Shown: positions 1-64,000 of the stretch, in pieces
Layout of the letters: each line of letters opens with the position of its first letter
Numbering within the stretch: the first letter of the stretch is position 1
Assembly (NCBI RefSeq): GCF_016446285.1
Contig: NZ_CP054140.1
Span: 1,221,501-1,285,500, forward strand
Direction of reading: 5' to 3'
Origin: Desulfobulbus oligotrophicus
Lineage (GTDB): Bacteria > Desulfobacterota > Desulfobulbia > Desulfobulbales > Desulfobulbaceae
Length of the DNA stretch: 64,000 nucleotides
The notes under the pieces: generated by a model
The model's database searches: none
What the model saw: the letters and a program-made list of their open reading frames with translations, nothing else
Told to the model about the DNA's origin: nothing
Made by a program: the position numbers and the translations under genes

Positions 1-797
1 TAACCCAGGTTCTGCATAATGTCATTATCAATGCTGTGCAGGCAATGACGACCGGTGGGGTTTTGCGGGTGAAGATCGGCAATCAGCGGATTGACAGCAG
101 CACTGGGGATCTTCCTGCCGGTAATTATGTGCAGATCTCCATCACCGACGAAGGAGACGGCATCCCTCCGGAGATTCTGGAACGTATTTTTGATCCGTAT
201 TTCACCACCAAAGACTCTGGCAGCGGTTTGGGGCTTGCCTCAGCCTACTCGATCATGACTCGGCACGATGGTCACATCCGTATTGAATCAACTGGTGCCG
301 GCGGCACAGTATGTACGCTTCTGCTGCCGACCACTGAGAAGCCGCTATCGGTACCGATGGCTCCGGCTTCCTTGCGGGAGCTGCATCACAGCGGGCAGGC
401 AAAAAAACGACATCCCATTCTGGTCATGGATGACGAACCGATCATCCGTGATATGACCACTGCCATGCTCAGCTATCTGGGATATACGGTTCACGCCTGT
501 GAAGACGGTGAAACAGCTGTACAGCTGTACAAAAAGGCCCTGGCCGAGGGAGCCGGATACAGCGCGGTGCTCATGGATCTCACCGTGCCCGGTGGGCTGG
601 GGGGGCTGGAAACGTCACGTCAGATTTTGGCCCTTGATGAGGATGCCTGTCTTGTGGTGTCCAGCGGATACAGTCAGGATCCGATCATGGCTGACTGTCA
701 GGCCTACGGTTTTGCAGGCGTGCTGCCTAAACCGTACACCATGGCAAATCTTGAACAGACGATGACGGCAGTCCTGGCGACACGGTCTGCGATTTAA
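1..797 (+). CDS. Hybrid sensor histidine kinase, C-terminal part (ATPase plus receiver)
   Basis: The reading frame is open from base 3, so the gene begins left of the window. What remains is the end of a histidine-kinase ATPase domain: an N-box (NVIINAVQAM), a G1 box (DEGDGIPPEI), an F-box (IFDPYFTTKDSG) and a G2 box (GSGLGLA). A linker follows, then a complete receiver domain starting at HPILVMDDEP. The phospho-acceptor Asp lies in LMDLTVPGG, with the switch residues in VSSGYS and the conserved Lys in PKPY. The architecture is that of a hybrid kinase that relays phosphate to its own receiver. The sensor region, dimerisation His and partner regulator are not visible. Confidence 0.9.
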   Translation, partial: TQVLHNVIINAVQAMTTGGVLRVKIGNQRIDSSTGDLPAGNYVQISITDEGDGIPPEILERIFDPYFTTKDSGSGLGLASAYSIMTRHDGHIRIESTGAGGTVCTLLLPTTEKPLSVPMAPASLRELHHSGQAKKRHPILVMDDEPIIRDMTTAMLSYLGYTVHACEDGETAVQLYKKALAEGAGYSAVLMDLTVPGGLGGLETSRQILALDEDACLVVSSGYSQDPIMADCQAYGFAGVLPKPYTMANLEQTMTAVLATRSAI

Positions 798-930
798 TCG
801 TCAACTCTTGGTTAGAGTCCCGTTGAATCAGCAGTCCTGCCCCTTCATGATCTACTCGTTGATGGTCTTCAGAAATCTTGAACAGTCGGTTGTCGACAAT
901 CAGCACCAATATCGGTGTAAGAGGGAAGTA

Positions 931-2148
931 GTGACCAGTCTTTTTAGAAAACTTGGGGAGCATTTTCCCCCTATTATTTTTTTATTGGCACTGCTGTCTG
1001 CCTTTCCGCCGTTGGCGACAGACATGTACCTGCCGGCCTTACCTTTGCTGCAACATCAGTGGCAGGTCCCTCTGGTGACGATCAACTTCACTCTGGTTAT
1101 TTTTTTCCTCACGTACTGTGCCTTTATCTTAGTATACGGACCGCTGTCTGATCGTTACGGGAGAAAACCACCTCTGCTTGTCGGTGTGGGGGTGTTTGTT
1201 GTTGCCTGTCTCTTCTGCGCCATGGCACAAAGCCCCGGCATGTTGATTGGCGGCCGCTTTGCTCAGGGTGCCGGTGCTGCGGCCGCCTCAGCAATTGTCT
1301 TTGCTATCTGTAAGGACCGGTTTACCGGGCAACAGCGACAGCGGATCTTTATTCAGATCGGGGTTATCGTTGCGGCCGCACCGATGATCGCTCCTGTTCT
1401 CGGTGGCTGGATCTTGGCATTGTGGTCCTGGCGTTGGATTTTTTTACTGCAGGCTGCTCTCGGCACATTGGCGTTTATCGGCGTGGTACGCATGAGAGAG
1501 TCGTTGCAGTCAGAGATAATGCCCAGTTTTTCCGAGGTGGCCGGGAGCTATTTTCGTCTCTTTGGGAACAGCCGATATATCTTATTGCTCGCCACCTTTT
1601 CCTGTACCTGTGTGCCGATTTTTTCTTTTATCGGCGGTTCTCCCGATCTGTATATAACCCGGCTGGGGTTTACTGAACAACAGTTCAGCTATTTTTTCGG
1701 ATTTAATGCCCTGGCCTTTATTCTGGCCCCACTCAGCCTTTCTCGACTTGTTCCGTACGTTCCTGTGACCAGGATTATGCCCGGTGCCTTTATCGGTATG
1801 CTGATTGCGTCCCTGTTTTTATTGTGCCCTTTGCTTTCACTGCCATGGCGATTGACGTTGCCGATGTTTTGTCTGACCTTCTGCTTTTCCTTTTGCCGGC
1901 CGGCCGGAAACAACCTGATACTTGAACAGGTGCAGCAGGATACCGGCGCTGCCTCGTCTTTCATGGTTTTTTGTTACTTTATGATCGGGGCGCTGTCTAT
2001 GTGGTTTTTCTCCTTTGACTGGCTGGATAAAATACTGGTGCTGGCTGTCATGGGGATTGGTTCGTCTTCCTTTACCCTTCTGATGTGGCAGGTGGCACGG
2101 AAACGGTTACTGTTGCCGGCCGGTGAGCAGGCGAGAGCCGATGGGTGA
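931..2148 (+). CDS. Bcr/CflA-family multidrug efflux MFS transporter
   Basis: About 400 residues with twelve hydrophobic segments. Near the N-terminus is the family signature: a first helix followed by ATDMYLPALP. The MFS loop GPLSDRYGRKPPLL lies between helices 2 and 3. Bcr/CflA proteins are inner-membrane drug/proton antiporters. I start at GTG 931 because GAGG lies about seven bases upstream and because residues encoded further upstream do not resemble the family; the frame is open back to 808. The stop TGA shares the palindrome TGATCA with the stop of the convergent downstream gene. The substrate cannot be read from sequence. Confidence 0.85.
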   Translation: MTSLFRKLGEHFPPIIFLLALLSAFPPLATDMYLPALPLLQHQWQVPLVTINFTLVIFFLTYCAFILVYGPLSDRYGRKPPLLVGVGVFVVACLFCAMAQSPGMLIGGRFAQGAGAAAASAIVFAICKDRFTGQQRQRIFIQIGVIVAAAPMIAPVLGGWILALWSWRWIFLLQAALGTLAFIGVVRMRESLQSEIMPSFSEVAGSYFRLFGNSRYILLLATFSCTCVPIFSFIGGSPDLYITRLGFTEQQFSYFFGFNALAFILAPLSLSRLVPYVPVTRIMPGAFIGMLIASLFLLCPLLSLPWRLTLPMFCLTFCFSFCRPAGNNLILEQVQQDTGAASSFMVFCYFMIGALSMWFFSFDWLDKILVLAVMGIGSSSFTLLMWQVARKRLLLPAGEQARADG

Positions 2149-3474
2149 TCAGTTTTCGCCGATAAACATCTGGCTGGTAAGGTCCCAGCAGGTAACGATG
2201 CCGTTTCTCCACTTGGCAAGTTGGACATTTCCGTCCTGGGAGATGACGATGGCAAGAACATCGTGAAGGGCGTTACAGAGATGATAGGCTGAGCGGTGCC
2301 GTGAACCGTAGCCTTCAATTTTGGCCAGTGTCACGATCTTTCCTTCAGTATCACTCGCCTTGGCCACCTCTGTCAACTTGTCCAGAGAACCAACAATCAT
2401 GCCGCCAAAACCCAGTGGGCCGCGGTTGCTGGTGACAACTGCGCCGTCCACCGAGGCAAGTGAAGCAACAAACTGGGCATGCTCGTACAGGGATTCTTCC
2501 AGGTCATAAACGGATGATTCGTGGCGTAGACCGACATAATCCTGCCAGGTAATCACCTTGTCCGGATCATTGATGTCGCCAAGAACGGTGGTTGCCAGCC
2601 GAATCGTGCGGATCATGAGCTGCTGTTGCCTGCGGATGGCCTCATCGTGCTGAAAATGATATTTCAGTAAGATGTGGGACGACTCTTTGACAAGTTCATC
2701 CAGGCCGTCACTGGGGAACACGAGAAAAGTTCCACCATGCCGATTTGTCCGCGTAACGCTGATGATGCGTTTGAGCAGTTGGAACTGGAGATTTTCAATG
2801 AACTCGTCACCGACCCTGGCGACCGGATAGAGCACACTGGCCCGGAAGAGTTCATGGATATCCAGAAAGTTTTGGCGAACCGGTTCAAAGAGCTTGGCAA
2901 GCCACTTGGATTGAAAGACATTGGCACTGGAGTCGAGCAGGGTGCCGCTGTTGAGGGTAACAATAATTTTAAGCCCCCTGCATATGGTCAACACACCCGG
3001 CCCTGTAACATGGACGACAAACGCATCCGGGAGAAAGTTGGTTTTCTTGTTACCGCCACGTTCAAGCTGCAGCCAGCGTCGGCCCGAATTGATCAGTCCC
3101 CAGATCTGGAACCCCTTTTCCGGATGCTGCTCAATACCGATGAGTGAACGTTCAAAGTCCACAGCCGGTGAGAGACGACGGAGTTCGTATTCATTGAATG
3201 GTCGGGAACTGGAAAAAAGGAGACGGTGAAATCCCTTGGGCGGCCCCTGGCTGGCAGGAAAGACAGAGGGAGGAGCCAGGATGAGACGCAGGGTCACCGG
3301 TCGCCCCTCTTCGCGCATCATGCTCACCTGATAACAGGTCGAGATCAGCTGCTCCAGTGCTGTTGTTGCGGGAAGCGGGGTCACCGGTATATCGGTGGTA
3401 CCGGTTATTGCATCTGCCATGCTTTCCCAACGCTCATTGACGAGCGAAACAAGGTCGGTGGGATAGACGTGCAT
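2149..3474 (-). CDS. DisA_N-like (diadenylate cyclase-type) domain protein
   Basis: 441 residues. The C-terminal ~120 residues resemble the diadenylate cyclase (DAC/DisA_N) fold: DGAVV at 343-347 and GSRHRSA at 390-396 match the DGA and RHR motifs that bind the metal, ATP phosphates and base in DisA and CdaA. The N-terminal ~300 residues are not a family I recognise and have no evident transmembrane segment. Such proteins either make c-di-AMP or act as DAC-like sensor domains. Intact DGA and RHR motifs allow catalysis but do not prove it. It is convergent with, and directly abuts, the efflux pump gene. Confidence 0.65.
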   Translation of the reverse strand: MHVYPTDLVSLVNERWESMADAITGTTDIPVTPLPATTALEQLISTCYQVSMMREEGRPVTLRLILAPPSVFPASQGPPKGFHRLLFSSSRPFNEYELRRLSPAVDFERSLIGIEQHPEKGFQIWGLINSGRRWLQLERGGNKKTNFLPDAFVVHVTGPGVLTICRGLKIIVTLNSGTLLDSSANVFQSKWLAKLFEPVRQNFLDIHELFRASVLYPVARVGDEFIENLQFQLLKRIISVTRTNRHGGTFLVFPSDGLDELVKESSHILLKYHFQHDEAIRRQQQLMIRTIRLATTVLGDINDPDKVITWQDYVGLRHESSVYDLEESLYEHAQFVASLASVDGAVVTSNRGPLGFGGMIVGSLDKLTEVAKASDTEGKIVTLAKIEGYGSRHRSAYHLCNALHDVLAIVISQDGNVQLAKWRNGIVTCWDLTSQMFIGEN

Positions 3475-3719
3475 GCGTTTACGGAAAAAAGGTCTGAATT
3501 TACAGGATTTCTTTTAAGAAACTACAATAAAACCACGAACGCTTCTGTTTGTAAATCTATTTTCCTGCTGTGTTTTCAGTGGGTACGGTGTGACGGGTTC
3601 AGTTTGTGAAAACAGTTGTTCTCCTGAGGCATTTGCGGTAGTAGGGAGGCCTTATCTGTAGATGGCATGGATCATCATGTAATGTTGGTTGAGAGAAGAA
3701 TAACACAAGGGCAAAAGAG
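3475..3719. other. Divergent intergenic region before nadA
   Basis: About 245 bases between the DAC-like gene (leftward) and nadA (rightward), so promoters for both should lie here. I see no confident -35/-10 pair, operator or hairpin. Confidence 0.4.
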
Positions 3720-4784
3720 TTGGTCATGAAGCACAGAGCAGGAGAGGTTTTAGCGGATGTTCAGATTCCTCGGATTAAGGTTCCGGCACATCCGATTCCA
3801 AGACAGATGTTGACTGCAGAAAAAGAGGCCTTGCGGGAGCGGATCAAAGAACTCCTGCAACAGCGTAATGCAGTGCTGGTCGCCCATTACTATACTGAGA
3901 GCGATCTTCAGGATTTAGCTGATGAGACCGGTGGTTGTGTTGCCGATTCTCTCGAAATGGCCAGGTTTGCCGCGGAGCATCCTGCTCAGACACTGGTGGT
4001 GGCGGGAGTTCGGTTCATGGGTGAGACGTCCAAGATCCTTAACAACGAAAAGCTGGTGCTGATGCCCGACCTCATGGCCACCTGCTCTCTGGATGAAAAT
4101 TGTCCGATTGAGCTCTTTTCCGACTTCTGCGACCGCCATCCCGACCACACTGTTGTGGTCTATGCCAACACGAGTGCCGAGGTCAAGGCCCGATCCGACT
4201 GGGTTGTCACTTCTGGTATTGCTTTGCCGGTTATTCGGCATCTGGCGGCGCAGGGTGAGAAGATTCTCTGGGGGCCGGATCAGCATCTCGGCCGTTATAT
4301 TCAACGGCAGACCGGAGTGGAGATGATTCTCTGGCCCGGATCCTGTGTGGTTCACGAGGAGTTTAAGGCTGAAGCGCTGGAAGAGTTGCGTCAACGCCAT
4401 CCTGAGGCGGCGGTATTGGTACATCCTGAGTCACCGGAAGAGGTGGTTGCCCAGGCTGATGTGGTCGGTTCCACTACTGCCCTGATTCAGGCCGTCCGGC
4501 GTTTGCCCAACAAAGAGTTTATTGTTGCCACTGATGCCGGTATCTTCAACAAGATGCGGCAGCTCGCGCCGGAGAAGATACTGCTGGGGGCTCCGACTGC
4601 GGGCGAAGGCGCTACCTGTGAGAGTTGTGCCCGTTGTCCGTGGATGGAGATGAATACTCTGGAAAGGCTCGCCTATGTTCTAGAAACCGGTGAAGGTGAG
4701 ATCAAGGTTGCTCCGGACCTGGCAGCCCGGGCCCGAATCCCGATTCAGCGGATGCTCGATTTTGCAAAAACACTGGCAGAGTAA
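3720..4784 (+). CDS. nadA: Quinolinate synthase
   Basis: 354 residues. NadA condenses iminoaspartate with dihydroxyacetone phosphate to quinolinate in NAD biosynthesis, using a 4Fe-4S cluster. Landmarks are VAHYYT near residue 55, [19 protein letters not shown], and cysteines at 112 (MATCSL), 199 (WPGSCVVH) and 290/293/296 (ATCESCARC); three of these positions match the cluster ligands of the family. TTG 3720 is the longest start and ATG 3726 is equally possible; AAGGG lies just upstream. nadB and nadC are not next to it, so it appears monocistronic. Confidence 0.93.
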
Positions 4785-4838
4785 GGGGTGCTTCATCAGA
4801 AGTGCAATGTTGATGAGCAACGGGTGTCTGACCCGGCC

Positions 4839-5939
4839 TTACCCGATTGTTTCCCGTGATGGACGAAATCTGCCGTTGGTCAGATCCAGACCCTGAAGAA
4901 GGATGCGGGGATCGGTATACAGGCTACTGATCAGGCCGCTCTGACGACGATTGATGAGCAGACGGATGTCGGCTGTCGGCAGGGTCAGCATCTCATAATC
5001 CGTGTCGGCATCGCCGGCCACCAGTAACGGCCGGTCATTCAGGAAATGGGCAATAATTGCCGCCTTGCCCTCTCTGTAGGTAACAGGATATCCTGACGGG
5101 TCTTTTATGGTCAGCACCTCGCCGCTGTCCAGACCAACCCGGATCCCGTAGATATGATCAGCAGGGATGGGAAAACCAAGCCACCGTACGGCTCCCTCCA
5201 CCAGCCATTCGGCACTCGCAGAAATGACATAGCGTTCAACTCCCTGTGCTGCCAGCCGGTGCATCAGGGCCAGCATCTCCGGGTGGAGGTGGAGGCCGAG
5301 CGGGAAGCTTGTTTCAATCGGACCGATCGGGTCCGGTGCCTCTGTCCGCATCCACTCCTCAACCAGGGGTTCAGCCTGGGCTGCCTGGACAACCTCTATG
5401 GCAAAAAAACGTAATTCATCCGTGGTGAATCCGGCCAGGAGCTTGGCCATGAACGGGAGTACGAAACGAGGTCCCAGCCGGTCATCTTTGCGGGCCTGGT
5501 CAGTAAACCAGAGCAATAAGGTGGTGAACAGTTCAGCCTGGGGCAGTCGCAGGGCCTGCTTGTTTCTACCGAAAATCAGCAGTGGAAAGAGTGTCTGGTA
5601 CGTTTCGATCAGGGTGGCGACGATCGCAGGCAGCGGTCGCCCGGCCAGCTGGATGTCGGCACGGGGAAGAATGGCGGCGAGCTGTTCCGGAATCAGACGG
5701 TACTGCAGTCGCTGCAACTGAAAACGGAACACAGCCTGTCCTATATCGCGAAAAATACAGGTGTTGTCGAAATCAAAGACTGCAACCGGTTCGTTAGCTT
5801 GCGGCCGGGTGGTCACGGTGGCCAACCAGTCCATGATGCGTGCCAGGTTTTCCGGAAACCAGTTTTCTTCACTGTCCGGTGTTTCTGCAGATGTCTGTGG
5901 TGTTGTTGCGGATGAGATCATCGTTTGTACTGTGCGCAA
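4839..5939 (-). CDS. HAD-superfamily phosphatase (phosphoserine phosphatase-like)
   Basis: 366 residues. HAD motif I is FDFDNTC near residues 53-60, with the nucleophile and acid Asp pair. Motif II Ser lies in YVISASAEW, the Lys in YREGKAA, and motif IV in VAGDADTDYEM. The large insert between motif I and motif II is helical and probably forms a cap. The closest general match is the PF12710 HAD group that contains phosphoserine phosphatases, but the protein is much longer than SerB, so the substrate stays open. A second in-frame ATG lies eight codons downstream. It is convergent with nadA. Confidence 0.75.
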   Translation of the reverse strand: MRTVQTMISSATTPQTSAETPDSEENWFPENLARIMDWLATVTTRPQANEPVAVFDFDNTCIFRDIGQAVFRFQLQRLQYRLIPEQLAAILPRADIQLAGRPLPAIVATLIETYQTLFPLLIFGRNKQALRLPQAELFTTLLLWFTDQARKDDRLGPRFVLPFMAKLLAGFTTDELRFFAIEVVQAAQAEPLVEEWMRTEAPDPIGPIETSFPLGLHLHPEMLALMHRLAAQGVERYVISASAEWLVEGAVRWLGFPIPADHIYGIRVGLDSGEVLTIKDPSGYPVTYREGKAAIIAHFLNDRPLLVAGDADTDYEMLTLPTADIRLLINRRQSGLISSLYTDPRILLQGLDLTNGRFRPSRETIG

Positions 5940-6045
5940 GAGGTCATCGAGCGAAACGGGTATAAAGACCTAACGATCATGACGGCCTATATACGCTAAA
6001 GTGCCGCAGATTGCATGAATTATCTGGTCTCGTTGATCGGGGGGA

Positions 6046-7791
6046 TCAAGGTTTTCTCTTTTTTCGTTGCCGTGTGCCGGGAGCCGATGATCCGGCAGGT
6101 CGTCCGGCAGCACTGATAATGGCGGCTTTCTGACGCTCGCGGCCGGTTTCACTCTTTTCAACAAAACAGGGTGCATTGGTAAAGGGGTTGATCTCAGTCC
6201 AGTACATCAAAGTGGACCATGTGCTGGGGGTGGGGGTAAAGAGCTGTATCTGACGAGGTAACAGGTGGAGTTCCTGTTTGCAGAAGCTGCGCAGCCTCTC
6301 CATGGCCGCAAAGGTGCAACCGGGATGTGCTGCGATGAGATAGTAGGTGAGAAATTGATCGAGCCGCTCCTCTTTGGTCAGCCGGGTGAACAGGGTGCGA
6401 AAGGTGAGAAGATCCTGGGGGCCTGATTTTCCCATGGCGGCCAGCACAGCCGGATCACTGTGTTCCGGAGCGATTTTCATCTGACCGGAGATATGGTGAC
6501 GAATGACCTCACGCAGGTAGGAGAGACCATGGCGATGGTCGGCAAGCAGCATATCGTAGCGCACCCCTGAGGCAACAACGACTTTCTTGACACCTGGAAT
6601 GGCACGAAGCTGCTGCATCAGATCAATGAGCGGTTGATGATTTACCTTAAGACTCCTGCAGGTTGACGGGTAGAGACAGCGTTTATCGTGACAGGCGCCA
6701 AGTACCGGCTTGCGTGTGCATTCAAAGCCATACATGTTGGCGGTCGGACCACCGACATCGCTGATAACTCCTTTGAAATCCGGGTGGGTGGTCAGGAGCT
6801 TTGCCTCCTGGACAATGGATGCCGCACTGCGACTCTGCACAATGCGGCCCTGATGGACGGCAATGGCGCAGAAATGGCATTCACCATAACACCCCCTGTG
6901 CGTGGTGAGGGCAAAGCGGATGGTGTCCAGGGCGCGCACCTTGCCTTTCCGGCGGTCAAGTGGGTGGACGTCGCGTTCAAATTCAAGGGCGTGAATGGCG
7001 TCGAGTTCCGCAGTGGTTAAGGGGGGTTGGGGCGGGTTATGCACCAGATACCGATTGTTGTGGCGCTGTGCAAGAGGAAGAGCGGTCAGGGAATCGTTAT
7101 TGGCATAAAAGGTATGAAACATCCGGATAAATGCCTGTTTATCTGCTGCCGCCTCCTCATATGCCGGCAGTTGCAGGGCTGCGGGCGGCGGCGCTGATGC
7201 AGCGTAACAGAGACCGCGGACCGACAGCGGGGATCGGCCGGCGGCAAGCACCTGTGCAAGTTCAATCACGCTCTGCTCCGCCATGCCGTACAACAGATAG
7301 TCTGCTTTAGCATCAAAGAGGATGGATCGCCGCACCCGGTTCTCCCAGGCATCATAATGTGCAATACGTCGAAGACTGGCCTCAATGCCGCCGAGAACCA
7401 ACGGGACAGTGTTTTTGAAATGTCGGCGGATGAGATTGGCGTAGACGATCACCGCACGATCCGGTCGACGGGTATTACGACCGCCCGGAGTATAGTCATC
7501 AGTCTTACGGGGACGTCCGGAGGCTGTCCTGTTGGCAACCATGGAGTCAATGGAACCGCCGGTAACACCCCAGAACAGGGTGGGTTCACCCAACCGGGTG
7601 ATATCGCGGCCGGACTGGAAATCGGGCTGCGCTATAATTGCAACTCGGAAACCATGGCGCATCAGGAGTTTACCGATCACGGCCACGCCGAGAAAGGGCG
7701 AGTCAATGTACGCATCACCGGTGACCAGGATAACATCAGGTGCCTGCCATCCCAGGCGGGCCATCTCTTCACGGGTACAGGGGAGAAACAT
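6046..7791 (-). CDS. YgiQ-family radical SAM protein
   Basis: 581 residues. The N-terminal part (GDAYIDSPFLGVAVIGKLLMRHGFRVAII) is the UPF0313/YgiQ domain. The radical SAM cluster motif is GCYGECHFC in the middle of the protein, where three cysteines bind the 4Fe-4S cluster and SAM. SDVGGPTANMYG and KIAPEHSD are further family hallmarks. The last ~25 residues are basic (RQRKKRKP), which suggests nucleic acid contact. The biochemical role of this widespread family is not settled. It lies upstream of the HAD gene on the same strand with a 106-base gap. Confidence 0.88.
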   Translation of the reverse strand: MFLPCTREEMARLGWQAPDVILVTGDAYIDSPFLGVAVIGKLLMRHGFRVAIIAQPDFQSGRDITRLGEPTLFWGVTGGSIDSMVANRTASGRPRKTDDYTPGGRNTRRPDRAVIVYANLIRRHFKNTVPLVLGGIEASLRRIAHYDAWENRVRRSILFDAKADYLLYGMAEQSVIELAQVLAAGRSPLSVRGLCYAASAPPPAALQLPAYEEAAADKQAFIRMFHTFYANNDSLTALPLAQRHNNRYLVHNPPQPPLTTAELDAIHALEFERDVHPLDRRKGKVRALDTIRFALTTHRGCYGECHFCAIAVHQGRIVQSRSAASIVQEAKLLTTHPDFKGVISDVGGPTANMYGFECTRKPVLGACHDKRCLYPSTCRSLKVNHQPLIDLMQQLRAIPGVKKVVVASGVRYDMLLADHRHGLSYLREVIRHHISGQMKIAPEHSDPAVLAAMGKSGPQDLLTFRTLFTRLTKEERLDQFLTYYLIAAHPGCTFAAMERLRSFCKQELHLLPRQIQLFTPTPSTWSTLMYWTEINPFTNAPCFVEKSETGRERQKAAIISAAGRPAGSSAPGTRQRKKRKP

Positions 7792-8324
7792 GGAGATCGT
7801 GGTGTAAGAGGGGAAGGTAAATAAAAAAATCAGCCGGTGGCGAACAATCAGAATGTACCCTGTGCAGACCCCATTTTCTCAATGAAACGCTGTGGTCGAT
7901 GCAGCCGGGGTTGAGTCCGGTTGCAACAGGCAATGGTTTCTGCAGGATGAAGAGATAAGGGGTGCCGACTTTGGTCCGCTCCTCATCCTTTTGGGGTTTG
8001 CCGTACAGTACCGCCTACTATAAGAAGAAAGCCACAGGAAGGCCACAGAAGTCTGCAGGTCTTCTCTGTTGTTACCTGAACATCAGCAAACAGTGTAATT
8101 AAAAAGAACGTGGTATACGTTCTGTGCCTGACTTTGACACATCTGTCATGACCGCTGCCTGCTATCTGTGATCAATGTCTGCCTCCCTTGCAACCGGATC
8201 CTCTTTTTGCCGTTGAGTGGGACGGAAATGCTCTTGACCTGTTCCTGATGTTGGGAGTTTAATATACGGCTGCGGCTTCGGATGCCGGGGAGTGCCGACT
8301 GCTCGACCAATTAAAGGAGACAAT
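7792..8324. other. 533-base intergenic region with two inverted repeats
   Basis: No convincing gene. It separates divergent ygiQ and the FUN14 gene. A long imperfect hairpin can form at 7944-7989 (arms AGGATGAAGAG and CTCCTCATCCT, followed by TTTT). A short perfect palindrome lies at 8105-8123 (AGAACGT, five bases, ACGTTCT). A small RNA or regulatory leader is possible but unproven. Confidence 0.4.
8105..8123. promoter_or_regulatory. Inverted repeat, candidate operator
   Basis: Arms AGAACGT and ACGTTCT are separated by GGTAT. It is about 200 bases upstream of the FUN14 gene. It could bind a dimeric regulator or fold in RNA; no regulator is known. Confidence 0.25.
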
Positions 8325-8669
8325 ATGACCAAGACTGTACCTGACCCAACAACACTGGATTTTTTTTCAGCAGCCTTTTTGCTCCCCAATATCGGTGCTC
8401 CTTTTCTTGTTGGCCTGGCTGTGGGATACTTTGCCAAAAAGGTATTCAAGATAGCCCTGCTTCTGGGCGGAGCAGGGTTGGTCCTGCTGTTTGTGACGGA
8501 GTACTATGGCATTACGCAACTTGATGATCAGGCACTGCATCAGACAGCCCAGTCGGCCGTTGACCTGGCCAACCAGTCCGGCAGCTTTCTCTACCATCGC
8601 CTGTCAGAGCTGACCTGGAAAGGCGGCAGTGCTGTCGCCGGATTTCTGGCAGGTTTGAAGTTGGGATGA
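8325..8669 (+). CDS. FUN14-family small membrane protein
   Basis: About 114 residues. The segment GLAVGYFAKKVFKIALLLGGAGLVLLF is the FUN14 signature: a small-residue-rich helix, a Lys pair, then a second helix. A C-terminal helix ends in AGFLAGLKLG. The start is ATG 8325, directly preceded by AAAGGAGA at good spacing; the frame is open upstream to 8292 but that start lacks support. Bacterial FUN14 proteins are uncharacterised. The stop is followed at once by a run of ten C. Confidence 0.8.
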   Translation: MTKTVPDPTTLDFFSAAFLLPNIGAPFLVGLAVGYFAKKVFKIALLLGGAGLVLLFVTEYYGITQLDDQALHQTAQSAVDLANQSGSFLYHRLSELTWKGGSAVAGFLAGLKLG

Positions 8670-8877
8670 CCCCCCCCCCTCTGTTATCCAAGGCATTTTT
8701 CCTGACGATATGATTGGTGACCCCGTCACGCCTCACCGATCTCTTTGACCACACCTGCACCGCCGGCAAAAACGATGTGGCTTGAGTGCACTGTGACGGG
8801 GACAACCGTTAGCTACTGCTGATGAGTTTTTTGCAGGACCGCGACCTGTGTATGATCCTGCCGGAGGCGGAACGCGG

Positions 8878-9108
8878 TTATTTCCGCCAGTAGTTGTTTG
8901 CTGCTGCCACGGTTTGAAAGTTCAGGGCAACAACCTGTGAGGCGGCAATCAGCGAGTCCGCGTTGGTGGAGTACTCCGGCCGAAGTTTGTGGAGAACCTC
9001 CGCGTCCGGTTGTGTGTACTTGACGCCACGGCGACTCAGGGTTATGGCAAGCTCGAAACCTTCTTGCGGTGTGTCGGTATGTAGTGTGGTAAGCCATGTG
9101 TCAGCCAT
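8878..9108 (-). CDS. Small conserved-looking hypothetical protein
   Basis: 76 residues beginning MADTWLTTLHTDTPQEGFE. A textbook AGGAGG lies about eight bases before ATG 9108, strong evidence that it is translated. There is no signal peptide, membrane segment or motif that I recognise; the protein is soluble and mixed in composition. It stands alone between the FUN14 gene and the deaminase gene. Confidence 0.6.
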   Translation of the reverse strand: MADTWLTTLHTDTPQEGFELAITLSRRGVKYTQPDAEVLHKLRPEYSTNADSLIAASQVVALNFQTVAAANNYWRK

Positions 9109-9495
9109 AATCAAACCCTCCTGTTGATTGTTGATGTTGTGCTGTGGTTTACAGATGTTGCATGCTGATCGCTAAAAAAAATGTGGCAGCAGGCAACATT
9201 CCTCTTTCCCGGCGCATTCACCTGAAAGGTACTGAAAAATAGGACCATAATTTTGTGTTGAGAGCAAGTACAGAGTGCGGAGCAATCCTTTTGCAGGCGA
9301 ATGCGTGGTAGAGCGGCAACATGCACTCCGTCACCTGCCGGTTTAATCCAAGGTCCTGTTCATCATGAGCACAGGACAGGTGAGCTGTCTGATGCTCTCC
9401 GGTTACACCGTCTTTTTCGCCGGCAGATAAAAAGAAGTTATATGCATGCGGCCGGCAGCAGGAAGAAGTCGGTGGCCTGTGCACATCAGCATCGT
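9109..9495. other. 387-base stretch without a supported gene
   Basis: Only short overlapping open frames of unlikely composition occur here. A possible hairpin is GTCCTGT/ACAGGAC near 9353-9380. It should contain the promoter for the 76-residue gene on the reverse strand. Confidence 0.35.
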
Positions 9496-10095
9496 TCATC
9501 CACCCTGGCGACTGTTGTAAATTTCCGGGTCTGTTGCGGCAAACAGACGAAAGTCTGCCAATGATTCCTCACGCAGCACCCCTTCGATCAGCTCTATGCC
9601 CCGGCGGGAGAGTTCGCCCCGCCAGTCGGCAGGCATCGGACCTTCATCAAAACCCGTGATGGCCATCATCTCGGGATCAGCGCCCGCAATAACCAGAGAC
9701 CGGATTCCAGACCACAGTACAGCACCAAAACACATGGCACAGGGGCTCCAGTTGACGACCAGTTGATGGACAGGCAGATCAGGACCGCCCAGGTCATAGG
9801 TTTTGAGCTGTTGCTGGGCCAGGGAGATTGCCATGATTTCGGCATGGGCTGATGAGCAGCAGCTGGGGACCACCCGGTTGACACCAATGCTTATCAGCCG
9901 TCCTGAATCGCGTTCAAAAACTCCGGCGGCAAAGGGGCCGCCACTGCGATGCACAGTGTTCAGCCGGGCAAACTGCAGCACCGCGGCCATGCGTGAATTG
10001 AGATCAGGCATGTACTCCGGCAGGGAGGCAAGTTCGGTTGTTATCCAGTCCGGCAGCTCAAGGCTGACGTGCAGAGAGAGTGAGGAGGTGTTCAT
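9496..10095 (-). CDS. Nucleoside/nucleobase deaminase (CDA fold)
   Basis: 199 residues from ATG 10095. Zinc-dependent cytidine-deaminase-fold motifs are present: HAEIMA with the His ligand and catalytic Glu, and SPCAMCFGA with the two Cys ligands. This PCxxC form is typical of guanine deaminase and tRNA adenosine deaminase (TadA) relatives. About 50 extra N-terminal residues set it apart from TadA, so a purine-base deaminase is more likely. The frame is open to 10158, but that would overlap the upstream gene and adds unlikely residues. It follows the DMT gene on the same strand with a gap of about 20 bases. Confidence 0.8.
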   Translation of the reverse strand: MNTSSLSLHVSLELPDWITTELASLPEYMPDLNSRMAAVLQFARLNTVHRSGGPFAAGVFERDSGRLISIGVNRVVPSCCSSAHAEIMAISLAQQQLKTYDLGGPDLPVHQLVVNWSPCAMCFGAVLWSGIRSLVIAGADPEMMAITGFDEGPMPADWRGELSRRGIELIEGVLREESLADFRLFAATDPEIYNSRQGG

Positions 10096-10114
10096 AGGCG
10101 AAAAGGGAAGGGTG

Positions 10115-10471
10115 TCATGCAGCCATGAGCTTGCTGCGGAAAAGGAAAAAGACCGCACCCAACAGGCAGAGTCCGGCCCACAGGTAATCGAGGGTAAGTT
10201 TTTCTTTCAGGTAGATGATGGAAAAGGGAACGAAGATCAGGAGAGTGATGACCTCCTGGAGAATTTTTAACTGCCCCACGCTCATGACATTGTGACCGAT
10301 CCGGTTGGCCGGCACCTGGAAGAGATACTCAACAAGGGCGATGCTCCAGCTGACAAGAGCAGCGATGATCCATGGTTTGTGGGTCATGCTCTTCAGATGA
10401 CCGTACCAGGCAAAGGTCATAAAGATGTTACTGCAGATTAAGAGGGCGATGGTCAGCGAGTAACGGTTCAT
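10115..10471 (-). CDS. DMT-family (DUF486) small membrane protein
   Basis: About 118 residues with four predicted membrane helices: SLTIALLICSNIFMTFAWYGHL, PWIIAALVSWSIALVEYLF, a middle helix ITLLIFVPFSIIYL, and LWAGLCLLGAVFFLF. This is the DUF486 pattern, a single-repeat relative of drug/metabolite transporters that would work as a dimer. I chose ATG 10471 (MNRYSLT); the frame extends to 10495. The substrate is unknown. It likely forms a two-gene unit with the deaminase gene. Confidence 0.75.
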   Translation of the reverse strand: MNRYSLTIALLICSNIFMTFAWYGHLKSMTHKPWIIAALVSWSIALVEYLFQVPANRIGHNVMSVGQLKILQEVITLLIFVPFSIIYLKEKLTLDYLWAGLCLLGAVFFLFRSKLMAA

Positions 10472-10610
10472 GGGCGGTTTCCGGTGAGGCGGCAAGATGA
10501 ATGAGACAATGAGATACCGTCATACAGCATATCATTTTTTCATTGAGAAAGACACTGTAGCAGGAAGATGATGCTGTTTAAACAGTGAATTTTAACGATG
10601 GAGACGAGGT

Positions 10611-10742
10611 GGAGGAGAACGGGTCATGGCCGGTGTTACCCGGTTTCTTGAAAAGCGACTCAAGCTCAAGGTCAACCAGGAGAAAAGTAAGGTGGCTCAT
10701 ATCGACGAGATCAGAGGCCTTCTAAGGGTTAGAGGGATTTAG
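10611..10742 (+). pseudogene. Group II intron reverse transcriptase/maturase remnant
   Basis: Translating from 10611 gives GGERVMAGVTRFLEKRLKLK and then VNQEKSKVA before the match decays and stops at 10740. ERVM, TRFLEKRLKLKVN and EKS are typical of the thumb-side end of the reverse transcriptase domain in bacterial group II intron proteins (LtrA type). Roughly 30 codons survive. The rest of the ORF and the intron RNA domains are missing, so this is a scar of a lost retroelement. Confidence 0.7.
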
Positions 10743-11168
10743 CCTCATGTGCAAAAGTGGGTAAGGCTTGCCCTGACCATCTACAGGAGACCTGTCGAAT
10801 ACCTCAAAGCCAAAATGCTGATAGAAGGCTACTGCTTGACCATTCTGTTCATTGACATCGACCAATCGAATAGATTTTTCTGATATGGCGTGGTTCAGCA
10901 ATGATTTCCCCACTCCGTAGCCTCGCGAGGACGGAGCAACAAAGAGCATTTCAAGCTTTTCATCAGCACTTCCGCTGAAGCCGAGAATCTCGTCATCTTT
11001 GTTTGTAAAGACCATGACATTTACCGCAGGAAGCCAATCATTGAGAATCTGAGAACGCAGCTCACGAAGATCGACCTCTGACAGGAAGTCGTGAGTATCC
11101 CTGACTGAAGCTTTCCAGACGTCCGTGATGATTGCGAATTCCAACTCGGATACGGCTCGAATGGTCAC
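10722..11168 (-). CDS. GNAT-family N-acetyltransferase
   Basis: 148 residues from GTG 11168 (MTIRAVSELEF). The acetyl-CoA-binding motif A is VAPSSRGYGVGKSLLNHAI near the middle, preceded by a central strand with LEMLFV. The C-terminal strand VAFYQHFGFEVFDRS is typical of the fold. It may acetylate a small-molecule amine or a protein N-terminus; the substrate is unknown. It sits between the intron remnant and IS630, and its stop lies inside the remnant, which suggests it arrived with mobile DNA. Confidence 0.82.
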   Translation of the reverse strand: MTIRAVSELEFAIITDVWKASVRDTHDFLSEVDLRELRSQILNDWLPAVNVMVFTNKDDEILGFSGSADEKLEMLFVAPSSRGYGVGKSLLNHAISEKSIRLVDVNEQNGQAVAFYQHFGFEVFDRSPVDGQGKPYPLLHMRLNPSNP

Positions 11169-11290
11169 TTTCCAATCCCTTTAACGTGGCCATCACCGGG
11201 AGCGGTACGCGATCCAGTGCATGGCATGGTTTGACCTTCTTTCTCGTGGGTCCCGCATTAGTGGCTAACCTCTGTTACCCTTCGATGCCC
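11169..11290. other. Intergenic flank of the IS630 element
   Basis: About 120 bases between the GNAT start and the IS630 left end. It should hold the GNAT promoter. I see no gene or repeat. Confidence 0.3.
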
Positions 11291-12430
11291 TAGTGTCCCG
11301 TGCGGTTAATAGAGTCTTTTAATATTTCTTGTGTTATAGTGCCGTATGGCACGCAAACACGAGAAATTTACGATAACAGACGAACAACGCCAAGACCTTG
11401 AGGCGTTGTTGCGCTCACCGAAAACAGCCCAAGATCTGGCATCTCGGGCCAAGATTATCCTCTTAACGGCATCAGGTAAAACTGCCGAGGATTTGATTGT
11501 CGAATTAGGGACAACTTTTCGCACAATCTATCGATGGAGGAAACGATTTAAAGAGTATGGCATCCACGGGCTTGTCGATCGTCCTCGTAGCGGCCAGCCA
11601 AAAAAACTGACCGATGCAACGGTCAAAGAAGTTTTGCGGATGACAGTTGAGTGCATTCCTCATGAGGCAACCCATTGGAGTGTTCGCCTTATGGCCAAAG
11701 CCGCCAAGGTCACCACGTGGCAGGTGCGACAGATATGGAATGCAGCCGATTTAAAACCGCATCGGCTTAAAAATTTCAAAATCAGCAATGATCCGAATTT
11801 TGCTGAGAAAGTAATCGATATTGTTGGCCTGTACATGAATCCACCTGAAAATGCGGCTGTGTTTTCCGTTGATGAGAAAACGCAGATTCAAGCGTTGGAT
11901 CGTACCCAGCCAATGTTGCCCATGCGGCCCGGCCAGATTGAGCGTCGCACGCATGATTACAAACGAAATGGCACCACCAATTTATACGCTGCCTTCGACA
12001 TTTTAACCGGACAAGTGCTTGGCCGAACAACCAAAAGGCATCGAGCCAAGGAGTTTCTCGACTTCTTGCGGCAGTTGAATAGGGCCGTTCCAGCCGAGGT
12101 TGCCCTCCATGTCATACTGGACAACAGCAGTACCCATAAAACGGCAGATGTGATGCAATGGCTCAAGGCCCACCCTCGGTTTACGTTCCATTTCACACCA
12201 ACCAGTGCATCATGGCTGAATGCGGTTGAAAGCTGGTTCGGCCAACTGGAGCGCAGAGCCATCCACCGAGGGGTGTTTACAAGTGTCAAAGATCTCAGAG
12301 ATGAAATCCACCGCTTCATCAAGCAGCACAATAACAGATCGGCCAAGCCATTCACATGGACAAAGACTGCAGCGGTGATACTTGAAAAGGTCTCAAAATT
12401 AAAAGACGACACTAACCGCACGGGACACTA
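11291..12430 (+). mobile_element. Intact IS630-family insertion sequence with TA duplication
   Basis: The element proper spans 11293-12428 (1136 bp) and is flanked by TA at 11291-11292 and 12429-12430, the target duplication expected for IS630/Tc1-mariner elements. The terminal inverted repeats are about 31 bp (11293-11323 and 12398-12428): the outer 16 bases GTGTCCCGTGCGGTTA are identical, then four or five mismatches, then ten identical bases (GTCTTTTAAT). It carries one transposase gene with no frameshift. The complete ends and open frame suggest a recent, possibly active copy. Confidence 0.92.
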
Positions 12431-12431
12431 G
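11346..12431 (+). CDS. IS630-family transposase
   Basis: 361 residues. N-terminal helix-turn-helix (LASRAKIILLTASGKTAEDL then FRTIYRWRKRF) recognises the ends. The DDE catalytic residues are in FSVDEK, VILDNSSTHK and NAVESWFGQ. The last residues (NRTGH) are encoded by the right inverted repeat. The stop codon TAG at 12429-12431 is made of the duplicated target TA plus the first flanking base, so it is supplied by the insertion site rather than the element. Confidence 0.93.
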   Translation: MARKHEKFTITDEQRQDLEALLRSPKTAQDLASRAKIILLTASGKTAEDLIVELGTTFRTIYRWRKRFKEYGIHGLVDRPRSGQPKKLTDATVKEVLRMTVECIPHEATHWSVRLMAKAAKVTTWQVRQIWNAADLKPHRLKNFKISNDPNFAEKVIDIVGLYMNPPENAAVFSVDEKTQIQALDRTQPMLPMRPGQIERRTHDYKRNGTTNLYAAFDILTGQVLGRTTKRHRAKEFLDFLRQLNRAVPAEVALHVILDNSSTHKTADVMQWLKAHPRFTFHFTPTSASWLNAVESWFGQLERRAIHRGVFTSVKDLRDEIHRFIKQHNNRSAKPFTWTKTAAVILEKVSKLKDDTNRTGH

Positions 12432-12522
12432 TCACTCAACGCTTTTTCATTTTTGCGTCATCAAATATTTTCTGTGCTTCTTCGAGAGTGATATAGCCAC
12501 TTCTCCAAAGCGTATCTATGGT

Positions 12523-14024
12523 ATTTAGTCGGCCATGAAAAACTCTCAACGAGTTGGAATATATGGATAAAAATTGAAAAATATAGCACTGTAAATTGCA
12601 GGATATTGCACTTTTCCCCTTCAATTTCTGGTGATTTTCGATGCAGCCGAAGAAGCAGATTTCCAGCCCCCAGTTGGACATGTTCCGCAACCGTTTGGAG
12701 AGCATTCTCAATCATCGTCATGAGTTGTACCGGCTGAGTGGGCTGATCGACTGGGGAGTGTTTGAAAGCGAGTTTGGCAAGCTGTACTCTGAGGAAGGCC
12801 GGCCGGGGCTCCCGATTCGTTTGCTCGTAGGCCTGACCTATCTGAGCCATGCGTTCAACACGTCAGACGAAGAGACGGTACGGCGGTGGGTGGAGAACCC
12901 GTACCATCAATATTTCTGCGGGGAAGAGTACTTTTGTCATGAACTGCCGATCGATCCGTCTTCGTTGAGTCGCTGGCGAAAGAGGATAGGTGAGCAGGGA
13001 TCGGAATTGATCCTGCAGCTCACGATAAAGGCGGGGTTGACAAGCGGAGCGGTTGCGCCGACCAGTTTGGAGCGAGTGATTGTTGATACGACTGTTCAGG
13101 AAAAGGCGGTGGCGTTTCCGACCGATTCACGATTGTACAACCGCAGTCGGGAACGACTGGTCAAGTTGGCTGCGGTTTGGGGCATTCGTCTTCGGCAGAG
13201 TTACTCCCGTCTTGGACGTCAGGCCTTGTTAAAGGCCGGCCGGTATTTTCACGCCCGCCAAACCCGAAGAGCCCGTCGGGAGGTAAAACGGCTGAAGACC
13301 TATCTGGGCAGGGTGTATCGGGACATTGTGCGCAAGATCGAAGGGCAGCAGGCGCTTGGCCCAGTGCTTCTTCCCGAGCTTGCCCTGGCTGAGCGGTTGT
13401 TGACGCAGCAGAAACAGGACAAGAACAAGCTCTACAGCCTGCATGCACCGGAAGTCGAATGCATTGCCAAGGGCAAGGCACACAAGAAGTACGAGTTCGG
13501 GGTCAAGGTGAGCGTGGCCACCACCAATCGAGACAACTTCGTGGTGGGCATGTTGGCTGAACCTGGCAATCCCTATGATGGCCACACCCTGGGCAGGGCC
13601 ATTGAGCAGGTGCAGCGGATCACCGGCTGCACCGTTCAACGCAGTTTTGTCGACCGGGGCTACCGTGGTCACAAGATCAAAGAACCCCAGGTGTTGATCT
13701 CCGGTCGCAGGCGGGGAATGACACCGCAGATGAAGAAGGAACTCAAGAGACGCAGCGCCGTTGAGCCGGTGATCGGCCATATGAAGGCGGATGGCAAGCT
13801 TGGACGCAATTACCTGCTGGGTGAGTTGGGCGATAAAATCAATGCCCTGCTCTGTGGAGCAGGGCACAATATCCGTCTTATCCTCAAGAAGTTGAGGGAA
13901 AGGTTGTTTCTTCTTTTTACCGGATTGCTTTTGGTCCTCTGGTGCCGCTTCGATGGGCAAAAAAAGGGTGCCGGAGCGATCGCCCCGGCAATATGAAAAA
14001 AGGCTTTTTCAAGGACGACTATTT
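12523..14024 (+). mobile_element. Intact IS5-family insertion sequence with ATTT duplication
   Basis: The element spans 12527-14020 (1494 bp), flanked by ATTT at 12523-12526 and 14021-14024. Imperfect inverted repeats AGTCGGCCATGAAAAA (left) and AGTCGTCCTTGAAAAA (right, reverse complement) match at 14 of 16 positions. It contains one intact transposase. It sits inside a leftward gene, and removing it with one ATTT restores that gene's frame, which fixes both boundaries. Confidence 0.92.
12641..13996 (+). CDS. IS5-family transposase
   Basis: 451 residues. The N-terminal DUF772-type region (GLPIRLLVGLTYLSHAF, DPSSLSRWRKR) precedes the DDE core: Asp in VIVDTTVQEKAV, Asp in SFVDRGYRGH and Glu in AVEPVIGHMKADG. 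It has full length and no internal stop, so it is likely functional. The start ATG 12641 has no strong ribosome site, which is common for transposases. The long reverse-strand open frame inside it (13229-13960) is a compositional shadow. Confidence 0.92.
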   Translation: MQPKKQISSPQLDMFRNRLESILNHRHELYRLSGLIDWGVFESEFGKLYSEEGRPGLPIRLLVGLTYLSHAFNTSDEETVRRWVENPYHQYFCGEEYFCHELPIDPSSLSRWRKRIGEQGSELILQLTIKAGLTSGAVAPTSLERVIVDTTVQEKAVAFPTDSRLYNRSRERLVKLAAVWGIRLRQSYSRLGRQALLKAGRYFHARQTRRARREVKRLKTYLGRVYRDIVRKIEGQQALGPVLLPELALAERLLTQQKQDKNKLYSLHAPEVECIAKGKAHKKYEFGVKVSVATTNRDNFVVGMLAEPGNPYDGHTLGRAIEQVQRITGCTVQRSFVDRGYRGHKIKEPQVLISGRRRGMTPQMKKELKRRSAVEPVIGHMKADGKLGRNYLLGELGDKINALLCGAGHNIRLILKKLRERLFLLFTGLLLVLWCRFDGQKKGAGAIAPAI

Positions 14025-14935
14025 AGATGCAGTTGTAAAATTACATAATCACCTATCGCAACTCCTTTAGGTTCATTTGCTTTCACTTCAGGCGGTGATT
14101 GTTTTAATTTCATAGATGTGGAACGTGTTTCCTTTGCTTTGGTTATTATATTCGAAGGCACATTTTGAGCCTTGATGACCTTATCAAGAGCAATAATAGC
14201 CTCGTCATACCTACCGAAACTGAATGCCAAGATCCCAGTATTGAAGTTGAAAATAGGGTTATCCGGATCAATTTCCTTTGCGAGGAGAAACAAGAGTTGC
14301 TTTTCTCTTGCGCTGAGGATTTTTTCATTTGAAATGCCTACCTTGTTGAACGTAGTTGAAATGCTGGAAAGTTGCTTGTTGACTTTTCGTATTTCTTTCT
14401 CGGCATCGGCCAGTCTCTGATCCATGTTTCCCTTCATGGAATTCAAAGAATCCTCGGTTTTCCTCTGCATTGTCTTGGTTGCGTTGTCGACGCTGGTTTG
14501 AACAAGGACCAGTTTTTGATCCATTTGCTTTTGTTTTTCCCCGAACGTGGCATCAACTCTCTTTAGTCGTTCGTCAAAAGCAGCGACTTGTGTGCGTATG
14601 GTGCTTTCTGCTTCAGCAGCGCGTTTGACGGAATTCTCTATTGTCTTTCCGGCTTCTCTTACTTTTTCCGTTTCTGTTCGAATGGCCATAATATTAGTGA
14701 AGCCAACGAAGCCAAAGGCTATCGCTCCAGCGACAAAGACCGTCTGAATCAGCGCTAGTATCTGTAGGAACACCCGAAGGTTATTAGTTGAAAGATAAGA
14801 AGAATCGATTCTTTTAGCGAGACTGTCTGGCTTGAGTTGTGAGGACAGTGATTCAATTTGAGCCTCAAGTTCCCGCACCCTGGCCTCTAAGGTTCCGGTT
14901 TCAGCGATTTTGCTTTCATCGGACATATACTTCAT

Positions 14936-15265
14936 CCTCCTTTGGCTATTCAGTTAATGCTTGGGCCAACAGTATAATAAATGCCGAATTTCCGTTTATT
15001 AGGATATTGAGGCGGTATCGGCGGAATATTCCGCAACCTTCAGTCCATTTATTACCTTTTCACGTGAATATTTCCGTTTATTACAGCCATAAAAGGGTAA
15101 ACATGGAAATTGTCTCCTCCTATGGTATGCTGCACGCAACACTTTCCCCTGATTTGGCCTGCATAGTTCGATTCGTCAGCAAGTTAATACTACCAGATAC
15201 AAACGCCTTTTCAAGTTCAAGTCAACGGCCGTTGGCCAACGTCTGATCCGATGTGAGTATTGCCC
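14936..15265. other. 330-base intergenic region with direct repeats
   Basis: It should carry the promoter of the IS-split gene on the reverse strand. The 14-base sequence ATTTCCGTTTATTA occurs at 14988-15001 and again at 15070-15083. No gene is evident. Confidence 0.4.
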
Positions 15266-15612
15266 CTATGTGTTTCCTTTCGCCAAACGTTCCATCGATC
15301 CGCGCTCCAGGCGAAGACGTTCAAAGATTCGAATCAACCGCTTCCTGGTGATCGAGGTATCGATCTCAATAGGCAGCAGTTCCCGGTTGCAATCGTCAAT
15401 CACGTTGAAGGTCCGAAATCGACGACCGGCATAAAGCAAATCGCTCATAAAGTCAGCGGACCAGACCTGATTTGGCTGTAGATGCACAAGGAATGGCTGT
15501 TGTACTCGTTGCGGTAGTCGCTTTTCGGACGGCCTTAACGCTTTTTTTCGATCAGATCCCTCAATGCCCGGTTTTCCAGGGCCACTTCAGGGCATTGTGC
15601 CGGGAAACTCTA
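15266..15612 (-). pseudogene. IS3-family transposase remnant (orfA end fused to orfB part)
   Basis: Reading leftward from about 15612, AQCPEVALENRALRDLIEKKR and a stop match the end of an IS3 orfA (leucine-zipper/overlap region). The orfB-like part starts nearby (PSEKRLPQRVQQPFLVH) and continues in the 15487-15266 frame with PNQVWSADFMSD, the first catalytic Asp region, and RRFRTFNVIDDCNREL. Homology ends near ELRLERG and unrelated sequence follows. Both the middle of orfB's N-terminus and its whole C-terminus are missing, and no terminal repeats are visible. Confidence 0.8.
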
Positions 15613-15689
15613 TTTTTGACATGTCTACTCTTCAGGGAAGCTTACGATCCCATCAGCATCAAAACTTCAGCTGACTTTCACGATGAACG

Positions 15690-15706
15690 ACACTATTGTA
15701 TAGTGT
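15690..15706. promoter_or_regulatory. Palindrome overlapping a possible -10 of the dikinase gene
   Basis: ACACTAT-TGT-ATAGTGT is a perfect 7-base inverted repeat 43 bases before the ATG at 15749. It overlaps TATAGT, a passable -10. The position suits a repressor operator, but the matching -35 is weak. Confidence 0.35.
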
Positions 15707-15748
15707 TCATATTTCAATCTGTTTTTTCTAACTGTGAAAGAGGTTGCC

Positions 15749-18700
15749 ATGCCTGCCGGTCAATGTCCGATCCCATTGGCTTCTGATGCTCTCAAGGCTA
15801 ATTTGCTTGAGACCGCCACATCCGTTCAGATTCATCCCGAACTTCTTCTGCTGCGGGATGTTGTCTGCCGTTATCAGGGGCTGTTGAGTAAAATCGACAT
15901 GTTACTCTACGAAGTCAGCCATCCTTACCGCAATTGGAAGGTGATTGTTCCGGAATTGCGAGCCTATGTTCTGAAAAACCTGCACTATTACCGCGACCAT
16001 GATCAGGGGGCTGAGGCCTTTTCGTTGTTCATGTCGATCTTCTTCAATGCACTGCATGAATCCACCCGCAATGAACAGTTGCTCCGGCGTATTCTGGAAG
16101 CCATGCTGGCCTATGCCGACAAGCTGATCATGTCTTTGGACAGTTCGACGCTGTTTCGTTTTGCACCGGCCCTGGCGGATTTTTTTGCGCAACTCAACGA
16201 TCTTGATGCAACTGATCCCAAAGTGTTGCTGTTCATGGCCAAGGGGCATTATCCGGTGCAGAAAATGGCACAGCGTGTGCTGACGCTCCGGCAGCAACAG
16301 CTTGAACAGCCTTTTGATCTTCGTAGTCTGACTTTGCTGATGCGTACTCTTTTGGTGCGCAATTATGAGTACTGGCTGTCTGAAGCAGACCCGCTCCCCT
16401 GGTTTGAGCAGCAGTGCGGTGACTACTGCAGCCAGTGGCAGGGGCAGCACCTGCTTACGGCCATTTCTCATCAGCGGATCAACGAGTGCAAGCAGTCTCT
16501 TGAGGCCATTGATTTCACCGATGACTATCAACCGGCTCTGGAGCGTATTCTTGAGCTGCCGACCCACATGGATCTGGTCCGCCTGTACAAAGAGATCCCG
16601 ACCAAGATGGTTGCCGTGGAATCAGACAGTGAAGAGGCCGCCCATTTTGTTGAGAATCGCAAGCTGCTGTTTCTTTTCCGGATCATGGAAACCAGTGGTC
16701 TGTCATTGATCCATGAAGAGACCTTGCGGGAGATCAACCGTTCACTGGTGCAGCTGATCCGTAAGCAGCGCTTTGAGGAGATCGAACAGTTCTTTGTCAC
16801 CACCTTTCATCTGCTGAAGGCCAATGTCCGGGCGTATCCGCACACCTCCCTGCAGTGCATCCAGGTGATCGGCAACGAGGTGTTTAAGCGGGGTAACTCC
16901 CGATTAGTCGAGGCGTTTCTCTGGGAAACGGTTCGTTTTGGTTTTCAGTATGCCAATGTCCGTGGTGTGGACGAAGACTGGCAACCCATCGCCAACCCCG
17001 CCCATCTCACCAATATCCGGGTCTGGCTTACGTTGATCGGACAGGAGCCGAAATGGTGCTCCACCCTGTTTTCAGCACTGATTATCAATCTGCGTCTCTC
17101 AGGCACCTGTGTCCGTGATACCGATCTGTTCCAGCGGGATGTCACTGAACTGCTTAATCAGCCCATTGGACCGATTTATAATCTTGCCAAACAGTTTACA
17201 AAGTTAATGCCGGTCTTCTTTAATGAAATCGGTGCTGAGGGTGAATTGCGGGACGTTTCCACCGAGCTTGATGAGATTCACAAGCGAAAGGATGTGCTTA
17301 TCCATTTTTTACGCAAGCAGGCCCATGTCGAGTCCAGCAATCTGATTGTCGGTTTCATTGAGGGGATTTTCACCTTCTGGATCACCCTTGATCGATCATA
17401 CCTAAGTGACTACCTGCCGGAGGAGATTTTGCGTGAAATCGCCACCAGCGGGCCCTATGTTGATGACCAGCACGAACTGGCGGCACGCATCAAAAAGGAG
17501 CTGCGGTTCACCCGCATGGGCCAGATCCTGGCCTGGCCGGACGATGAACGAGAGGCCTTCCTTGCCCGGCAGACCGACCTTGCCGAGGTGGAGCGACAGC
17601 GATTTGCACTGCTGGTGCGGATGTATAAACTGTTGCACCTGAAGTACAATCTGAGCCTGCCTGAGATCCATAAACAGTTGCATCATGCCATAAACGGCGG
17701 GTTCCCCGAGTTAAGCCGGCTGCTTGACGTTCTGAAAAAAGACGACCCGATCCCCTGTCTTGAAGCATTGCTTGATGAGCTGGAGCATCTGCGCGAAATC
17801 ATTCTCAGTTCAGAGCATTTCGAGCCCAAGGAGGAGATCTACTACAAGCGGCACATTGCTGTTGATATCCCTTCGGTGTACGGTCGGTATTCTGAGCGCA
17901 AGTTTGATGCGCTTGGTCTAACCTTTCGCCTGGAGAGCCTGGCCAACATCTATCTGGAAAAGCTCTTTTCCACGGTTAACTTGAGTTTTATTACTCAGGC
18001 GACGTTTATCCATATCCTCAAATGCCTGCGTCTTTTTACCCGTGCTTTGCAGGTTGACGGTATCTTCAGTCGCCGTCTTGATACCTACATCAGTCTGCTG
18101 GCCGCTTCCATCGGAATCCGACGTTTTTCGTATACCCAGCATCTTGACATCATGCGCGGGCTCTCCGAAGGAGTGAAAGACATTATTTATGCCTATTACA
18201 CAAACATCCATCAGAACAATCTGTCCATCATTGTCCCTCAGATCGGGAAGGAGAACCTGCTTTCCAAATACCTCAACCTGTGGGACGATAAAAATCTTCC
18301 GGAAACCGTGCTCCGGGTTGCAGAGACCTTTTTTCGTGATCTGATTGCCACAACGTTCGGTTTGCAGCATCTGGACAACTTCATCGGCAAGGTGATCAAT
18401 ACCCTGGAGGCTCAGAAAGATATCCTGGATGAGAAGACGCTTGATCTGCTCATGACCTATAACCCGGAAAAGACGATCAGCAGCCTGCATTCCGAAAATC
18501 TGCGCACCCACAATCTGATTCATCTCGGGAACAAGGGGTTTAACCTGGCGGTGCTGACCAGGGACCGGCTGCCGATTCCACCGGCCTTTATCATTACCAC
18601 AGAAGTGTTTCGCTGTTATCCGGCTATTCGAAAATTTGAACGAGCCCGGGACGAGTACATGCAGCGGGTACGAACCTCGGTCACTGAATTGGAGCAGCTG

Positions 18701-20008
18701 ACCGGTCTGATCTTCGGTTCGCCGGAACGACCTCTTTTGGTATCCGTGCGCAGCGGTTCAGCCATCTCCATGCCGGGCATCATGTCCACCATCCACAACG
18801 TCGGTACCAATGAGGAGCTGGTGGAGGAGTTTGTTACCCTGTATCCGGAGAAAAAGTATTTTGCCTGGGATAACTTTCGACGGTTTCAGCAGTCCTGGGG
18901 TATGGGCCATGGCATGGATCGTGAAGACTTTCAGGAGTTGATGAACACCCACAAGCAACAGCACCGGATTCAGTACAAACGTGATTTTTCCTCTGAACAG
19001 ATGAAACTGCTGGCCCTGGACTATCAGCAGATCGTCAAGGGCCGAGGGTTTACCGTACCTGAGGATCCGTGGTTGCAACTGATCGGTGCGGTTGATGCGG
19101 TTTTTGATTCCTGGCACACGCAAAAGGCTCAGGAGTATCGGCACCTGATGGGGGTTTCCGATGATTGGGGCACTGCGGTTATTGTCCAGACAATGGTGTT
19201 TGGCAATCTGGATCGCTCCGCCGGCAGCGGTGTACTGTTCACTGCCCACCCCTACCGTAAGGTGCGTCGAGTCGCCCTGTGGGGTGATTATACCATCGGT
19301 GATCAGGGGGAAGATATTGTCTCCGGTCTGGTCACCAGTTACCCGATCTCTGTTGAACAGGCGGAGCTTGACGGCCGTGATGAAAACAAGAGTCTGGAGA
19401 GACTCTACCCGAAGATCTATGAGCGGCTGCTCTCCATCAGCCGTGATCTGGTTTATGAAAAAGAGTGGAATCCCCAGGAGATCGAGTTTACCTTCGAGGG
19501 ACCGGAGCCGGAGCAGTTATATATTCTGCAGACCCGGGACATGATTACCATTAAAAAGAAGGAACATCTCAACGTGTTTGTTGATTCTGATCTGGCCCAT
19601 AAGTCGATCCTGGCCAAGGGCATCGGGGTTTCCGGTTCGGCAATGTCCGGTAAGGCCGTGTTCAGCGAGGAGAATATCATCAGCCTTCGCCGCAGAGAAC
19701 CGGATACGCCGTTGATTCTTATCCGCCGTGACACCGTGCCGGAGGATATTCGGGAGATATCCATGGCTGACGGGGTGGTGACCTCGCGCGGCGGCCAGAC
19801 TTCTCATGCCTCGGTAGTCGCCACCCGTCTGGAAAAGACCTGTGTGGTCGGTTGCCGTGACATGCAGGTCTATGAAAATGAGGAGTATGCAGAGATCAAT
19901 GGTTTCCGAATTAACTTCGGTGCGCCGATAGCCATAGATGGACGTCACGGCCTTTTGATTGAAGGGAACTACCCGCTGCAGGAAGAGGTGCATATCCTGC
20001 CTCTGTAA
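15749..20008 (+). CDS. Large PPDK-like dikinase/phosphotransferase without TIM barrel
   Basis: 1419 residues from ATG 15749 (AGAGG five bases upstream; the frame extends to 15734). The first ~920 residues are helical and not a family I recognise. An ATP-binding domain of pyruvate phosphate dikinase type follows: GNKGFNLAVL, LLVSVRSGSAISMPGIM, QAMVFGN-like QTMVFGNLDRSAGSGV, GDQGEDIVSG, IEFTFEGPEPEQLYILQTRD. The phosphohistidine domain has VTSRGGQTSHASVVATRLEK with the catalytic His. The PEP/pyruvate TIM barrel is absent and the protein ends about 60 residues after the His motif. It should form phospho-His from ATP and pass the phosphate to an unknown acceptor, as glucan water dikinase and rifampin phosphotransferase do with other architectures. 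Confidence 0.8.
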   Translation: MPAGQCPIPLASDALKANLLETATSVQIHPELLLLRDVVCRYQGLLSKIDMLLYEVSHPYRNWKVIVPELRAYVLKNLHYYRDHDQGAEAFSLFMSIFFNALHESTRNEQLLRRILEAMLAYADKLIMSLDSSTLFRFAPALADFFAQLNDLDATDPKVLLFMAKGHYPVQKMAQRVLTLRQQQLEQPFDLRSLTLLMRTLLVRNYEYWLSEADPLPWFEQQCGDYCSQWQGQHLLTAISHQRINECKQSLEAIDFTDDYQPALERILELPTHMDLVRLYKEIPTKMVAVESDSEEAAHFVENRKLLFLFRIMETSGLSLIHEETLREINRSLVQLIRKQRFEEIEQFFVTTFHLLKANVRAYPHTSLQCIQVIGNEVFKRGNSRLVEAFLWETVRFGFQYANVRGVDEDWQPIANPAHLTNIRVWLTLIGQEPKWCSTLFSALIINLRLSGTCVRDTDLFQRDVTELLNQPIGPIYNLAKQFTKLMPVFFNEIGAEGELRDVSTELDEIHKRKDVLIHFLRKQAHVESSNLIVGFIEGIFTFWITLDRSYLSDYLPEEILREIATSGPYVDDQHELAARIKKELRFTRMGQILAWPDDEREAFLARQTDLAEVERQRFALLVRMYKLLHLKYNLSLPEIHKQLHHAINGGFPELSRLLDVLKKDDPIPCLEALLDELEHLREIILSSEHFEPKEEIYYKRHIAVDIPSVYGRYSERKFDALGLTFRLESLANIYLEKLFSTVNLSFITQATFIHILKCLRLFTRALQVDGIFSRRLDTYISLLAASIGIRRFSYTQHLDIMRGLSEGVKDIIYAYYTNIHQNNLSIIVPQIGKENLLSKYLNLWDDKNLPETVLRVAETFFRDLIATTFGLQHLDNFIGKVINTLEAQKDILDEKTLDLLMTYNPEKTISSLHSENLRTHNLIHLGNKGFNLAVLTRDRLPIPPAFIITTEVFRCYPAIRKFERARDEYMQRVRTSVTELEQLTGLIFGSPERPLLVSVRSGSAISMPGIMSTIHNVGTNEELVEEFVTLYPEKKYFAWDNFRRFQQSWGMGHGMDREDFQELMNTHKQQHRIQYKRDFSSEQMKLLALDYQQIVKGRGFTVPEDPWLQLIGAVDAVFDSWHTQKAQEYRHLMGVSDDWGTAVIVQTMVFGNLDRSAGSGVLFTAHPYRKVRRVALWGDYTIGDQGEDIVSGLVTSYPISVEQAELDGRDENKSLERLYPKIYERLLSISRDLVYEKEWNPQEIEFTFEGPEPEQLYILQTRDMITIKKKEHLNVFVDSDLAHKSILAKGIGVSGSAMSGKAVFSEENIISLRRREPDTPLILIRRDTVPEDIREISMADGVVTSRGGQTSHASVVATRLEKTCVVGCRDMQVYENEEYAEINGFRINFGAPIAIDGRHGLLIEGNYPLQEEVHILPL

Positions 20009-20096
20009 ACATTCAAGACGAGCCGAAGGCTACAGGTTTACATAACCACGGCCAACGCATCTGTTACGTTGGTTTTTACCTCTTGAGGAGATTTTT

Positions 20097-23063
20097 ATGA
20101 GCATATCAGATCCTTCTGCGGTTCCTTCCACCTCTCCTGTCTTCTGTTTGTCGGTTGAGGGTATGACCTGTGAACACTGTCAAACAAGGGTCGAGCAGGC
20201 TGCACTTGGAGTGGACGGAGTGGTGGAGGCCGGGGTCGATCTTGCCGCCGGCACACTCAGTGTCCGCGGCGGTGACCCGCAGGCGGTTATCCATGCCTTA
20301 GCTGAGGCCGGCTATCCGGCAAAAGAAAACAAAACATGTCTGCCGACTCCACCTCCGTTGCCTGTGCACCAGAAAGCTGCAGCAGCAGAGGTTGCCGTGC
20401 CGGTCCGCCCCTATTTGCTCCGGATTGATGAGATGCACTGCGCCAGCTGCGTGGGCCGGGTTGAGCAGGCCATTCTGGCTGTGCCCGGAGTTCAGGCCGC
20501 AGCGGTTAACCTGATCGAGAAAAGTGCGGCTGTCGAAGGTGGTGATCCTGCACAGGTAATAGAGGTGCTGGATCAGGCAGGGTATCCTGCTGCACTTGTC
20601 AAAGAGCCGCAACTCAGCCGGGAAGACGGCTATGAGATAGATATTCTCGGGATGCATTGCGCCAGCTGTGTAAGCCGGGTTGAGCAGGCTTTGCTGAAGG
20701 TCCCCGGGGTAACTGATGTTTCGGTCAACCTTATTGAGAAAAAAGCTTTGATCCGGGGTGGTCAGCCCAGTCAGGCTGTGCAGGCGGTTGTTGATCAGGG
20801 GTATGGTGCATCCTTGCGGGTGCGGTCAACGAACGACTCGTTTGTGATCCGAGTACATACACAGCCTGAACCCGGGAATCTGGAACAGATCCGTGAGATT
20901 CTCCTTGCTCAGGATCCGAATGCCGATATGACGGTTGAAGATCAGCTCTTGAAGATTACCACCAGTCAGCATCCGGCTGACATCCTGTTGCGCATAGCTG
21001 ATATCGGTCTTGAGGTGAGTTTAGAGGAAACCTTTGTTGATCCGAGCCTGCAGCAGGCTGAAGAAACCCGACAGGAAATACGCCTTGCCTGGCGCAGGGC
21101 CATTCTGGCGGGCGTGGTGGGCACTGCTGTCATGGTTGGGCATATGTCCGGGTTGTTTCCGCATCCGGAAGATGGACAGTTGTTCTGGGCAGGCGCCGCG
21201 TTGCTCTGTCTTCTGACCATGATGTACAGCGGCCGTAATTATTTTATTGGTGCCTGGAAACAGGCGAAGCATGGTGCTGCCAATATGGATACCCTGGTGG
21301 CCCTGGGTACAGGAGCTGCCTGGGTTTCCTCCCTGGTGGTTATTGTTGATCCAGAGTTTATTCCCGGTGCCGGAGACAATCTTTTTCTTGATGCATCGGT
21401 GATGATTCTTGCCTTTTTGCAGTTGGGACGGGCCCTTGAAACAAGGGCCAAGCGAACAACGAGTGAGGCAATCGGTGCGTTGGTCGGTCTCAGGGCACGG
21501 ACAGCCCTGGTTGTGCGCACAGCCGGTCAGGTGGAGATACCTGTGTCGCTGTTGCGCATCGGTGACCGCTTACGTGTTAAACCAGGGGAGAAAGTACCTA
21601 TTGATGGCGAGATTATTGACGGTCGAACCACCATTGATGAGTCCATGCTCACCGGCGAACCCTTGGCTGTGTCCCGGGCTGTTGGCGACACTGTAACAGG
21701 CGGCACGATCAATCGATCCGGCTCTTTTATTTTAGAGGTGACCCGGTTGGGTGAGGATACCACCCTGGCCCGTATCATCCGTATGGTTAAAACAGCCCAG
21801 ATGAGCAAACCGCCCATCGGTCGACTGGTGGATCGTATTGCCGGGATCTTTGTGCCGATAGTCATAACCATCAGCCTGATCACCCTGCTGGCGTGGTTGG
21901 GTCTTGCCTCGGATCTGCCGCTGGCACACGGGATCACCGCGGCCATTGCCGTTCTTGTCATTGCCTGCCCCTGCGCCCTTGGTCTGGCAACACCGATAGC
22001 CATCATGGTCGGCACCAGCCGGGCTGCGCAGTCTAATGTCCTGATCCGCAACAGTGATGCTCTGCAGACCGCGGCAGCCCTGACGCATGTGGTGGTGGAC
22101 AAGACCGGCACCCTGACCGAGGGTCGTCCGGCTGTCACCAGTGTCTATCCGGGTGCAGGATATACCGAGCGAGAGGTCCTGCTTTGGGCGGCGAGCCTGG
22201 AGGTCGGTTCTGAGCACCCGCTTGCTGAGGCGGTGTTGACTGCCCAGTCAGAACAAGGAGGTGCCTTGGCTCAGGTCGATGCATTTAAAGCTGTCACCGG
22301 CAGGGGTGTGAGTGCCGAACACAACGACGTCACCTACCTCTTGGGCAGTTATAAGTTTCTTAAGGAAGAGGGGGTTGTCCTGCCGGCGGATTTGCTTGAC
22401 AGGGCCAGGCACGAAGCCGACCAGGGAGGGACGCCGATCTGGCTGGGAAAAGGTGTGGAGGTCATGGGACTTCTTATCCTTAAAGATCCGCTGCGGCAGG
22501 ACTCTGCGGCTTCGATTAAACGGTTGCAGAGCATGGGGATCGAGGTTGTGATGTGCAGCGGTGACAACCGGGCAACCGCCGAGGCTGTGGCAAAGGAGGT
22601 CGGAATCAGCCAGGTGCACAGTGAAATTCTGCCTGAGGAAAAATTACAGGTCATTCGTACACTGCAGGAACAAGGTGGAAAGGTCGGTATGGTCGGTGAC
22701 GGTGTGAATGACGCTCCGGCTCTGGCCCAGGCTGACACGGGTTTTGCCATTGGCAGCGGCACAGATGTGGCTATTGAGAATGCAGACATCACCCTTGCCG
22801 GTGATTCACTCTTGCTGGTGGCTGACGCCATCACTATTTCAGAGGCCACTCTGCGCAATATTAAACAGAACCTGTTTGGAGCCTTTATCTACAATGTAAT
22901 TGGTATTCCCCTGGCAGCCGGTGTCTTTTATCCCTTTACCGGATGGTTGCTTGATCCGATGTTCGCCAGTGCGGCCATGGCACTTTCTTCGGTAACCGTG
23001 GTCACGAACGCCAATCGGCTACGATTTTTTCAACCCAGGGGCGAGGCAGGTGTAACGAGCTGA
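20097..23063 (+). CDS. copA: Copper-translocating P1B-type ATPase with multiple HMA domains
   Basis: 988 residues. Three N-terminal metal-binding domains have CxxC at residues 25-28, 115-118 and 188-191. A fourth segment around 243-310 has the same size and pattern but no CxxC. Eight membrane segments follow, with CPC in the ion-binding helix (IACPCALGLATP), the phosphorylation site DKTGTLT, TGE in MLTGEP, the HP locus GSEHPLAEAV and GDGVNDAPAL. CPC plus the terminal helix pattern supports Cu(I) export. ATG 20097 is preceded by GAGGAG. No copper-sensing regulator is adjacent; a hairpin terminator follows. Confidence 0.93.
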   Translation: MSISDPSAVPSTSPVFCLSVEGMTCEHCQTRVEQAALGVDGVVEAGVDLAAGTLSVRGGDPQAVIHALAEAGYPAKENKTCLPTPPPLPVHQKAAAAEVAVPVRPYLLRIDEMHCASCVGRVEQAILAVPGVQAAAVNLIEKSAAVEGGDPAQVIEVLDQAGYPAALVKEPQLSREDGYEIDILGMHCASCVSRVEQALLKVPGVTDVSVNLIEKKALIRGGQPSQAVQAVVDQGYGASLRVRSTNDSFVIRVHTQPEPGNLEQIREILLAQDPNADMTVEDQLLKITTSQHPADILLRIADIGLEVSLEETFVDPSLQQAEETRQEIRLAWRRAILAGVVGTAVMVGHMSGLFPHPEDGQLFWAGAALLCLLTMMYSGRNYFIGAWKQAKHGAANMDTLVALGTGAAWVSSLVVIVDPEFIPGAGDNLFLDASVMILAFLQLGRALETRAKRTTSEAIGALVGLRARTALVVRTAGQVEIPVSLLRIGDRLRVKPGEKVPIDGEIIDGRTTIDESMLTGEPLAVSRAVGDTVTGGTINRSGSFILEVTRLGEDTTLARIIRMVKTAQMSKPPIGRLVDRIAGIFVPIVITISLITLLAWLGLASDLPLAHGITAAIAVLVIACPCALGLATPIAIMVGTSRAAQSNVLIRNSDALQTAAALTHVVVDKTGTLTEGRPAVTSVYPGAGYTEREVLLWAASLEVGSEHPLAEAVLTAQSEQGGALAQVDAFKAVTGRGVSAEHNDVTYLLGSYKFLKEEGVVLPADLLDRARHEADQGGTPIWLGKGVEVMGLLILKDPLRQDSAASIKRLQSMGIEVVMCSGDNRATAEAVAKEVGISQVHSEILPEEKLQVIRTLQEQGGKVGMVGDGVNDAPALAQADTGFAIGSGTDVAIENADITLAGDSLLLVADAITISEATLRNIKQNLFGAFIYNVIGIPLAAGVFYPFTGWLLDPMFASAAMALSSVTVVTNANRLRFFQPRGEAGVTS

Positions 23064-23160
23064 TCTGTTTGCCAAGGTATGAACAGGCTGCACACAAGAC
23101 AATACAAGAGCTCCGGTCTGTTTGTCCCGCACAGGTGGATGGTGTGGTCTGTTGAGGGTG

Positions 23161-23199
23161 CAATCAGGCCGGGCGCTGTGCCAGGCTGATTGGTTTTCT
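23161..23199 (+). terminator. Rho-independent-type terminator after copA
   Basis: A hairpin forms between CAATCAGGCC and GGCTGATTG with one bulge and one mismatch in the stem and is followed by GGTTTT. It sits between the convergent copA and HAD genes. The T tract is short, so strength is uncertain. Confidence 0.5.
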
Positions 23200-23218
23200 G
23201 CCGGGGTGATTGGAGAAA

Positions 23219-23899
23219 TCACCGATTAGCCGCTGTATCTGCGCTTGTTCCACCGGATGGGCGGCACAGGATCTGCTCCGGTGTGTTGAAAATCATGTCT
23301 GGATTCTCGGCGGTCAATTCTTCCATGGTGCCGTAACCGTAGGTCACCGCACCGGTGGTCAGGCCATTGCATTTGCCGCCGATAATGTCGTACTTGCGGT
23401 CGCCGATGATCATGGTCTGCTCAGGAGCAAGATCTTCGCTTGCAAGAATATGTCGCACCAGCAGAGGCTTGTGGGTGAGGTTGCCATTTAATTCACTGCC
23501 ATAGATCATTTTAAAAAACTGTGAAAGATTGAAGTGCGCAAGGATCTGTTCAGCAAAGATGAACGGTTTGCTGGTGGCCAGAAACAAACTGTATCCCTGT
23601 GCCTGGAGTGAGGCCAGTTTTTCCGGTATTCCCGGATACACCCGGTTTTCAAAAAGACCAACAAGGCTGAATCGTTGCCGGTACAACTGTACCGCTCGTT
23701 CCAGGAGCTGTCTGTCTGTGGAGTTCAGCAGTCGTTTGAAGGAATCAACCAGGGGCGGTCCGATACACCATTGCAGGCTGTCGTTTTCCGGTGGTTCGTG
23801 CCCGAGTTCTGCTAACGCATATTGAATGCAACGGGTGATGCCCGGCTTGGGATCGGTGAGGGTACCGTCAAGATCGAAAAGGATATTGGTTCTCTGCAT
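23219..23899 (-). CDS. HAD-family hydrolase, phosphoglycolate phosphatase-like
   Basis: 226 residues. Motif I is FDLDGTLTDP at residues 8-17, motif II is FLATSKPF, and motif IV is MIGDRKYDIIGGKCNG. A helical cap lies between motifs I and II. The layout is that of Gph/PGP-like phosphatases (HAD_2), which remove phosphate from phosphoglycolate or other small phosphates. The substrate cannot be fixed from sequence. The gene begins 29 bases after the stop of the GGDEF-EAL gene on the same strand, so the two may share a transcript. Confidence 0.82.
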   Translation of the reverse strand: MQRTNILFDLDGTLTDPKPGITRCIQYALAELGHEPPENDSLQWCIGPPLVDSFKRLLNSTDRQLLERAVQLYRQRFSLVGLFENRVYPGIPEKLASLQAQGYSLFLATSKPFIFAEQILAHFNLSQFFKMIYGSELNGNLTHKPLLVRHILASEDLAPEQTMIIGDRKYDIIGGKCNGLTTGAVTYGYGTMEELTAENPDMIFNTPEQILCRPSGGTSADTAANR

Positions 23900-23927
23900 G
23901 GCGGATTATCCAACGGTAGACCCGCTG

Positions 23928-26843
23928 TCAGTGAACAGTCACCTGAGCGGACCGTCCCTCTGCCGGAGAAGAGCCGGAGCCGGTCTGAAGATAACTCTCA
24001 GTGGCCAGATCCGGCATCGGTCGGCAGAAGTAAAACCCCTGGACCTCATCGCAGTCAAGGTCCCGCAGCCATTGAAGCTGGTCTCTGGTCTCAACGCCTT
24101 CCGCCACCACCTTCAGCTGCATCTGTTTGGACATGGCGGTGATGATGGAAACAATGGAGCGGCTGTTGGCATTGTCGGCAGCAATGAAGCGCTTATCGAT
24201 TTTCAGAGTTGAGACCGGCATCTCACTGAGATAGCTGAGTGAAGAGTAGCCGGTTCCAAAGTCATCTATGGAAAAACGGATACCCCGCTGTCTGAAATCC
24301 TGCATGGTGGACAGGGTATGGCGCACATCCTTCATGGCGGTGGTTTCGGTGATTTCGAACTCAATAAGACGATGATCAACGGCATGAATAGCTAAAATAT
24401 TATCGATGGTTGTTACGATATCAGGATTGTTGAATGTCCTGGGCGACATGTTGATGCTTATCGGCAGGGTGCTGATAGCGTTTTCCTGAAGACGACACAG
24501 AAAGAGACAGACCTCGTCCAGCACGTACAGGCTCATGTCGTCAATTAACCCGGCTTCTTCAGCAATGGGGATGAACTTTTCAGGGCCAAGGGTTTGACCG
24601 TTTCGCTTCCAGCGAATAAGGGCCTCAAATGACGTTGGCTGTTCATTTTTGAGGTTGATTTTCGGCTGATAGAAAACTGAAAATTCACGACGCTCCAAAC
24701 CAATCCGGATCGAGTGCTCAATCCTGATCCGGTTGAGAAGTTTGTCGTTCATCTCCTGCGTAAACATAACAAATTTATTTTTGCCTTCACTTTTTGCTTT
24801 ATACATGGCCATGTCGGCATTTTTAATGAGTTCCTGGGTCGTTTGACCGTCATTGGGAAAGAGCGCCACACCGATGCTGGCATTTACATAAAGGGTGGTT
24901 GCCTGCAGTTCGATCGGGCGTTCCAGGACAGCGAAAATTCTGTTGACCAGGAGGTAGACGGTATTTTCATTGTCAATGTTTTCCCCAAGGAGAATAAATT
25001 CGTCGCCGCCTAAGCGTGACAGCGTGTCTTCGTTCCTGATGGTCCGGGACAGACGATTGGCCACCTCAATCAACACCTGATCGCCCTGATCATGCCCCAG
25101 AGAGTCATTGATGTTTTTGAAGTTATCAAGATCAATAAAAAAGACAGCCAGTGCGCTTTGCTCCCGTTCTGCCCGGGCTATGGCCTTGGCGATGCGGAAT
25201 TCAAGAGCCGCCCGATTAGGCAGTCCGGTCAGGGTATCACTGTACGCCATGCGCGAAATCTGTTTTTCTTTTTTCTTAAGTTCGCTGATATCATGGAAAA
25301 AGGCAAAGTAATGAGAGACTTCCTGCTGGTCATTTTTAATGGCGCTTATTGATAGCCAGTGAGGACAAACAGTGCCGTTCTTGTTCTGGTTCCAGACCTC
25401 ACCCGTCCATGACCCTTTGCTCGCAAGATTTTCCCAGATCTCTTGTTTTGGTTTGCGATCTTCCCGGCTGAAGTTGAGAAGGTTGGGATGCTTGCCGATG
25501 ACCTCTGCCGGCTGATAGCCTGTCAGTCGGGCAAAGGAATGGTTGACGGTGAGGATACGGCCCCGGAGATCAGTGACATAGATACCTTCAATGGCATTAT
25601 CAAAGATACCTTTAAAGAGAAAAAGATACTTTTCGGCACTGGTTCGGGTGGCGGTTTCTGTCTGCAGTTGCCGTATGATTCTGTCTTGATCCGATCGTTC
25701 CGATTCAATCTGCTGATGAAGTTTCTCAGTTTCGGAACGAAGGGCATCGACAAATCCCTGGAGCTGGCGATTCTCCGAACGCAGACGGCTGAAGACCGTG
25801 GCGACAACGGTCATTTCACCGGGAACATCCTGTGGCAGTTCGGTGATATCGAGTGAGGGAGATGTCAGTGTCTGAGCGACTTGAGTCAGAGATTCACTCC
25901 GTTTCCGGAAGAATGCATAGAGTGTCGTTACAGTGCTCAGCAGCAGGAGTGCCAGAAAGAGTGCGGCATGGCGGTGGAATGTGGCAACCGGCTGATACAT
26001 TGAGGTGTTGGTACTGTACACACCGGCAAAGAGTTGCAGACCGGGAATTTCTCGAAAAACGAAGGTTGAATGCACAATGGTCTGGTCCGATTGCACAAGC
26101 GGCCAGCTTATGATGTCATGCTTGTTTTGTCGGAGAGCTGTTGCCAGCAATTCGTGACTGCCGGGATCACTGTTTGCCGGTTTTCCGGTGAACGTAACCG
26201 GGAGATGCAGCCGGCCTGCAAACTGTTTGGTCCCCAGTGTGGCGGCGACGGTTGACAGGGGGACCATCTTCTGGAGTTCGCTGCTGACGCAGACAAGGGC
26301 AAGGTTCCAATCCCACGGCTTGAAGACGACCTTGTACACGGTCAGAGATTGTCGTTGACGAGAATCCTGCAGCAGGTACCCTGCATGCACTCCTGTTTCA
26401 TATGGCTTGAGCTGTTGCAGCCGGTCTATGAGCGTCGGGTTGACCAGGGTATTGGTGAGTGCCTTTTCCAGATGTCCCTGGACCTCACCGGAACTGTTGA
26501 AGACAAAAAGAAAGCCCTGTTGCCCCAACGTCTGGCTTGACAGGGCTTCAAGCGCGATCGATTGCGCTGTGGATAATGACAGCAGGCCATCTCGTTGTTT
26601 TTGGTGGAGGGAGCCGATTAAGGTCAGATTCTGGTTCGCGGTGGTACGCAGCATCTCTGCAGCTGAGGTCTCGACCGCGGTTTTCACGATCTGCCGGACG
26701 GCTTCGGCACCGAGACGGGCTTCATCTTCAATCCGGAGTTTGAGCTGATCACCTGCAAGATATTCACCGATGCCCAGCAATAAAAGAAGAGGCAGGAGGA
26801 GCAACACGCTGGCTCGACGGAAATCTATGAGGATGCTTGACAT
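23928..26843 (-). CDS. Membrane sensor with PAS, GGDEF and EAL domains
   Basis: About 971 residues. Two membrane segments (residues ~11-30 and ~292-312) bracket a periplasmic, probably Cache-like, sensor. A coiled linker, a PAS domain (IFDNAIEGIYVTDLRGRIL), GGDEF and EAL follow. The cyclase motif is RLGGDEF, with an I-site RNED five residues before it. EAL signatures are FEALIRW, IDDFGTGYSSLSYL, LKIDKRFI and VAEGVET. Both halves keep their active-site motifs, so it could make and degrade c-di-GMP. I chose ATG 26843 because GAGG lies five bases upstream; the frame is open to 26861. Confidence 0.92.
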   Translation of the reverse strand: MSSILIDFRRASVLLLLPLLLLLGIGEYLAGDQLKLRIEDEARLGAEAVRQIVKTAVETSAAEMLRTTANQNLTLIGSLHQKQRDGLLSLSTAQSIALEALSSQTLGQQGFLFVFNSSGEVQGHLEKALTNTLVNPTLIDRLQQLKPYETGVHAGYLLQDSRQRQSLTVYKVVFKPWDWNLALVCVSSELQKMVPLSTVAATLGTKQFAGRLHLPVTFTGKPANSDPGSHELLATALRQNKHDIISWPLVQSDQTIVHSTFVFREIPGLQLFAGVYSTNTSMYQPVATFHRHAALFLALLLLSTVTTLYAFFRKRSESLTQVAQTLTSPSLDITELPQDVPGEMTVVATVFSRLRSENRQLQGFVDALRSETEKLHQQIESERSDQDRIIRQLQTETATRTSAEKYLFLFKGIFDNAIEGIYVTDLRGRILTVNHSFARLTGYQPAEVIGKHPNLLNFSREDRKPKQEIWENLASKGSWTGEVWNQNKNGTVCPHWLSISAIKNDQQEVSHYFAFFHDISELKKKEKQISRMAYSDTLTGLPNRAALEFRIAKAIARAEREQSALAVFFIDLDNFKNINDSLGHDQGDQVLIEVANRLSRTIRNEDTLSRLGGDEFILLGENIDNENTVYLLVNRIFAVLERPIELQATTLYVNASIGVALFPNDGQTTQELIKNADMAMYKAKSEGKNKFVMFTQEMNDKLLNRIRIEHSIRIGLERREFSVFYQPKINLKNEQPTSFEALIRWKRNGQTLGPEKFIPIAEEAGLIDDMSLYVLDEVCLFLCRLQENAISTLPISINMSPRTFNNPDIVTTIDNILAIHAVDHRLIEFEITETTAMKDVRHTLSTMQDFRQRGIRFSIDDFGTGYSSLSYLSEMPVSTLKIDKRFIAADNANSRSIVSIITAMSKQMQLKVVAEGVETRDQLQWLRDLDCDEVQGFYFCRPMPDLATESYLQTGSGSSPAEGRSAQVTVH

Positions 26844-26861
26844 GGGTACCTCGTCCTGCAA

Positions 26862-27194
26862 AGCATAAAGTAGATTGATCTGGGCTTCATGATGTCCACA
26901 AGGGATGAGCAGATGCTATGACAAGCAGGTGTACGGTGATAACGAAGTGCCTTCTTTGGTAAAGATCAGAACGTGACGTTTAACAGGTGACTTCAGGTAA
27001 AAGTGGCGCAACGCTGACGATTCAGGATATTTTTAATTGCTTCCAACTATAGTGGTGAAGTCAAGAGTCGTCTATGATTATTACAGAGGGGATGTATCTT
27101 TAAACAGCGGTTTTACTGTAACTGTCCCATGGCCGACTTCATTGCCGTCGGTACCATTACTGAACATGTTTAAAGGAGGCGTGTAAGGGGGGAG
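26862..27194. other. 333-base divergent intergenic region
   Basis: It should hold promoters for the leftward GGDEF-EAL gene and the rightward MFS gene. AGGAGG occurs at 27175-27180, followed closely by an in-frame stop, and GGGGGGAG directly precedes ATG 27195. No repeat or RNA gene is evident. Confidence 0.35.
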
Positions 27195-28595
27195 ATGGTT
27201 GTGAAGGGAAAAGAGGGGTCTGAAGAAAAACAGTCAGTATCCCCATATCATTTGGTCAATATCCGTCTCTTTATTCTTTTTCGGGTGCTGTTCAATGCCC
27301 GCTTTTACTACCCTGTTTTCACAATACTTTTTCTTGATTATGGTTTGACTCTGGAGCAGTTTGCCGTACTCAACACGGTCTGGGCCTTTACCATTGTCTT
27401 GAGTGAAGTTCCATCAGGAGCGCTGGCTGATCTGCTGGGGCGCAGGTTTCTTCTGGTGGTTACCGCCTGGCTGATGATTTTTGAGATGGCAGTGATTGCC
27501 TTTGTGCCGGCAGCAAATCCTGATCTGGTCTTCTGGGCCTTTTTGATTAACCGGGTTCTGAGTGGATTGGCAGAGGCCATGGCCAGCGGGGCGGACGAAG
27601 CCCTGGCGTATGACACTTTGGTTGTACATGGTTTGGCTGGTCAATGGCCACGGGTGCTGGAAGTACAGATGCGAGCGCAGAATTTTGGGTATATCATTGC
27701 CATGACTCTGGGTGCTGTGGTGTATGATCCCAGTGTGGTGAACCGGGTTCTGCAGTGGTGCTCCGTGAACGTCAGCGTCAGTCAACAGATGAGCATGCGG
27801 TACCCGCTCTATCTGACGCTGATACTCGCTGTTTTTGCCCTGTTTGTTACCTTACGCATGCGAGATCCGTCTCCGCCTGCAGGTCACAGGACCCGTGATC
27901 CTCAAAAGGCGACCATCTGGCAGCTGCTGCGACTGGTTCTTCGTACCGGTGCCTGGATTATTCGTACTCCCATGGCCTTTACCATTATCTTTTTTGCCAT
28001 GACCATTGATCATACCCTGCGAATGGGAGTCACTCTGACCAGTAAATATTATCGACTGATCGGGTTGCCGGAGGCGAGTTTCGGGCTTCTGGGTTCGCTG
28101 GTTGCAGTGGTGGGACTCTTTGTCCCCAGGTTGGCGCGTATCATGGTGGAACGTCTGTCGTTCGGGCTCAATGTCTTTCTTTTGGGAGCCGGCAGTGTGA
28201 TTGCACTGTTGTTTTTAAGTTTGTTCGTGCCATATTGGGGGATATTGCCGGTTATCGCGATATTTGTCGGGCTGATGCTGACAAGTTATTTTACCAGCCA
28301 TTATCTCAACGAGCTCACCGATTCTCAACAGCGGGCCACTGTACTGAGTTTTAAAGGGCTGGCTTTGAATGTGGCATACGGCATAATCGGTCTTGCGTTT
28401 GCGGCACTCATGCAGCACTATCGTGTTGTGCAGACCGGACTTCACCCCTCTCAAGCAGTGGATTTTATTGAGGACCAGGCGTTTGTAGCGACGGTCGGTT
28501 GTTTTCCGTGGTATCTGGCCGGAGCACTGATTCTTACCTCCTTATGTTGTCTGCCCCGTGTTTGGCGAAGACGCTCAACAGGTCGGAAGCAGTAG
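27195..28595 (+). CDS. Major facilitator superfamily transporter
   Basis: 466 residues with about twelve membrane segments. The MFS helix 2-3 loop is SGALADLLGRRFLLV near residue 75. A long cytoplasmic loop after helix 6 (MRDPSPPAGHRTRDPQKATIW) divides the two halves. I cannot assign a substrate. ATG 27195 is very close to the G-rich ribosome site, so GTG 27201 may be the true start. The neighbours give no clue. Confidence 0.8.
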   Translation: MVVKGKEGSEEKQSVSPYHLVNIRLFILFRVLFNARFYYPVFTILFLDYGLTLEQFAVLNTVWAFTIVLSEVPSGALADLLGRRFLLVVTAWLMIFEMAVIAFVPAANPDLVFWAFLINRVLSGLAEAMASGADEALAYDTLVVHGLAGQWPRVLEVQMRAQNFGYIIAMTLGAVVYDPSVVNRVLQWCSVNVSVSQQMSMRYPLYLTLILAVFALFVTLRMRDPSPPAGHRTRDPQKATIWQLLRLVLRTGAWIIRTPMAFTIIFFAMTIDHTLRMGVTLTSKYYRLIGLPEASFGLLGSLVAVVGLFVPRLARIMVERLSFGLNVFLLGAGSVIALLFLSLFVPYWGILPVIAIFVGLMLTSYFTSHYLNELTDSQQRATVLSFKGLALNVAYGIIGLAFAALMQHYRVVQTGLHPSQAVDFIEDQAFVATVGCFPWYLAGALILTSLCCLPRVWRRRSTGRKQ

Positions 28596-28628
28596 TCAGC
28601 ATATCCGATCCGGACAGCATTTTTTCGG

Positions 28629-28841
28629 TTACTGTTCCGGAACGCCGATTTTTTTCAATATGACCCCCAGCGGGCAAAATTTACTGAAACCGAATTGGAG
28701 CAGGTTGGCACCGACCAGAGCTGTGAGCAGTAACCAGTAACGACTGATAAACAGGGGGTTGGCAGGGATATCAACGCCAAGAGCCAGAGAGAAGAGTATA
28801 ACTGAACCAGCAGTGACATGAATCCAATCGTTTATGACCAT
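28629..28841 (-). CDS. YgaP-like small membrane protein (DUF2892)
   Basis: 70 residues with two membrane helices: DWIHVTAGSVILFSLAL and SRYWLLLTALVGANLLQFGF, then SKFCPLGVILKKIGV. This is the DUF2892 pattern, with N-terminal IN(D)WI and the CPL motif found at the end of rhodanese-linked YgaP and in stand-alone proteins. It lies convergent to the MFS gene. Possible roles in sulfur or redox membrane processes are guesses. Confidence 0.75.
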   Translation of the reverse strand: MVINDWIHVTAGSVILFSLALGVDIPANPLFISRYWLLLTALVGANLLQFGFSKFCPLGVILKKIGVPEQ

Positions 28842-29362
28842 AATGCGTACCTGAAGTTTTTACTGTTGATTTGTAGCTTTGACATGGTGAAGTGGGGAGT
28901 TGTTCTGCATACCGCAGCTATTGTGCAGAAATAAGGTTTTATGCTGCGATCGTCAACAGTAAACCTGTATTTTTATCTGTACAATACAAAAAGGTGACGT
29001 ACGTTGACAGCAAATTGTATTAGATCAGCAAAAGAATTACTGAATCGTTTTGAGCTGTATGATGCATCAATTGACCTGATGCTGTTCTTAAGTGTTTTTC
29101 AAGAAAAAAAGTGTTTCAGTGTTTTTCATAATAATCGTTTTTCTTTTTCAAAAAAGTTCTGTATAAACTGTGCATGATCTATCCGTTCTAAAGGATTTGG
29201 ACTGGATTCGGAAGGTGCACAGTGGTTCATCCGTTTAGTTTTGGATTGTACAGTTGTGGAGGAATATGCTCCACATCGGCTGGTCATGCTCTTCCTGCTT
29301 TGTGTAAAGAGTTGGGTGGGTATGAGTAACTTGTTGGCTTTTAGCGTTGAAGGGGGTGTTCT
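28842..29362. other. 521-base region upstream of acs
   Basis: No gene is supported. Two inverted repeats occur: TTCTGCA (28903-28909) with TGCAGAA (28924-28930), and AATACAA (28983-28989) with TTGTATT (29015-29021). TTGACA lies at 29004-29009 between the second pair, but no good -10 follows at standard spacing. The length suggests a regulated acs promoter. Confidence 0.4.
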
Positions 29363-31348
29363 ATGAGCGGTATGGAAGACAAAATTACCAGTTTGTTGGC
29401 TGAAGGCAAAGTATACCCACCACCGGAACAGGGGCGTGATCAGGCCTGGGTCAAGTCCATGGACGAGTATAAGGAGGCGTATGCCCATTCGATGAATGAC
29501 CCTGAGGGGTATTGGGCGCAGCGTGCTGAAGAGCTGGTCACCTGGGATAAGAAGTGGGACAGGGTTCTGGAGTGCGATCTGAGCATACCTGAGGTGAAGT
29601 GGTTTGTCGGCGGAAAGCTCAACCTTTCGGTGAACTGCCTTGATCGCCATCTGATCAACGACCGGCGGAACAAGGCCGCAATTATCTGGCAAGGTGAACC
29701 GGAAGATGATGTACGTGTGTACACCTACCAGATGCTTCATGACGAGGTCTGTCGATTTGCCAACGTGCTGAAGAAAAAAGGCGTAAAGAGAGGAGACCGT
29801 GTGGCTATCTATTTGCCCATGGTGCCGGAGATGGCTATCGCTCTTTTGGCATGCACACGGCTTGGCGCTGTTCATTCGGTTGTTTTTGCAGGTTTTTCCG
29901 CTGCTGCTTTGCAAAGTCGGATCGAGGATTGTCATGCCAAGGTCTTGATCACTGCCGATGGCGTGTTGCGCGGCGGTAAGGCAATTCCGCTCAAGGCCAG
30001 TGCTGATGAGGCGCTGTTAAGCTGTCCGAGTGTTGAATGTTGTGTGGTCGTGCGGAGAGCCGCCATTGATGTTGAGATGAAAGAGGGGCGGGATTGCTGG
30101 TGGCACCGGGAGATGAGCGCAAAGGATATCAGTTCTTTCTGTGAGCCGGAATCCATGGATGCCGAGGACATGCTTTTTATTTTGTACACCTCGGGTTCCA
30201 CCGGCAAACCAAAGGGCGTTGTCCACACCACCGGTGGATATCTGACCTATGCTCTGCACACTGCCAAGTGGGTGTTTGATCTGAAGGATAACGACATCCA
30301 CTGGTGCACTGCTGATCTCGGCTGGATTACCGGGCATAGCTATATCCTTTACGGCCCTCTGGGGCTGGGGGCGACAACGCTTATGTTCGAGGGCGTGCCG
30401 AGCTATCCGAGTCCTGACCGGTTTTGGAAGATTGTTGAAAAATTCAAGGTCAGTATTTTTTATACTGCTCCGACTGCGATCCGGGCTCTGATGAGGGAAG
30501 GCGTTGAACATACCCGAAAGTGGGATCTGAGCAGTTTACGGCTTCTGGGAAGTGTCGGGGAGCCGATTAACCCCGAGGCCTGGATGTGGTATTACCTTCA
30601 TATTGGCAAGGAAAAGCTGCCGATTGTTGACACATGGTGGCAGACGGAAACCGGCGGCATAATGATCGCTCCTCTGCCGTATGTGACTCCACTTAAACCG
30701 GGTGCGGCGACCTTGCCGTTGCCGGGAGTTGATGCTGCCATCTTTACCGAAGAGGGGAAAGAGGCAAGTCCCAATGAAGGCGGGCATCTGGTCATTCGCA
30801 AACCCTGGCCCGGCATGTTACGGGGTGTGTTTGGCAGCCCGGAACGCTACAAGAAGGCCTATTTTGACCGTTATCCAAATATTTACGATCCTGAGGATGG
30901 GGCCCGAAGGGATGAGGACGGCTACTTTTGGATGATGGGGCGGCTGGATGATGTTATCAATGTTTCCGGTCATCGTCTGGGGACCGCAGAAATCGAATCA
31001 GCCCTGGTGGCTCACGAAGCAGTGGCTGAAGCTGCAGCTGTCGGTATGCCTCACCCGGTCAAGGGTCAGGCTGTCTTTGCCTTTGTTACCCTGATGTCGT
31101 GGGCTGAAGAAAGTGACGAGCTGTTGGCGGAGTTGCGGCAGCATGTGCGCAAGGAGATAGGCCCTATTGCCACCCCGGATGTGATCCTGTGGGCGCCAAG
31201 CCTGCCGAAAACGCGATCAGGAAAGATTATGCGACGAATTTTGCGTAAGATTGCGGCAAGTGATTTTGCGGATTTCGGTGATACGTCCACTCTTGCCGAC
31301 CCGTCAGTGGTCGATGAGCTGGTTGATACCAGGAAAAAGCTGGGTTAG
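29363..31348 (+). CDS. acsA: Acetyl-CoA synthetase (AMP-forming)
   Basis: 661 residues, the usual length for Acs. It activates acetate with ATP to acetyl-AMP and then acetyl-CoA. Landmarks are the N-terminal Acs domain (YPPPEQ through [19 protein letters not shown]), the adenylate-forming core [22 protein letters not shown], and the C-terminal [17 protein letters not shown] with the Lys that is acetylated for control in the family. ATG 29363 is preceded by AAGGGGG. It is a single gene with its own terminator, and would supply acetyl-CoA for the lipid genes downstream. Confidence 0.95.
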
Positions 31349-31408
31349 TCACTGATCGTTTGATCTGCAATTTTTGCCCTTGAACCGGGCGATTGATAAA
31401 AGCAAGAC

Positions 31409-31445
31409 AAACAGGCGGGGTGCCGGGCATTCCGCCTGTTTTGTT
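31409..31445 (+). terminator. Rho-independent terminator after acs
   Basis: A stem of about ten base pairs (AAACAGGCGG with CCGCCTGTTT) around a 12-base loop ends in TTTTGTT. It separates acs from alaS. Confidence 0.8.
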
Positions 31446-31623
31446 ATCAATGAATGAAAAGGTCGTTTTTTCTTTGCAACATTTCATTTCATGGTATCAT
31501 GAATGTTTTGTGGCGAGAATGCGACACCTGGATTTGAAGAGTGTCTTTGATTGCAGCTAACAAGAATACCTGAGGCGGCTCGAAAGGGCATCATCCCCGA
31601 ACAATTACTGCTTTAATGACGAG

Positions 31624-34272
31624 ATGACAGGTAACGAAATCCGACAGAGTTTTTTGGAATTTTTTGAGAGCAAGGGGCATACTCGAGTTCCGGCCTCTTC
31701 GCTGGTTCCCCATGATGACCCCACCCTTCTCTTTACCAACTCAGGGATGGTGCAGTTTAAAAAGGTGTTCATGGGAGAGGAGAGCCGACCGTATGTACGT
31801 GCCACCTCCGCGCAGAGCAGCGTCCGGGCCGGCGGCAAGCATAATGATCTGGAAAACGTTGGTTATACAGCCCGGCATCATACTTTTTTCGAGATGCTCG
31901 GTAATTTTTCCTTTGGCGATTATTTTAAAAAAGAGGCTATTGCCTACGCATGGGAATTTCTTACCGGAACATTACGGTTTGATCCGCAGAAACTCTGGGT
32001 CACCGTCTATACGGATGATGATGAGGCGTATGCCCTCTGGGAGCAGGTAGAGACCTTGCCCAAAGGTAGAATTGTTCGTATGGGCGAGGAAGATAATTTC
32101 TGGGCCATGGGAGATACCGGTCCCTGCGGGCCGTGTTCGGAAATTTACATCGATCAGGGGATTGATGTCGGGTGCGGGCGAGCTGAATGCGCTCTGGGTT
32201 GCGACTGTGATCGCTTCCTCGAGTTATGGAATCTGGTGTTCATGCAGTTTTATCGTGATGAACACGGTGTCATGACCCCTCTGCCCAAACCTTCCATTGA
32301 TACCGGGATGGGGCTGGAGCGGGTGGCGGCTGTTCTCCAGGGGAAGACCAATAACTACGATTGCGACCTGTTCACACCGATTATTGACTATGTGGCCGAA
32401 CTTGCCGGTAAACAGTACCATACCAGTTCGGCGGATGATGTCTCAATGCGGGTTATTGCCGACCATGCCCGGGCCACAACTTTTCTCGTGGCTGATGGTG
32501 TGCTGCCGTCCAACGAAGGCCGCGGCTATGTCCTTCGCCGGATTATGCGCCGGGCTGTCCGTTATGGTCGCGCCCTGGGGCTGACCTCGTTCTTCCCGGG
32601 AGTCTGTGCCCTGGTCACCGAGGAAATGCACGGTGCCTATCCCCATCTCAACAAAACCCGTCAGTTGCTGGACAAGGTCGTCAGCAATGAAGAGCAACGC
32701 TTTGGTGAGACTTTGGATCATGGGCTGAACAGGCTTGATCAGGAAATCCGACGTCTGAAAAAAGAAGAGGATAGCAGTGCCGCCATCTCCGGTGATTTTA
32801 TTTTCAAGCTCTATGACACGTATGGGTTTCCTGTGGATATCGTTCGTGATATTGCCATTGAACGGGAAATTGCCTTTGACGAACCCGGTTTTGTAGATGC
32901 CATGGAACAGCAGCGGGAACAGTCACGTAAATCCTGGAAAGGAAGTGATGTCGAGCATCTTGAAGCCGGCATTATCGAGCTGGGCCGCCAGGGTAAGAAG
33001 GCTGAGTTTATCGGTTATGGATCAATGCAGGGAGTGTCAACAGTTGAAGGAATCGTCAATGCTGCCGGTCAGTTGGTGACACAGGCAGAGGCCGGTGAAA
33101 CCCTTCGCCTGTTTACTGCCCAAACACCGTTTTATGCAGAGTCAGGTGGTCAGATCGGTGACCAGGGGGAGATCACCTGGGCTGAAGGTCGCTTTGCCGT
33201 GGAGAACACTCTTGCCCCGGTTGAAGGCTTGATTTTACATGAGGGCAAACTGGTGCAGGGCACTCTTGCTGTCGGTACCCCTGTTGAGTTGACGGTGGCA
33301 GAGCGTCGCGGCGATACGGTACTGAATCACACCGCGACCCATTTACTTCATGCAGCTTTGAAAAAGGTACTGGGCGATCACGTTCAACAGGCAGGGTCTG
33401 CTGTTGATCACAATCGGCTGCGTTTTGATTTCACTCATTTTTCGCCCCTGACTCACGCGGAAATCTGTACTGTTGAGCAGTTGGTCAACGACGAAATCCG
33501 TCGCAATGTTCCGGTTGAGACTGCTCTGTTGTCACGTGAACAGGCTCTCAACGGAGGGGCTACAGCCCTGTTCGGCGAAAAGTATGGGGAAGAGGTACGG
33601 GTTGTCAGTATCGGTGGTTTTAGTAAAGAACTGTGCGGCGGTACCCACGCTCGAATGACCGGTGATATCGGTCTGTTTAAAATTGTTATGGAGACCGGTA
33701 TTGCGGCCGGGGTGCGGCGAATCGAAGCCATGACCGGTGCGGCGTCCGTCCGGTGGGTACAGGAGCTTGCCAGGCAGAGTGCCGCAGTCAGTGCAGCTAT
33801 TTCCGGTCCGATTGAAGGGGCGGTGGATAAGATTCAGGGACTGCTGAAACGGCAGAAGGAATTGGAAAAACAGATCGCTTCACTTAATGCCAATATGGCC
33901 TTGTCCGATCTCGACCAGCTGCTTGCCGGATGCATGGAGATAGACGGCATGCAGGTAGTGGCCGGACGGGTCTCTCTGGATTCGCCCAAAACTCTGCGGG
34001 AAATCGGTGACAAGATCAAGGACCGTCTGCCGGATGGTGTTATAGTGCTCGGTGGTGAGTTTGAGGGCAAGGCAGCCCTGCTGGCCATGGTCGGCAAGAA
34101 ACATGTCGGCCGCATTACAGCGGGTGATCTGGTTAATCGGGTAGCGACAATCGTGGGAGGGAAAGGCGGTGGTCGGCCGGATATGGCTCAAGCCGGAGGG
34201 CCCATGGCGGATAAACTCGATGAGGCGATTAAGAGCGTTGCCAGTATCATCAAGGGGTTGATCCGTGTCTGA
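31624..34272 (+). CDS. alaS: Alanyl-tRNA synthetase
   Basis: 882 residues, full length. Class II catalytic core: RQSFLEFFESKGHTRVPASSL, the motif 2 region RHHTFFEMLGNFSFGDYFK and GMGLERVAAVLQG. The editing domain has HTATHLLHAAL and CGGTHARMTGDIG with zinc-binding His/Cys. The C-terminal DHHA1 domain includes GGKGGGRPDMAQAGG. ATG 31624 has only a weak ribosome site. The next gene starts inside the last codons of alaS, so the lipid locus is at least partly read from the alaS promoter. Confidence 0.97.
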   Translation: MTGNEIRQSFLEFFESKGHTRVPASSLVPHDDPTLLFTNSGMVQFKKVFMGEESRPYVRATSAQSSVRAGGKHNDLENVGYTARHHTFFEMLGNFSFGDYFKKEAIAYAWEFLTGTLRFDPQKLWVTVYTDDDEAYALWEQVETLPKGRIVRMGEEDNFWAMGDTGPCGPCSEIYIDQGIDVGCGRAECALGCDCDRFLELWNLVFMQFYRDEHGVMTPLPKPSIDTGMGLERVAAVLQGKTNNYDCDLFTPIIDYVAELAGKQYHTSSADDVSMRVIADHARATTFLVADGVLPSNEGRGYVLRRIMRRAVRYGRALGLTSFFPGVCALVTEEMHGAYPHLNKTRQLLDKVVSNEEQRFGETLDHGLNRLDQEIRRLKKEEDSSAAISGDFIFKLYDTYGFPVDIVRDIAIEREIAFDEPGFVDAMEQQREQSRKSWKGSDVEHLEAGIIELGRQGKKAEFIGYGSMQGVSTVEGIVNAAGQLVTQAEAGETLRLFTAQTPFYAESGGQIGDQGEITWAEGRFAVENTLAPVEGLILHEGKLVQGTLAVGTPVELTVAERRGDTVLNHTATHLLHAALKKVLGDHVQQAGSAVDHNRLRFDFTHFSPLTHAEICTVEQLVNDEIRRNVPVETALLSREQALNGGATALFGEKYGEEVRVVSIGGFSKELCGGTHARMTGDIGLFKIVMETGIAAGVRRIEAMTGAASVRWVQELARQSAAVSAAISGPIEGAVDKIQGLLKRQKELEKQIASLNANMALSDLDQLLAGCMEIDGMQVVAGRVSLDSPKTLREIGDKIKDRLPDGVIVLGGEFEGKAALLAMVGKKHVGRITAGDLVNRVATIVGGKGGGRPDMAQAGGPMADKLDEAIKSVASIIKGLIRV

Positions 34273-35515
34273 ACACACTTTCACCCAACGGATAGTGATC
34301 ACCGGTGTGGGCTTAACCGCTCCGGGGTCCAGTAATCTGACCGAGTTTCGCGCCAATCTTCTGGCTGGTATCAGCGGAATCAGTACCATTGATTTACGCT
34401 ATATGGGGGTACACCCGGCCGGCCTGTGCCAGTTTGAGGAAACCCGCTATCGTAAAAAACGGGAAAATAAGCGGGGCACCCGGGCCGGTTGTATAGGGGT
34501 ATACTGTGCCAATGAGGCCCTTGTTGACGCAGGTATTGATTTTTCCACCTATGACCGCGCTGCCACCGGTGTTTATATCGGTTTGACCGAGCACGGGACC
34601 GTGGAAACCGAAAACGAGGTCTACAACATCAGTCAGTACGACTATAATGTTGACTACTGGACCCACCATCATAATCCCCGAACAGTTCTCAACAACCCTG
34701 CCGGCGAGATCAGCATGAATCTCCAGCTGACAGGGCCGCATTACTCCATCGGTGCAGCCTGTGCCGCCGGTAATGCTGCTCTGATTCAGGGGGTACAGAT
34801 GCTCCGCTTAGGGGAGGTTGAGTTGGCGCTTTGCGGGGGTGTCTCTGAGTGCGTAGGTTCTTTCGGTATATTTGCCTCTTTTCAGGCTCAGGGGGCGTTG
34901 GCGGCTCATTCGGAACCAGCCAGGGCCAGCAGACCCTTTGATCGCGACCGCAACGGTATTGTCATCTCAGAAGGCGGATGTGTGTTTGTCCTGGAACGAC
35001 TGGACCGCGCTTTGGCCCGCAATGCCGCTATATATGGTGAGATCACCGGTTATGCAATGAATTCGGATGCCCGGGATTTTGTCTTACCCTACGGGCCAAG
35101 ACAGCAGCAGTGTATGGAGGCGGCTCTGAAGAAAGCCGGTCGAATGCCTGCCGACATCACCATTATCAATGCCCATGCCACCGGCACCAAGCAGGGAGAC
35201 GTTGAAGAGTGCAAGGCTATTCGTGCCGTCTTTTCCGATTGCCCGGCAACCTGGATTAACAATACCAAATCGGTTATAGGCCATGCTATGGGGGCGGCAG
35301 GTGTTCTTGAGCTGGCCGGCAACCTGCCTGCATTTACGGATCATCTTGTCCATCCCACTATCAACCTGGATAATCTCGATCCGGACTGCACCCTGCCCAA
35401 CCTCGTCACCAATACACCCGTTGAACTTGAACGGGTAGATACTATCCTGAACAACTCCTTTGGCATGCTCGGCATAAATTCTGCGGTCATTGTGGAGAGA
35501 TGTGTGGTGTGTTGA
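34265..35515 (+). CDS. Beta-ketoacyl-ACP synthase (FabF-like)
   Basis: 416 residues from GTG 34265, overlapping alaS by 8 bases. Thiolase-fold condensing enzyme with the complete Cys-His-His triad: Cys166 in IGAACAAGN, His304 in NAHATGTKQGD and His340 in KSVIGHAMGA. These positions are close to those of E. coli FabF (163, 303, 340). The C-terminal NSFGMLGINSAVIVE departs from the usual glycine-rich FGGxN, hinting at a changed substrate pocket. It should extend acyl-ACP with malonyl-ACP. It is the first gene of the polyene/Ole locus and lies 75 bases before the acp gene. Confidence 0.92.
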   Translation: MSEHTFTQRIVITGVGLTAPGSSNLTEFRANLLAGISGISTIDLRYMGVHPAGLCQFEETRYRKKRENKRGTRAGCIGVYCANEALVDAGIDFSTYDRAATGVYIGLTEHGTVETENEVYNISQYDYNVDYWTHHHNPRTVLNNPAGEISMNLQLTGPHYSIGAACAAGNAALIQGVQMLRLGEVELALCGGVSECVGSFGIFASFQAQGALAAHSEPARASRPFDRDRNGIVISEGGCVFVLERLDRALARNAAIYGEITGYAMNSDARDFVLPYGPRQQQCMEAALKKAGRMPADITIINAHATGTKQGDVEECKAIRAVFSDCPATWINNTKSVIGHAMGAAGVLELAGNLPAFTDHLVHPTINLDNLDPDCTLPNLVTNTPVELERVDTILNNSFGMLGINSAVIVERCVVC

Positions 35516-35590
35516 AGGATGGTATGCTAACCTGATTGTTTTTTGCTGAAAAGTTTCACTTGTATCTGTTTGTTGGAAAGGAGTTCGAAA

Positions 35591-35842
35591 ATGACCCGTA
35601 ACGAAATCAAGGATATCCTCCTTGAAATCATAGCTGATATTGATGAAGAGGCAGATTTCGCCTCCCTTGATGCTGACGCACCGCTCCGTGATCAGCTTGA
35701 TCTGGATTCCATGGATTTTCTTGATATCGTGATGGAGTTACGTAAGCGCTACAAGCTGCAGATTCCCGAGGAGGAGTATCCGCAGCTGGCCACACTGACC
35801 AGCTGTGTCTCCTATCTGGAGCCCAAACTGAAAGACGTCTGA
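35591..35842 (+). CDS. Acyl carrier protein
   Basis: 83 residues, acidic, with the phosphopantetheine Ser in LDLDSMDF near residue 39. It starts at ATG 35591 behind AAAGGAG; the open frame extends to 35543 but without support. A dedicated ACP next to a ketoacyl synthase indicates a pathway-specific carrier distinct from the housekeeping AcpP, which normally lies in the fab cluster. It would hold the growing chain for the synthase and for the FabG-, FabZ- and FabI-like enzymes downstream. Confidence 0.92.
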   Translation: MTRNEIKDILLEIIADIDEEADFASLDADAPLRDQLDLDSMDFLDIVMELRKRYKLQIPEEEYPQLATLTSCVSYLEPKLKDV

Positions 35843-35907
35843 TCCTTTCAGTTTTTGTACATGGGTGTTGACGGGAGATCTGTTTTTCGACTGCGGGGTG
35901 TAGAGTA

Positions 35908-37293
35908 GTGTATCATCTTCTTATCATCGGAGGTGGTCTTTCCGGAATCGCGGCAGGTATCAGGGCCGCCCGATTTGGTCTGAAAACGCTCATCCTTGAG
36001 CAACATAACCATCCTGGCGGGCTTAATTCCTATTATTTTCGGCAGGGGCATCTGCTTGAGACCGGGCTGCATGCCATGACGAATTTTGCCCTGGCACGTC
36101 AAAAACATGCGCCCCTGAACAGGCTGCTGCGTCAGCTTAATCTCCGGCGCCGACAATTTGACCTGCACGAACAGATTGCCTCTGAAATTTGTTTTAACGG
36201 ACGATCACTCCTGTTCACCAATGACCCCGTTGTGCTCGAAGCGGAGGTTGCCCGTGAATTCCCCAGGTCTGTTGACCAGTTCCGACAAGTCAAAGAACGG
36301 ATTGCAAACCACGATCCCTTTACCGCCGGTCCCCGACGATCTGCTCGTCAGTTTCTTGCCGATCATCTGCACGAACAGGAGCTGGTGGATATGCTGCTCC
36401 TGCCGCTGATGGTCTATGGGAATGCTGAAGAAGAGGATATGGACCTGGATCAGTTTGTCATCATGTTCCGAGCAATTTTTGTGGAAGGTTTTTTCCGTCC
36501 AGCAGGCACTATCCGCGATTTTCTAGACCTGTTGTTGCGCCAATATCATGACTTTGGTGGTGAACTGCGTCTGCGCTGTCCGGTTGCCGGACTGTTGACC
36601 AAGAACGGCAGGATAAACGGAGCGCAACTTGCTGACGGTGAGGTTGTGACAGCGCAGATGGTGCTGTCCACCGCAGGTATTCCGGAAACCATGCGCCTTG
36701 TCGACTGGCCGGCATCGCCGCAGCCATACATTGGACGTATGAGTTTTATGGAAACCGTGGTCCTGGTTCCACGGGAGTACTCTTCCTCGCTTAGCTCAAA
36801 CCGTACCATCCTCTTTTATCATGAGGGAGAAGAACTCAGGTACAGGCGACCTCAGGACTACCTTGACACCTCCTGGGGGGTCATCTGTTTTCCAGGGAAT
36901 TTTTCCGGTCTGGAGCCGGCGGATCGTCTGCAGGTCCGAATGACCAATGCTGCCAACTACGCTCTCTGGAAAAAACTTACTCCCGAATCCTATCCGCAGG
37001 TTAAGCGGCAGTGGACTGAAGCAGCGATTGCCGCGAGCGAGAAAATGATTGGGAATTACCGGTCGTCCATTGTCTATCAGGACAGTTTTACTCCGGTAAC
37101 CATTGAACGATATACCCGGAAGGCCGAAGGTGCAGTATACGGCAGCAGCATTAAGATAAAAAACGGAATGACGCCTTGGCCCAATCTGTATCTTGCCGGA
37201 ACCGACCAGGGGTTTCTCGGTATTATCGGTTCAATGCTCAGTGGCATAACCATCGTTAACCAGCATATCCTGCAGCAATCCTATGCTGACTGA
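35908..37293 (+). CDS. CrtI/phytoene desaturase-like FAD oxidoreductase (first copy)
   Basis: 461 residues from GTG 35908. The N-terminal dinucleotide fold is IIGGGLSGIAAGIRAA with the Glu in LILEQH, then HPGGLNSYYF and ETGLHAM. The C-terminal FAD motif is LYLAGTDQGFLGIIGSMLSG. This is the layout of phytoene desaturase, carotenoid isomerase and retinol saturase relatives, which move, add or isomerise double bonds. Its place inside a fatty acid operon, with no carotenoid genes, points to an acyl-chain substrate. It shares only the family fold with its neighbour and is not a recent duplicate. Confidence 0.85.
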   Translation: MYHLLIIGGGLSGIAAGIRAARFGLKTLILEQHNHPGGLNSYYFRQGHLLETGLHAMTNFALARQKHAPLNRLLRQLNLRRRQFDLHEQIASEICFNGRSLLFTNDPVVLEAEVAREFPRSVDQFRQVKERIANHDPFTAGPRRSARQFLADHLHEQELVDMLLLPLMVYGNAEEEDMDLDQFVIMFRAIFVEGFFRPAGTIRDFLDLLLRQYHDFGGELRLRCPVAGLLTKNGRINGAQLADGEVVTAQMVLSTAGIPETMRLVDWPASPQPYIGRMSFMETVVLVPREYSSSLSSNRTILFYHEGEELRYRRPQDYLDTSWGVICFPGNFSGLEPADRLQVRMTNAANYALWKKLTPESYPQVKRQWTEAAIAASEKMIGNYRSSIVYQDSFTPVTIERYTRKAEGAVYGSSIKIKNGMTPWPNLYLAGTDQGFLGIIGSMLSGITIVNQHILQQSYAD

Positions 37294-37362
37294 CCCTGGT
37301 GTGATGCGCAGTTTTTCAACCAGCGGTTATCATCTCGCCTGCAGGTAATCAATCGGAGTGAA

Positions 37363-38772
37363 ATGTACAGTATGTCACTGGACGAGATACGGTCCCATTA
37401 TGATGTTGTTGTTATCGGTTCAGGGCTCGGCGGGTTGACCGGTGCCAACCGCCTGGCCGCTGCCGGTCACTCGGTGTTGTTGCTGGAGCAGCACACGCAG
37501 CTGGGCGGACTTGCGACGTGGTTCAAGCGCGGCGGCCATATCTTTGATGTTTCCCTGCATGGTTTCCCCTATGGTATGGTCAAAACATGCAGGAAGTACT
37601 GGGGGAAAACCATCTCCAGCTCAATTGTCCAGCTCAAAAATATTGTTTTTGATAACCCACAGTTTTCTTTAACCACAACGTTCAGTAAAGAGGACTTTAT
37701 CCGCATTCTCCAGGAAAGATTCGGAGTACCGACAGACGTTGTCAAAGAGTTCTTTGCCACGGTTGACGGTATGAATTTTTATGACGATCAACGTCTGACA
37801 ACCCGGGAACTGTTCAGCCGGTTCTTTCCTGGCCGTACTGATATCCACCGGTTGCTGATGGAGCCGATCACCTATGCAAACGGATCGACTCTTGATGAAC
37901 CAGCCATCACCTATGGGATTGTTTTTTCTAACTTTATGAATCGGGGTGTCTTTACCTTTGAAGGTGGAACCGATAAACTCATTGGTCTGATGGCCGATGA
38001 GTTGCGTGCAAAAGATGTGGATATCCGCACCGGTGCCCGGGTCGAGCGTATTCTGGTTGAAAAGGGAATGGTTGCTGGAGTGTCGGTTAACGGGCGTATG
38101 ATTAAAACCAGAGCTGTGGTCTCCAATGCGGGGATAACAAATACCGTGAACCAGCTGGTTGGACAGGCCGCATTTAAGCAGAATTTTCTGGATAGATTTG
38201 CCAAAGTGCGAGTGAACAACTCGAGTTGTCAGGTTTACTTCGGCATCCGTAAAGGTGAGACGATCCAGGATATCGGTGATCTGTTGTTCACCTCCACAGC
38301 TGACGAGTTCTCTTCTGAGGAGATGCGGGGGATGCGTACCAGGAGCCGGACTTTTTCTCTGTACTATCCTAAGATCCGGCCGGATAGCCCGGCAGACTAT
38401 ACCATCGTTGCCTCCATGAATGCCGACTACGACGACTGGATCGGGCTTGACCAGGATGGCTATCGTGCTGCCAAAGAGGCGATGGTCGAGCGTTGTTTTA
38501 TCGATCTGGAACGCTACCTTCCGGGTGTCCGCGATAAGGTTGATGTCGTAGAATCAGCGACTCCGCGTACCTTTCACCGGTATACCCTGCACGCCAAAGG
38601 CGCCTCTTTTGGTACGAAATTTGAAGGTCTGGACATCTCCCGTTCCCTGCACAGGGAAATAGGAGGTCTTTTTCACGCCGGGTCAGTGGGTATTATCATG
38701 AGCGGTTGGCTTGGGGCGATCAACTACGGTGTTATTGTCGCCAACGATGTGGATGGATATCTGCGAGGATAG
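37363..38772 (+). CDS. CrtI/phytoene desaturase-like FAD oxidoreductase (second copy)
   Basis: 469 residues. The N-terminal motif is VVIGSGLGGLTGANRLAAAGHSV followed by LLEQHTQLGGLATWF and a FDVSLHGF segment. The C-terminal FAD contact is GGLFHAGSVGIIMSGWLGAINYG. GGAG lies about six bases before ATG 37363; ATG 37372 is an alternative start. Like the previous gene it belongs to the desaturase/isomerase group of FAD enzymes, but the two differ in the substrate region, so they may act on different bonds. It lies 69 bases after the first copy and 11 bases before the acyltransferase gene. Confidence 0.85.
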   Translation: MYSMSLDEIRSHYDVVVIGSGLGGLTGANRLAAAGHSVLLLEQHTQLGGLATWFKRGGHIFDVSLHGFPYGMVKTCRKYWGKTISSSIVQLKNIVFDNPQFSLTTTFSKEDFIRILQERFGVPTDVVKEFFATVDGMNFYDDQRLTTRELFSRFFPGRTDIHRLLMEPITYANGSTLDEPAITYGIVFSNFMNRGVFTFEGGTDKLIGLMADELRAKDVDIRTGARVERILVEKGMVAGVSVNGRMIKTRAVVSNAGITNTVNQLVGQAAFKQNFLDRFAKVRVNNSSCQVYFGIRKGETIQDIGDLLFTSTADEFSSEEMRGMRTRSRTFSLYYPKIRPDSPADYTIVASMNADYDDWIGLDQDGYRAAKEAMVERCFIDLERYLPGVRDKVDVVESATPRTFHRYTLHAKGASFGTKFEGLDISRSLHREIGGLFHAGSVGIIMSGWLGAINYGVIVANDVDGYLRG

Positions 38773-38783
38773 GGGCATTGCCG

Positions 38784-39884
38784 ATGCGACTTGCTGATTA
38801 TGCCCAGGGCCGGGATAATAATTTTAATCTGATCAGGATTGCCGCAGCCTACGCTGTTCTGGTGAGTCACAGTTTTCCTCTTGCCCATGGTTCGAGTGCT
38901 GTAGAGCCATTTACACAGATGTTGGGGATGTCGCTTGGCACAATGGCGGTGGATGTGTTTTTCTTTACCAGCGGTTTTCTCATTACAGCAAGTCTCATGC
39001 ACAGACAGAACGTCAAGCAGTTTATCTGGGCCAGAATATTACGTATTTACCCTGCGCTTGTTGTCGTGGTGCTGTTGTCTGTTTTTTGTATGGGAGTATA
39101 CTTTACCACCCAACCGCTGACTGCATATCTTTCGGATGCGAAAATTTATATATATGTGCTCAGGTCTTCAACGCTGATAACCGGTGTTAGTCAGCATCTT
39201 CCCGGTGTTTTTGAGCATAATCCGTTTGACTGTACTGTGAATGGTTCGTTATGGACGCTTCCCTATGAATTGAAAATGTATATAACCCTGACCTGTGCCT
39301 GGTTGTTGGTGCGATTCGTTCCCAATGGTCGGGGCAGGGTGTTTAAGGTGGTCCTTGTTCTCAGTGCGGTGATTGCCGGTCTTTTGTTGATTCTGGTGCA
39401 TCTTCACGTTGTTAATACAGGCGGGAAGTCGTTGAGATTATTTTATATGTTTTTCACCGGCGCCTCATTTTATATGCTACGGGAGAAAGTTGTTCTGTCG
39501 CGTCCGGTTTTTGCCTTCTTCCTGCTGTTGCTGCTGGGGTCGTCCCTGCACAAGGAGATATTCTATATCAGTTATGTGCTGGTTATCGGGTACTGTATTT
39601 TATTTTGTGCCTATGTCCCATCCGGAGTAATACGCAATTATAATAAACTTGGCGATTATTCTTACGGCCTGTACGTGTACGCTTTTCCAGTGCAGCAATC
39701 CATTGCGGCACTGGTTCCGGGGATCGCTCCGCTGGGGATGCTTGTCCTGTCCAGTGCGACTACGTTGATTTTTGCCGTGCTCTCCTGGTCGCTTGTTGAA
39801 AAGCATGCCCTTGCTTTGAAGGAGTTTCAGCCGAGGGCGCTGCATTTTCCTGTTTTGCTGTTCAGTTCGCGAGGCAAAAGTTGA
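38784..39884 (+). CDS. Membrane acyltransferase (acyltransferase 3/OafA family)
   Basis: About 366 residues with roughly ten membrane segments. The family start NFNLIRIAAAYAVLVSHSFPLAHG carries the conserved His, and FFFTSGFLITASL follows. I start at ATG 38784; the open frame begins inside the preceding gene at 38706. Family members move acetyl or other acyl groups onto sugars and lipids across the inner membrane. In this locus it may acylate a lipid or glycan with the pathway product, or load a chain; both are guesses. Confidence 0.82.
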   Translation: MRLADYAQGRDNNFNLIRIAAAYAVLVSHSFPLAHGSSAVEPFTQMLGMSLGTMAVDVFFFTSGFLITASLMHRQNVKQFIWARILRIYPALVVVVLLSVFCMGVYFTTQPLTAYLSDAKIYIYVLRSSTLITGVSQHLPGVFEHNPFDCTVNGSLWTLPYELKMYITLTCAWLLVRFVPNGRGRVFKVVLVLSAVIAGLLLILVHLHVVNTGGKSLRLFYMFFTGASFYMLREKVVLSRPVFAFFLLLLLGSSLHKEIFYISYVLVIGYCILFCAYVPSGVIRNYNKLGDYSYGLYVYAFPVQQSIAALVPGIAPLGMLVLSSATTLIFAVLSWSLVEKHALALKEFQPRALHFPVLLFSSRGKS

Positions 39885-39920
39885 TAAGGTGCAACACACA
39901 ACTGCAAAAAGTATTTCTCC

Positions 39921-40673
39921 ATGGCCAGTCTGATGTCTGCATTTGAAGGCAGAAAAATTGTGGTAACCGGTGCAACCCGGGGTATAGGCCGTGCAATTGC
40001 CGAGGCCTTTCTGATCCGTGGTGCAACCGTGTTCGGTGTTTATGCCGGCAACCGTCAGGCGGCCGAAACCATGGCCGCTGTCAATGCCCGCTATGGAGAA
40101 CGATTACAGCTCTCTCAATTAGACGTCACTGACTATCAGGCTGTTGCCGCCTATTTCATCAAACTGGAAGAAGAACAGGACACCCTGGACATCCTTGTCA
40201 ACAATGCCGGTATCCGCCGGGATGCTGTTCTGGCGATGATGAGGGAGGAGGACTGGCGACGCGTTATCGATGTCAATCTCAGCGGCAGTTTCAATATGTC
40301 CAAACTGTCCTTGCCGCTTATGCTCAAACAGAGGTACGGTCGTATCATCTTCATCACTTCCCCCATAAGTTATCTTGGTTTTGCCGGCCAGGCAAATTAC
40401 GCTGCTTCAAAGGCCGGGCAGATAGGTCTGATGAAGTCGCTGGCCAAGGAAGTGGCAAAACGAAAGATCACCGTCAACTGTGTTTCACCCGGCTTCATTC
40501 ATACCGAGTTCATCGCTGATCTGCCGGATGAACAGGTCAAAACCTATAAAAAGATGGTGCCGGCCAACCGGTTCGGTACCCCGGATGAAGTGGCTGAGGC
40601 GGTTTTGTTCTTAGCCGGAGACCGTGCTGCGTACATCAACGGTGCTGTCCTTGAAGTGACGGGCGGGCTTTGA
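39921..40673 (+). CDS. FabG-like 3-oxoacyl-ACP reductase (SDR)
   Basis: 250 residues. The NADPH motif is TGATRGIGRAIAEAF near residue 15, with NNAGIRRD in the middle. The catalytic Ser lies in ITSPIS and the Tyr/Lys pair in NYAASKAG. CVSPGFIHTEF and the final INGAVLEVTGGL are typical of FabG. It would reduce the 3-oxoacyl-ACP made by the synthase upstream. Its stop overlaps the start of the dehydratase gene by one base, a sign of translational coupling. Its start is ATG 39921, with ATG 39933 possible. Confidence 0.92.
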   Translation: MASLMSAFEGRKIVVTGATRGIGRAIAEAFLIRGATVFGVYAGNRQAAETMAAVNARYGERLQLSQLDVTDYQAVAAYFIKLEEEQDTLDILVNNAGIRRDAVLAMMREEDWRRVIDVNLSGSFNMSKLSLPLMLKQRYGRIIFITSPISYLGFAGQANYAASKAGQIGLMKSLAKEVAKRKITVNCVSPGFIHTEFIADLPDEQVKTYKKMVPANRFGTPDEVAEAVLFLAGDRAAYINGAVLEVTGGL

Positions 40674-41134
40674 TGAAGACCCCGGTTGATCCGTTTATTC
40701 TTGAGCGTATACCGCACCGGCCGCCTTTTCTCTGGCTGGACAGGGTACTTGACGTCAATCGTGATTGTATCCGTGCTGAAAAAATAATCCCCCATGATTT
40801 GCCGTTGCTTCAGGGACATTATCCGGGGTATCCCCTGATGCCCGGAGTCCTGCTGTGTGAGATGGTCTTTCAGGCCGGTGCTCTTCTGATCAGTGAGATG
40901 ATGCGTGGCACTGCAGATAATGATGATCAACAGGACCGTACCGGCGGAGTGCCGGTACTGACCAGGATCTTGGGGGCTAAGTTCAAACGAGAGGCCCGGC
41001 CCGGTGACCTGCTTGAGATCACCGCCTCACTGGTCGAGCGTGTTGGGCCGGCCTGGTTTATGAAGGGAGCTGTCCGGGTGGATGGTAAAGTAGCTGTCCA
41101 GGTGGAGTTCGCCTGCACACGTAAGGGGAGTTAA
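40673..41134 (+). CDS. FabZ/FabA-like 3-hydroxyacyl-ACP dehydratase
   Basis: 153 residues with a hot-dog fold. The start is RIPHRPPFLWLDRVLD and the active-site helix GHYPGYPLMPGVLLCEMVFQAGALL contains the catalytic His and Glu. This is closest to FabZ by size, so it should make trans-2-enoyl-ACP. A FabA-like isomerase role cannot be excluded. It overlaps the FabG-like gene by one base and ends directly against the GTG of the FabI-like gene, so these three enzymes form a tight reduction/dehydration module. Confidence 0.9.
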   Translation: MKTPVDPFILERIPHRPPFLWLDRVLDVNRDCIRAEKIIPHDLPLLQGHYPGYPLMPGVLLCEMVFQAGALLISEMMRGTADNDDQQDRTGGVPVLTRILGAKFKREARPGDLLEITASLVERVGPAWFMKGAVRVDGKVAVQVEFACTRKGS

Positions 41135-41935
41135 GTGGATTTTCTGGGGCTTGCAGGTAAAACAATAGTGGTCTTTGGTCTGGCGAACAAGAAATCAGTG
41201 GCCTATGCCGTCAGCCGTGTTCTGGTTGAATTCGGGGCCGAGGTTATCCATGTGGTGCGTGGTGAACAACAGGAGGTGGCAGCTTTAAAGCTGTTTCCGG
41301 ACTGCCCTGTTTTCTGCTGTAACGTGGAAGAAGAAGAGCAGATCATTCGTGTTCGCGATATCATTGCACGTCGAATCAATGCCCCCCTTGCCGGTATTGT
41401 CCATTCGGTTGCCTTTGCCAATTACAGTGAGGGAATGCGGCCTTTTCACCAGACACCGAAAGGCGACTTTCTGCAGGCTGTGGATATCTCCTGTTTTTCT
41501 CTGATCAGTATTGCCAATCATTTTAAGGACCTGCTCGCCCAGCAGGCTTCACTGGTCACCATTTCGATCTCGACGACCCGGATGGCAGCAGAAAACTACG
41601 GGTATATGGCACCTGTTAAAGCTGCACTGGAATCGTCACTGTGTTTTTTAGCCAAAAGTTTTTCCGCTTTTTCCAAGGTTCGTTTTAATGCCGTCTGTCC
41701 GGGCCTGCTCAAGACCTCGTCCTCCGCAGGTATTCCCGGATATATTGACAGTTATCTTTTTGCAGAACAGGCGACGCTGCGGAAACAGGCGGTGCAGACT
41801 GAGGAGGCCGCCAATGTGGCGGCTTTTCTGCTGTCACCGCGATCCTCAGGGATAACCGGTCAATGTGTAGTGGTTGATGCCGGCATGGGGTTGAATTATT
41901 TTGATGCCGGGATAGTGTCAAAAACCGTGGCATGA
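41135..41935 (+). CDS. FabI-like enoyl-ACP reductase (SDR)
   Basis: 266 residues from GTG 41135, directly after the dehydratase stop. The N-terminal [13 protein letters not shown] replaces the usual FabI nucleotide loop GVASKLSIAYG and keeps the pattern. The active-site pair Tyr-x6-Lys is in [14 protein letters not shown], as in FabI rather than ordinary SDRs. The C-terminal [16 protein letters not shown] is also FabI-like. It should reduce the trans-2 double bond, but a divergent FabI in a polyene locus may act only on some chain lengths and so leave other double bonds in place. Confidence 0.87.
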
Positions 41936-41945
41936 GGGAGCAGGA

Positions 41946-42182
41946 ATGCACCTGTGGTCTGTGCTTACCCGCCTGGGACATATGCTGCTGCACACTAAAG
42001 AGGTGTTTTTTTCCCCGCGTGCACCAGTGTGGGTAAAGGGTGTCCTGGCCCTTGGTCTGCTCTATATCCTTTCCCCTTACGATATCATCCCCGAATGGAT
42101 ACCGGTGGTTGGGGTGATGGATGATTTGGCCCTGGCCGCATTGCTTGTCACCTGGGCGGCTCGTTTTGATGTGTCCGGTTAA
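41946..42182 (+). CDS. DUF1232/YkvA-like small membrane protein
   Basis: 78 residues. Core motif: SPRAPVWVKGVLALGLLYILSPYDIIPEWIPVVGVMDDLALAALL, the DUF1232 signature with YxLxPxDxIPD-like residues. Two short hydrophobic stretches suggest membrane association. The family has no firm role. It begins ten bases after the FabI-like gene and lies just before oleA, which suggests transcription with them. Confidence 0.85.
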   Translation: MHLWSVLTRLGHMLLHTKEVFFSPRAPVWVKGVLALGLLYILSPYDIIPEWIPVVGVMDDLALAALLVTWAARFDVSG

Positions 42183-42259
42183 GGTGGCGGGATTGGAAGC
42201 GTGAATTTTTTTGATCCGGTCCTCTGACCGGACAACAGGTGGTTTTAGGAAATCGTCGG

Positions 42260-43300
42260 ATGAAACTGCAGTACTCCCAGGTCTGTCTCCATACGTTTGG
42301 CTATCAACTTCCTCCCATAGAGTTGACTTCTGCAGCTATTGAGGAACAGTTGCAACCACTGTACGCACGCCTGAAGCTGCCGGCGGGACGATTGGAGCTG
42401 ATGACAGGCATCAGGGCCCGTCGCCTGTGGCCGGACGGAACCCGTCCCAGCGAAGGAGCGGCCGCAGCCGGCACCGTGGCCATGGAACGCGCCGGGATAT
42501 CGCCTGAGGATATGGAATGCTTACTGGTCACCTCTGTCAGCCGTGACATGATGGAACCGGCAACAGCCTCTTTTGTTCACCGTGCTCTTGGTTTACCGCC
42601 CTCATGTCTGCTCTTTGATATTTCCAACGCATGTCTGGGATTCCTCGACGGAATGGTGATGCTGGCCAATATGCTGGAGCTGGGGCAGGTACGTTCGGGG
42701 CTTGTGGTGGCAAGTGAGACGGCTGAAGAGCTTATCTGGTCGACCTTGCATCTTCTCTTGACCGAAAAGGGGCTTACCCGGAAGTCCATAAAACCTCTGT
42801 TTGCATCTCTGACCATAGGGTCCGGGGCTGTGGCGCTGATCATGACCCGACGTGATTATCTGGATACCGGGCATTACCTGTGTGGCGGAGCCTGGCGGGC
42901 CCATACTGCGTACAACGATCTGTGCCAGGGCGGTCAAAATGCTGAGCAGGGGACGCTGATGTCCACTGACTCTGAACAGTTGCTGACCAAAGGCATTGAA
43001 ACTGCGGCCGCCTGCTGGCAATCTTTCCAGACGACAATGGGATGGGGAACAGACACTGTGCATCGTTTTTTCTGTCATCAGGTTGGCCGGGCACATGCTC
43101 AACTGCTGTTTGAAACCTTGCAGCTTGATCCTGCCAGAAATTTTGAGACCCTGCCGATACTTGGTAATGTCGGCTCGGTTTCTGCACCCATCACCATGGC
43201 CATGGGCATAGAACAGGAGGCTCTGGTACCGGGACAACGCGCCGCAATTTTGGGTATCGGCTCAGGGATCAACTCACTCATGCTTGGTGTTGCATGGTGA
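42260..43300 (+). CDS. oleA: OleA, acyl-CoA head-to-head condensing enzyme
   Basis: 346 residues from ATG 42260 (AGGA about nine bases upstream; the open frame begins at 42239). Thiolase-fold KAS III-like enzyme with Cys125 in FDISNACLGFLDG, His273 in FCHQVGRAH and Asn303 in LGNVGSVSAP. Glu99 in MMEPATAS matches the extra acidic residue that distinguishes OleA from FabH. OleA joins two acyl thioesters to a 2-alkyl-3-keto acid. The identity is firm because oleB, oleC and oleD follow in order. Confidence 0.92.
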   Translation: MKLQYSQVCLHTFGYQLPPIELTSAAIEEQLQPLYARLKLPAGRLELMTGIRARRLWPDGTRPSEGAAAAGTVAMERAGISPEDMECLLVTSVSRDMMEPATASFVHRALGLPPSCLLFDISNACLGFLDGMVMLANMLELGQVRSGLVVASETAEELIWSTLHLLLTEKGLTRKSIKPLFASLTIGSGAVALIMTRRDYLDTGHYLCGGAWRAHTAYNDLCQGGQNAEQGTLMSTDSEQLLTKGIETAAACWQSFQTTMGWGTDTVHRFFCHQVGRAHAQLLFETLQLDPARNFETLPILGNVGSVSAPITMAMGIEQEALVPGQRAAILGIGSGINSLMLGVAW

Positions 43301-44187
43301 TGAGGGCGGCCGATCTGGCTGAATATCCATTTCAGCCAAGATACATTCCTATCAGTGGACAGCGCATGGCCTATGTTGATGAGGGGAGCGGGCCGGTGGT
43401 GGTCATGGTGCACGGCAACCCTTCGTGGTCGTATCTGTACCGTAATCTGATCAACGCTTTAAGGGATCGGTATCGTTGTATTGCACCGGACCATATCGGC
43501 TGTGGATTTTCGGCCAAGCCCCATGACTATCCTTATCGACTGGAAAATCATATCAGTAACCTTGAACAGCTGCTCGACAGTCTGGCGGTTAAGCGGTGTG
43601 TTCTGGTTGTCCATGACTGGGGTGGTGCTATCGGGCTGGGGTGGGCAGGCCGACATCCGGAACGGGTGGCCGGTGTTGTTGTTCTGAATACAGCTGCTTT
43701 TCCTTCCAACCGATTACCTTTTCGTATTGCACTGTGCAGATGGCCTCTGCTGGGACCGTTGTTGGTCCGCGGACTTAACGGATTTGCCCGTGCCGCTACA
43801 TTTATGGCGGTCAATCGACGGATGCCCGGCAAAGTGGCCCGGGGGTTTCTTGCCCCCTATGACAGTTGGGCAAGTCGGATAGCTATTCAACGATTTGTGC
43901 AGGACATCCCCATGGACAAAGACCACCCCTCCTGGCCAACGCTGCTGGCTGTGGAGGATTCGCTGCCACACCTGCACCACTGTCCTTTTTTGCTCTGCTG
44001 GGGTGGACAGGATTTTTGTTTTAACGACACCTTTTACCAGGAATGGTGTCGACGAATACCCCGGGTTGAGGCGCATTATTTTGCAGATGCCGGCCACTAT
44101 GTGCTGGAAGATGCCCTGCCGGCGATCCTGCCCCTGCTGAACTCCTTTTTGCATCGTGTGACCGGTGGAGCACCTGATGGACTTTAA
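43294..44187 (+). CDS. oleB: OleB, beta-lactone decarboxylase (alpha/beta hydrolase)
   Basis: 297 residues, haloalkane dehalogenase-like. It has the oxyanion region VHGNPSWSYLYR, the nucleophile Asp108 in VVHDWGGAIG and the C-terminal His in DAGHYVLED. OleB converts the cis-beta-lactone from OleC to a cis-olefin and CO2. The start ATG 43294 overlaps oleA by seven bases; ATG 43300, overlapping by one, is also possible. It overlaps oleC. OleB is a separate protein here, not fused to OleC as in some bacteria. Confidence 0.92.
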   Translation: MVMRAADLAEYPFQPRYIPISGQRMAYVDEGSGPVVVMVHGNPSWSYLYRNLINALRDRYRCIAPDHIGCGFSAKPHDYPYRLENHISNLEQLLDSLAVKRCVLVVHDWGGAIGLGWAGRHPERVAGVVVLNTAAFPSNRLPFRIALCRWPLLGPLLVRGLNGFARAATFMAVNRRMPGKVARGFLAPYDSWASRIAIQRFVQDIPMDKDHPSWPTLLAVEDSLPHLHHCPFLLCWGGQDFCFNDTFYQEWCRRIPRVEAHYFADAGHYVLEDALPAILPLLNSFLHRVTGGAPDGL

Positions 44188-45796
44188 CATCGCCGGCGCC
44201 TTTAAAAACACGGCAGCCAGACTTGGTGACAGAACAGCCCTGGTGGCGCTGGAGAAGAAGCGGTGGCAACAGTGGTCTTTCACCGAGCTCAGCAGAAACT
44301 GTGACGGATTTGCTGCAGCCCTTGCCGGGCAGGGAGTACGTCAGGGTGATCGGGTCATATTGATGGTGCGGCCGTCCATGGCTTTTTTCTGCCTCACCTT
44401 TGCCCTCTTTCAGCTGGGAGCTGTGGTCATCCTGATTGATCCGGGTATGGGCTATCGGAATCTTTTGCGTTGTATCGGTTCTGTGCAGCCGGATATCCTG
44501 ATCGGTATTCCTCGGGCCATCCTCTTCAGTCGTCTTTTCCCCCGTCCTTTTGCCGGTGTCCGTAAGCGGTTGAGTGTGGGGCGTTCACTTTTTACAGCCG
44601 GCATCACCGCTTTGCAGCTGACCCCTCAAAACAGGGCTGTCATTGCCTATCAGGCTGAGAAGGATCACCTGGCAGCCATTATCTTTACCACCGGATCGAC
44701 CGGTCCGCCAAAGGGGGTTGAGTACACCCACGGTATTTTTCATGCCCAGTTGCGATTGATCCGTGATTTTTACGGTATTGGCACGGGAGATATCGATCAA
44801 CCGGGGTTTCCACTTTTTGGTTTATTTTCCACTGCTCTCGGGGCACAGGCCGTGATTCCTGATATGGATCCAAGCAGACCGGCGCATGTTGATCCGGCGA
44901 AGTTCGTGCAGACCCTGATGGCCCATCAGGTGACGTACTCCTTCGGCTCGCCCGCAATTTGGAATGTGGTCAGCCAATACTGTTCAGACCGGAGTATCGT
45001 GTTACCGGTCAAAAAGATTCTCATGGCCGGTGCACCGGTTTCCGGCGAACTGGTGGCACGGGTGCAGAAGATCATGCCTGCAGATGGGCAGATCTTTACC
45101 CCGTACGGCGCCACCGAGAGCCTGCCTGTGGCCTCCATCGAGGGACGTGAGATTGTCAGCCACACCTGGCCGCGCACTCGGGCCGGCAAAGGTGTCTGTG
45201 TCGGCCGGGCCTTGCCGGAGGTCGACCTTCGTATCATAAAAGTCATGACCGGCCAGATAGCGTCATGGCACGAGGTACAGGAGGTCCCCATCAATACGGT
45301 CGGCGAAATTGTAGTGCGTGGTCCGATTGTCACCAGGGCCTACGCTTTCCAGGAAGCAGCCACCAGGCTGGCCAAAATTGCGGATGGCACACGGTTCTGG
45401 CATCGAATGGGTGATGTCGGATACCTGGATGAGCAACAGCGGCTGTGGTTTTGTGGTCGCCTGGCCCACCGGGTGACGACGGTGCACGGTGTCCTGGACA
45501 CTATTCCTTGTGAAGCTGTTTTCAACCGGCACCCTCAGGTGCGTCGATCAGCACTTGTCGGCATAGGGAAGCCGGATCAACAGGTTCCTGTTATAGTTGT
45601 TGAGGTTACCGGGAAGGCAACAGGGCGGGAACAGTTATTTGCAGAGTTGCGGGAGTTGGCGTTGGGTTATCCTCAAACAAAGTATATTGAGCACTTTTTG
45701 ATCCATCGGTGTTTTCCTGTTGATATTCGTCACAATGCCAAAATATTTCGTGAACAGTTGGCGAGCTGGGCGGCAAAGCGGGTGGAACATGAGTAA
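44177..45796 (+). CDS. oleC: OleC, beta-lactone synthetase (AMP-ligase fold)
   Basis: 539 residues from ATG 44177 (GGTGGAG six bases upstream; GTG 44165 is a longer option). The adenylate-forming signature is IIFTTGSTGPPKGVEYTHG, with TPYGATESLPVASIEG in the middle. The stretch VVILIDPGMGYRNLLRCI is typical of OleC rather than acyl-CoA ligases. OleC uses ATP to close 2-alkyl-3-hydroxy acids to beta-lactones. The C-terminal domain is complete. It overlaps both oleB and oleD by about ten bases, so all four genes are translationally linked. Confidence 0.92.
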   Translation: MDFNIAGAFKNTAARLGDRTALVALEKKRWQQWSFTELSRNCDGFAAALAGQGVRQGDRVILMVRPSMAFFCLTFALFQLGAVVILIDPGMGYRNLLRCIGSVQPDILIGIPRAILFSRLFPRPFAGVRKRLSVGRSLFTAGITALQLTPQNRAVIAYQAEKDHLAAIIFTTGSTGPPKGVEYTHGIFHAQLRLIRDFYGIGTGDIDQPGFPLFGLFSTALGAQAVIPDMDPSRPAHVDPAKFVQTLMAHQVTYSFGSPAIWNVVSQYCSDRSIVLPVKKILMAGAPVSGELVARVQKIMPADGQIFTPYGATESLPVASIEGREIVSHTWPRTRAGKGVCVGRALPEVDLRIIKVMTGQIASWHEVQEVPINTVGEIVVRGPIVTRAYAFQEAATRLAKIADGTRFWHRMGDVGYLDEQQRLWFCGRLAHRVTTVHGVLDTIPCEAVFNRHPQVRRSALVGIGKPDQQVPVIVVEVTGKATGREQLFAELRELALGYPQTKYIEHFLIHRCFPVDIRHNAKIFREQLASWAAKRVEHE

Positions 45797-46796
45797 AGGT
45801 GAATTGCGCAGGGCGGTTGTCACCGGTGGCGGCGGCTTTATCGGCAAGGCTCTGGTCCATGCCTTGACCATGCGTGGTGTGGAGGTGAGGGTGGTTGGAC
45901 GGAGTCGCTACCCTGATCTTGACAAAAAGGACATAGTCTGTCTTCAGGGCGATATTCGTGATCAGGATTTTCTTGAACAGGCCTTTGCAGGAGCCGACAC
46001 GGTGTTCCATGTGGCCGCGAAGGCAGGTATCTGGGGCGAACGACGTGAGTACTTTTCGATCAACCTGGAAGGCACTGCTAATGTTCTTGAGGCCTGCCGC
46101 CAAAATCAGGTTTCCCGGTTGGTCTACACTTCAACACCATCTGTTGTCTTTGCTCAAAATGATCTGCAGGGTGTTGACGAATCTGCCCCTTATGCCACCA
46201 GACCCCTCTGCCATTATGCCGCTTCCAAAATCCTTGCGGAACAGGCAGTGTTACGTGCCAATGGGCCGGAGATGCAGACCATCGCTCTGAGGCCTCATCT
46301 CGTATGGGGGCCTGGAGACCATCATCTGATACCCCGTCTGCTTGCCCGTGGACGGGAACAGGCATTAAAAATTATCGGCACCGGTGAGAACCGTGTTGAT
46401 ATTACCTATATTGATAACGCGGTTCATGCCCACCTGCTGGCCGCGGATAACCTCTGCACCTCAAAAACCGGAGCCGGGCAGGCCTTTTTTATCGGTCAGG
46501 AGAGTCCGGTACACCTCTGGGCATGGATTAACGAACTGTTTTCCCGTCTGGATGTGCCGGTGGTTCGTAAGCGGGTACCCTTGGCAGTGGCTGTAGCAGC
46601 GGGTGCGGTTCTGGAGGGTATTTTTTCTGCACTTGGGAAAAGTGATGAACCACGTATGACCCGTTTTCTTGCCTATCAACTTGCTCAATCACATTGGTTC
46701 AGTCATCAAAGGGCGGAAAAAATTTTAGGATATCAGCCTCTGGTGTCAACACAGACCGGCATGCACAACCTCGTGGAATGGCTCAGGGCACGCTGA
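45789..46796 (+). CDS. oleD: OleD, 2-alkyl-3-ketoacid reductase (extended SDR)
   Basis: 335 residues from ATG 45789; the open frame begins at 45720 inside oleC. The NADPH motif is VVTGGGGFIGKALVHAL, with the active-site Ser in YTSTPSVVF and the Tyr/Lys pair in HYAASKILAEQ. LRPHLVWGPGDHHLIPRL is the usual OleD substrate-side segment. OleD reduces the OleA product to the 3-hydroxy acid that feeds OleC. It is the last gene of the locus; a 313-base gap follows. Confidence 0.92.
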   Translation: MSKGELRRAVVTGGGGFIGKALVHALTMRGVEVRVVGRSRYPDLDKKDIVCLQGDIRDQDFLEQAFAGADTVFHVAAKAGIWGERREYFSINLEGTANVLEACRQNQVSRLVYTSTPSVVFAQNDLQGVDESAPYATRPLCHYAASKILAEQAVLRANGPEMQTIALRPHLVWGPGDHHLIPRLLARGREQALKIIGTGENRVDITYIDNAVHAHLLAADNLCTSKTGAGQAFFIGQESPVHLWAWINELFSRLDVPVVRKRVPLAVAVAAGAVLEGIFSALGKSDEPRMTRFLAYQLAQSHWFSHQRAEKILGYQPLVSTQTGMHNLVEWLRAR

Positions 46797-47109
46797 TGGT
46801 TGATGCACATAGTCTGTGATGGAGTGCTGATTCTGGAAATAGTGTTTGCAAATTACCGTATGTCGGCTATTTTGACGGGTTGTCTGTGGAGGCATCAATC
46901 TGCCGGGCGAAGCACTGCCGTCTGATCAGTATTGTCAAGCCGGGCGACAGGTATGAACAACAAGCACAACTGACAGATCATATAAATAATACTTAAAAAG
47001 ATTTGACAGCTGGTGCATTTTTCAGTAGTTATCCGTTGCGGGAGATGAATCGCCATTCACTCATGTTGGCGGGTCGTTGACATATCTTACGGGAAAAGAG
47101 GGAGTTGGT
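46797..47109. other. 313-base region between oleD and the ATP synthase operon
   Basis: No gene is supported. No clear terminator for the Ole locus is visible. The right half is AT-rich and contains the candidate ATP synthase promoter. Confidence 0.4.
47003..47031 (+). promoter_or_regulatory. Candidate promoter of the ATP synthase operon
   Basis: TTGACA (47003-47008) is separated by 17 bases from TAGTTA (47026-47031). The -35 is perfect and the -10 is weak. It lies 79 bases upstream of the first gene, and AT-rich sequence precedes it. Confidence 0.4.
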
Positions 47110-47541
47110 ATGATTTCGGTCGATGTAACCTTATTGATGCACATAATCAACATGATAGTTTTGATGTTCGTGCTCAATGCTATTCTCTACAAACCAGTGT
47201 TGGGAATCCTTGAAAAGCGAGCTCGTAAAATCAGTTCCTTGAATGATGAGGTCGTGAAGTTTGAGCAGGATGCCCGACAGCGTCAACTGGAACTTGATAA
47301 CAAGATGCGGGAGGCCAGTGGTAAGGCCAAGAAAGCTCTTGATGGCGCACGGGCACAGGCACAGGCGATCGGTGCTGAAAAGTTGGCGGCTATTCGGAGT
47401 GAGTCCGACAGCTTAAAGGCACAGGAACTTGCAGCTATGAGGACGCAGGTCGAAGCAGCAAGAAAAGAGCTCCGGGAAGATACCGCGGCATTTGCCCAGG
47501 CAATGGCAGGAAAGATATTGGGAAGGAGCGTAGACGCATGA
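47110..47541 (+). CDS. ATP synthase F0 subunit b' (AtpF-like)
   Basis: 143 residues from ATG 47110 (GGGAG upstream). One N-terminal membrane helix (LLMHIINMIVLMFVLNAILY) is followed by a long charged coiled coil, as expected for a b-type stator stalk subunit. It lacks a signal peptide, which separates it from the second b subunit. Two different b subunits form a heterodimeric stalk. It overlaps the next gene by four bases (ATGA). Confidence 0.88.
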   Translation: MISVDVTLLMHIINMIVLMFVLNAILYKPVLGILEKRARKISSLNDEVVKFEQDARQRQLELDNKMREASGKAKKALDGARAQAQAIGAEKLAAIRSESDSLKAQELAAMRTQVEAARKELREDTAAFAQAMAGKILGRSVDA

Positions 47542-48248
47542 AATCTCTTATCAGTTTGCTGCAGTCGATTCTGCTGTCGATTTTCATAGGGGTGATGCCT
47601 GCGGTGTCTGTGATGGCCGCTGATGCTCCTGAGCCGGCTGTGCAGCAGGAAGTCGTGGCTGATGGACAGGAAGTGTCACCGGTTACGGTGACTCCCCCGG
47701 TTGTTGAAGATACATTGTCTGCAGAGGGTACAGGTCATGGGGATGGCCATGACAGTATGCTGTCTGCTGAAAAATTAAAAGATCTGTTCTGGCGAACTGT
47801 CAACTTTTTAGCGCTGGTTGTGATTCTGGTGAAGTTTGGTGCCAAGCCCATAGTTAACGGGCTGAGGGGACGGCAGGACCGTATTCGCGAAGAGCTGGAT
47901 GACTTGACCGTGCGGCGGGACGAGGCAGAACGTTCCTTTGTCGAATTTGAAGCAAAGCTGGCCGGCATGGAAAAGGAAATGGAGCGCATTGTTGAGCGTG
48001 CCATTGCCCAGGCTGAGGTGGAGAAGGAGCGAATTCTGGCTGATGCTGAAAAGGCGGCGGAAGATATCAAGCGCCAGGCAGAGGCGGCGGTACAGGCAGA
48101 GCTTGAGGACGCCAAGCGACTTCTGCGAGAAGAAATTGCCGAACAGGCTGCTGCTATGGCTGAAGAGTTGATCGTTAAAAATCTGACCGCAGAGGATCAG
48201 GCGACGATAACTGAACAGTATCTTGAAAGAGTGGGTGCGGTACAGTGA
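47538..48248 (+). CDS. atpF: ATP synthase F0 subunit b with N-terminal extension
   Basis: 236 residues. A signal-peptide-like start (SLLQSILLSIFIGVMPAVSVMAADA) and an acidic/proline-rich linker precede the usual membrane helix (TVNFLALVVILVKFGAKPIV) at about residues 85-108. A long coiled coil runs to the C-terminus. Classical b subunits are about 160 residues, so the ~80-residue extension is unusual, though I recall similar forms in sulfate reducers. It overlaps atpH by four bases. Confidence 0.88.
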   Translation: MKSLISLLQSILLSIFIGVMPAVSVMAADAPEPAVQQEVVADGQEVSPVTVTPPVVEDTLSAEGTGHGDGHDSMLSAEKLKDLFWRTVNFLALVVILVKFGAKPIVNGLRGRQDRIREELDDLTVRRDEAERSFVEFEAKLAGMEKEMERIVERAIAQAEVEKERILADAEKAAEDIKRQAEAAVQAELEDAKRLLREEIAEQAAAMAEELIVKNLTAEDQATITEQYLERVGAVQ

Positions 48249-48793
48249 GAAATACAATTTTAGCTCGACGATATGCCAAGGCGCTCTTTTTGTTGGGGAA
48301 AGAGACGGGAACAACTGAGCATTATGCCGAAACTCTCCATGCTATCGCTGCCCTCTATGCAGATGATTCCATTGCAGTGGCTGATGCTGTGGCAAATCCA
48401 CTGTACCCGTTGGATGTCCGGCAAAAGGTGATGGCAAAGATTGCAGAATCGGTTCAGGCTGACGCGATTATGACCAGATTTCTTGACCTGCTTGTTGAGA
48501 AAAAACGGTCGGTTATTCTTCCGGATATCGCGCTGGCCATGCAGAATATGGTCGATAAAGATCAGAATATCAGCCATGGTACGGTTGTTTCCGCTGTAGA
48601 GCTTGACACTGCGGTGTTGGCCAAAATTCAAGCGACTTTAGAAAAGATTACTGGTACTACGGTCACATTGGAAACCAAAATTGATTCGTCCATTATCGGT
48701 GGGATTGTAGCCAAGGTCGGTGACCTGGTGCTGGACGGGAGTATAAAGACACAGCTTCATGGATTAAAGGAATCTATTAAGGGGAGAGAGTAA
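48245..48793 (+). CDS. atpH: ATP synthase F1 subunit delta
   Basis: 182 residues from GTG 48245, overlapping atpF. The N-terminal part is ILARRYAKALFLLGKE, the typical delta/OSCP start. The C-terminal part has the IDSSIIGGIVAKVGDLVLDGSIKTQL signature. It joins the stator stalk to the top of the alpha3beta3 head. It lies three bases before atpA. Confidence 0.93.
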   Translation: MRNTILARRYAKALFLLGKETGTTEHYAETLHAIAALYADDSIAVADAVANPLYPLDVRQKVMAKIAESVQADAIMTRFLDLLVEKKRSVILPDIALAMQNMVDKDQNISHGTVVSAVELDTAVLAKIQATLEKITGTTVTLETKIDSSIIGGIVAKVGDLVLDGSIKTQLHGLKESIKGRE

Positions 48794-48796
48794 TCA

Positions 48797-50320
48797 ATGC
48801 AGATCAAAGCAGAAGAAATCAGCCAGATTATTAAGGATCAGATTGCTGGTTATAAAGCGGATATTGACCTGAAGGAAACCGGTACAGTCCTGTCTGTTGG
48901 TGACGGTATTGCCCGTGTCTATGGTGTGGAAAATTGTCAGGCAATGGAACTGCTGGAGTTTCCGGGTGGTATTTTCGGACTTGCCTTGAACCTTGAAGAA
49001 GATAACGTCGGTTGTGCAGTCCTGGGAGACGTGCGAGACATCAAGGAAGGGGACATCGTCAAACGAACCGGTAATATCGCGATGGTTCCCGTTGGACCGG
49101 AGATGGAAGGCCGGGTTGTTGATGGTATTGGTCAGCCCATAGATGGAAAGGGACCAGTCAACGCCCAGGAGTTCCGAAGAATTGAGGTGCTTGCCCCGGG
49201 AGTTATTGATCGCCAGAGCGTGCATGAGCCATGTTACACTGGTGCAAAAGCTGTTGATGCCATGACGCCGGTCGGCCGCGGTCAGCGTGAACTGATCATT
49301 GGTGACCGTCAGATTGGCAAAACCGCTCTCTGTGTTGATGCCATCATCGCGCAAAAGGATACTGATGTACACTGCATCTATGTAGCGATCGGTCAGAAAA
49401 AATCGACGGTGGCCCTTGTGGTTGAGTCGCTTCGTAAACACGGGGCCATGGACTACACCACGGTTGTTGCAGCCTGTGCCTCTGATCCGGCACCGATGCA
49501 GTACATCTCAGCGTTTGCCGGTTGTGCAATGGGAGAGTATTATAGAGATAATGGAAAACACGCACTTATCATCTATGATGACCTTTCCAAGCAGGCTGTT
49601 TCCTACCGTGAACTTTCACTGCTTCTGCGACGTCCTCCCGGACGTGAGGCCTATCCCGGTGATATTTTCTTCAACCACTCTCGTTTGCTGGAGCGTGCGG
49701 CAAAATTGAATGACGAGCTGGGAGCTGGGTCATTGACCGCGTTACCGATCATCGAAACACAGGCCGGAGACGTGTCAGCGTTTATCCCGACGAACGTTAT
49801 CTCAATTACCGACGGTCAGGTGTACCTGGAGCCGAGTCTCTTTTTTGCCGGTGTCCGACCGGCTATCAACGTGGGACTCTCTGTTTCCCGTGTCGGCGGC
49901 GCGGCACAGGTCAAGGCTATGAAACAGGTCGCTGGTACTCTGCGGCTTGATCTGGCCCAATACCGTGAACTGGCGGCTTTTGCAGGGTTTGGCTCAGACC
50001 TTGATGCAGCGACCCAGGCGCAATTGACACGTGGTGAACGATTGGTTGAAATTTTAAAGCAGCCGCAATATCAACCGCTTCCCATGGAGAAACAGATCGC
50101 CATCATCTTTGCCGGCACCAAGGGTTTTCTGGATAAATTTCCTATTGATACCCTCGCCGATTATGAGCGGGAACTGTACAGCTACATCGAGACAAACGAA
50201 CCATCCATCTTCAGCGAGTTGCATGAAAAAGAGCAGATTTCTTCCGAACTCGAGGAAAAGATGAATAAGACACTGGCGACCTTTGGCGAGACCTTCAAGG
50301 CGACAAAGGGCCTGAACTGA
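48797..50320 (+). CDS. atpA: ATP synthase F1 subunit alpha
   Basis: 507 residues. The Walker A motif is [10 protein letters not shown] near residue 170, and the Walker B region is [42 protein letters not shown] is the alpha/beta signature region. It provides the non-catalytic nucleotide sites. The length and start (ATG 48797) match the family. It lies within an uninterrupted operon. Confidence 0.98.
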
Positions 50321-50338
50321 GCGTGAAGGTGCACTCTT

Positions 50339-51223
50339 ATGCCTGGATTAAAGGATGTTAAAGATAAAATCAACGGGGTTAAGAAAACCGCACAGATTAC
50401 TAAGGCCATGAATATGGTTGCCTCGGCGAAACTGCGTGGTGCTCAAGAAAAAATGGAGCGTTTTCGGCCGTATGCCTCGAAATTCGCAAAGGCAATGAGT
50501 GATCTTTCAAGTGGCATGGAGAGTACCGATTTGCCGCTGATGGAAAAACGTGATGTCAGAAAGGTCGAAATCGTTGTCGTCACATCAGATCGTGGTTTAT
50601 GCGGCAGTTTTAACGCGAACATCATTAAGGCAGCGGAAAAACTGCGGAAACAATATGAAGGCGAAGGCAAAACTGTTAGTTTTGTAACTGTTGGAAAAAA
50701 GGCCTCTCAGGTTTTTAAAAGAAGTGGCAAGTTGCGGGCGCAGTATAACGATATTATGAGCACGTTCCAGATGTTCAATGCCCGAGAAATCTCTCAAAAT
50801 TTAATTGAAAACTTTATAAATGGTGAGAGTGACCAGGTCGATATTGTCTATGGTCGTTTTTATTCCGTAGCCATACAAAGACCCGAGCGGAGAGAGTTGT
50901 TGCCAATTCAACCGATTGTAGATGCAGGGCATGATGGAGAGCAGGAAAAAAAGGAGCTCAAGGGGTCGTACACGTATGAGCCTGATCCTGATGAAATCAT
51001 GGAAGTGCTGCAGCCGCTCTTTCTCAATGTGCAGCTGTACCACGCCATGCTCGAGGTTGGTGCCAGTGAACATGCGGCGCGAATGACAGCGATGGACAAT
51101 GCGACAAATGCCTGTAAGGACATGATCAAACAACTTACAATGTTGTACAATAAAGCACGTCAGGCTGCAGTTACCAGTGAGTTGATGGACATCGTCGGCG
51201 GCGCCGAAGCACTCAAGGGATAA
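50339..51223 (+). CDS. atpG: ATP synthase F1 subunit gamma
   Basis: 294 residues. N-terminal helix MPGLKDVKDKINGVKKTAQITKAMNMVASAKLRGAQ and C-terminal helix AARMTAMDNATNACKDMIKQLTMLYNKARQAAVTSELMDIVGGAEAL together form the rotating coiled coil. SDRGLCGSFNAN is the conserved middle motif. It turns inside the alpha3beta3 head. It lies 18 bases after atpA and 45 bases before atpD. Confidence 0.97.
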   Translation: MPGLKDVKDKINGVKKTAQITKAMNMVASAKLRGAQEKMERFRPYASKFAKAMSDLSSGMESTDLPLMEKRDVRKVEIVVVTSDRGLCGSFNANIIKAAEKLRKQYEGEGKTVSFVTVGKKASQVFKRSGKLRAQYNDIMSTFQMFNAREISQNLIENFINGESDQVDIVYGRFYSVAIQRPERRELLPIQPIVDAGHDGEQEKKELKGSYTYEPDPDEIMEVLQPLFLNVQLYHAMLEVGASEHAARMTAMDNATNACKDMIKQLTMLYNKARQAAVTSELMDIVGGAEALKG

Positions 51224-51229
51224 TTTTGA

Positions 51230-52690
<1,461 letters not shown>

Positions 52691-52719
52691 TCTCTTCTTT
52701 TTGAAGTGAGGTAAATCTA

Positions 52720-53136
52720 ATGGCACAAATACATTTGGAAGTTGTCACCCCCAATGGAGCCGTAGTCAGTGAAGCTGTCGATATTGTCACAGCTCCCGGT
52801 GTGCACGGAGAATTCGGTGTGCTTGCAAATCATGCTCCCTTCCTGAGTACTGTTAAAACCGGGACACTGACATATAAGGTGGACCGGATAACGAAGTTCT
52901 TAATGGTGAGTGGCGGTTTTACCGAGGTCTCCAATAACCAGGTAACGTTTCTGGTTGAAAGTGCTGAGTTTGGTGAGCATATAGATGTTGAACGCGCTTT
53001 GCGAGCAAAGGAACGTGCTGAAAAACGACTCCTGCAAGTGCAGCAAAGTGCTGAAAAAATTAATCGCACCCGTGCTGAAGCAGCACTGCAAAGGGCGCTT
53101 GCACGGATACACACTGCAGAGATGGTGCGGCATTAA
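52720..53136 (+). CDS. atpC: ATP synthase F1 subunit epsilon
   Basis: 138 residues. The N-terminal beta-sandwich begins QIHLEVVTPNGAVVSEAVDIVTAPGVHGEFGVLANHAPFLS. The C-terminal helical pair (ERALRAKERAEKRLLQ onward) is the movable regulatory arm. It contacts gamma and the c-ring. It is the last gene of the operon, and a strong terminator follows 17 bases after the stop. Subunits a and c are not in the window. Confidence 0.95.
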   Translation: MAQIHLEVVTPNGAVVSEAVDIVTAPGVHGEFGVLANHAPFLSTVKTGTLTYKVDRITKFLMVSGGFTEVSNNQVTFLVESAEFGEHIDVERALRAKERAEKRLLQVQQSAEKINRTRAEAALQRALARIHTAEMVRH

Positions 53137-53153
53137 ATTGTTGCATCAGTTAA

Positions 53154-53185
53154 CAAAAGCCGCCTTTAGGGGCGGCTTTTTTATT
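53154..53185 (+). terminator. Rho-independent terminator of the ATP synthase operon
   Basis: AAAAGCCGCC and GGCGGCTTTT form a 10-base-pair stem with the loop TTTAGG, followed by a run of T. This is a textbook structure. Confidence 0.93.
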
Positions 53186-53313
53186 TGTGGAAGAGCCACA
53201 CCTCTACAAACGGATAACATCTACAGCACGATGGTATCGTCCGGGTTGAATAGATGGTGCTCGTTGTATAGAGCGTTTATCCGGCAATCTTTTGCATCAG
53301 CAAAACGGCCTTT

Positions 53314-53673
53314 TCACTCCTGATAAAGGGGATATTCCACATCTTCTCCACTCTCTGATTCTCTGATAATAACGTCATCTTCCGGGGCAGGCGTCTGTGT
53401 TTCCGGACTCACTGCGGGTATGGGAGATTCTGATGAGGCCCTCTGTTTTTGCCGCCCCTCTCCATAAGACCGGCGAGGTTTCAGTTTGATAAGAATATGG
53501 ACAGTGTGCCTGGAATCAACCCCTGCATCGCCTGAAGAGGAAAAGAGCAGATGTATGGATATTTTGATGACCCTGTAAGTTACCTGGGACTGATAAAACT
53601 GACTGCACGTTAAAGAGCGGCCGTGACGTTGCCCAAGATCGGTTCGGGTTTTGATAGAATCATCGGGCAGCAT
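53314..53673 (-). CDS. Possible hypothetical protein
   Basis: 119 codons. The C-terminal third is acidic and proline-rich (VSPETQTPAPEDDVIIRESES). There is no ribosome site of quality before ATG 53673, no membrane segment and no family I recognise. It is listed because it is the only sizeable frame in the 600 bases between the ATP synthase terminator and the binding-protein gene. It may be spurious. Confidence 0.3.
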   Translation of the reverse strand: MLPDDSIKTRTDLGQRHGRSLTCSQFYQSQVTYRVIKISIHLLFSSSGDAGVDSRHTVHILIKLKPRRSYGEGRQKQRASSESPIPAVSPETQTPAPEDDVIIRESESGEDVEYPLYQE

Positions 53674-53744
53674 GGATCAGCTACGTACTGTATGAATATT
53701 CACCGGCACGCAGCATGGTGTTATGAGGTGAAGAGCCTGAAATT

Positions 53745-54644
53745 ATGAAAAAATATATAGATTTTAAACGCAACCTTCAGCGATGCTCACTGGTACCTCT
53801 TCTCCTGCTTCTCTTCTTACCGACACTCATTTGGGCGTCTGAGCAACCTGACGGAGTTCCGTATAGGGTCGTGTCTTTGAGCCCGGTTATCACTGAAAAC
53901 CTGTTTCTTCTTGGTTTAGGTGAACAACTTGTCGGCAATACGACCTACTGTAATCGACCAGCGGCTGCTCAGAAAATTGCAAAGGTTGGGTCGGTCATGG
54001 AAATAAATATTGAAAAGATTGTGAGGCTTCGGCCGGATCTGATCTTAGTCAGCAATTTAACGCCACTGTCGTACGTGGAACAGTTCAATAAACTTGGCTT
54101 GCGGACAGAGTATTTTCCTCAAACAACTTCATTCGCAGAGATCTGTGATCAGTTTGTGGGCCTTGGTAGAGTGCTTGGCCGTGAAAAAGAGGCCCAGGAA
54201 ATAGTGCGGACCGCGCAGGAGCAGGTTGATGAGATACACGCGCAGGTGCAGACATTGCCAAAGCAAAGAGTGTTTCTTCAGGTCGGTGCTGATCCGCTTT
54301 TCTCATCGATGAAGGATTCATTTACCAATGAGTACATCCTGTTTGGTGGCGGGGAGAATATTGCCGAAGGGATGCGGTTCGGATCACTCTCCACTGAACA
54401 CGTGCTGGCATTGGCACCAGATGTGATCATCATTGCAGTCATGGGTTCGGAAAGCGGGGTCGGGGCACAGGAAAAAAAGAAATGGGAGAGGTATACAACA
54501 TTAAAAGCTGTGAAGGCCGGAAGAGTGCATGTTCTGGATGCCGACGACGTGTGCAGTCCGTCCCCTCTCACCTTTGCCAGAGTGCTGGAGACTATGGCGT
54601 ACCTGATTCATCCGGAGATGGGGATGAAGAGTAGTAGACCATAA
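53745..54644 (+). CDS. Periplasmic substrate-binding protein of BtuF/iron-siderophore type
   Basis: 299 residues. A signal sequence (LVPLLLLLFLPTLIWAS) precedes RVVSLSPVITENLFLLGLGEQLVGNTTYC, the start of the PF01497 fold. IVRLRPDLILVSN is the paired helix motif, and the second lobe ends VHVLDADDVCSPSPLTF. It would capture cobalamin or an iron chelate for an ABC importer. No permease or ATPase gene is adjacent. A possible cobalamin riboswitch downstream favours corrinoid, weakly. Confidence 0.82.
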   Translation: MKKYIDFKRNLQRCSLVPLLLLLFLPTLIWASEQPDGVPYRVVSLSPVITENLFLLGLGEQLVGNTTYCNRPAAAQKIAKVGSVMEINIEKIVRLRPDLILVSNLTPLSYVEQFNKLGLRTEYFPQTTSFAEICDQFVGLGRVLGREKEAQEIVRTAQEQVDEIHAQVQTLPKQRVFLQVGADPLFSSMKDSFTNEYILFGGGENIAEGMRFGSLSTEHVLALAPDVIIIAVMGSESGVGAQEKKKWERYTTLKAVKAGRVHVLDADDVCSPSPLTFARVLETMAYLIHPEMGMKSSRP

Positions 54645-54714
54645 AAATGACCCGTGGATGACCTGCCCCTTACTGCCTGTAAAGATATGGCTGTCCGGCG
54701 TCTTGTGTAGCAGT

Positions 54715-54815
54715 GGAGATGTTGTCACCACATCAGGTCTTGGGCACAGAGAGAATCAGGAAAAAATCGGGCGTGAACCGCAGTTATTTGATCAATCCCG
54801 CTGCGACCGCGAGAG
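54715..54815 (+). promoter_or_regulatory. Possible cobalamin riboswitch, degenerate and orphaned
   Basis: On the + strand the order CAGGT...GGCAC...GAATCAGGAA...TCGGGCGTGAACCG...CAATCCCGCTGCGACC resembles the conserved core of cobalamin riboswitches (GGTGCC, GGGAA, GGTGxxAxxCC, CCCGCxACTGTxACC). Several consensus bases differ, including the B12 box. A T-rich hairpin follows at 54838-54858 (GACTGA-T5-A5-CAGTC). No + strand gene lies downstream before the convergent amidase gene. Confidence 0.35.
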
Positions 54816-54928
54816 TATCTTTTTGATCGTTTTTTTAGACTGATTTTTAAAAACAGTCAATCCGTGCAGTTGAAGAAACACACTTATGGCAGGCATGTTG
54901 ATACTCGAGAGAGGCGAACATTGCAGAG

Positions 54929-56803
54929 TCAATACTTTAATGCGGCTGAGTAATGGTGATCGACATAGGCGGCTACGCCGGCTGCAAGCAGCTCTGCAAT
55001 CTTGTTAAGGTGTTCCTCGGATTGGAGAAGTTTTGCTTCCTCCGGGTTTGTGATAAAGGCCAGTTCGACTAACACCGCCGGCATTTGAGCGCCAAGGAGA
55101 ACATAGAACGGAGCTTGTTTGATGCCGAGATCATGCGGTTTATACTGGTTGCCATAGCCTTTGAGTAAATTGTTGTGAACGAAGCGAGCTAACCGGGTGG
55201 ATTCGTCAATTTTAGAGTTCTCCATCAGCATGGTGAGGATATCTTGTAACTCGCCAATATTGTGAGTGGATGTCGCGTTCTCAAGAGCCGCTACCCGCAT
55301 GGCGGCCGCATCTGTGGCCAGATTAAGAAAATAGGTTTCAACGCCGTTTTTTCGTTTTTCAGAGTGGGCGTTCAGATGGATTGATAAGAAGAGATCGCTC
55401 TTGTTGGTATTAGCCATGGCTGTTCGCTCTTCAAGGGGAACAAAAACATCGCGGTTCCGCGTTAGGACGACCTCATAGCGGGAGTTTGTTTGTAATAGGG
55501 CTGCAACTTTTTGTGAAATACGCAGCACGATGTCTTTTTCTTTTAATCCAAAGGCCATGGCCCCGGGATCTTTTCCGCCATGACCAGGGTCAATGGTAAT
55601 CTTGCGAATTCCCAACCCCAATTGCTGCGCCAGCGAGAGTGCTCCACGCTTGTCACTCTTCGCCATTGCTGGTGTCGTGTAGGCAGGTAGGCGTTTTTTC
55701 TGATCACTGAGTTCTATTGTTAAGGCGCCGGTGTTTATGCGGGTATTGACGGCTAACTTTGGCTGCTGAGAGCTGTTGCTGGCCTTAGCAGGCAAAAAGG
55801 TGCTGTTCTGATTGGGAGGAGTGACAGCCTGAGCACCCCGGACGTCAACAACGATCCTGAATGGATCGTTCAGACTGAAAATTGAATACTCAGCAAGGGA
55901 CTCCACTTCAACATTGACACGCACGGTGTCTTCAGTAAGCGGTCGAGAGACAATGCGCTTTAATAGCCCCTGGGAGACCGGCAGCGAATGGAGGTGATTG
56001 CCTGTAGTATGGCTTTTTTCAATATCAAAAGAGATGAGACGGTTGTCGTCTGTTGTTGAGGTGATGGTACCGCTTGTGAAGGGGAGCGGTTTTGGTGCTT
56101 GAAGAACGACGCGGCAATAATCCGGCGAGGACCAGTACTTTGCAGGAGAAAGTGAGGATAGCCTGGGTGCCTGTGCTTGATCTATGCTGCTCTCCGGTGA
56201 GGGTGAGGCATTTGTACTCTTGGATGCCGGGGTTGTCAAAATGGCCTGGGCCTTGGCAGCTTGATCACCTGTGGGGTACAGAGAAACAACTTTTTGATAG
56301 AGCTCACTTGCCAGCTGTTGTTGTCCCGGTTGTTGCTGTGCGCATTGAGCAGCTGCAAACAGGGCATCATCGGCGAGAGAGTGGTTTGGATACAGATCGG
56401 CAAGCTCAAGGAACGTATTTTGGGCATTTTTTATATCTTGAGGTTGTTTAAACCGTTCAAACATTTGCTGATAGGTTTTGGCACTCATGTAGAGACTGGA
56501 AGGTCCCAACGCGCCTTTTTTTTCTGTGAAATGAATTTGACGGAACGTGCGGACACCTGTGAGCCAGTTGGCCCGGTTGTTGCCGAGGGTGTGATCACGT
56601 TCGAGTTGCAGCAGGTACGCTTTTGCAGCTACATAGGTCTGTTCGGATGACTGCTGCTCAGGTCGTGCGATATAAGGGCTGCTTGCAAGCACTGATGAGA
56701 CAGCGCAGCTAAGCATTACAATCGCCATCAGCACAACCCATCGACTTTTCCAGCGGGTATGTTGGAGGTGTGATACGGTGTGAAAAGTCATGCCGGTAGC
56801 CAT
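54929..56803 (-). CDS. N-acetylmuramoyl-L-alanine amidase (AmiC-like) with AMIN domain
   Basis: 624 residues. An N-terminal signal/anchor (RWVVLMAIVMLSCAVSSVLA) is followed by a TPR-like helical region (about residues 45-190) and an AMIN-type beta domain (YWSSPDYCRVVLQAPKPLPF). The Amidase_3 domain has DPGHGGKDPGAM, SIHLNAHSE and a final VELAFITNPEE, with the zinc ligands and catalytic Glu present. It cleaves the stem peptide from peptidoglycan during cell separation. An AT-rich 211-base region before it, after mutS, likely contains its promoter. ATG 56791 is an alternative start. Confidence 0.9.
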   Translation of the reverse strand: MATGMTFHTVSHLQHTRWKSRWVVLMAIVMLSCAVSSVLASSPYIARPEQQSSEQTYVAAKAYLLQLERDHTLGNNRANWLTGVRTFRQIHFTEKKGALGPSSLYMSAKTYQQMFERFKQPQDIKNAQNTFLELADLYPNHSLADDALFAAAQCAQQQPGQQQLASELYQKVVSLYPTGDQAAKAQAILTTPASKSTNASPSPESSIDQAQAPRLSSLSPAKYWSSPDYCRVVLQAPKPLPFTSGTITSTTDDNRLISFDIEKSHTTGNHLHSLPVSQGLLKRIVSRPLTEDTVRVNVEVESLAEYSIFSLNDPFRIVVDVRGAQAVTPPNQNSTFLPAKASNSSQQPKLAVNTRINTGALTIELSDQKKRLPAYTTPAMAKSDKRGALSLAQQLGLGIRKITIDPGHGGKDPGAMAFGLKEKDIVLRISQKVAALLQTNSRYEVVLTRNRDVFVPLEERTAMANTNKSDLFLSIHLNAHSEKRKNGVETYFLNLATDAAAMRVAALENATSTHNIGELQDILTMLMENSKIDESTRLARFVHNNLLKGYGNQYKPHDLGIKQAPFYVLLGAQMPAVLVELAFITNPEEAKLLQSEEHLNKIAELLAAGVAAYVDHHYSAALKY

Positions 56804-57014
56804 GGTTTAATTAACTACTTGAAATAAAACAAAAAAACAAAGATTCTGCCGTAAAATTCACATATTTTCACACAATATAACGAATTTAGGTAACAAAGTA
56901 AAATAAATTGAATCTTTACCGGTAAAATTCAAAAAATTATATACTGCTGTTCGTGTTTAAGGTGACGGACGAGAAGATCCCCGACTAAAGGACTCAACAG
57001 AAAGAGGGCTGCAG

Positions 57015-59684
57015 TCAGTCAGGATGCTCTTCAAGCAGGGCCTTGGCCTGGTAGAGTATATCAAGTGCCTGCTTAGGTGATAGGTCATCCGGACGGGCAG
57101 CGGCAAGCAGGGTAAGAGCCGGATGTTGTGGAGGGGTAAAGAGAGGTAACTGATGAGGCTGTTCCTTTCCCTTTTGGCGGCGGGATACAGACTGCTGGTG
57201 GCCATGGCGGGTGAATTCCGCCTGTTCAATATTTTTCAGAATTTGGTGAGCGCGGGCAATGACGTGTTCCGGAACCCCGGCCAGGGATGCCACCTGGATG
57301 CCGTAACTGCGACTGGTGGCCCCTTGAACCATCTTGTGCAGAAACACGATTGAATCATTCCATTCCTGAACAGCTATAGAATAATTCTGAATGTTGGTGT
57401 TCGTTGCGGCCAGGTCGATGAGCTCATGGTAATGGGTGGCAAAGAGGGTCTTGATGCCGACGCCATCCTTTTGTGCTAATTCTTCCGACACAGCCCAGGC
57501 AATTGCCAAACCGTCGTAGGTCGAGGTACCACGTCCTATTTCATCCAGAATAACCAGGCTGTTTTTCGTGGCATTGTTGAGAATATTGGCCGTTTCATTC
57601 ATCTCAACCATGAAGGTTGACTGGCCCCGACGTAGATCATCCATAGCCCCTACCCGTGTGAAGATCCGATCAACGAGGCATATTGAGGCTGATTCGGCAG
57701 GGACAAAGCTGCCAAGATGTGCCATCAGCACAATCAGGGCACTCTGACGCAGGACGGTTGATTTGCCTGCCATATTAGGGCCGGTAATGATCAGCAGCCC
57801 ATGTGTTTTCTGATCAAGTTGTACATCATTGGGAACAAAACGACCGGGTTCCATGCTTTTTTCAATGACAGGATGTCTGCCTTCGATAATGGTGATAGAC
57901 TCTTCATTGTTGATGGTCGGTCGACAATACCGGTATTCGGTTGCTGTTTCGGCAAAAGATGCAAGAACATCGAGCCTGGCAATCAGGTTGGCTGTGTCCA
58001 GCAGGCGCCGACTGTGGCGGGCAAGTTGGTCGCGAAGGTCAAGAAACAACGAATATTCCAGTTCTAAACGACGTTCCTGTGCGGTGAGAATGGATTGCTC
58101 AAGCTCCTTCAGTTCAGGGGTGATGAAGCGTTCTGCATTGACCAGAGTCTGTTTACGGATAAAGTAATCCGGGATTGATGCGGACTGACTGCGACTGAGC
58201 TCGAAATAATAGCCGAAAACTTTATTGTATCCGACCTTTAATTTTGCCAGTCCTGATCGCTCCCGCTCACTGTTTTCAAGCGCCAGTATGAGATTTTTCC
58301 CGTCACGAAGTAAAACCAGCAGGTGGTCGAGTTCAGCGTTGTATCCTTCACGAATAAGGTTTCCTTCACGTAGACTGACAGGGGCATCCTCGTGAATTGC
58401 CGTATCAACAAGCTGGTGCAGGTCAGTTAAAGGGTCCAGCTCAGTGTATATTTCGTGCAGTAAGGGTGCGGAACAGGCAGTCAGGAGGGCGCGCAGATCC
58501 GGTAGTTGTGCAAGTGATACCTTTATAGCGTTCATGTCACGGGCATTGCCATGCCCGAGAACGAGCCGGCTGCACAGACGTTCAAGGTCATGGATAGCTG
58601 CAAACAGGGTGCGCAGGGATGATCTGGTTTTTTTGAGATGGATAAGTTCTTGAACAGCTGTCAGACGGCCCTCGATCTGCTCATGCTGTTGGAGGGGGAA
58701 GAGAAGCCAGTTGCGTAGCAATCGAGCCCCCATGGGAGTTTTTGTTTGATCGAGGATGGCAAGAAGTGAGCCGTCACGATGTCCGCCGATGAGCGTCTCG
58801 GTTAACTCCAGGTTTCGCCGGGAAGCATCGTCAATGATCATATACTCACTGTCTGTCAGTGGGCTGATCCGCTTAATATGCGTTAAGTCGGATTTTTGAG
58901 TGTCACGAAGATACACAATAAGCGCTCCGGCGGAAGCGATTGCAGTGGTCAGCGATTCACAATCAAATCCTGCCAGGTTAGTGGTGCCAAAGTGTTCGGT
59001 CAGAGTGGTATAGGCGGTTTGCAGATCAAAATGGAAATCCGGACGTTCTGTCAGACACAGTTTGCCAAGATGGGTGGTCAACTGTGCGGTGAGGTCAGAG
59101 GACCGTTCCATCTCTGTATGGGAGAGCACCAGTTCTGCGGGTTGCAGACGGGTAAAGGCGTCAATGAGCGGACTCAGGTGTTGGGGTGAGAAGATGACTT
59201 CACTGACGTAGAAATGGCCTGTGGAAACATCTATAAAAGCAAGCCCGGCGATCCAGTTTTTTGTTGATCGGCGATTGATGGTCAGGGCACTGACATAGCA
59301 GTCGACTTTGGCGTCAAGGAGTTGATCATCAGTGGTTACCCCGGGACTGACAACGCGCACAACCTCTCGTTTTACAATACCTTTGGCTGTTTTCGGATCT
59401 TCGACCTGTTCACAAATCGCGACACGGTAGCCAGCCTTGATCATCCTGCCGAGATAGCCGGTTACCGCATGGAAAGGTACCCCGCACATGGGGATTCTGT
59501 TCTCTTCATCTTTTGCACTCCGCGAGGTTAAGGTGATACTCAGTACCTGAGCAGCGATCTCCGCATCTTCAAAGAACATCTCATAAAAATCTCCCATACG
59601 GTAAAATAAGATAGTATCAGGATACTGTTCCTTGATTTCAAGGTACTGTCGGAGCATCGGGGTGATTTTATGCGAGGTATTCAT
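57015..59684 (-). CDS. mutS: DNA mismatch repair protein MutS
   Basis: 889 residues. The mismatch-binding N-terminus has LFYRMGDFYEMFFEDA, whose Phe-x-Glu (FYE) wedge reads the mismatch. The ATPase domain has Walker A GPNMAGKSTVLRQ, LVDRIFTRVGAMDDLRRGQSTFMVEM and Walker B LVILDEIGRGTSTYDGLAIAWA. The C-terminal helix-turn-helix ends with LYQAKALLEEHPD. Its start overlaps the stop of the HIT gene by four bases. mutL is not in the window. Confidence 0.97.
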   Translation of the reverse strand: MNTSHKITPMLRQYLEIKEQYPDTILFYRMGDFYEMFFEDAEIAAQVLSITLTSRSAKDEENRIPMCGVPFHAVTGYLGRMIKAGYRVAICEQVEDPKTAKGIVKREVVRVVSPGVTTDDQLLDAKVDCYVSALTINRRSTKNWIAGLAFIDVSTGHFYVSEVIFSPQHLSPLIDAFTRLQPAELVLSHTEMERSSDLTAQLTTHLGKLCLTERPDFHFDLQTAYTTLTEHFGTTNLAGFDCESLTTAIASAGALIVYLRDTQKSDLTHIKRISPLTDSEYMIIDDASRRNLELTETLIGGHRDGSLLAILDQTKTPMGARLLRNWLLFPLQQHEQIEGRLTAVQELIHLKKTRSSLRTLFAAIHDLERLCSRLVLGHGNARDMNAIKVSLAQLPDLRALLTACSAPLLHEIYTELDPLTDLHQLVDTAIHEDAPVSLREGNLIREGYNAELDHLLVLLRDGKNLILALENSERERSGLAKLKVGYNKVFGYYFELSRSQSASIPDYFIRKQTLVNAERFITPELKELEQSILTAQERRLELEYSLFLDLRDQLARHSRRLLDTANLIARLDVLASFAETATEYRYCRPTINNEESITIIEGRHPVIEKSMEPGRFVPNDVQLDQKTHGLLIITGPNMAGKSTVLRQSALIVLMAHLGSFVPAESASICLVDRIFTRVGAMDDLRRGQSTFMVEMNETANILNNATKNSLVILDEIGRGTSTYDGLAIAWAVSEELAQKDGVGIKTLFATHYHELIDLAATNTNIQNYSIAVQEWNDSIVFLHKMVQGATSRSYGIQVASLAGVPEHVIARAHQILKNIEQAEFTRHGHQQSVSRRQKGKEQPHQLPLFTPPQHPALTLLAAARPDDLSPKQALDILYQAKALLEEHPD

Positions 59685-60187
59685 GGAGCTGGCGGGGTAA
59701 GCAGGTTGGAGAAATCAGGAGCGAGCATGGTAAAGGTGTTTTCAAGATGCTGGGGGATGGTTCTGATGTCGGCACAGACAGTCATGAAGTTATGGTCGCC
59801 CTGCCAGCGCGGCACAAGGTGAAAGTGCAGATGCTCGCTGATACCGGCACCAGCTGCCTTTCCAAGGTTGAGACCGATATTGATGCCGTGGGGGTGAAGA
59901 TGCCGACGGAGTATGGTGCAGCATGTTGCCAGCATGGCCATGAGGCTGCTGTTTTCTTCAGTCGAGAGCTCTGTAAGATCGGCGAGGTGTCTGCGTGGAG
60001 CGACGAGCAGGTGCCCGTTGGCATAGGGATACCGATTGAGGAGGACAACAGTCAGGTTGTCGCGGTAAAGGAGCAGGTGGGCTTGATCCTGTGGGGCTGT
60101 TCCCAGAGGTTCAAAAAGACAGCCGTCAACAGCCGGCACGTTACCAAGAACATGCTCCATTCTCCAGGGGGTCCACAGAGTTTTCAC
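59681..60187 (-). CDS. HIT-family nucleotide hydrolase/phosphorylase
   Basis: 168 residues. The histidine triad is EHLHFHLVPRW, preceded by NIGLNLGKAAGAGISEHLH, typical of the AP4A phosphorylase/HIT branch. HLLVAPRRHLADLTEL is the substrate-side start. It probably splits dinucleoside polyphosphates or nucleotide conjugates. Four-base overlaps at both ends couple it to the phosphoesterase gene upstream and mutS downstream. Confidence 0.9.
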   Translation of the reverse strand: MKTLWTPWRMEHVLGNVPAVDGCLFEPLGTAPQDQAHLLLYRDNLTVVLLNRYPYANGHLLVAPRRHLADLTELSTEENSSLMAMLATCCTILRRHLHPHGINIGLNLGKAAGAGISEHLHFHLVPRWQGDHNFMTVCADIRTIPQHLENTFTMLAPDFSNLLTPPAP

Positions 60188-60699
60188 GGTATGTGTGGAA
60201 CCTCCAGGATACGGGCGGAGAGTTGGTCTCCCGCCTCTAGTATAGCATAGGTACCTGGTGCACCATACCGACCGGTTGCCTGAAAGGTGCCTGGGTTAAG
60301 AAAAAGGGTCGGACCGTGGCGATGACAGACGGGTGCATGGGTGTGACCGTAGATAATGCAGTCGGCTTCAGGGAAAAGGTTCCATAAAGAGGTTTCAATG
60401 TCAAAGCCGAGGTGGGCACCGTGGGCAAGGCCGATGACAAAGCGGCCAAGCGTGAAGAGATGGTGTGGCGGGAGACGATTACGAACAGAGGGGGCACACA
60501 TGTTACCATGGACAGCATGAATGGTCTTTGGTGTAAAAGCCTCGAGAATACCGGGTTCGGTGAGGTCACCGGCATGAATAATGACATCACAGAAGTGAAA
60601 ACAGGTGCGAATCTGTCGCAGAAAATCCGGAGTGGGCGAGTGTAAATGGGTATCTGAAAGAACCCCGGCGTAAATCGTCTTGGGTTTTGAAGGTTGCAT
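60184..60699 (-). CDS. YfcE/MJ0936-type metallophosphoesterase
   Basis: 171 residues from ATG 60699. Metal-binding motifs: GVLSDTHLHS, IIHAGDLTEP, AVHGNMCAPS, GLAHGAHLG and YGHTHAPVCHRHG. This set matches small bacterial phosphodiesterases of the YfcE group, which hydrolyse phosphodiesters in vitro. The open frame reaches 60801, but the extra residues do not fit the family and have no ribosome site. It is the first gene of a coupled unit with HIT and mutS. Confidence 0.88.
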   Translation of the reverse strand: MQPSKPKTIYAGVLSDTHLHSPTPDFLRQIRTCFHFCDVIIHAGDLTEPGILEAFTPKTIHAVHGNMCAPSVRNRLPPHHLFTLGRFVIGLAHGAHLGFDIETSLWNLFPEADCIIYGHTHAPVCHRHGPTLFLNPGTFQATGRYGAPGTYAILEAGDQLSARILEVPHIP

Positions 60700-60872
60700 G
60701 CTGATTTCAGTAAATGGGAGCCTCTTGAAATCACGTTTCAACTGCACGTGAAAGGCCGTTTTTGTGGGGAAATCCGTTGATGGCGCAGGAAGCAGTTGCA
60801 AAAAAAACGGTCGTACCGTAACATTCTATCTTTTTAAAGTAATCAATAAATAATGAGTAAATGGATGGAACC
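60700..60872. promoter_or_regulatory. Divergent promoter region between the phosphoesterase and efp genes
   Basis: About 170 bases separate the divergent starts. The right part is AT-rich. ACGGTCGTACCGT at 60808-60820 is a short palindrome that could be an operator. No consensus pair can be assigned with confidence. Confidence 0.3.
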
Positions 60873-61436
60873 ATGTATACAGCTTCTGATTTGCGTAAGG
60901 GTCTGAAAATTCAAATAGATGGTGAACCGTATATTATCACGGAATTCGATTTTTCGAAACCCGGTAAAGGGCAGGCCCTTTACCGGACGAAAATGCGCAA
61001 TATGATTACAGGCGTACAGTTCACGCAGACCTATCGTTCCAACGATAAGTTTGAGCGTCCGAATTTAGAAGAGCGTAAGATGCAGTTTTTGTACGCTCAG
61101 GATGACGAGTATCATTTCATGGACACGACCTCGTATGAGCAGATCTTTTTAACAAAAGAACAGCTGGGAGAGCATCTGAACTTCCTGATCGACAATATGG
61201 AGGTTGAGGTGCTGTTTTTCGGGGATCGACCGATTGATGTTTCCTTGCCCACTTTTGTCAATCTGGAGGTCACCGTAGCTGAACCTTGGGCCAAGGGGGA
61301 CACCTCAGGTTCAGATACAAAGCCTGTGACGGTTGAAACAGGATTTCAGCTCCAGGTTCCGCCATTTATCAATCAGGGCGATAAAATTCAAATAGATACC
61401 CGTACTGGAACATATATCACCAGGGTTAAAGAATAA
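60873..61436 (+). CDS. efp: Translation elongation factor P
   Basis: 187 residues from ATG 60873; ATG 60861 adds MDGT and is possible. The KOW-like N-domain has YTASDLRKGLKIQIDGEPYII and FSKPGKGQALYRTK, with Lys32 at the tip as the modification site. The C-terminal OB domains include TVAEPWAKGDTSGSDTKPVT and IQIDTRTGTYI. EF-P rescues ribosomes stalled at polyproline. epmA follows after nine bases, so Lys32 is expected to be beta-lysylated. Confidence 0.96.
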   Translation: MYTASDLRKGLKIQIDGEPYIITEFDFSKPGKGQALYRTKMRNMITGVQFTQTYRSNDKFERPNLEERKMQFLYAQDDEYHFMDTTSYEQIFLTKEQLGEHLNFLIDNMEVEVLFFGDRPIDVSLPTFVNLEVTVAEPWAKGDTSGSDTKPVTVETGFQLQVPPFINQGDKIQIDTRTGTYITRVKE

Positions 61437-61445
61437 ATCGTTGCC

Positions 61446-62366
61446 ATGATGACACCTGCCGGTCTGCAGCAGCGTTCGCAGTTGCTGCAGACCATCCGTG
61501 GTTTTTTCCTTGGAAACGACTACATAGAAGTTGATACACCTCAGCGCCTCCCGGTTCTTATTCCTGAATCCAATCTTATTCCCTTTGCCAGCGAGGACTG
61601 TTTTCTGCAAACTTCTCCTGAACTATGCATGAAACGTCTGTTGGCAAACGGCTGTGAACGGATTTTTCAGATCTGTCACTGTTTTCGCAAGGAAGAACAT
61701 GGCCGGCTGCACCAATCGGAATTTACCATGCTTGAGTGGTATCATAAGGGGGCGGATTATTATGATTTGATGCGGCAGTGCGAGGCGTTGTTTTGTTTCC
61801 TGGCCCGACAGTGTGCTGAACTGCCCGGTGTTGTTGATACCTCTACGATCTGTTGGAAAGGGACGAGTGTTTCACTGGCCGCACCCTGGGAGCGCTTAAC
61901 AGTGGCAGATGCCTTTGAACAGTATGCCGGTGTTGACGTTGAAGAGGCACTGCGTACCGATATGTTTGATGAACTTTTAGTCACAGCGATTGAACCGTAT
62001 CTGGGGCAGGACCGGCCGGTTTTTCTTTATGAATACCCCTTGGAGCGGGGGTTGCTCGCCAGGCGCAGTGCTCAGAATCCCAAAGTTGCAGAACGGTTTG
62101 AACTGTATGTTGCCGGTGTGGAGCTGGCCAATGGATTTTCCGAACTGGCGGATCCTCAAGAGCAGCGATTTCGTTTTATGGAGGAGATCGATCAGATATG
62201 GTTGACAAGGGGGCTGGACACCGAACTACCTCAGATGTTTCTTGATGAGCTCGGTAAAATCGGTACGGCAGCAGGTATTGCCCTTGGTGTTGATCGACTG
62301 TGTATGCTGTTCATGGGAGTTACCGATATTGCACTGGTTCTTCCCTTCAGTTTTGAAGAACTGTAA
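61446..62366 (+). CDS. epmA: EF-P lysine ligase EpmA (PoxA/GenX)
   Basis: 306 residues, a LysRS-like class II core without an anticodon-binding domain. Motif 2 is RIFQICHCFRKEEHGRLHQSEFTMLEWY and motif 3 is GIALGVDRLCMLFMG. FLQTSPELCMKRLLANG is family-typical. It attaches (R)-beta-lysine to EF-P. The lysine aminomutase EpmB that makes that substrate is not in the window. It begins nine bases after efp, so the two form an operon. Confidence 0.93.
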   Translation: MMTPAGLQQRSQLLQTIRGFFLGNDYIEVDTPQRLPVLIPESNLIPFASEDCFLQTSPELCMKRLLANGCERIFQICHCFRKEEHGRLHQSEFTMLEWYHKGADYYDLMRQCEALFCFLARQCAELPGVVDTSTICWKGTSVSLAAPWERLTVADAFEQYAGVDVEEALRTDMFDELLVTAIEPYLGQDRPVFLYEYPLERGLLARRSAQNPKVAERFELYVAGVELANGFSELADPQEQRFRFMEEIDQIWLTRGLDTELPQMFLDELGKIGTAAGIALGVDRLCMLFMGVTDIALVLPFSFEEL

Positions 62367-62407
62367 AGTTTTCTTGGTCTTTTTTGTTCTTTCCTATACC
62401 ATGAATA

Positions 62408-63082
62408 TCATTGGTATGGGCCACGGAGTCCAGGTACACTGATAATTTTCTGTTCAGGCAGCAGCAGGGCTGTGAGCTCTCCACCATAAACTGCGCCGGT
62501 ATCAATGCCGATTTTGTCATCAGCAATCAGAGGTTCAGAAAAGACCGTATGTCCAAAGATAACGGGTTTGCCAAAGTCTGCTGTAGCCGTGAGGAAAGAC
62601 TCACGTGCCCAAAGACACCACTGCGCCGTTTGCTGACTGAGATGGCACCCGGGTTGCAGTCCGGCATGAACATAGATGGCATGTTGATTTTCCCAGTAAA
62701 GGGGCAGGTTGTGAAAGAATGTAATGTGGGTGGATGGGACCTGCTGAAGTATGTCCTCAGGTGTTGCATGAACGGGAAGACCGTAGCTGGCCAGTGTCTG
62801 TTTCCCCCCAACCTGCAAAAAGAGGCTGCTCTCCTCTCCATTTAAATATTTCATGAACAGGAAATCGTGATTACCCATCAGGGTGATCACACGGGGATGG
62901 TTTCTGGCAAGGGTTAAAATAGTGGAGACGACCTCTTTGGAGTGTGGTCCTCGATCAACATAATCGCCGAGAAACACAAGGGTGTCTGCACGATGGGTGA
63001 CCTTGCCCAGAAGATGAACGAGCGATTCGTGACACCCGTGAATGTCACCGATCACGCAGGTGGTTGAATCTATTGCTGACAT
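62408..63082 (-). CDS. Calcineurin-like (Ser/Thr or ApaH-type) phosphatase
   Basis: 224 residues. PPP-family metal motifs are GDIHGCHES, FLGDYVDRGPHS and LMGNHDFLFM; the C-terminal GHTVF and DTGAVYGGELTALLL complete the site. This pattern is shared by bacterial PrpA/PrpE-like protein phosphatases and ApaH-like Ap4A hydrolases, so the substrate is open. It is convergent with epmA and divergent from the Wzz-like gene. Confidence 0.87.
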   Translation of the reverse strand: MSAIDSTTCVIGDIHGCHESLVHLLGKVTHRADTLVFLGDYVDRGPHSKEVVSTILTLARNHPRVITLMGNHDFLFMKYLNGEESSLFLQVGGKQTLASYGLPVHATPEDILQQVPSTHITFFHNLPLYWENQHAIYVHAGLQPGCHLSQQTAQWCLWARESFLTATADFGKPVIFGHTVFSEPLIADDKIGIDTGAVYGGELTALLLPEQKIISVPGLRGPYQ

Positions 63083-63119
63083 GTGAATGAGATAATCTCA
63101 ACAACGACCGGTTAGGATC

Positions 63120-64000
63120 ATGGATATTAAACAGCGCCAACTGATAAAAAAGTATGCGGATATTATTCTGGCAAAATGGTGGTTAATCGCTTTCAGCGTC
63201 CTTATTGCCGTGACAATCGCCCAGTTTTACTACCTTCGTATCCCAAAGGTGTATAAAAGTACCGCACTGTTAAGTTATGAACAACAGCAAATTAATCCGG
63301 CACGGATGGACCCGGAACAGGGAAGGAGCGGTCTTCGAGAGGCGCTCGCCACTTTGAAGGAGCTGGTAACAAGCCAAAGCAACCTTGAAAAAGTCATAAC
63401 ACAACTTTCTTTGTATGAGAAGGCTCGAGAGAGGGTTCCTGTTCAAAGTGTTGTTGGATCCATGCGCAAAAGTATAGAAATTGTACCGATCGGTCAAGGT
63501 GATGTGTTCAGTGTCAGTTTTCAGGGAGGAGAGCCGGAGGAGGTTGTCAAGGTGGCCAATGCCCTGGCTTCATTGTTCATAGAAGAGAACCTTAAGTATA
63601 GGGAAGAAAGGGCATCAGAAACCTCCAAGTATACTGAAAAAGAACTGGCCATGGCCAAAAAGGTGTTGGACGAGAAAGAGCAGGTGATGCGTGATTATAA
63701 GTTAGAGTATTTTAACGAAATGCCTGAACAGCGGCCAGGGAATCTTGCGCAATTACAGGCTCTTGTCACGCAAAATCAAGGGTATCAGAATACGATTCAG
63801 GAACTTGAACGGACCAAGGCAATGTTGCAGGAGCAGGTTGGCATGCAGCAACGTCTGGCAGCCATGCAGATGGCTATAGAGACACCAACAGGTTCAGTTG
63901 ATTCAAGATTTCCGGAAACAAATGCCGAGCGGTTGAGACGTTTGCGCGCCTACTTAAACACATTGCGCACTAAATATACGAAAAATCATCCGGAAGTTCT
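63120..64000 (+). CDS. Wzz/chain-length determinant protein, N-terminal part
   Basis: The frame is open from ATG 63120 to the window end (293 codons). A cytoplasmic start (MDIKQRQLIKKYADIILAKWW) leads into a membrane helix (WWLIAFSVLIAVTIAQFYYL), then VYKSTALLSYEQQQI, typical of PF02706. A long periplasmic coiled coil follows (from about residue 160), ending at KNHPEV, a motif common before the second half of these proteins. It would set exopolysaccharide chain length. A polysaccharide locus probably continues to the right. Confidence 0.88.
   Translation, partial: MDIKQRQLIKKYADIILAKWWLIAFSVLIAVTIAQFYYLRIPKVYKSTALLSYEQQQINPARMDPEQGRSGLREALATLKELVTSQSNLEKVITQLSLYEKARERVPVQSVVGSMRKSIEIVPIGQGDVFSVSFQGGEPEEVVKVANALASLFIEENLKYREERASETSKYTEKELAMAKKVLDEKEQVMRDYKLEYFNEMPEQRPGNLAQLQALVTQNQGYQNTIQELERTKAMLQEQVGMQQRLAAMQMAIETPTGSVDSRFPETNAERLRRLRAYLNTLRTKYTKNHPEV

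Follow-up and report, generated by a model that had tools for sequence, protein, structure and literature searches.

What does a PPDK-type enzyme do once the part that handles PEP and pyruvate is missing? This question is raised by a gene of Desulfobulbus oligotrophicus that lies within the 64,000-nt stretch of DNA analysed here (the window; NZ_CP054140.1, positions 1,221,501-1,285,500 of the forward strand, assembly GCF_016446285.1) and is located at C1:1237249-1241505 of the source genome. It encodes a solenoid-PPDK dikinase-like protein, hereafter the solenoid-PPDK protein. The features discussed below are compiled in Table 1.

Table 1. Features of the solenoid-PPDK gene and its product; positions refer to the window.
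Feature	Position	Strand	Basis
Likely ribosome-binding site AAAGAGG, before ATG 15749	15737..15743	+	sequence read
Solenoid-PPDK dikinase-like protein, 1419 aa	15749..20008	+	open ORF and homologues
Alpha-solenoid domain, proposed acceptor domain (residues 1-915)	15749..18493	+	AlphaFold, pLDDT 79; no family match
Most conserved block (residues 411-544)	16979..17380	+	(near-)invariant in 113 homologues
Second conserved block, KRHIAxDIPSxYGxYxExKFDAL (residues 695-737)	17831..17959	+	homologue conservation
PPDK-type ATP-grasp (residues 926-1264): K929, R1001, R1045, T1165, E1246, Q1261, R1263	18524..19540	+	Pfam, PPDK alignment, conservation
Phospho-His swivelling domain, final domain (residues 1290-1412)	19616..19984	+	Pfam, PDB alignment, fold search
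H1353 in GGQTSHAS, predicted phosphorylated histidine	19805..19807	+	invariant in 113/113 homologues

Domain architecture of the solenoid-PPDK protein

The reading frame is uninterrupted, follows a likely ribosome-binding site of the AAAGAGG type and represents a single-copy, intact gene that nearly all Desulfobulbales possess. Full-length homologues are present in all 41 good-quality close relatives, with 38-84% identity and an identical architecture and end point. Since full-length homologues of this kind recur across the relatives, the gene is a real feature and neither a chance open frame nor an assembly artefact. It is retained even in genomes of only 1.6-1.8 Mb.

Pfam recognizes PPDK_N (residues 926-1208) and the phospho-His domain PEP-utilizers (residues 1321-1387) and nothing else, and a phmmer search against the PDB aligns residues 920-1412 with residues 14-514 of PPDK from C. 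symbiosum. The match stops at the junction between the phospho-His domain and the barrel, and the PEP-utilizers_C barrel (PF02896) was detected neither by Pfam nor in the PDB alignment nor by fold search. When a model of residues 300-1419 was used for the fold search, the C-terminal half matched PPDK, PEP synthase, rifampin phosphotransferase and the mobile domain of pyruvate kinase. All catalytic residues of the PPDK ATP-grasp (K22, R92, R135, D321/E323, Q335 and R337) have their counterparts: K929, R1001, R1045, E1246, Q1261 and R1263 are invariant across 113 homologues, 110 of which possess a glutamate at the position equivalent to D321. The swivelling domain exhibits the GG-x-TSH signature (PF00391) with H1353 present throughout, and in nearly all homologues (n = 113) about 64-74 residues follow the phospho-histidine. 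The initial annotation had claimed complete ATP-binding and phospho-His motifs together with the loss of the PEP/pyruvate TIM barrel, and both observations hold. With 351.6 bits, the protein scores below the curated cut-off of the PPDK family TIGR01828 (843.45). It is easily annotated as PPDK, and metabolic models counting it as such would be wrong.

The same annotation had noted some 900 unrecognised helical residues in front of this module, which agrees with the AlphaFold model of residues 1-915, helical throughout save two short strands. For this part there is no match in Pfam, NCBIfam or PADLOC and no sequence match in the PDB, either with the single sequence or with a 73-sequence profile. 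Structure prediction suggests an alpha-solenoid, and the fold search with residues 1-920 gave no PDB match at E ≤ 1e-3; the best hits, importin- and HEAT-like solenoids, are generic and not meaningful (TM approximately 0.1-0.17). Around 50 polar residues of the N-terminal part are near-invariant among the 113 homologues, and the most conserved of them are grouped in blocks, as expected of a binding site. The first block comprises W411, N416, H419, DTDLFQ (457-462), NEIGAEGELR (492-501), T505, D508-E509, R513, D515 and LRKQxHVES (521-529), of which D457, D459, R501, E509, R522 and H526 are also retained in paralogues of 24% identity. The conserved loops are modelled poorly (pLDDT below 50 at residues 402-415, 491-496, 527-530 and 697-712). 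Because of the predicted solenoid and the many near-invariant polar residues, the N-terminal part is probably the acceptor domain; an alpha-solenoid without family match would be a further kind of acceptor domain for the dikinase module.

Co-occurrence with a second GAPDH

The solenoid-PPDK gene is found in 117 of 395 members of the phylum Desulfobacterota (approximately 30%), two of which carry only remote versions with 24% identity. The remote paralogue had no matches in a set of 297 genomes, presumably since its two carriers lie outside that sample. Neither a plasmid nor a phage origin is indicated: plasmid sequences do not match the N-terminal part, phage matches are confined to the PPDK part and viral contigs gave none. 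A role in anti-phage defence was likewise rejected for lack of a PADLOC match.

The distribution of the gene coincides almost perfectly with that of gap2, which encodes a second GAPDH. This is a new finding, and we found no description of the pair in the open-access literature. Among the 395 genomes, which are phylogenetically not independent, 114 possess both genes and 276 neither; the five discordant ones are three incomplete MAGs (62-79% complete) and the two with only remote paralogues, which keep the core residues in the absence of gap2. The pairing is also evident within families of mixed content, where gap2 occurs in 5/5 genomes with the solenoid-PPDK gene versus 0/4 without it (f63), in 3/3 versus 0/2 (f47) and in 8/8 versus 0/5 (f68). 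It persists where the two genes are unlinked, as in other Desulfobulbales and in the D. oligotrophicus genome itself, which carries both, with gap2 far away at C1:311526-312743. In one complete genome (G118), the solenoid-PPDK gene is broken into two frames and gap2 is still present.

Gap2 has a length of approximately 410-440 aa and is the sole GAPDH in two complete genomes (G082 and G118). Like type I GAPDHs (TIGR01534), it retains the catalytic Cys, His, Arg and Thr and the YDNE motifs; unlike them, it has about 80 extra residues, carries an N-x-G-R motif in place of the NAD-selecting Asp32 and reaches only 332 bits against an equivalog cut-off of 367. From its sequence, Gap2 is predicted to be an NADP(H)-type GAPDH.

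Two arrangements are found where both genes are linked. In the first, the gene order is gapA-(solenoid-PPDK gene)-gap2-pgk-tpiA-secG, and in some of these genomes the solenoid-PPDK gene and gap2 overlap by 4 or 38 bp. In the second, the pair follows the CODH/ACS genes at the operon end, a gene order described for D. biacutus 01636-01643 (PMC4103992). Within the Desulfobulbales, the solenoid-PPDK gene is placed after gapA (and glgA). The locus also often holds rpoN-hpf-ptsN-rapZ-EIIA-Man. A function as ATP-driven enzyme I of this nearby PTS was discarded: the protein lacks the PEP barrel of such enzymes, no ORF with an HPr motif lies beside its gene in the loci scanned, where enzyme I usually has a linked HPr gene, and two carriers (L173 and L176) contain the gene and gap2 without ptsN.

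Proposed function and competing explanations

Both its strict pairing with a GAPDH paralogue and its association with gap-pgk-tpi and CODH/ACS operons place the protein in triose-phosphate or gluconeogenic metabolism. We consider it probable that the protein derives from PPDK and acts as a dikinase in which the N-terminal solenoid, as acceptor domain, has taken the place of the barrel, and that it is an obligate partner of Gap2 in the gluconeogenic triose-phosphate segment. Judging from the complete PPDK-type site, ATP, probably with Pi, would phosphorylate H1353 and yield AMP and PPi. The swivelling domain would then bring the phosphoryl group to a pocket of the solenoid, putatively lined by D457, D459, R501, E509, R522, H526, K632, Y714 and E716, and pass it to an acceptor that, given the co-occurrence, might make or control the substrate of Gap2. 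The initial annotation had suggested, by analogy with rifampin phosphotransferase and glucan water dikinase, that the enzyme may phosphorylate an unknown acceptor; the idea of an acceptor other than that of PPDK is indirectly supported by the invariant ATP and histidine residues and the constant absence of the barrel. The genomic context, which was not visible to that annotation, narrows the choice of acceptor.

The leading candidate is 3-phosphoglycerate, with Gap2 itself as the main rival. 3-Phosphoglycerate would be converted to 1,3-bisphosphoglycerate, which Gap2 would then reduce with NADPH, and in anaerobes with little energy to spare the cleavage of ATP to AMP could drive gluconeogenesis in the forward direction, much like the PpsA step at pyruvate. 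An ATP:3-phosphoglycerate (phosphate) dikinase feeding a dedicated NADPH-dependent GAPDH, as a one-way gluconeogenic alternative to phosphoglycerate kinase and GAPDH, is in this specific form only a tentative proposal and rather unlikely. PGK was found in 25 of 25 tested genomes with the gene, so that a replacement of missing PGK is ruled out and a second route to 1,3-bisphosphoglycerate is unnecessary for a complete pathway. Moreover, the usual ligands of alpha-solenoids are proteins, an argument for a protein acceptor.

It is possible, although not likely, that the solenoid docks Gap2, perhaps via its extra residues, and that the phospho-His domain phosphorylates it, the activity or direction of Gap2 being set by ATP, AMP, PPi or Pi. 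Such a phosphotransferase or regulator would agree with the one-to-one pairing with Gap2 specifically, also in unlinked cases, with a predicted fold typical of protein binding, with insertions that are present in Gap2 and absent from GapA, and with correlated distances (partial r of 0.69 between the solenoid-PPDK protein and Gap2 given PGK, versus 0.42 between it and PGK given Gap2; 19 taxa). The distance correlation speaks for the favoured partnership in gluconeogenesis as well. However, dozens of invariant Asp, Glu, Arg, Lys and His residues at 34-84% overall identity resemble an active site more than a docking surface, and the core residues survive in the paralogues without gap2.

Somewhat less probable is an action on a different small molecule of this part of metabolism, with Gap2 downstream and without direct contact; candidates are glycerate, glyceraldehyde, dihydroxyacetone, a hexose phosphate or, as with glucan water dikinase, a glucan. 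The neighbours glgA, gapA, pgk and tpiA would fit, as would the fact that other small-molecule dikinases have the ATP-grasp and the swivel module in common, whereas their acceptor domains vary (PMC12167813). A generic triose or hexose kinase, however, leaves unexplained why the protein is never seen in the absence of Gap2. Genomes with the gene also possess PFK, which rules out a PFK substitute, and no carbohydrate-binding module was found (no Pfam match to the starch/glycogen-binding modules CBM45 or CBM20 at E ≤ 1).

Sulfate activation gives PPi and AMP, and as the chemistry of PPDK-type enzymes can run backwards, the reverse reaction might recycle both in sulfate reducers. As a general role this is very improbable, since 12 of 50 tested genomes with the gene lack aprA (f44, f68, f25, f117 and G256) and many aprA-positive genomes lack the gene. 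The match running exactly to residue 514 of PPDK might suggest that PPDK or PEP synthase is split here, with the barrel on a separate protein. This is practically ruled out, since the genome's only PEP-utilizers_C barrel sits in an intact PpsA-like protein of 816 aa that has an ATP-grasp and a phospho-His region of its own, and since the solenoid is fused to the PPDK-like module in every full-length homologue.

Central carbon metabolism is usually considered completely catalogued. A protein always kept with one GAPDH isoform suggests that the scheme by which many anaerobes build sugars out of small carbon compounds still lacks a reaction or a control step. If the 3-phosphoglycerate dikinase proposal were true, a second gluconeogenic route would run through about a third of the Desulfobacterota.

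Comparison with known dikinases

The solenoid-PPDK protein shares with PPDK (TIGR01828; PDB 1KBL) the ATP-grasp and phospho-His domains in the same order and with the same catalytic residues (approximately 31% identity there in the structure alignment), but it lacks the PEP/pyruvate TIM barrel and has gained a 915-residue N-terminal solenoid. Barrel-less PPDK-like proteins (NF004531/PRK05878 and the phage proteins of PHROG 18609) score well over the same region, yet they have no solenoid and no known link to a GAPDH. In glucan water dikinase and phosphoglucan water dikinase, a large N-terminal part also precedes the PPDK-like module, although the domain order of glucan water dikinase differs from that described here.

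The combination of ATP-grasp, swivelling histidine and separate acceptor-binding domain, the latter being proposed for our protein, is also known from RPH and the two-component small-molecule dikinases PpsAB, CreHI and HpeHI, which convert ATP to AMP (PMC12167813). The RPH family model NF041857 covers only the ATP-grasp of the solenoid-PPDK protein (34 versus 999 bits) and does not extend to an RPH-like acceptor domain. In contrast to these dikinases, the putative acceptor domain comes first, the ATP-grasp is of the PPDK type and not of the RPH type, and the acceptor domains have no detectable relation. Whereas RPH and the two-component dikinases serve peripheral functions, the role proposed here would lie in central metabolism.

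Architecture of T

The open reading frame of T, the 1419-residue PPDK-like protein, is confirmed as real. AAAGAGG lies shortly ahead of its ATG, and the homologues start at this position or slightly downstream, not at the alternative in-frame GTG upstream at 15734. Pfam recognizes PPDK_N (residues 926-1208) and the PEP-utilizers mobile domain (1321-1387) and nothing else, and the sequence alignment with PPDK spans residues 14 to 514 of the latter and ends there. Therefore, the PEP/pyruvate TIM barrel is missing from T, as proposed in the initial annotation. The ATP-binding and phospho-His parts, also described there as complete, indeed are: PPDK residues K22, R92, R135, E323, Q335, R337 and H455 correspond to K929, R1001, R1045, E1246, Q1261, R1263 and H1353, each identical in all 113 full-length homologues, and the position of PPDK D321 is occupied by Glu in 110 of them. 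The family scores (TIGR01828: 352 bits; PEP synthase: 85-92 bits) favour a PPDK-type over a PEPS-type ATP-grasp domain. Overall, T is clearly not a PPDK.

The roughly 900 helical residues noticed ahead of this module remain unrecognised after database comparison. The N-terminal 915 residues match no family in Pfam, NCBIfam, PHROG or PADLOC and no sequence in the PDB, even with a 73-sequence profile. AlphaFold predicts a helical solenoid with moderate model confidence (pLDDT 79, pTM 0.62), for which Foldseek retrieved solely generic HEAT/importin-like solenoids (E>1e-3, TM<0.2), so the suggested fold search gave no strong match to a known domain; with a model of residues 300-1419, PPDK was recovered across the C-terminal half and nothing across the solenoid. 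Blocks 411-544 and 695-737 are conserved to an equal or higher degree than the catalytic module, and about 50 polar residues of the solenoid, many of them charged, are near-invariant. D457, D459, R501, E509, R522, H526, K632, Y714 and E716 are kept even in two 24%-identical paralogues, where the alignment is weaker. These conserved residues probably form an acceptor site. Model confidence is low for several of the conserved loops, a property that mobile loops of active sites can show as well.

Association of T with a second GAPDH

T is present in all 41 good-quality near relatives, in at least 80 named records of Desulfobulbales type (56-84% identity) and in 117 of 395 genomes across the phylum Desulfobacterota, essentially as a single copy that combines solenoid and PPDK module in one protein. 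Searches of plasmids, phages and viral contigs yielded nothing related to the solenoid. A search of the same 395 genomes for Gap2, the product of a second, longer GAPDH gene, gave bimodal scores (full-length Gap2 ≥433 bits, ordinary GapA ≤160 bits) and 116 carriers. Both genes occur together in 114 genomes and neither in 276. T lacks gap2 in one genome that is 76% complete and in two carrying a remote T paralogue only, and gap2 lacks T in genomes that are 79% and 62% complete. Since the Fisher test (p = 3e-93) ignores shared ancestry, families with both states are useful controls: gap2 occurs in 5/5, 3/3 and 8/8 genomes with T and in 0/4, 0/2 and 0/5 without it (families f63, f47 and f68). Across 19 taxa, the distances of T correlate with those of Gap2 when PGK is controlled for (partial r 0.69), and less strongly with those of PGK when Gap2 is controlled for (0.42).

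Among distant relatives, gapA and gap2 (410-440 aa) lie on either side of T, in the order rpoN-hpf-ptsN-rapZ-EIIA-GNAT-gapA-T-gap2-pgk-tpiA-secG, and in some genomes the distance between T and gap2 shrinks to overlaps of 4 and 38 bases. In other families, T-gap2 ends a CODH/acetyl-CoA synthase operon (CODH catalytic, ACS alpha/beta, gamma, methyltransferase), and at one locus (L166) T follows an AcsV-like gene. The Desulfococcus biacutus CODH/ACS cluster has the same order, with genes labelled 'PEP synthase/PPDK' and 'dehydrogenase' (PMC4103992), which by their position we infer to be T and gap2. We firmly conclude that T and Gap2 constitute one functional unit.

In Desulfobulbales, the locus is split into glgA-gapA-T and, elsewhere, gap2-GNAT-pgk-tpiA-secG. 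In D. oligotrophicus, T lies apart from both and adjoins transposase genes, consistent with its relocation from the glgA-gapA locus (same contig, about 1462 kb). The neighbouring coiled-coil protein was not found conserved beside T in other genomes, and the P-ATPase was found next to T in some Desulfobulbales only. In neighbourhoods L142-L179 and L182-L191, a RimI-like GNAT acetyltransferase gene recurs ahead of gapA and, in Desulfobulbales, between gap2 and pgk; it moves along with the GAPDH genes.

Features of the T locus and of related loci
Feature	Position	Strand	Remark
Two different transposase genes (DDE_3/IS630-like; DUF772/DDE_Tnp_1)	window 11346-13996		upstream of T
308-aa coiled-coil, possibly TPR-like protein	window 14009-14935	-	beside T; no Pfam match
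T	window 15749-20008	+	1419 codons
Copper-type P-ATPase, three HMA domains	window 20097-23063	+	directly downstream of T
Remote T paralogue, family f70	L180:6873-11330		24% identity, no gap2
Remote T paralogue, family f70	L181:4734-9365		24% identity, no gap2
T in two frames (652 + 809 aa), family f42, complete genome	G118 C1:682947-685599		gap2 intact
GapA of a small-genome relative	L173:11085-12086	-	active-site segment diverged (SASSCISN)

Possible reaction and properties of Gap2

T would be phosphorylated by ATP (+Pi), yielding His~P, AMP and PPi; the phospho-His domain would then swivel and transfer the phosphoryl group to an acceptor in the solenoid, which would feed or govern Gap2. The main rival, that T phosphorylates Gap2 itself, appears unlikely. 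As the acceptor in the solenoid, 3-phosphoglycerate is appealing for two reasons: the substrate that a GAPDH reduces is an acyl phosphate, and gluconeogenesis would gain a driving force from ATP-to-AMP chemistry; since PGK is also present in all 25 T-containing genomes tested, we consider this specific reaction rather improbable. Each remote f70 paralogue (phospho-His motif GGRGAHAA) has a GAF + sigma54-activator gene following it and may phosphorylate something else or act in signalling.

Gap2 is the only GAPDH in the complete genomes G082 and G118, where the GAPDH step must therefore be its own. The interruption of T in G118 is due to a frameshift introduced by sequencing or to loss in nature, and with gap2 intact this genome is a useful natural test. 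The diverged GapA at L173 suggests that GapA is decaying where Gap2 and T persist.

Gap2 retains SCTTTC, TvHAaT, DLRknR, TTGAA, SvRiPT and YDNE, and with these motifs the residues that serve catalysis and phosphate binding in phosphorylating GAPDHs, but differs from them in the Rossmann fold, where an N-x-G-R motif takes the place of the NAD-selecting Asp. By the general cofactor rules of GAPDHs, this replacement predicts NADP(H) as the cofactor of Gap2.
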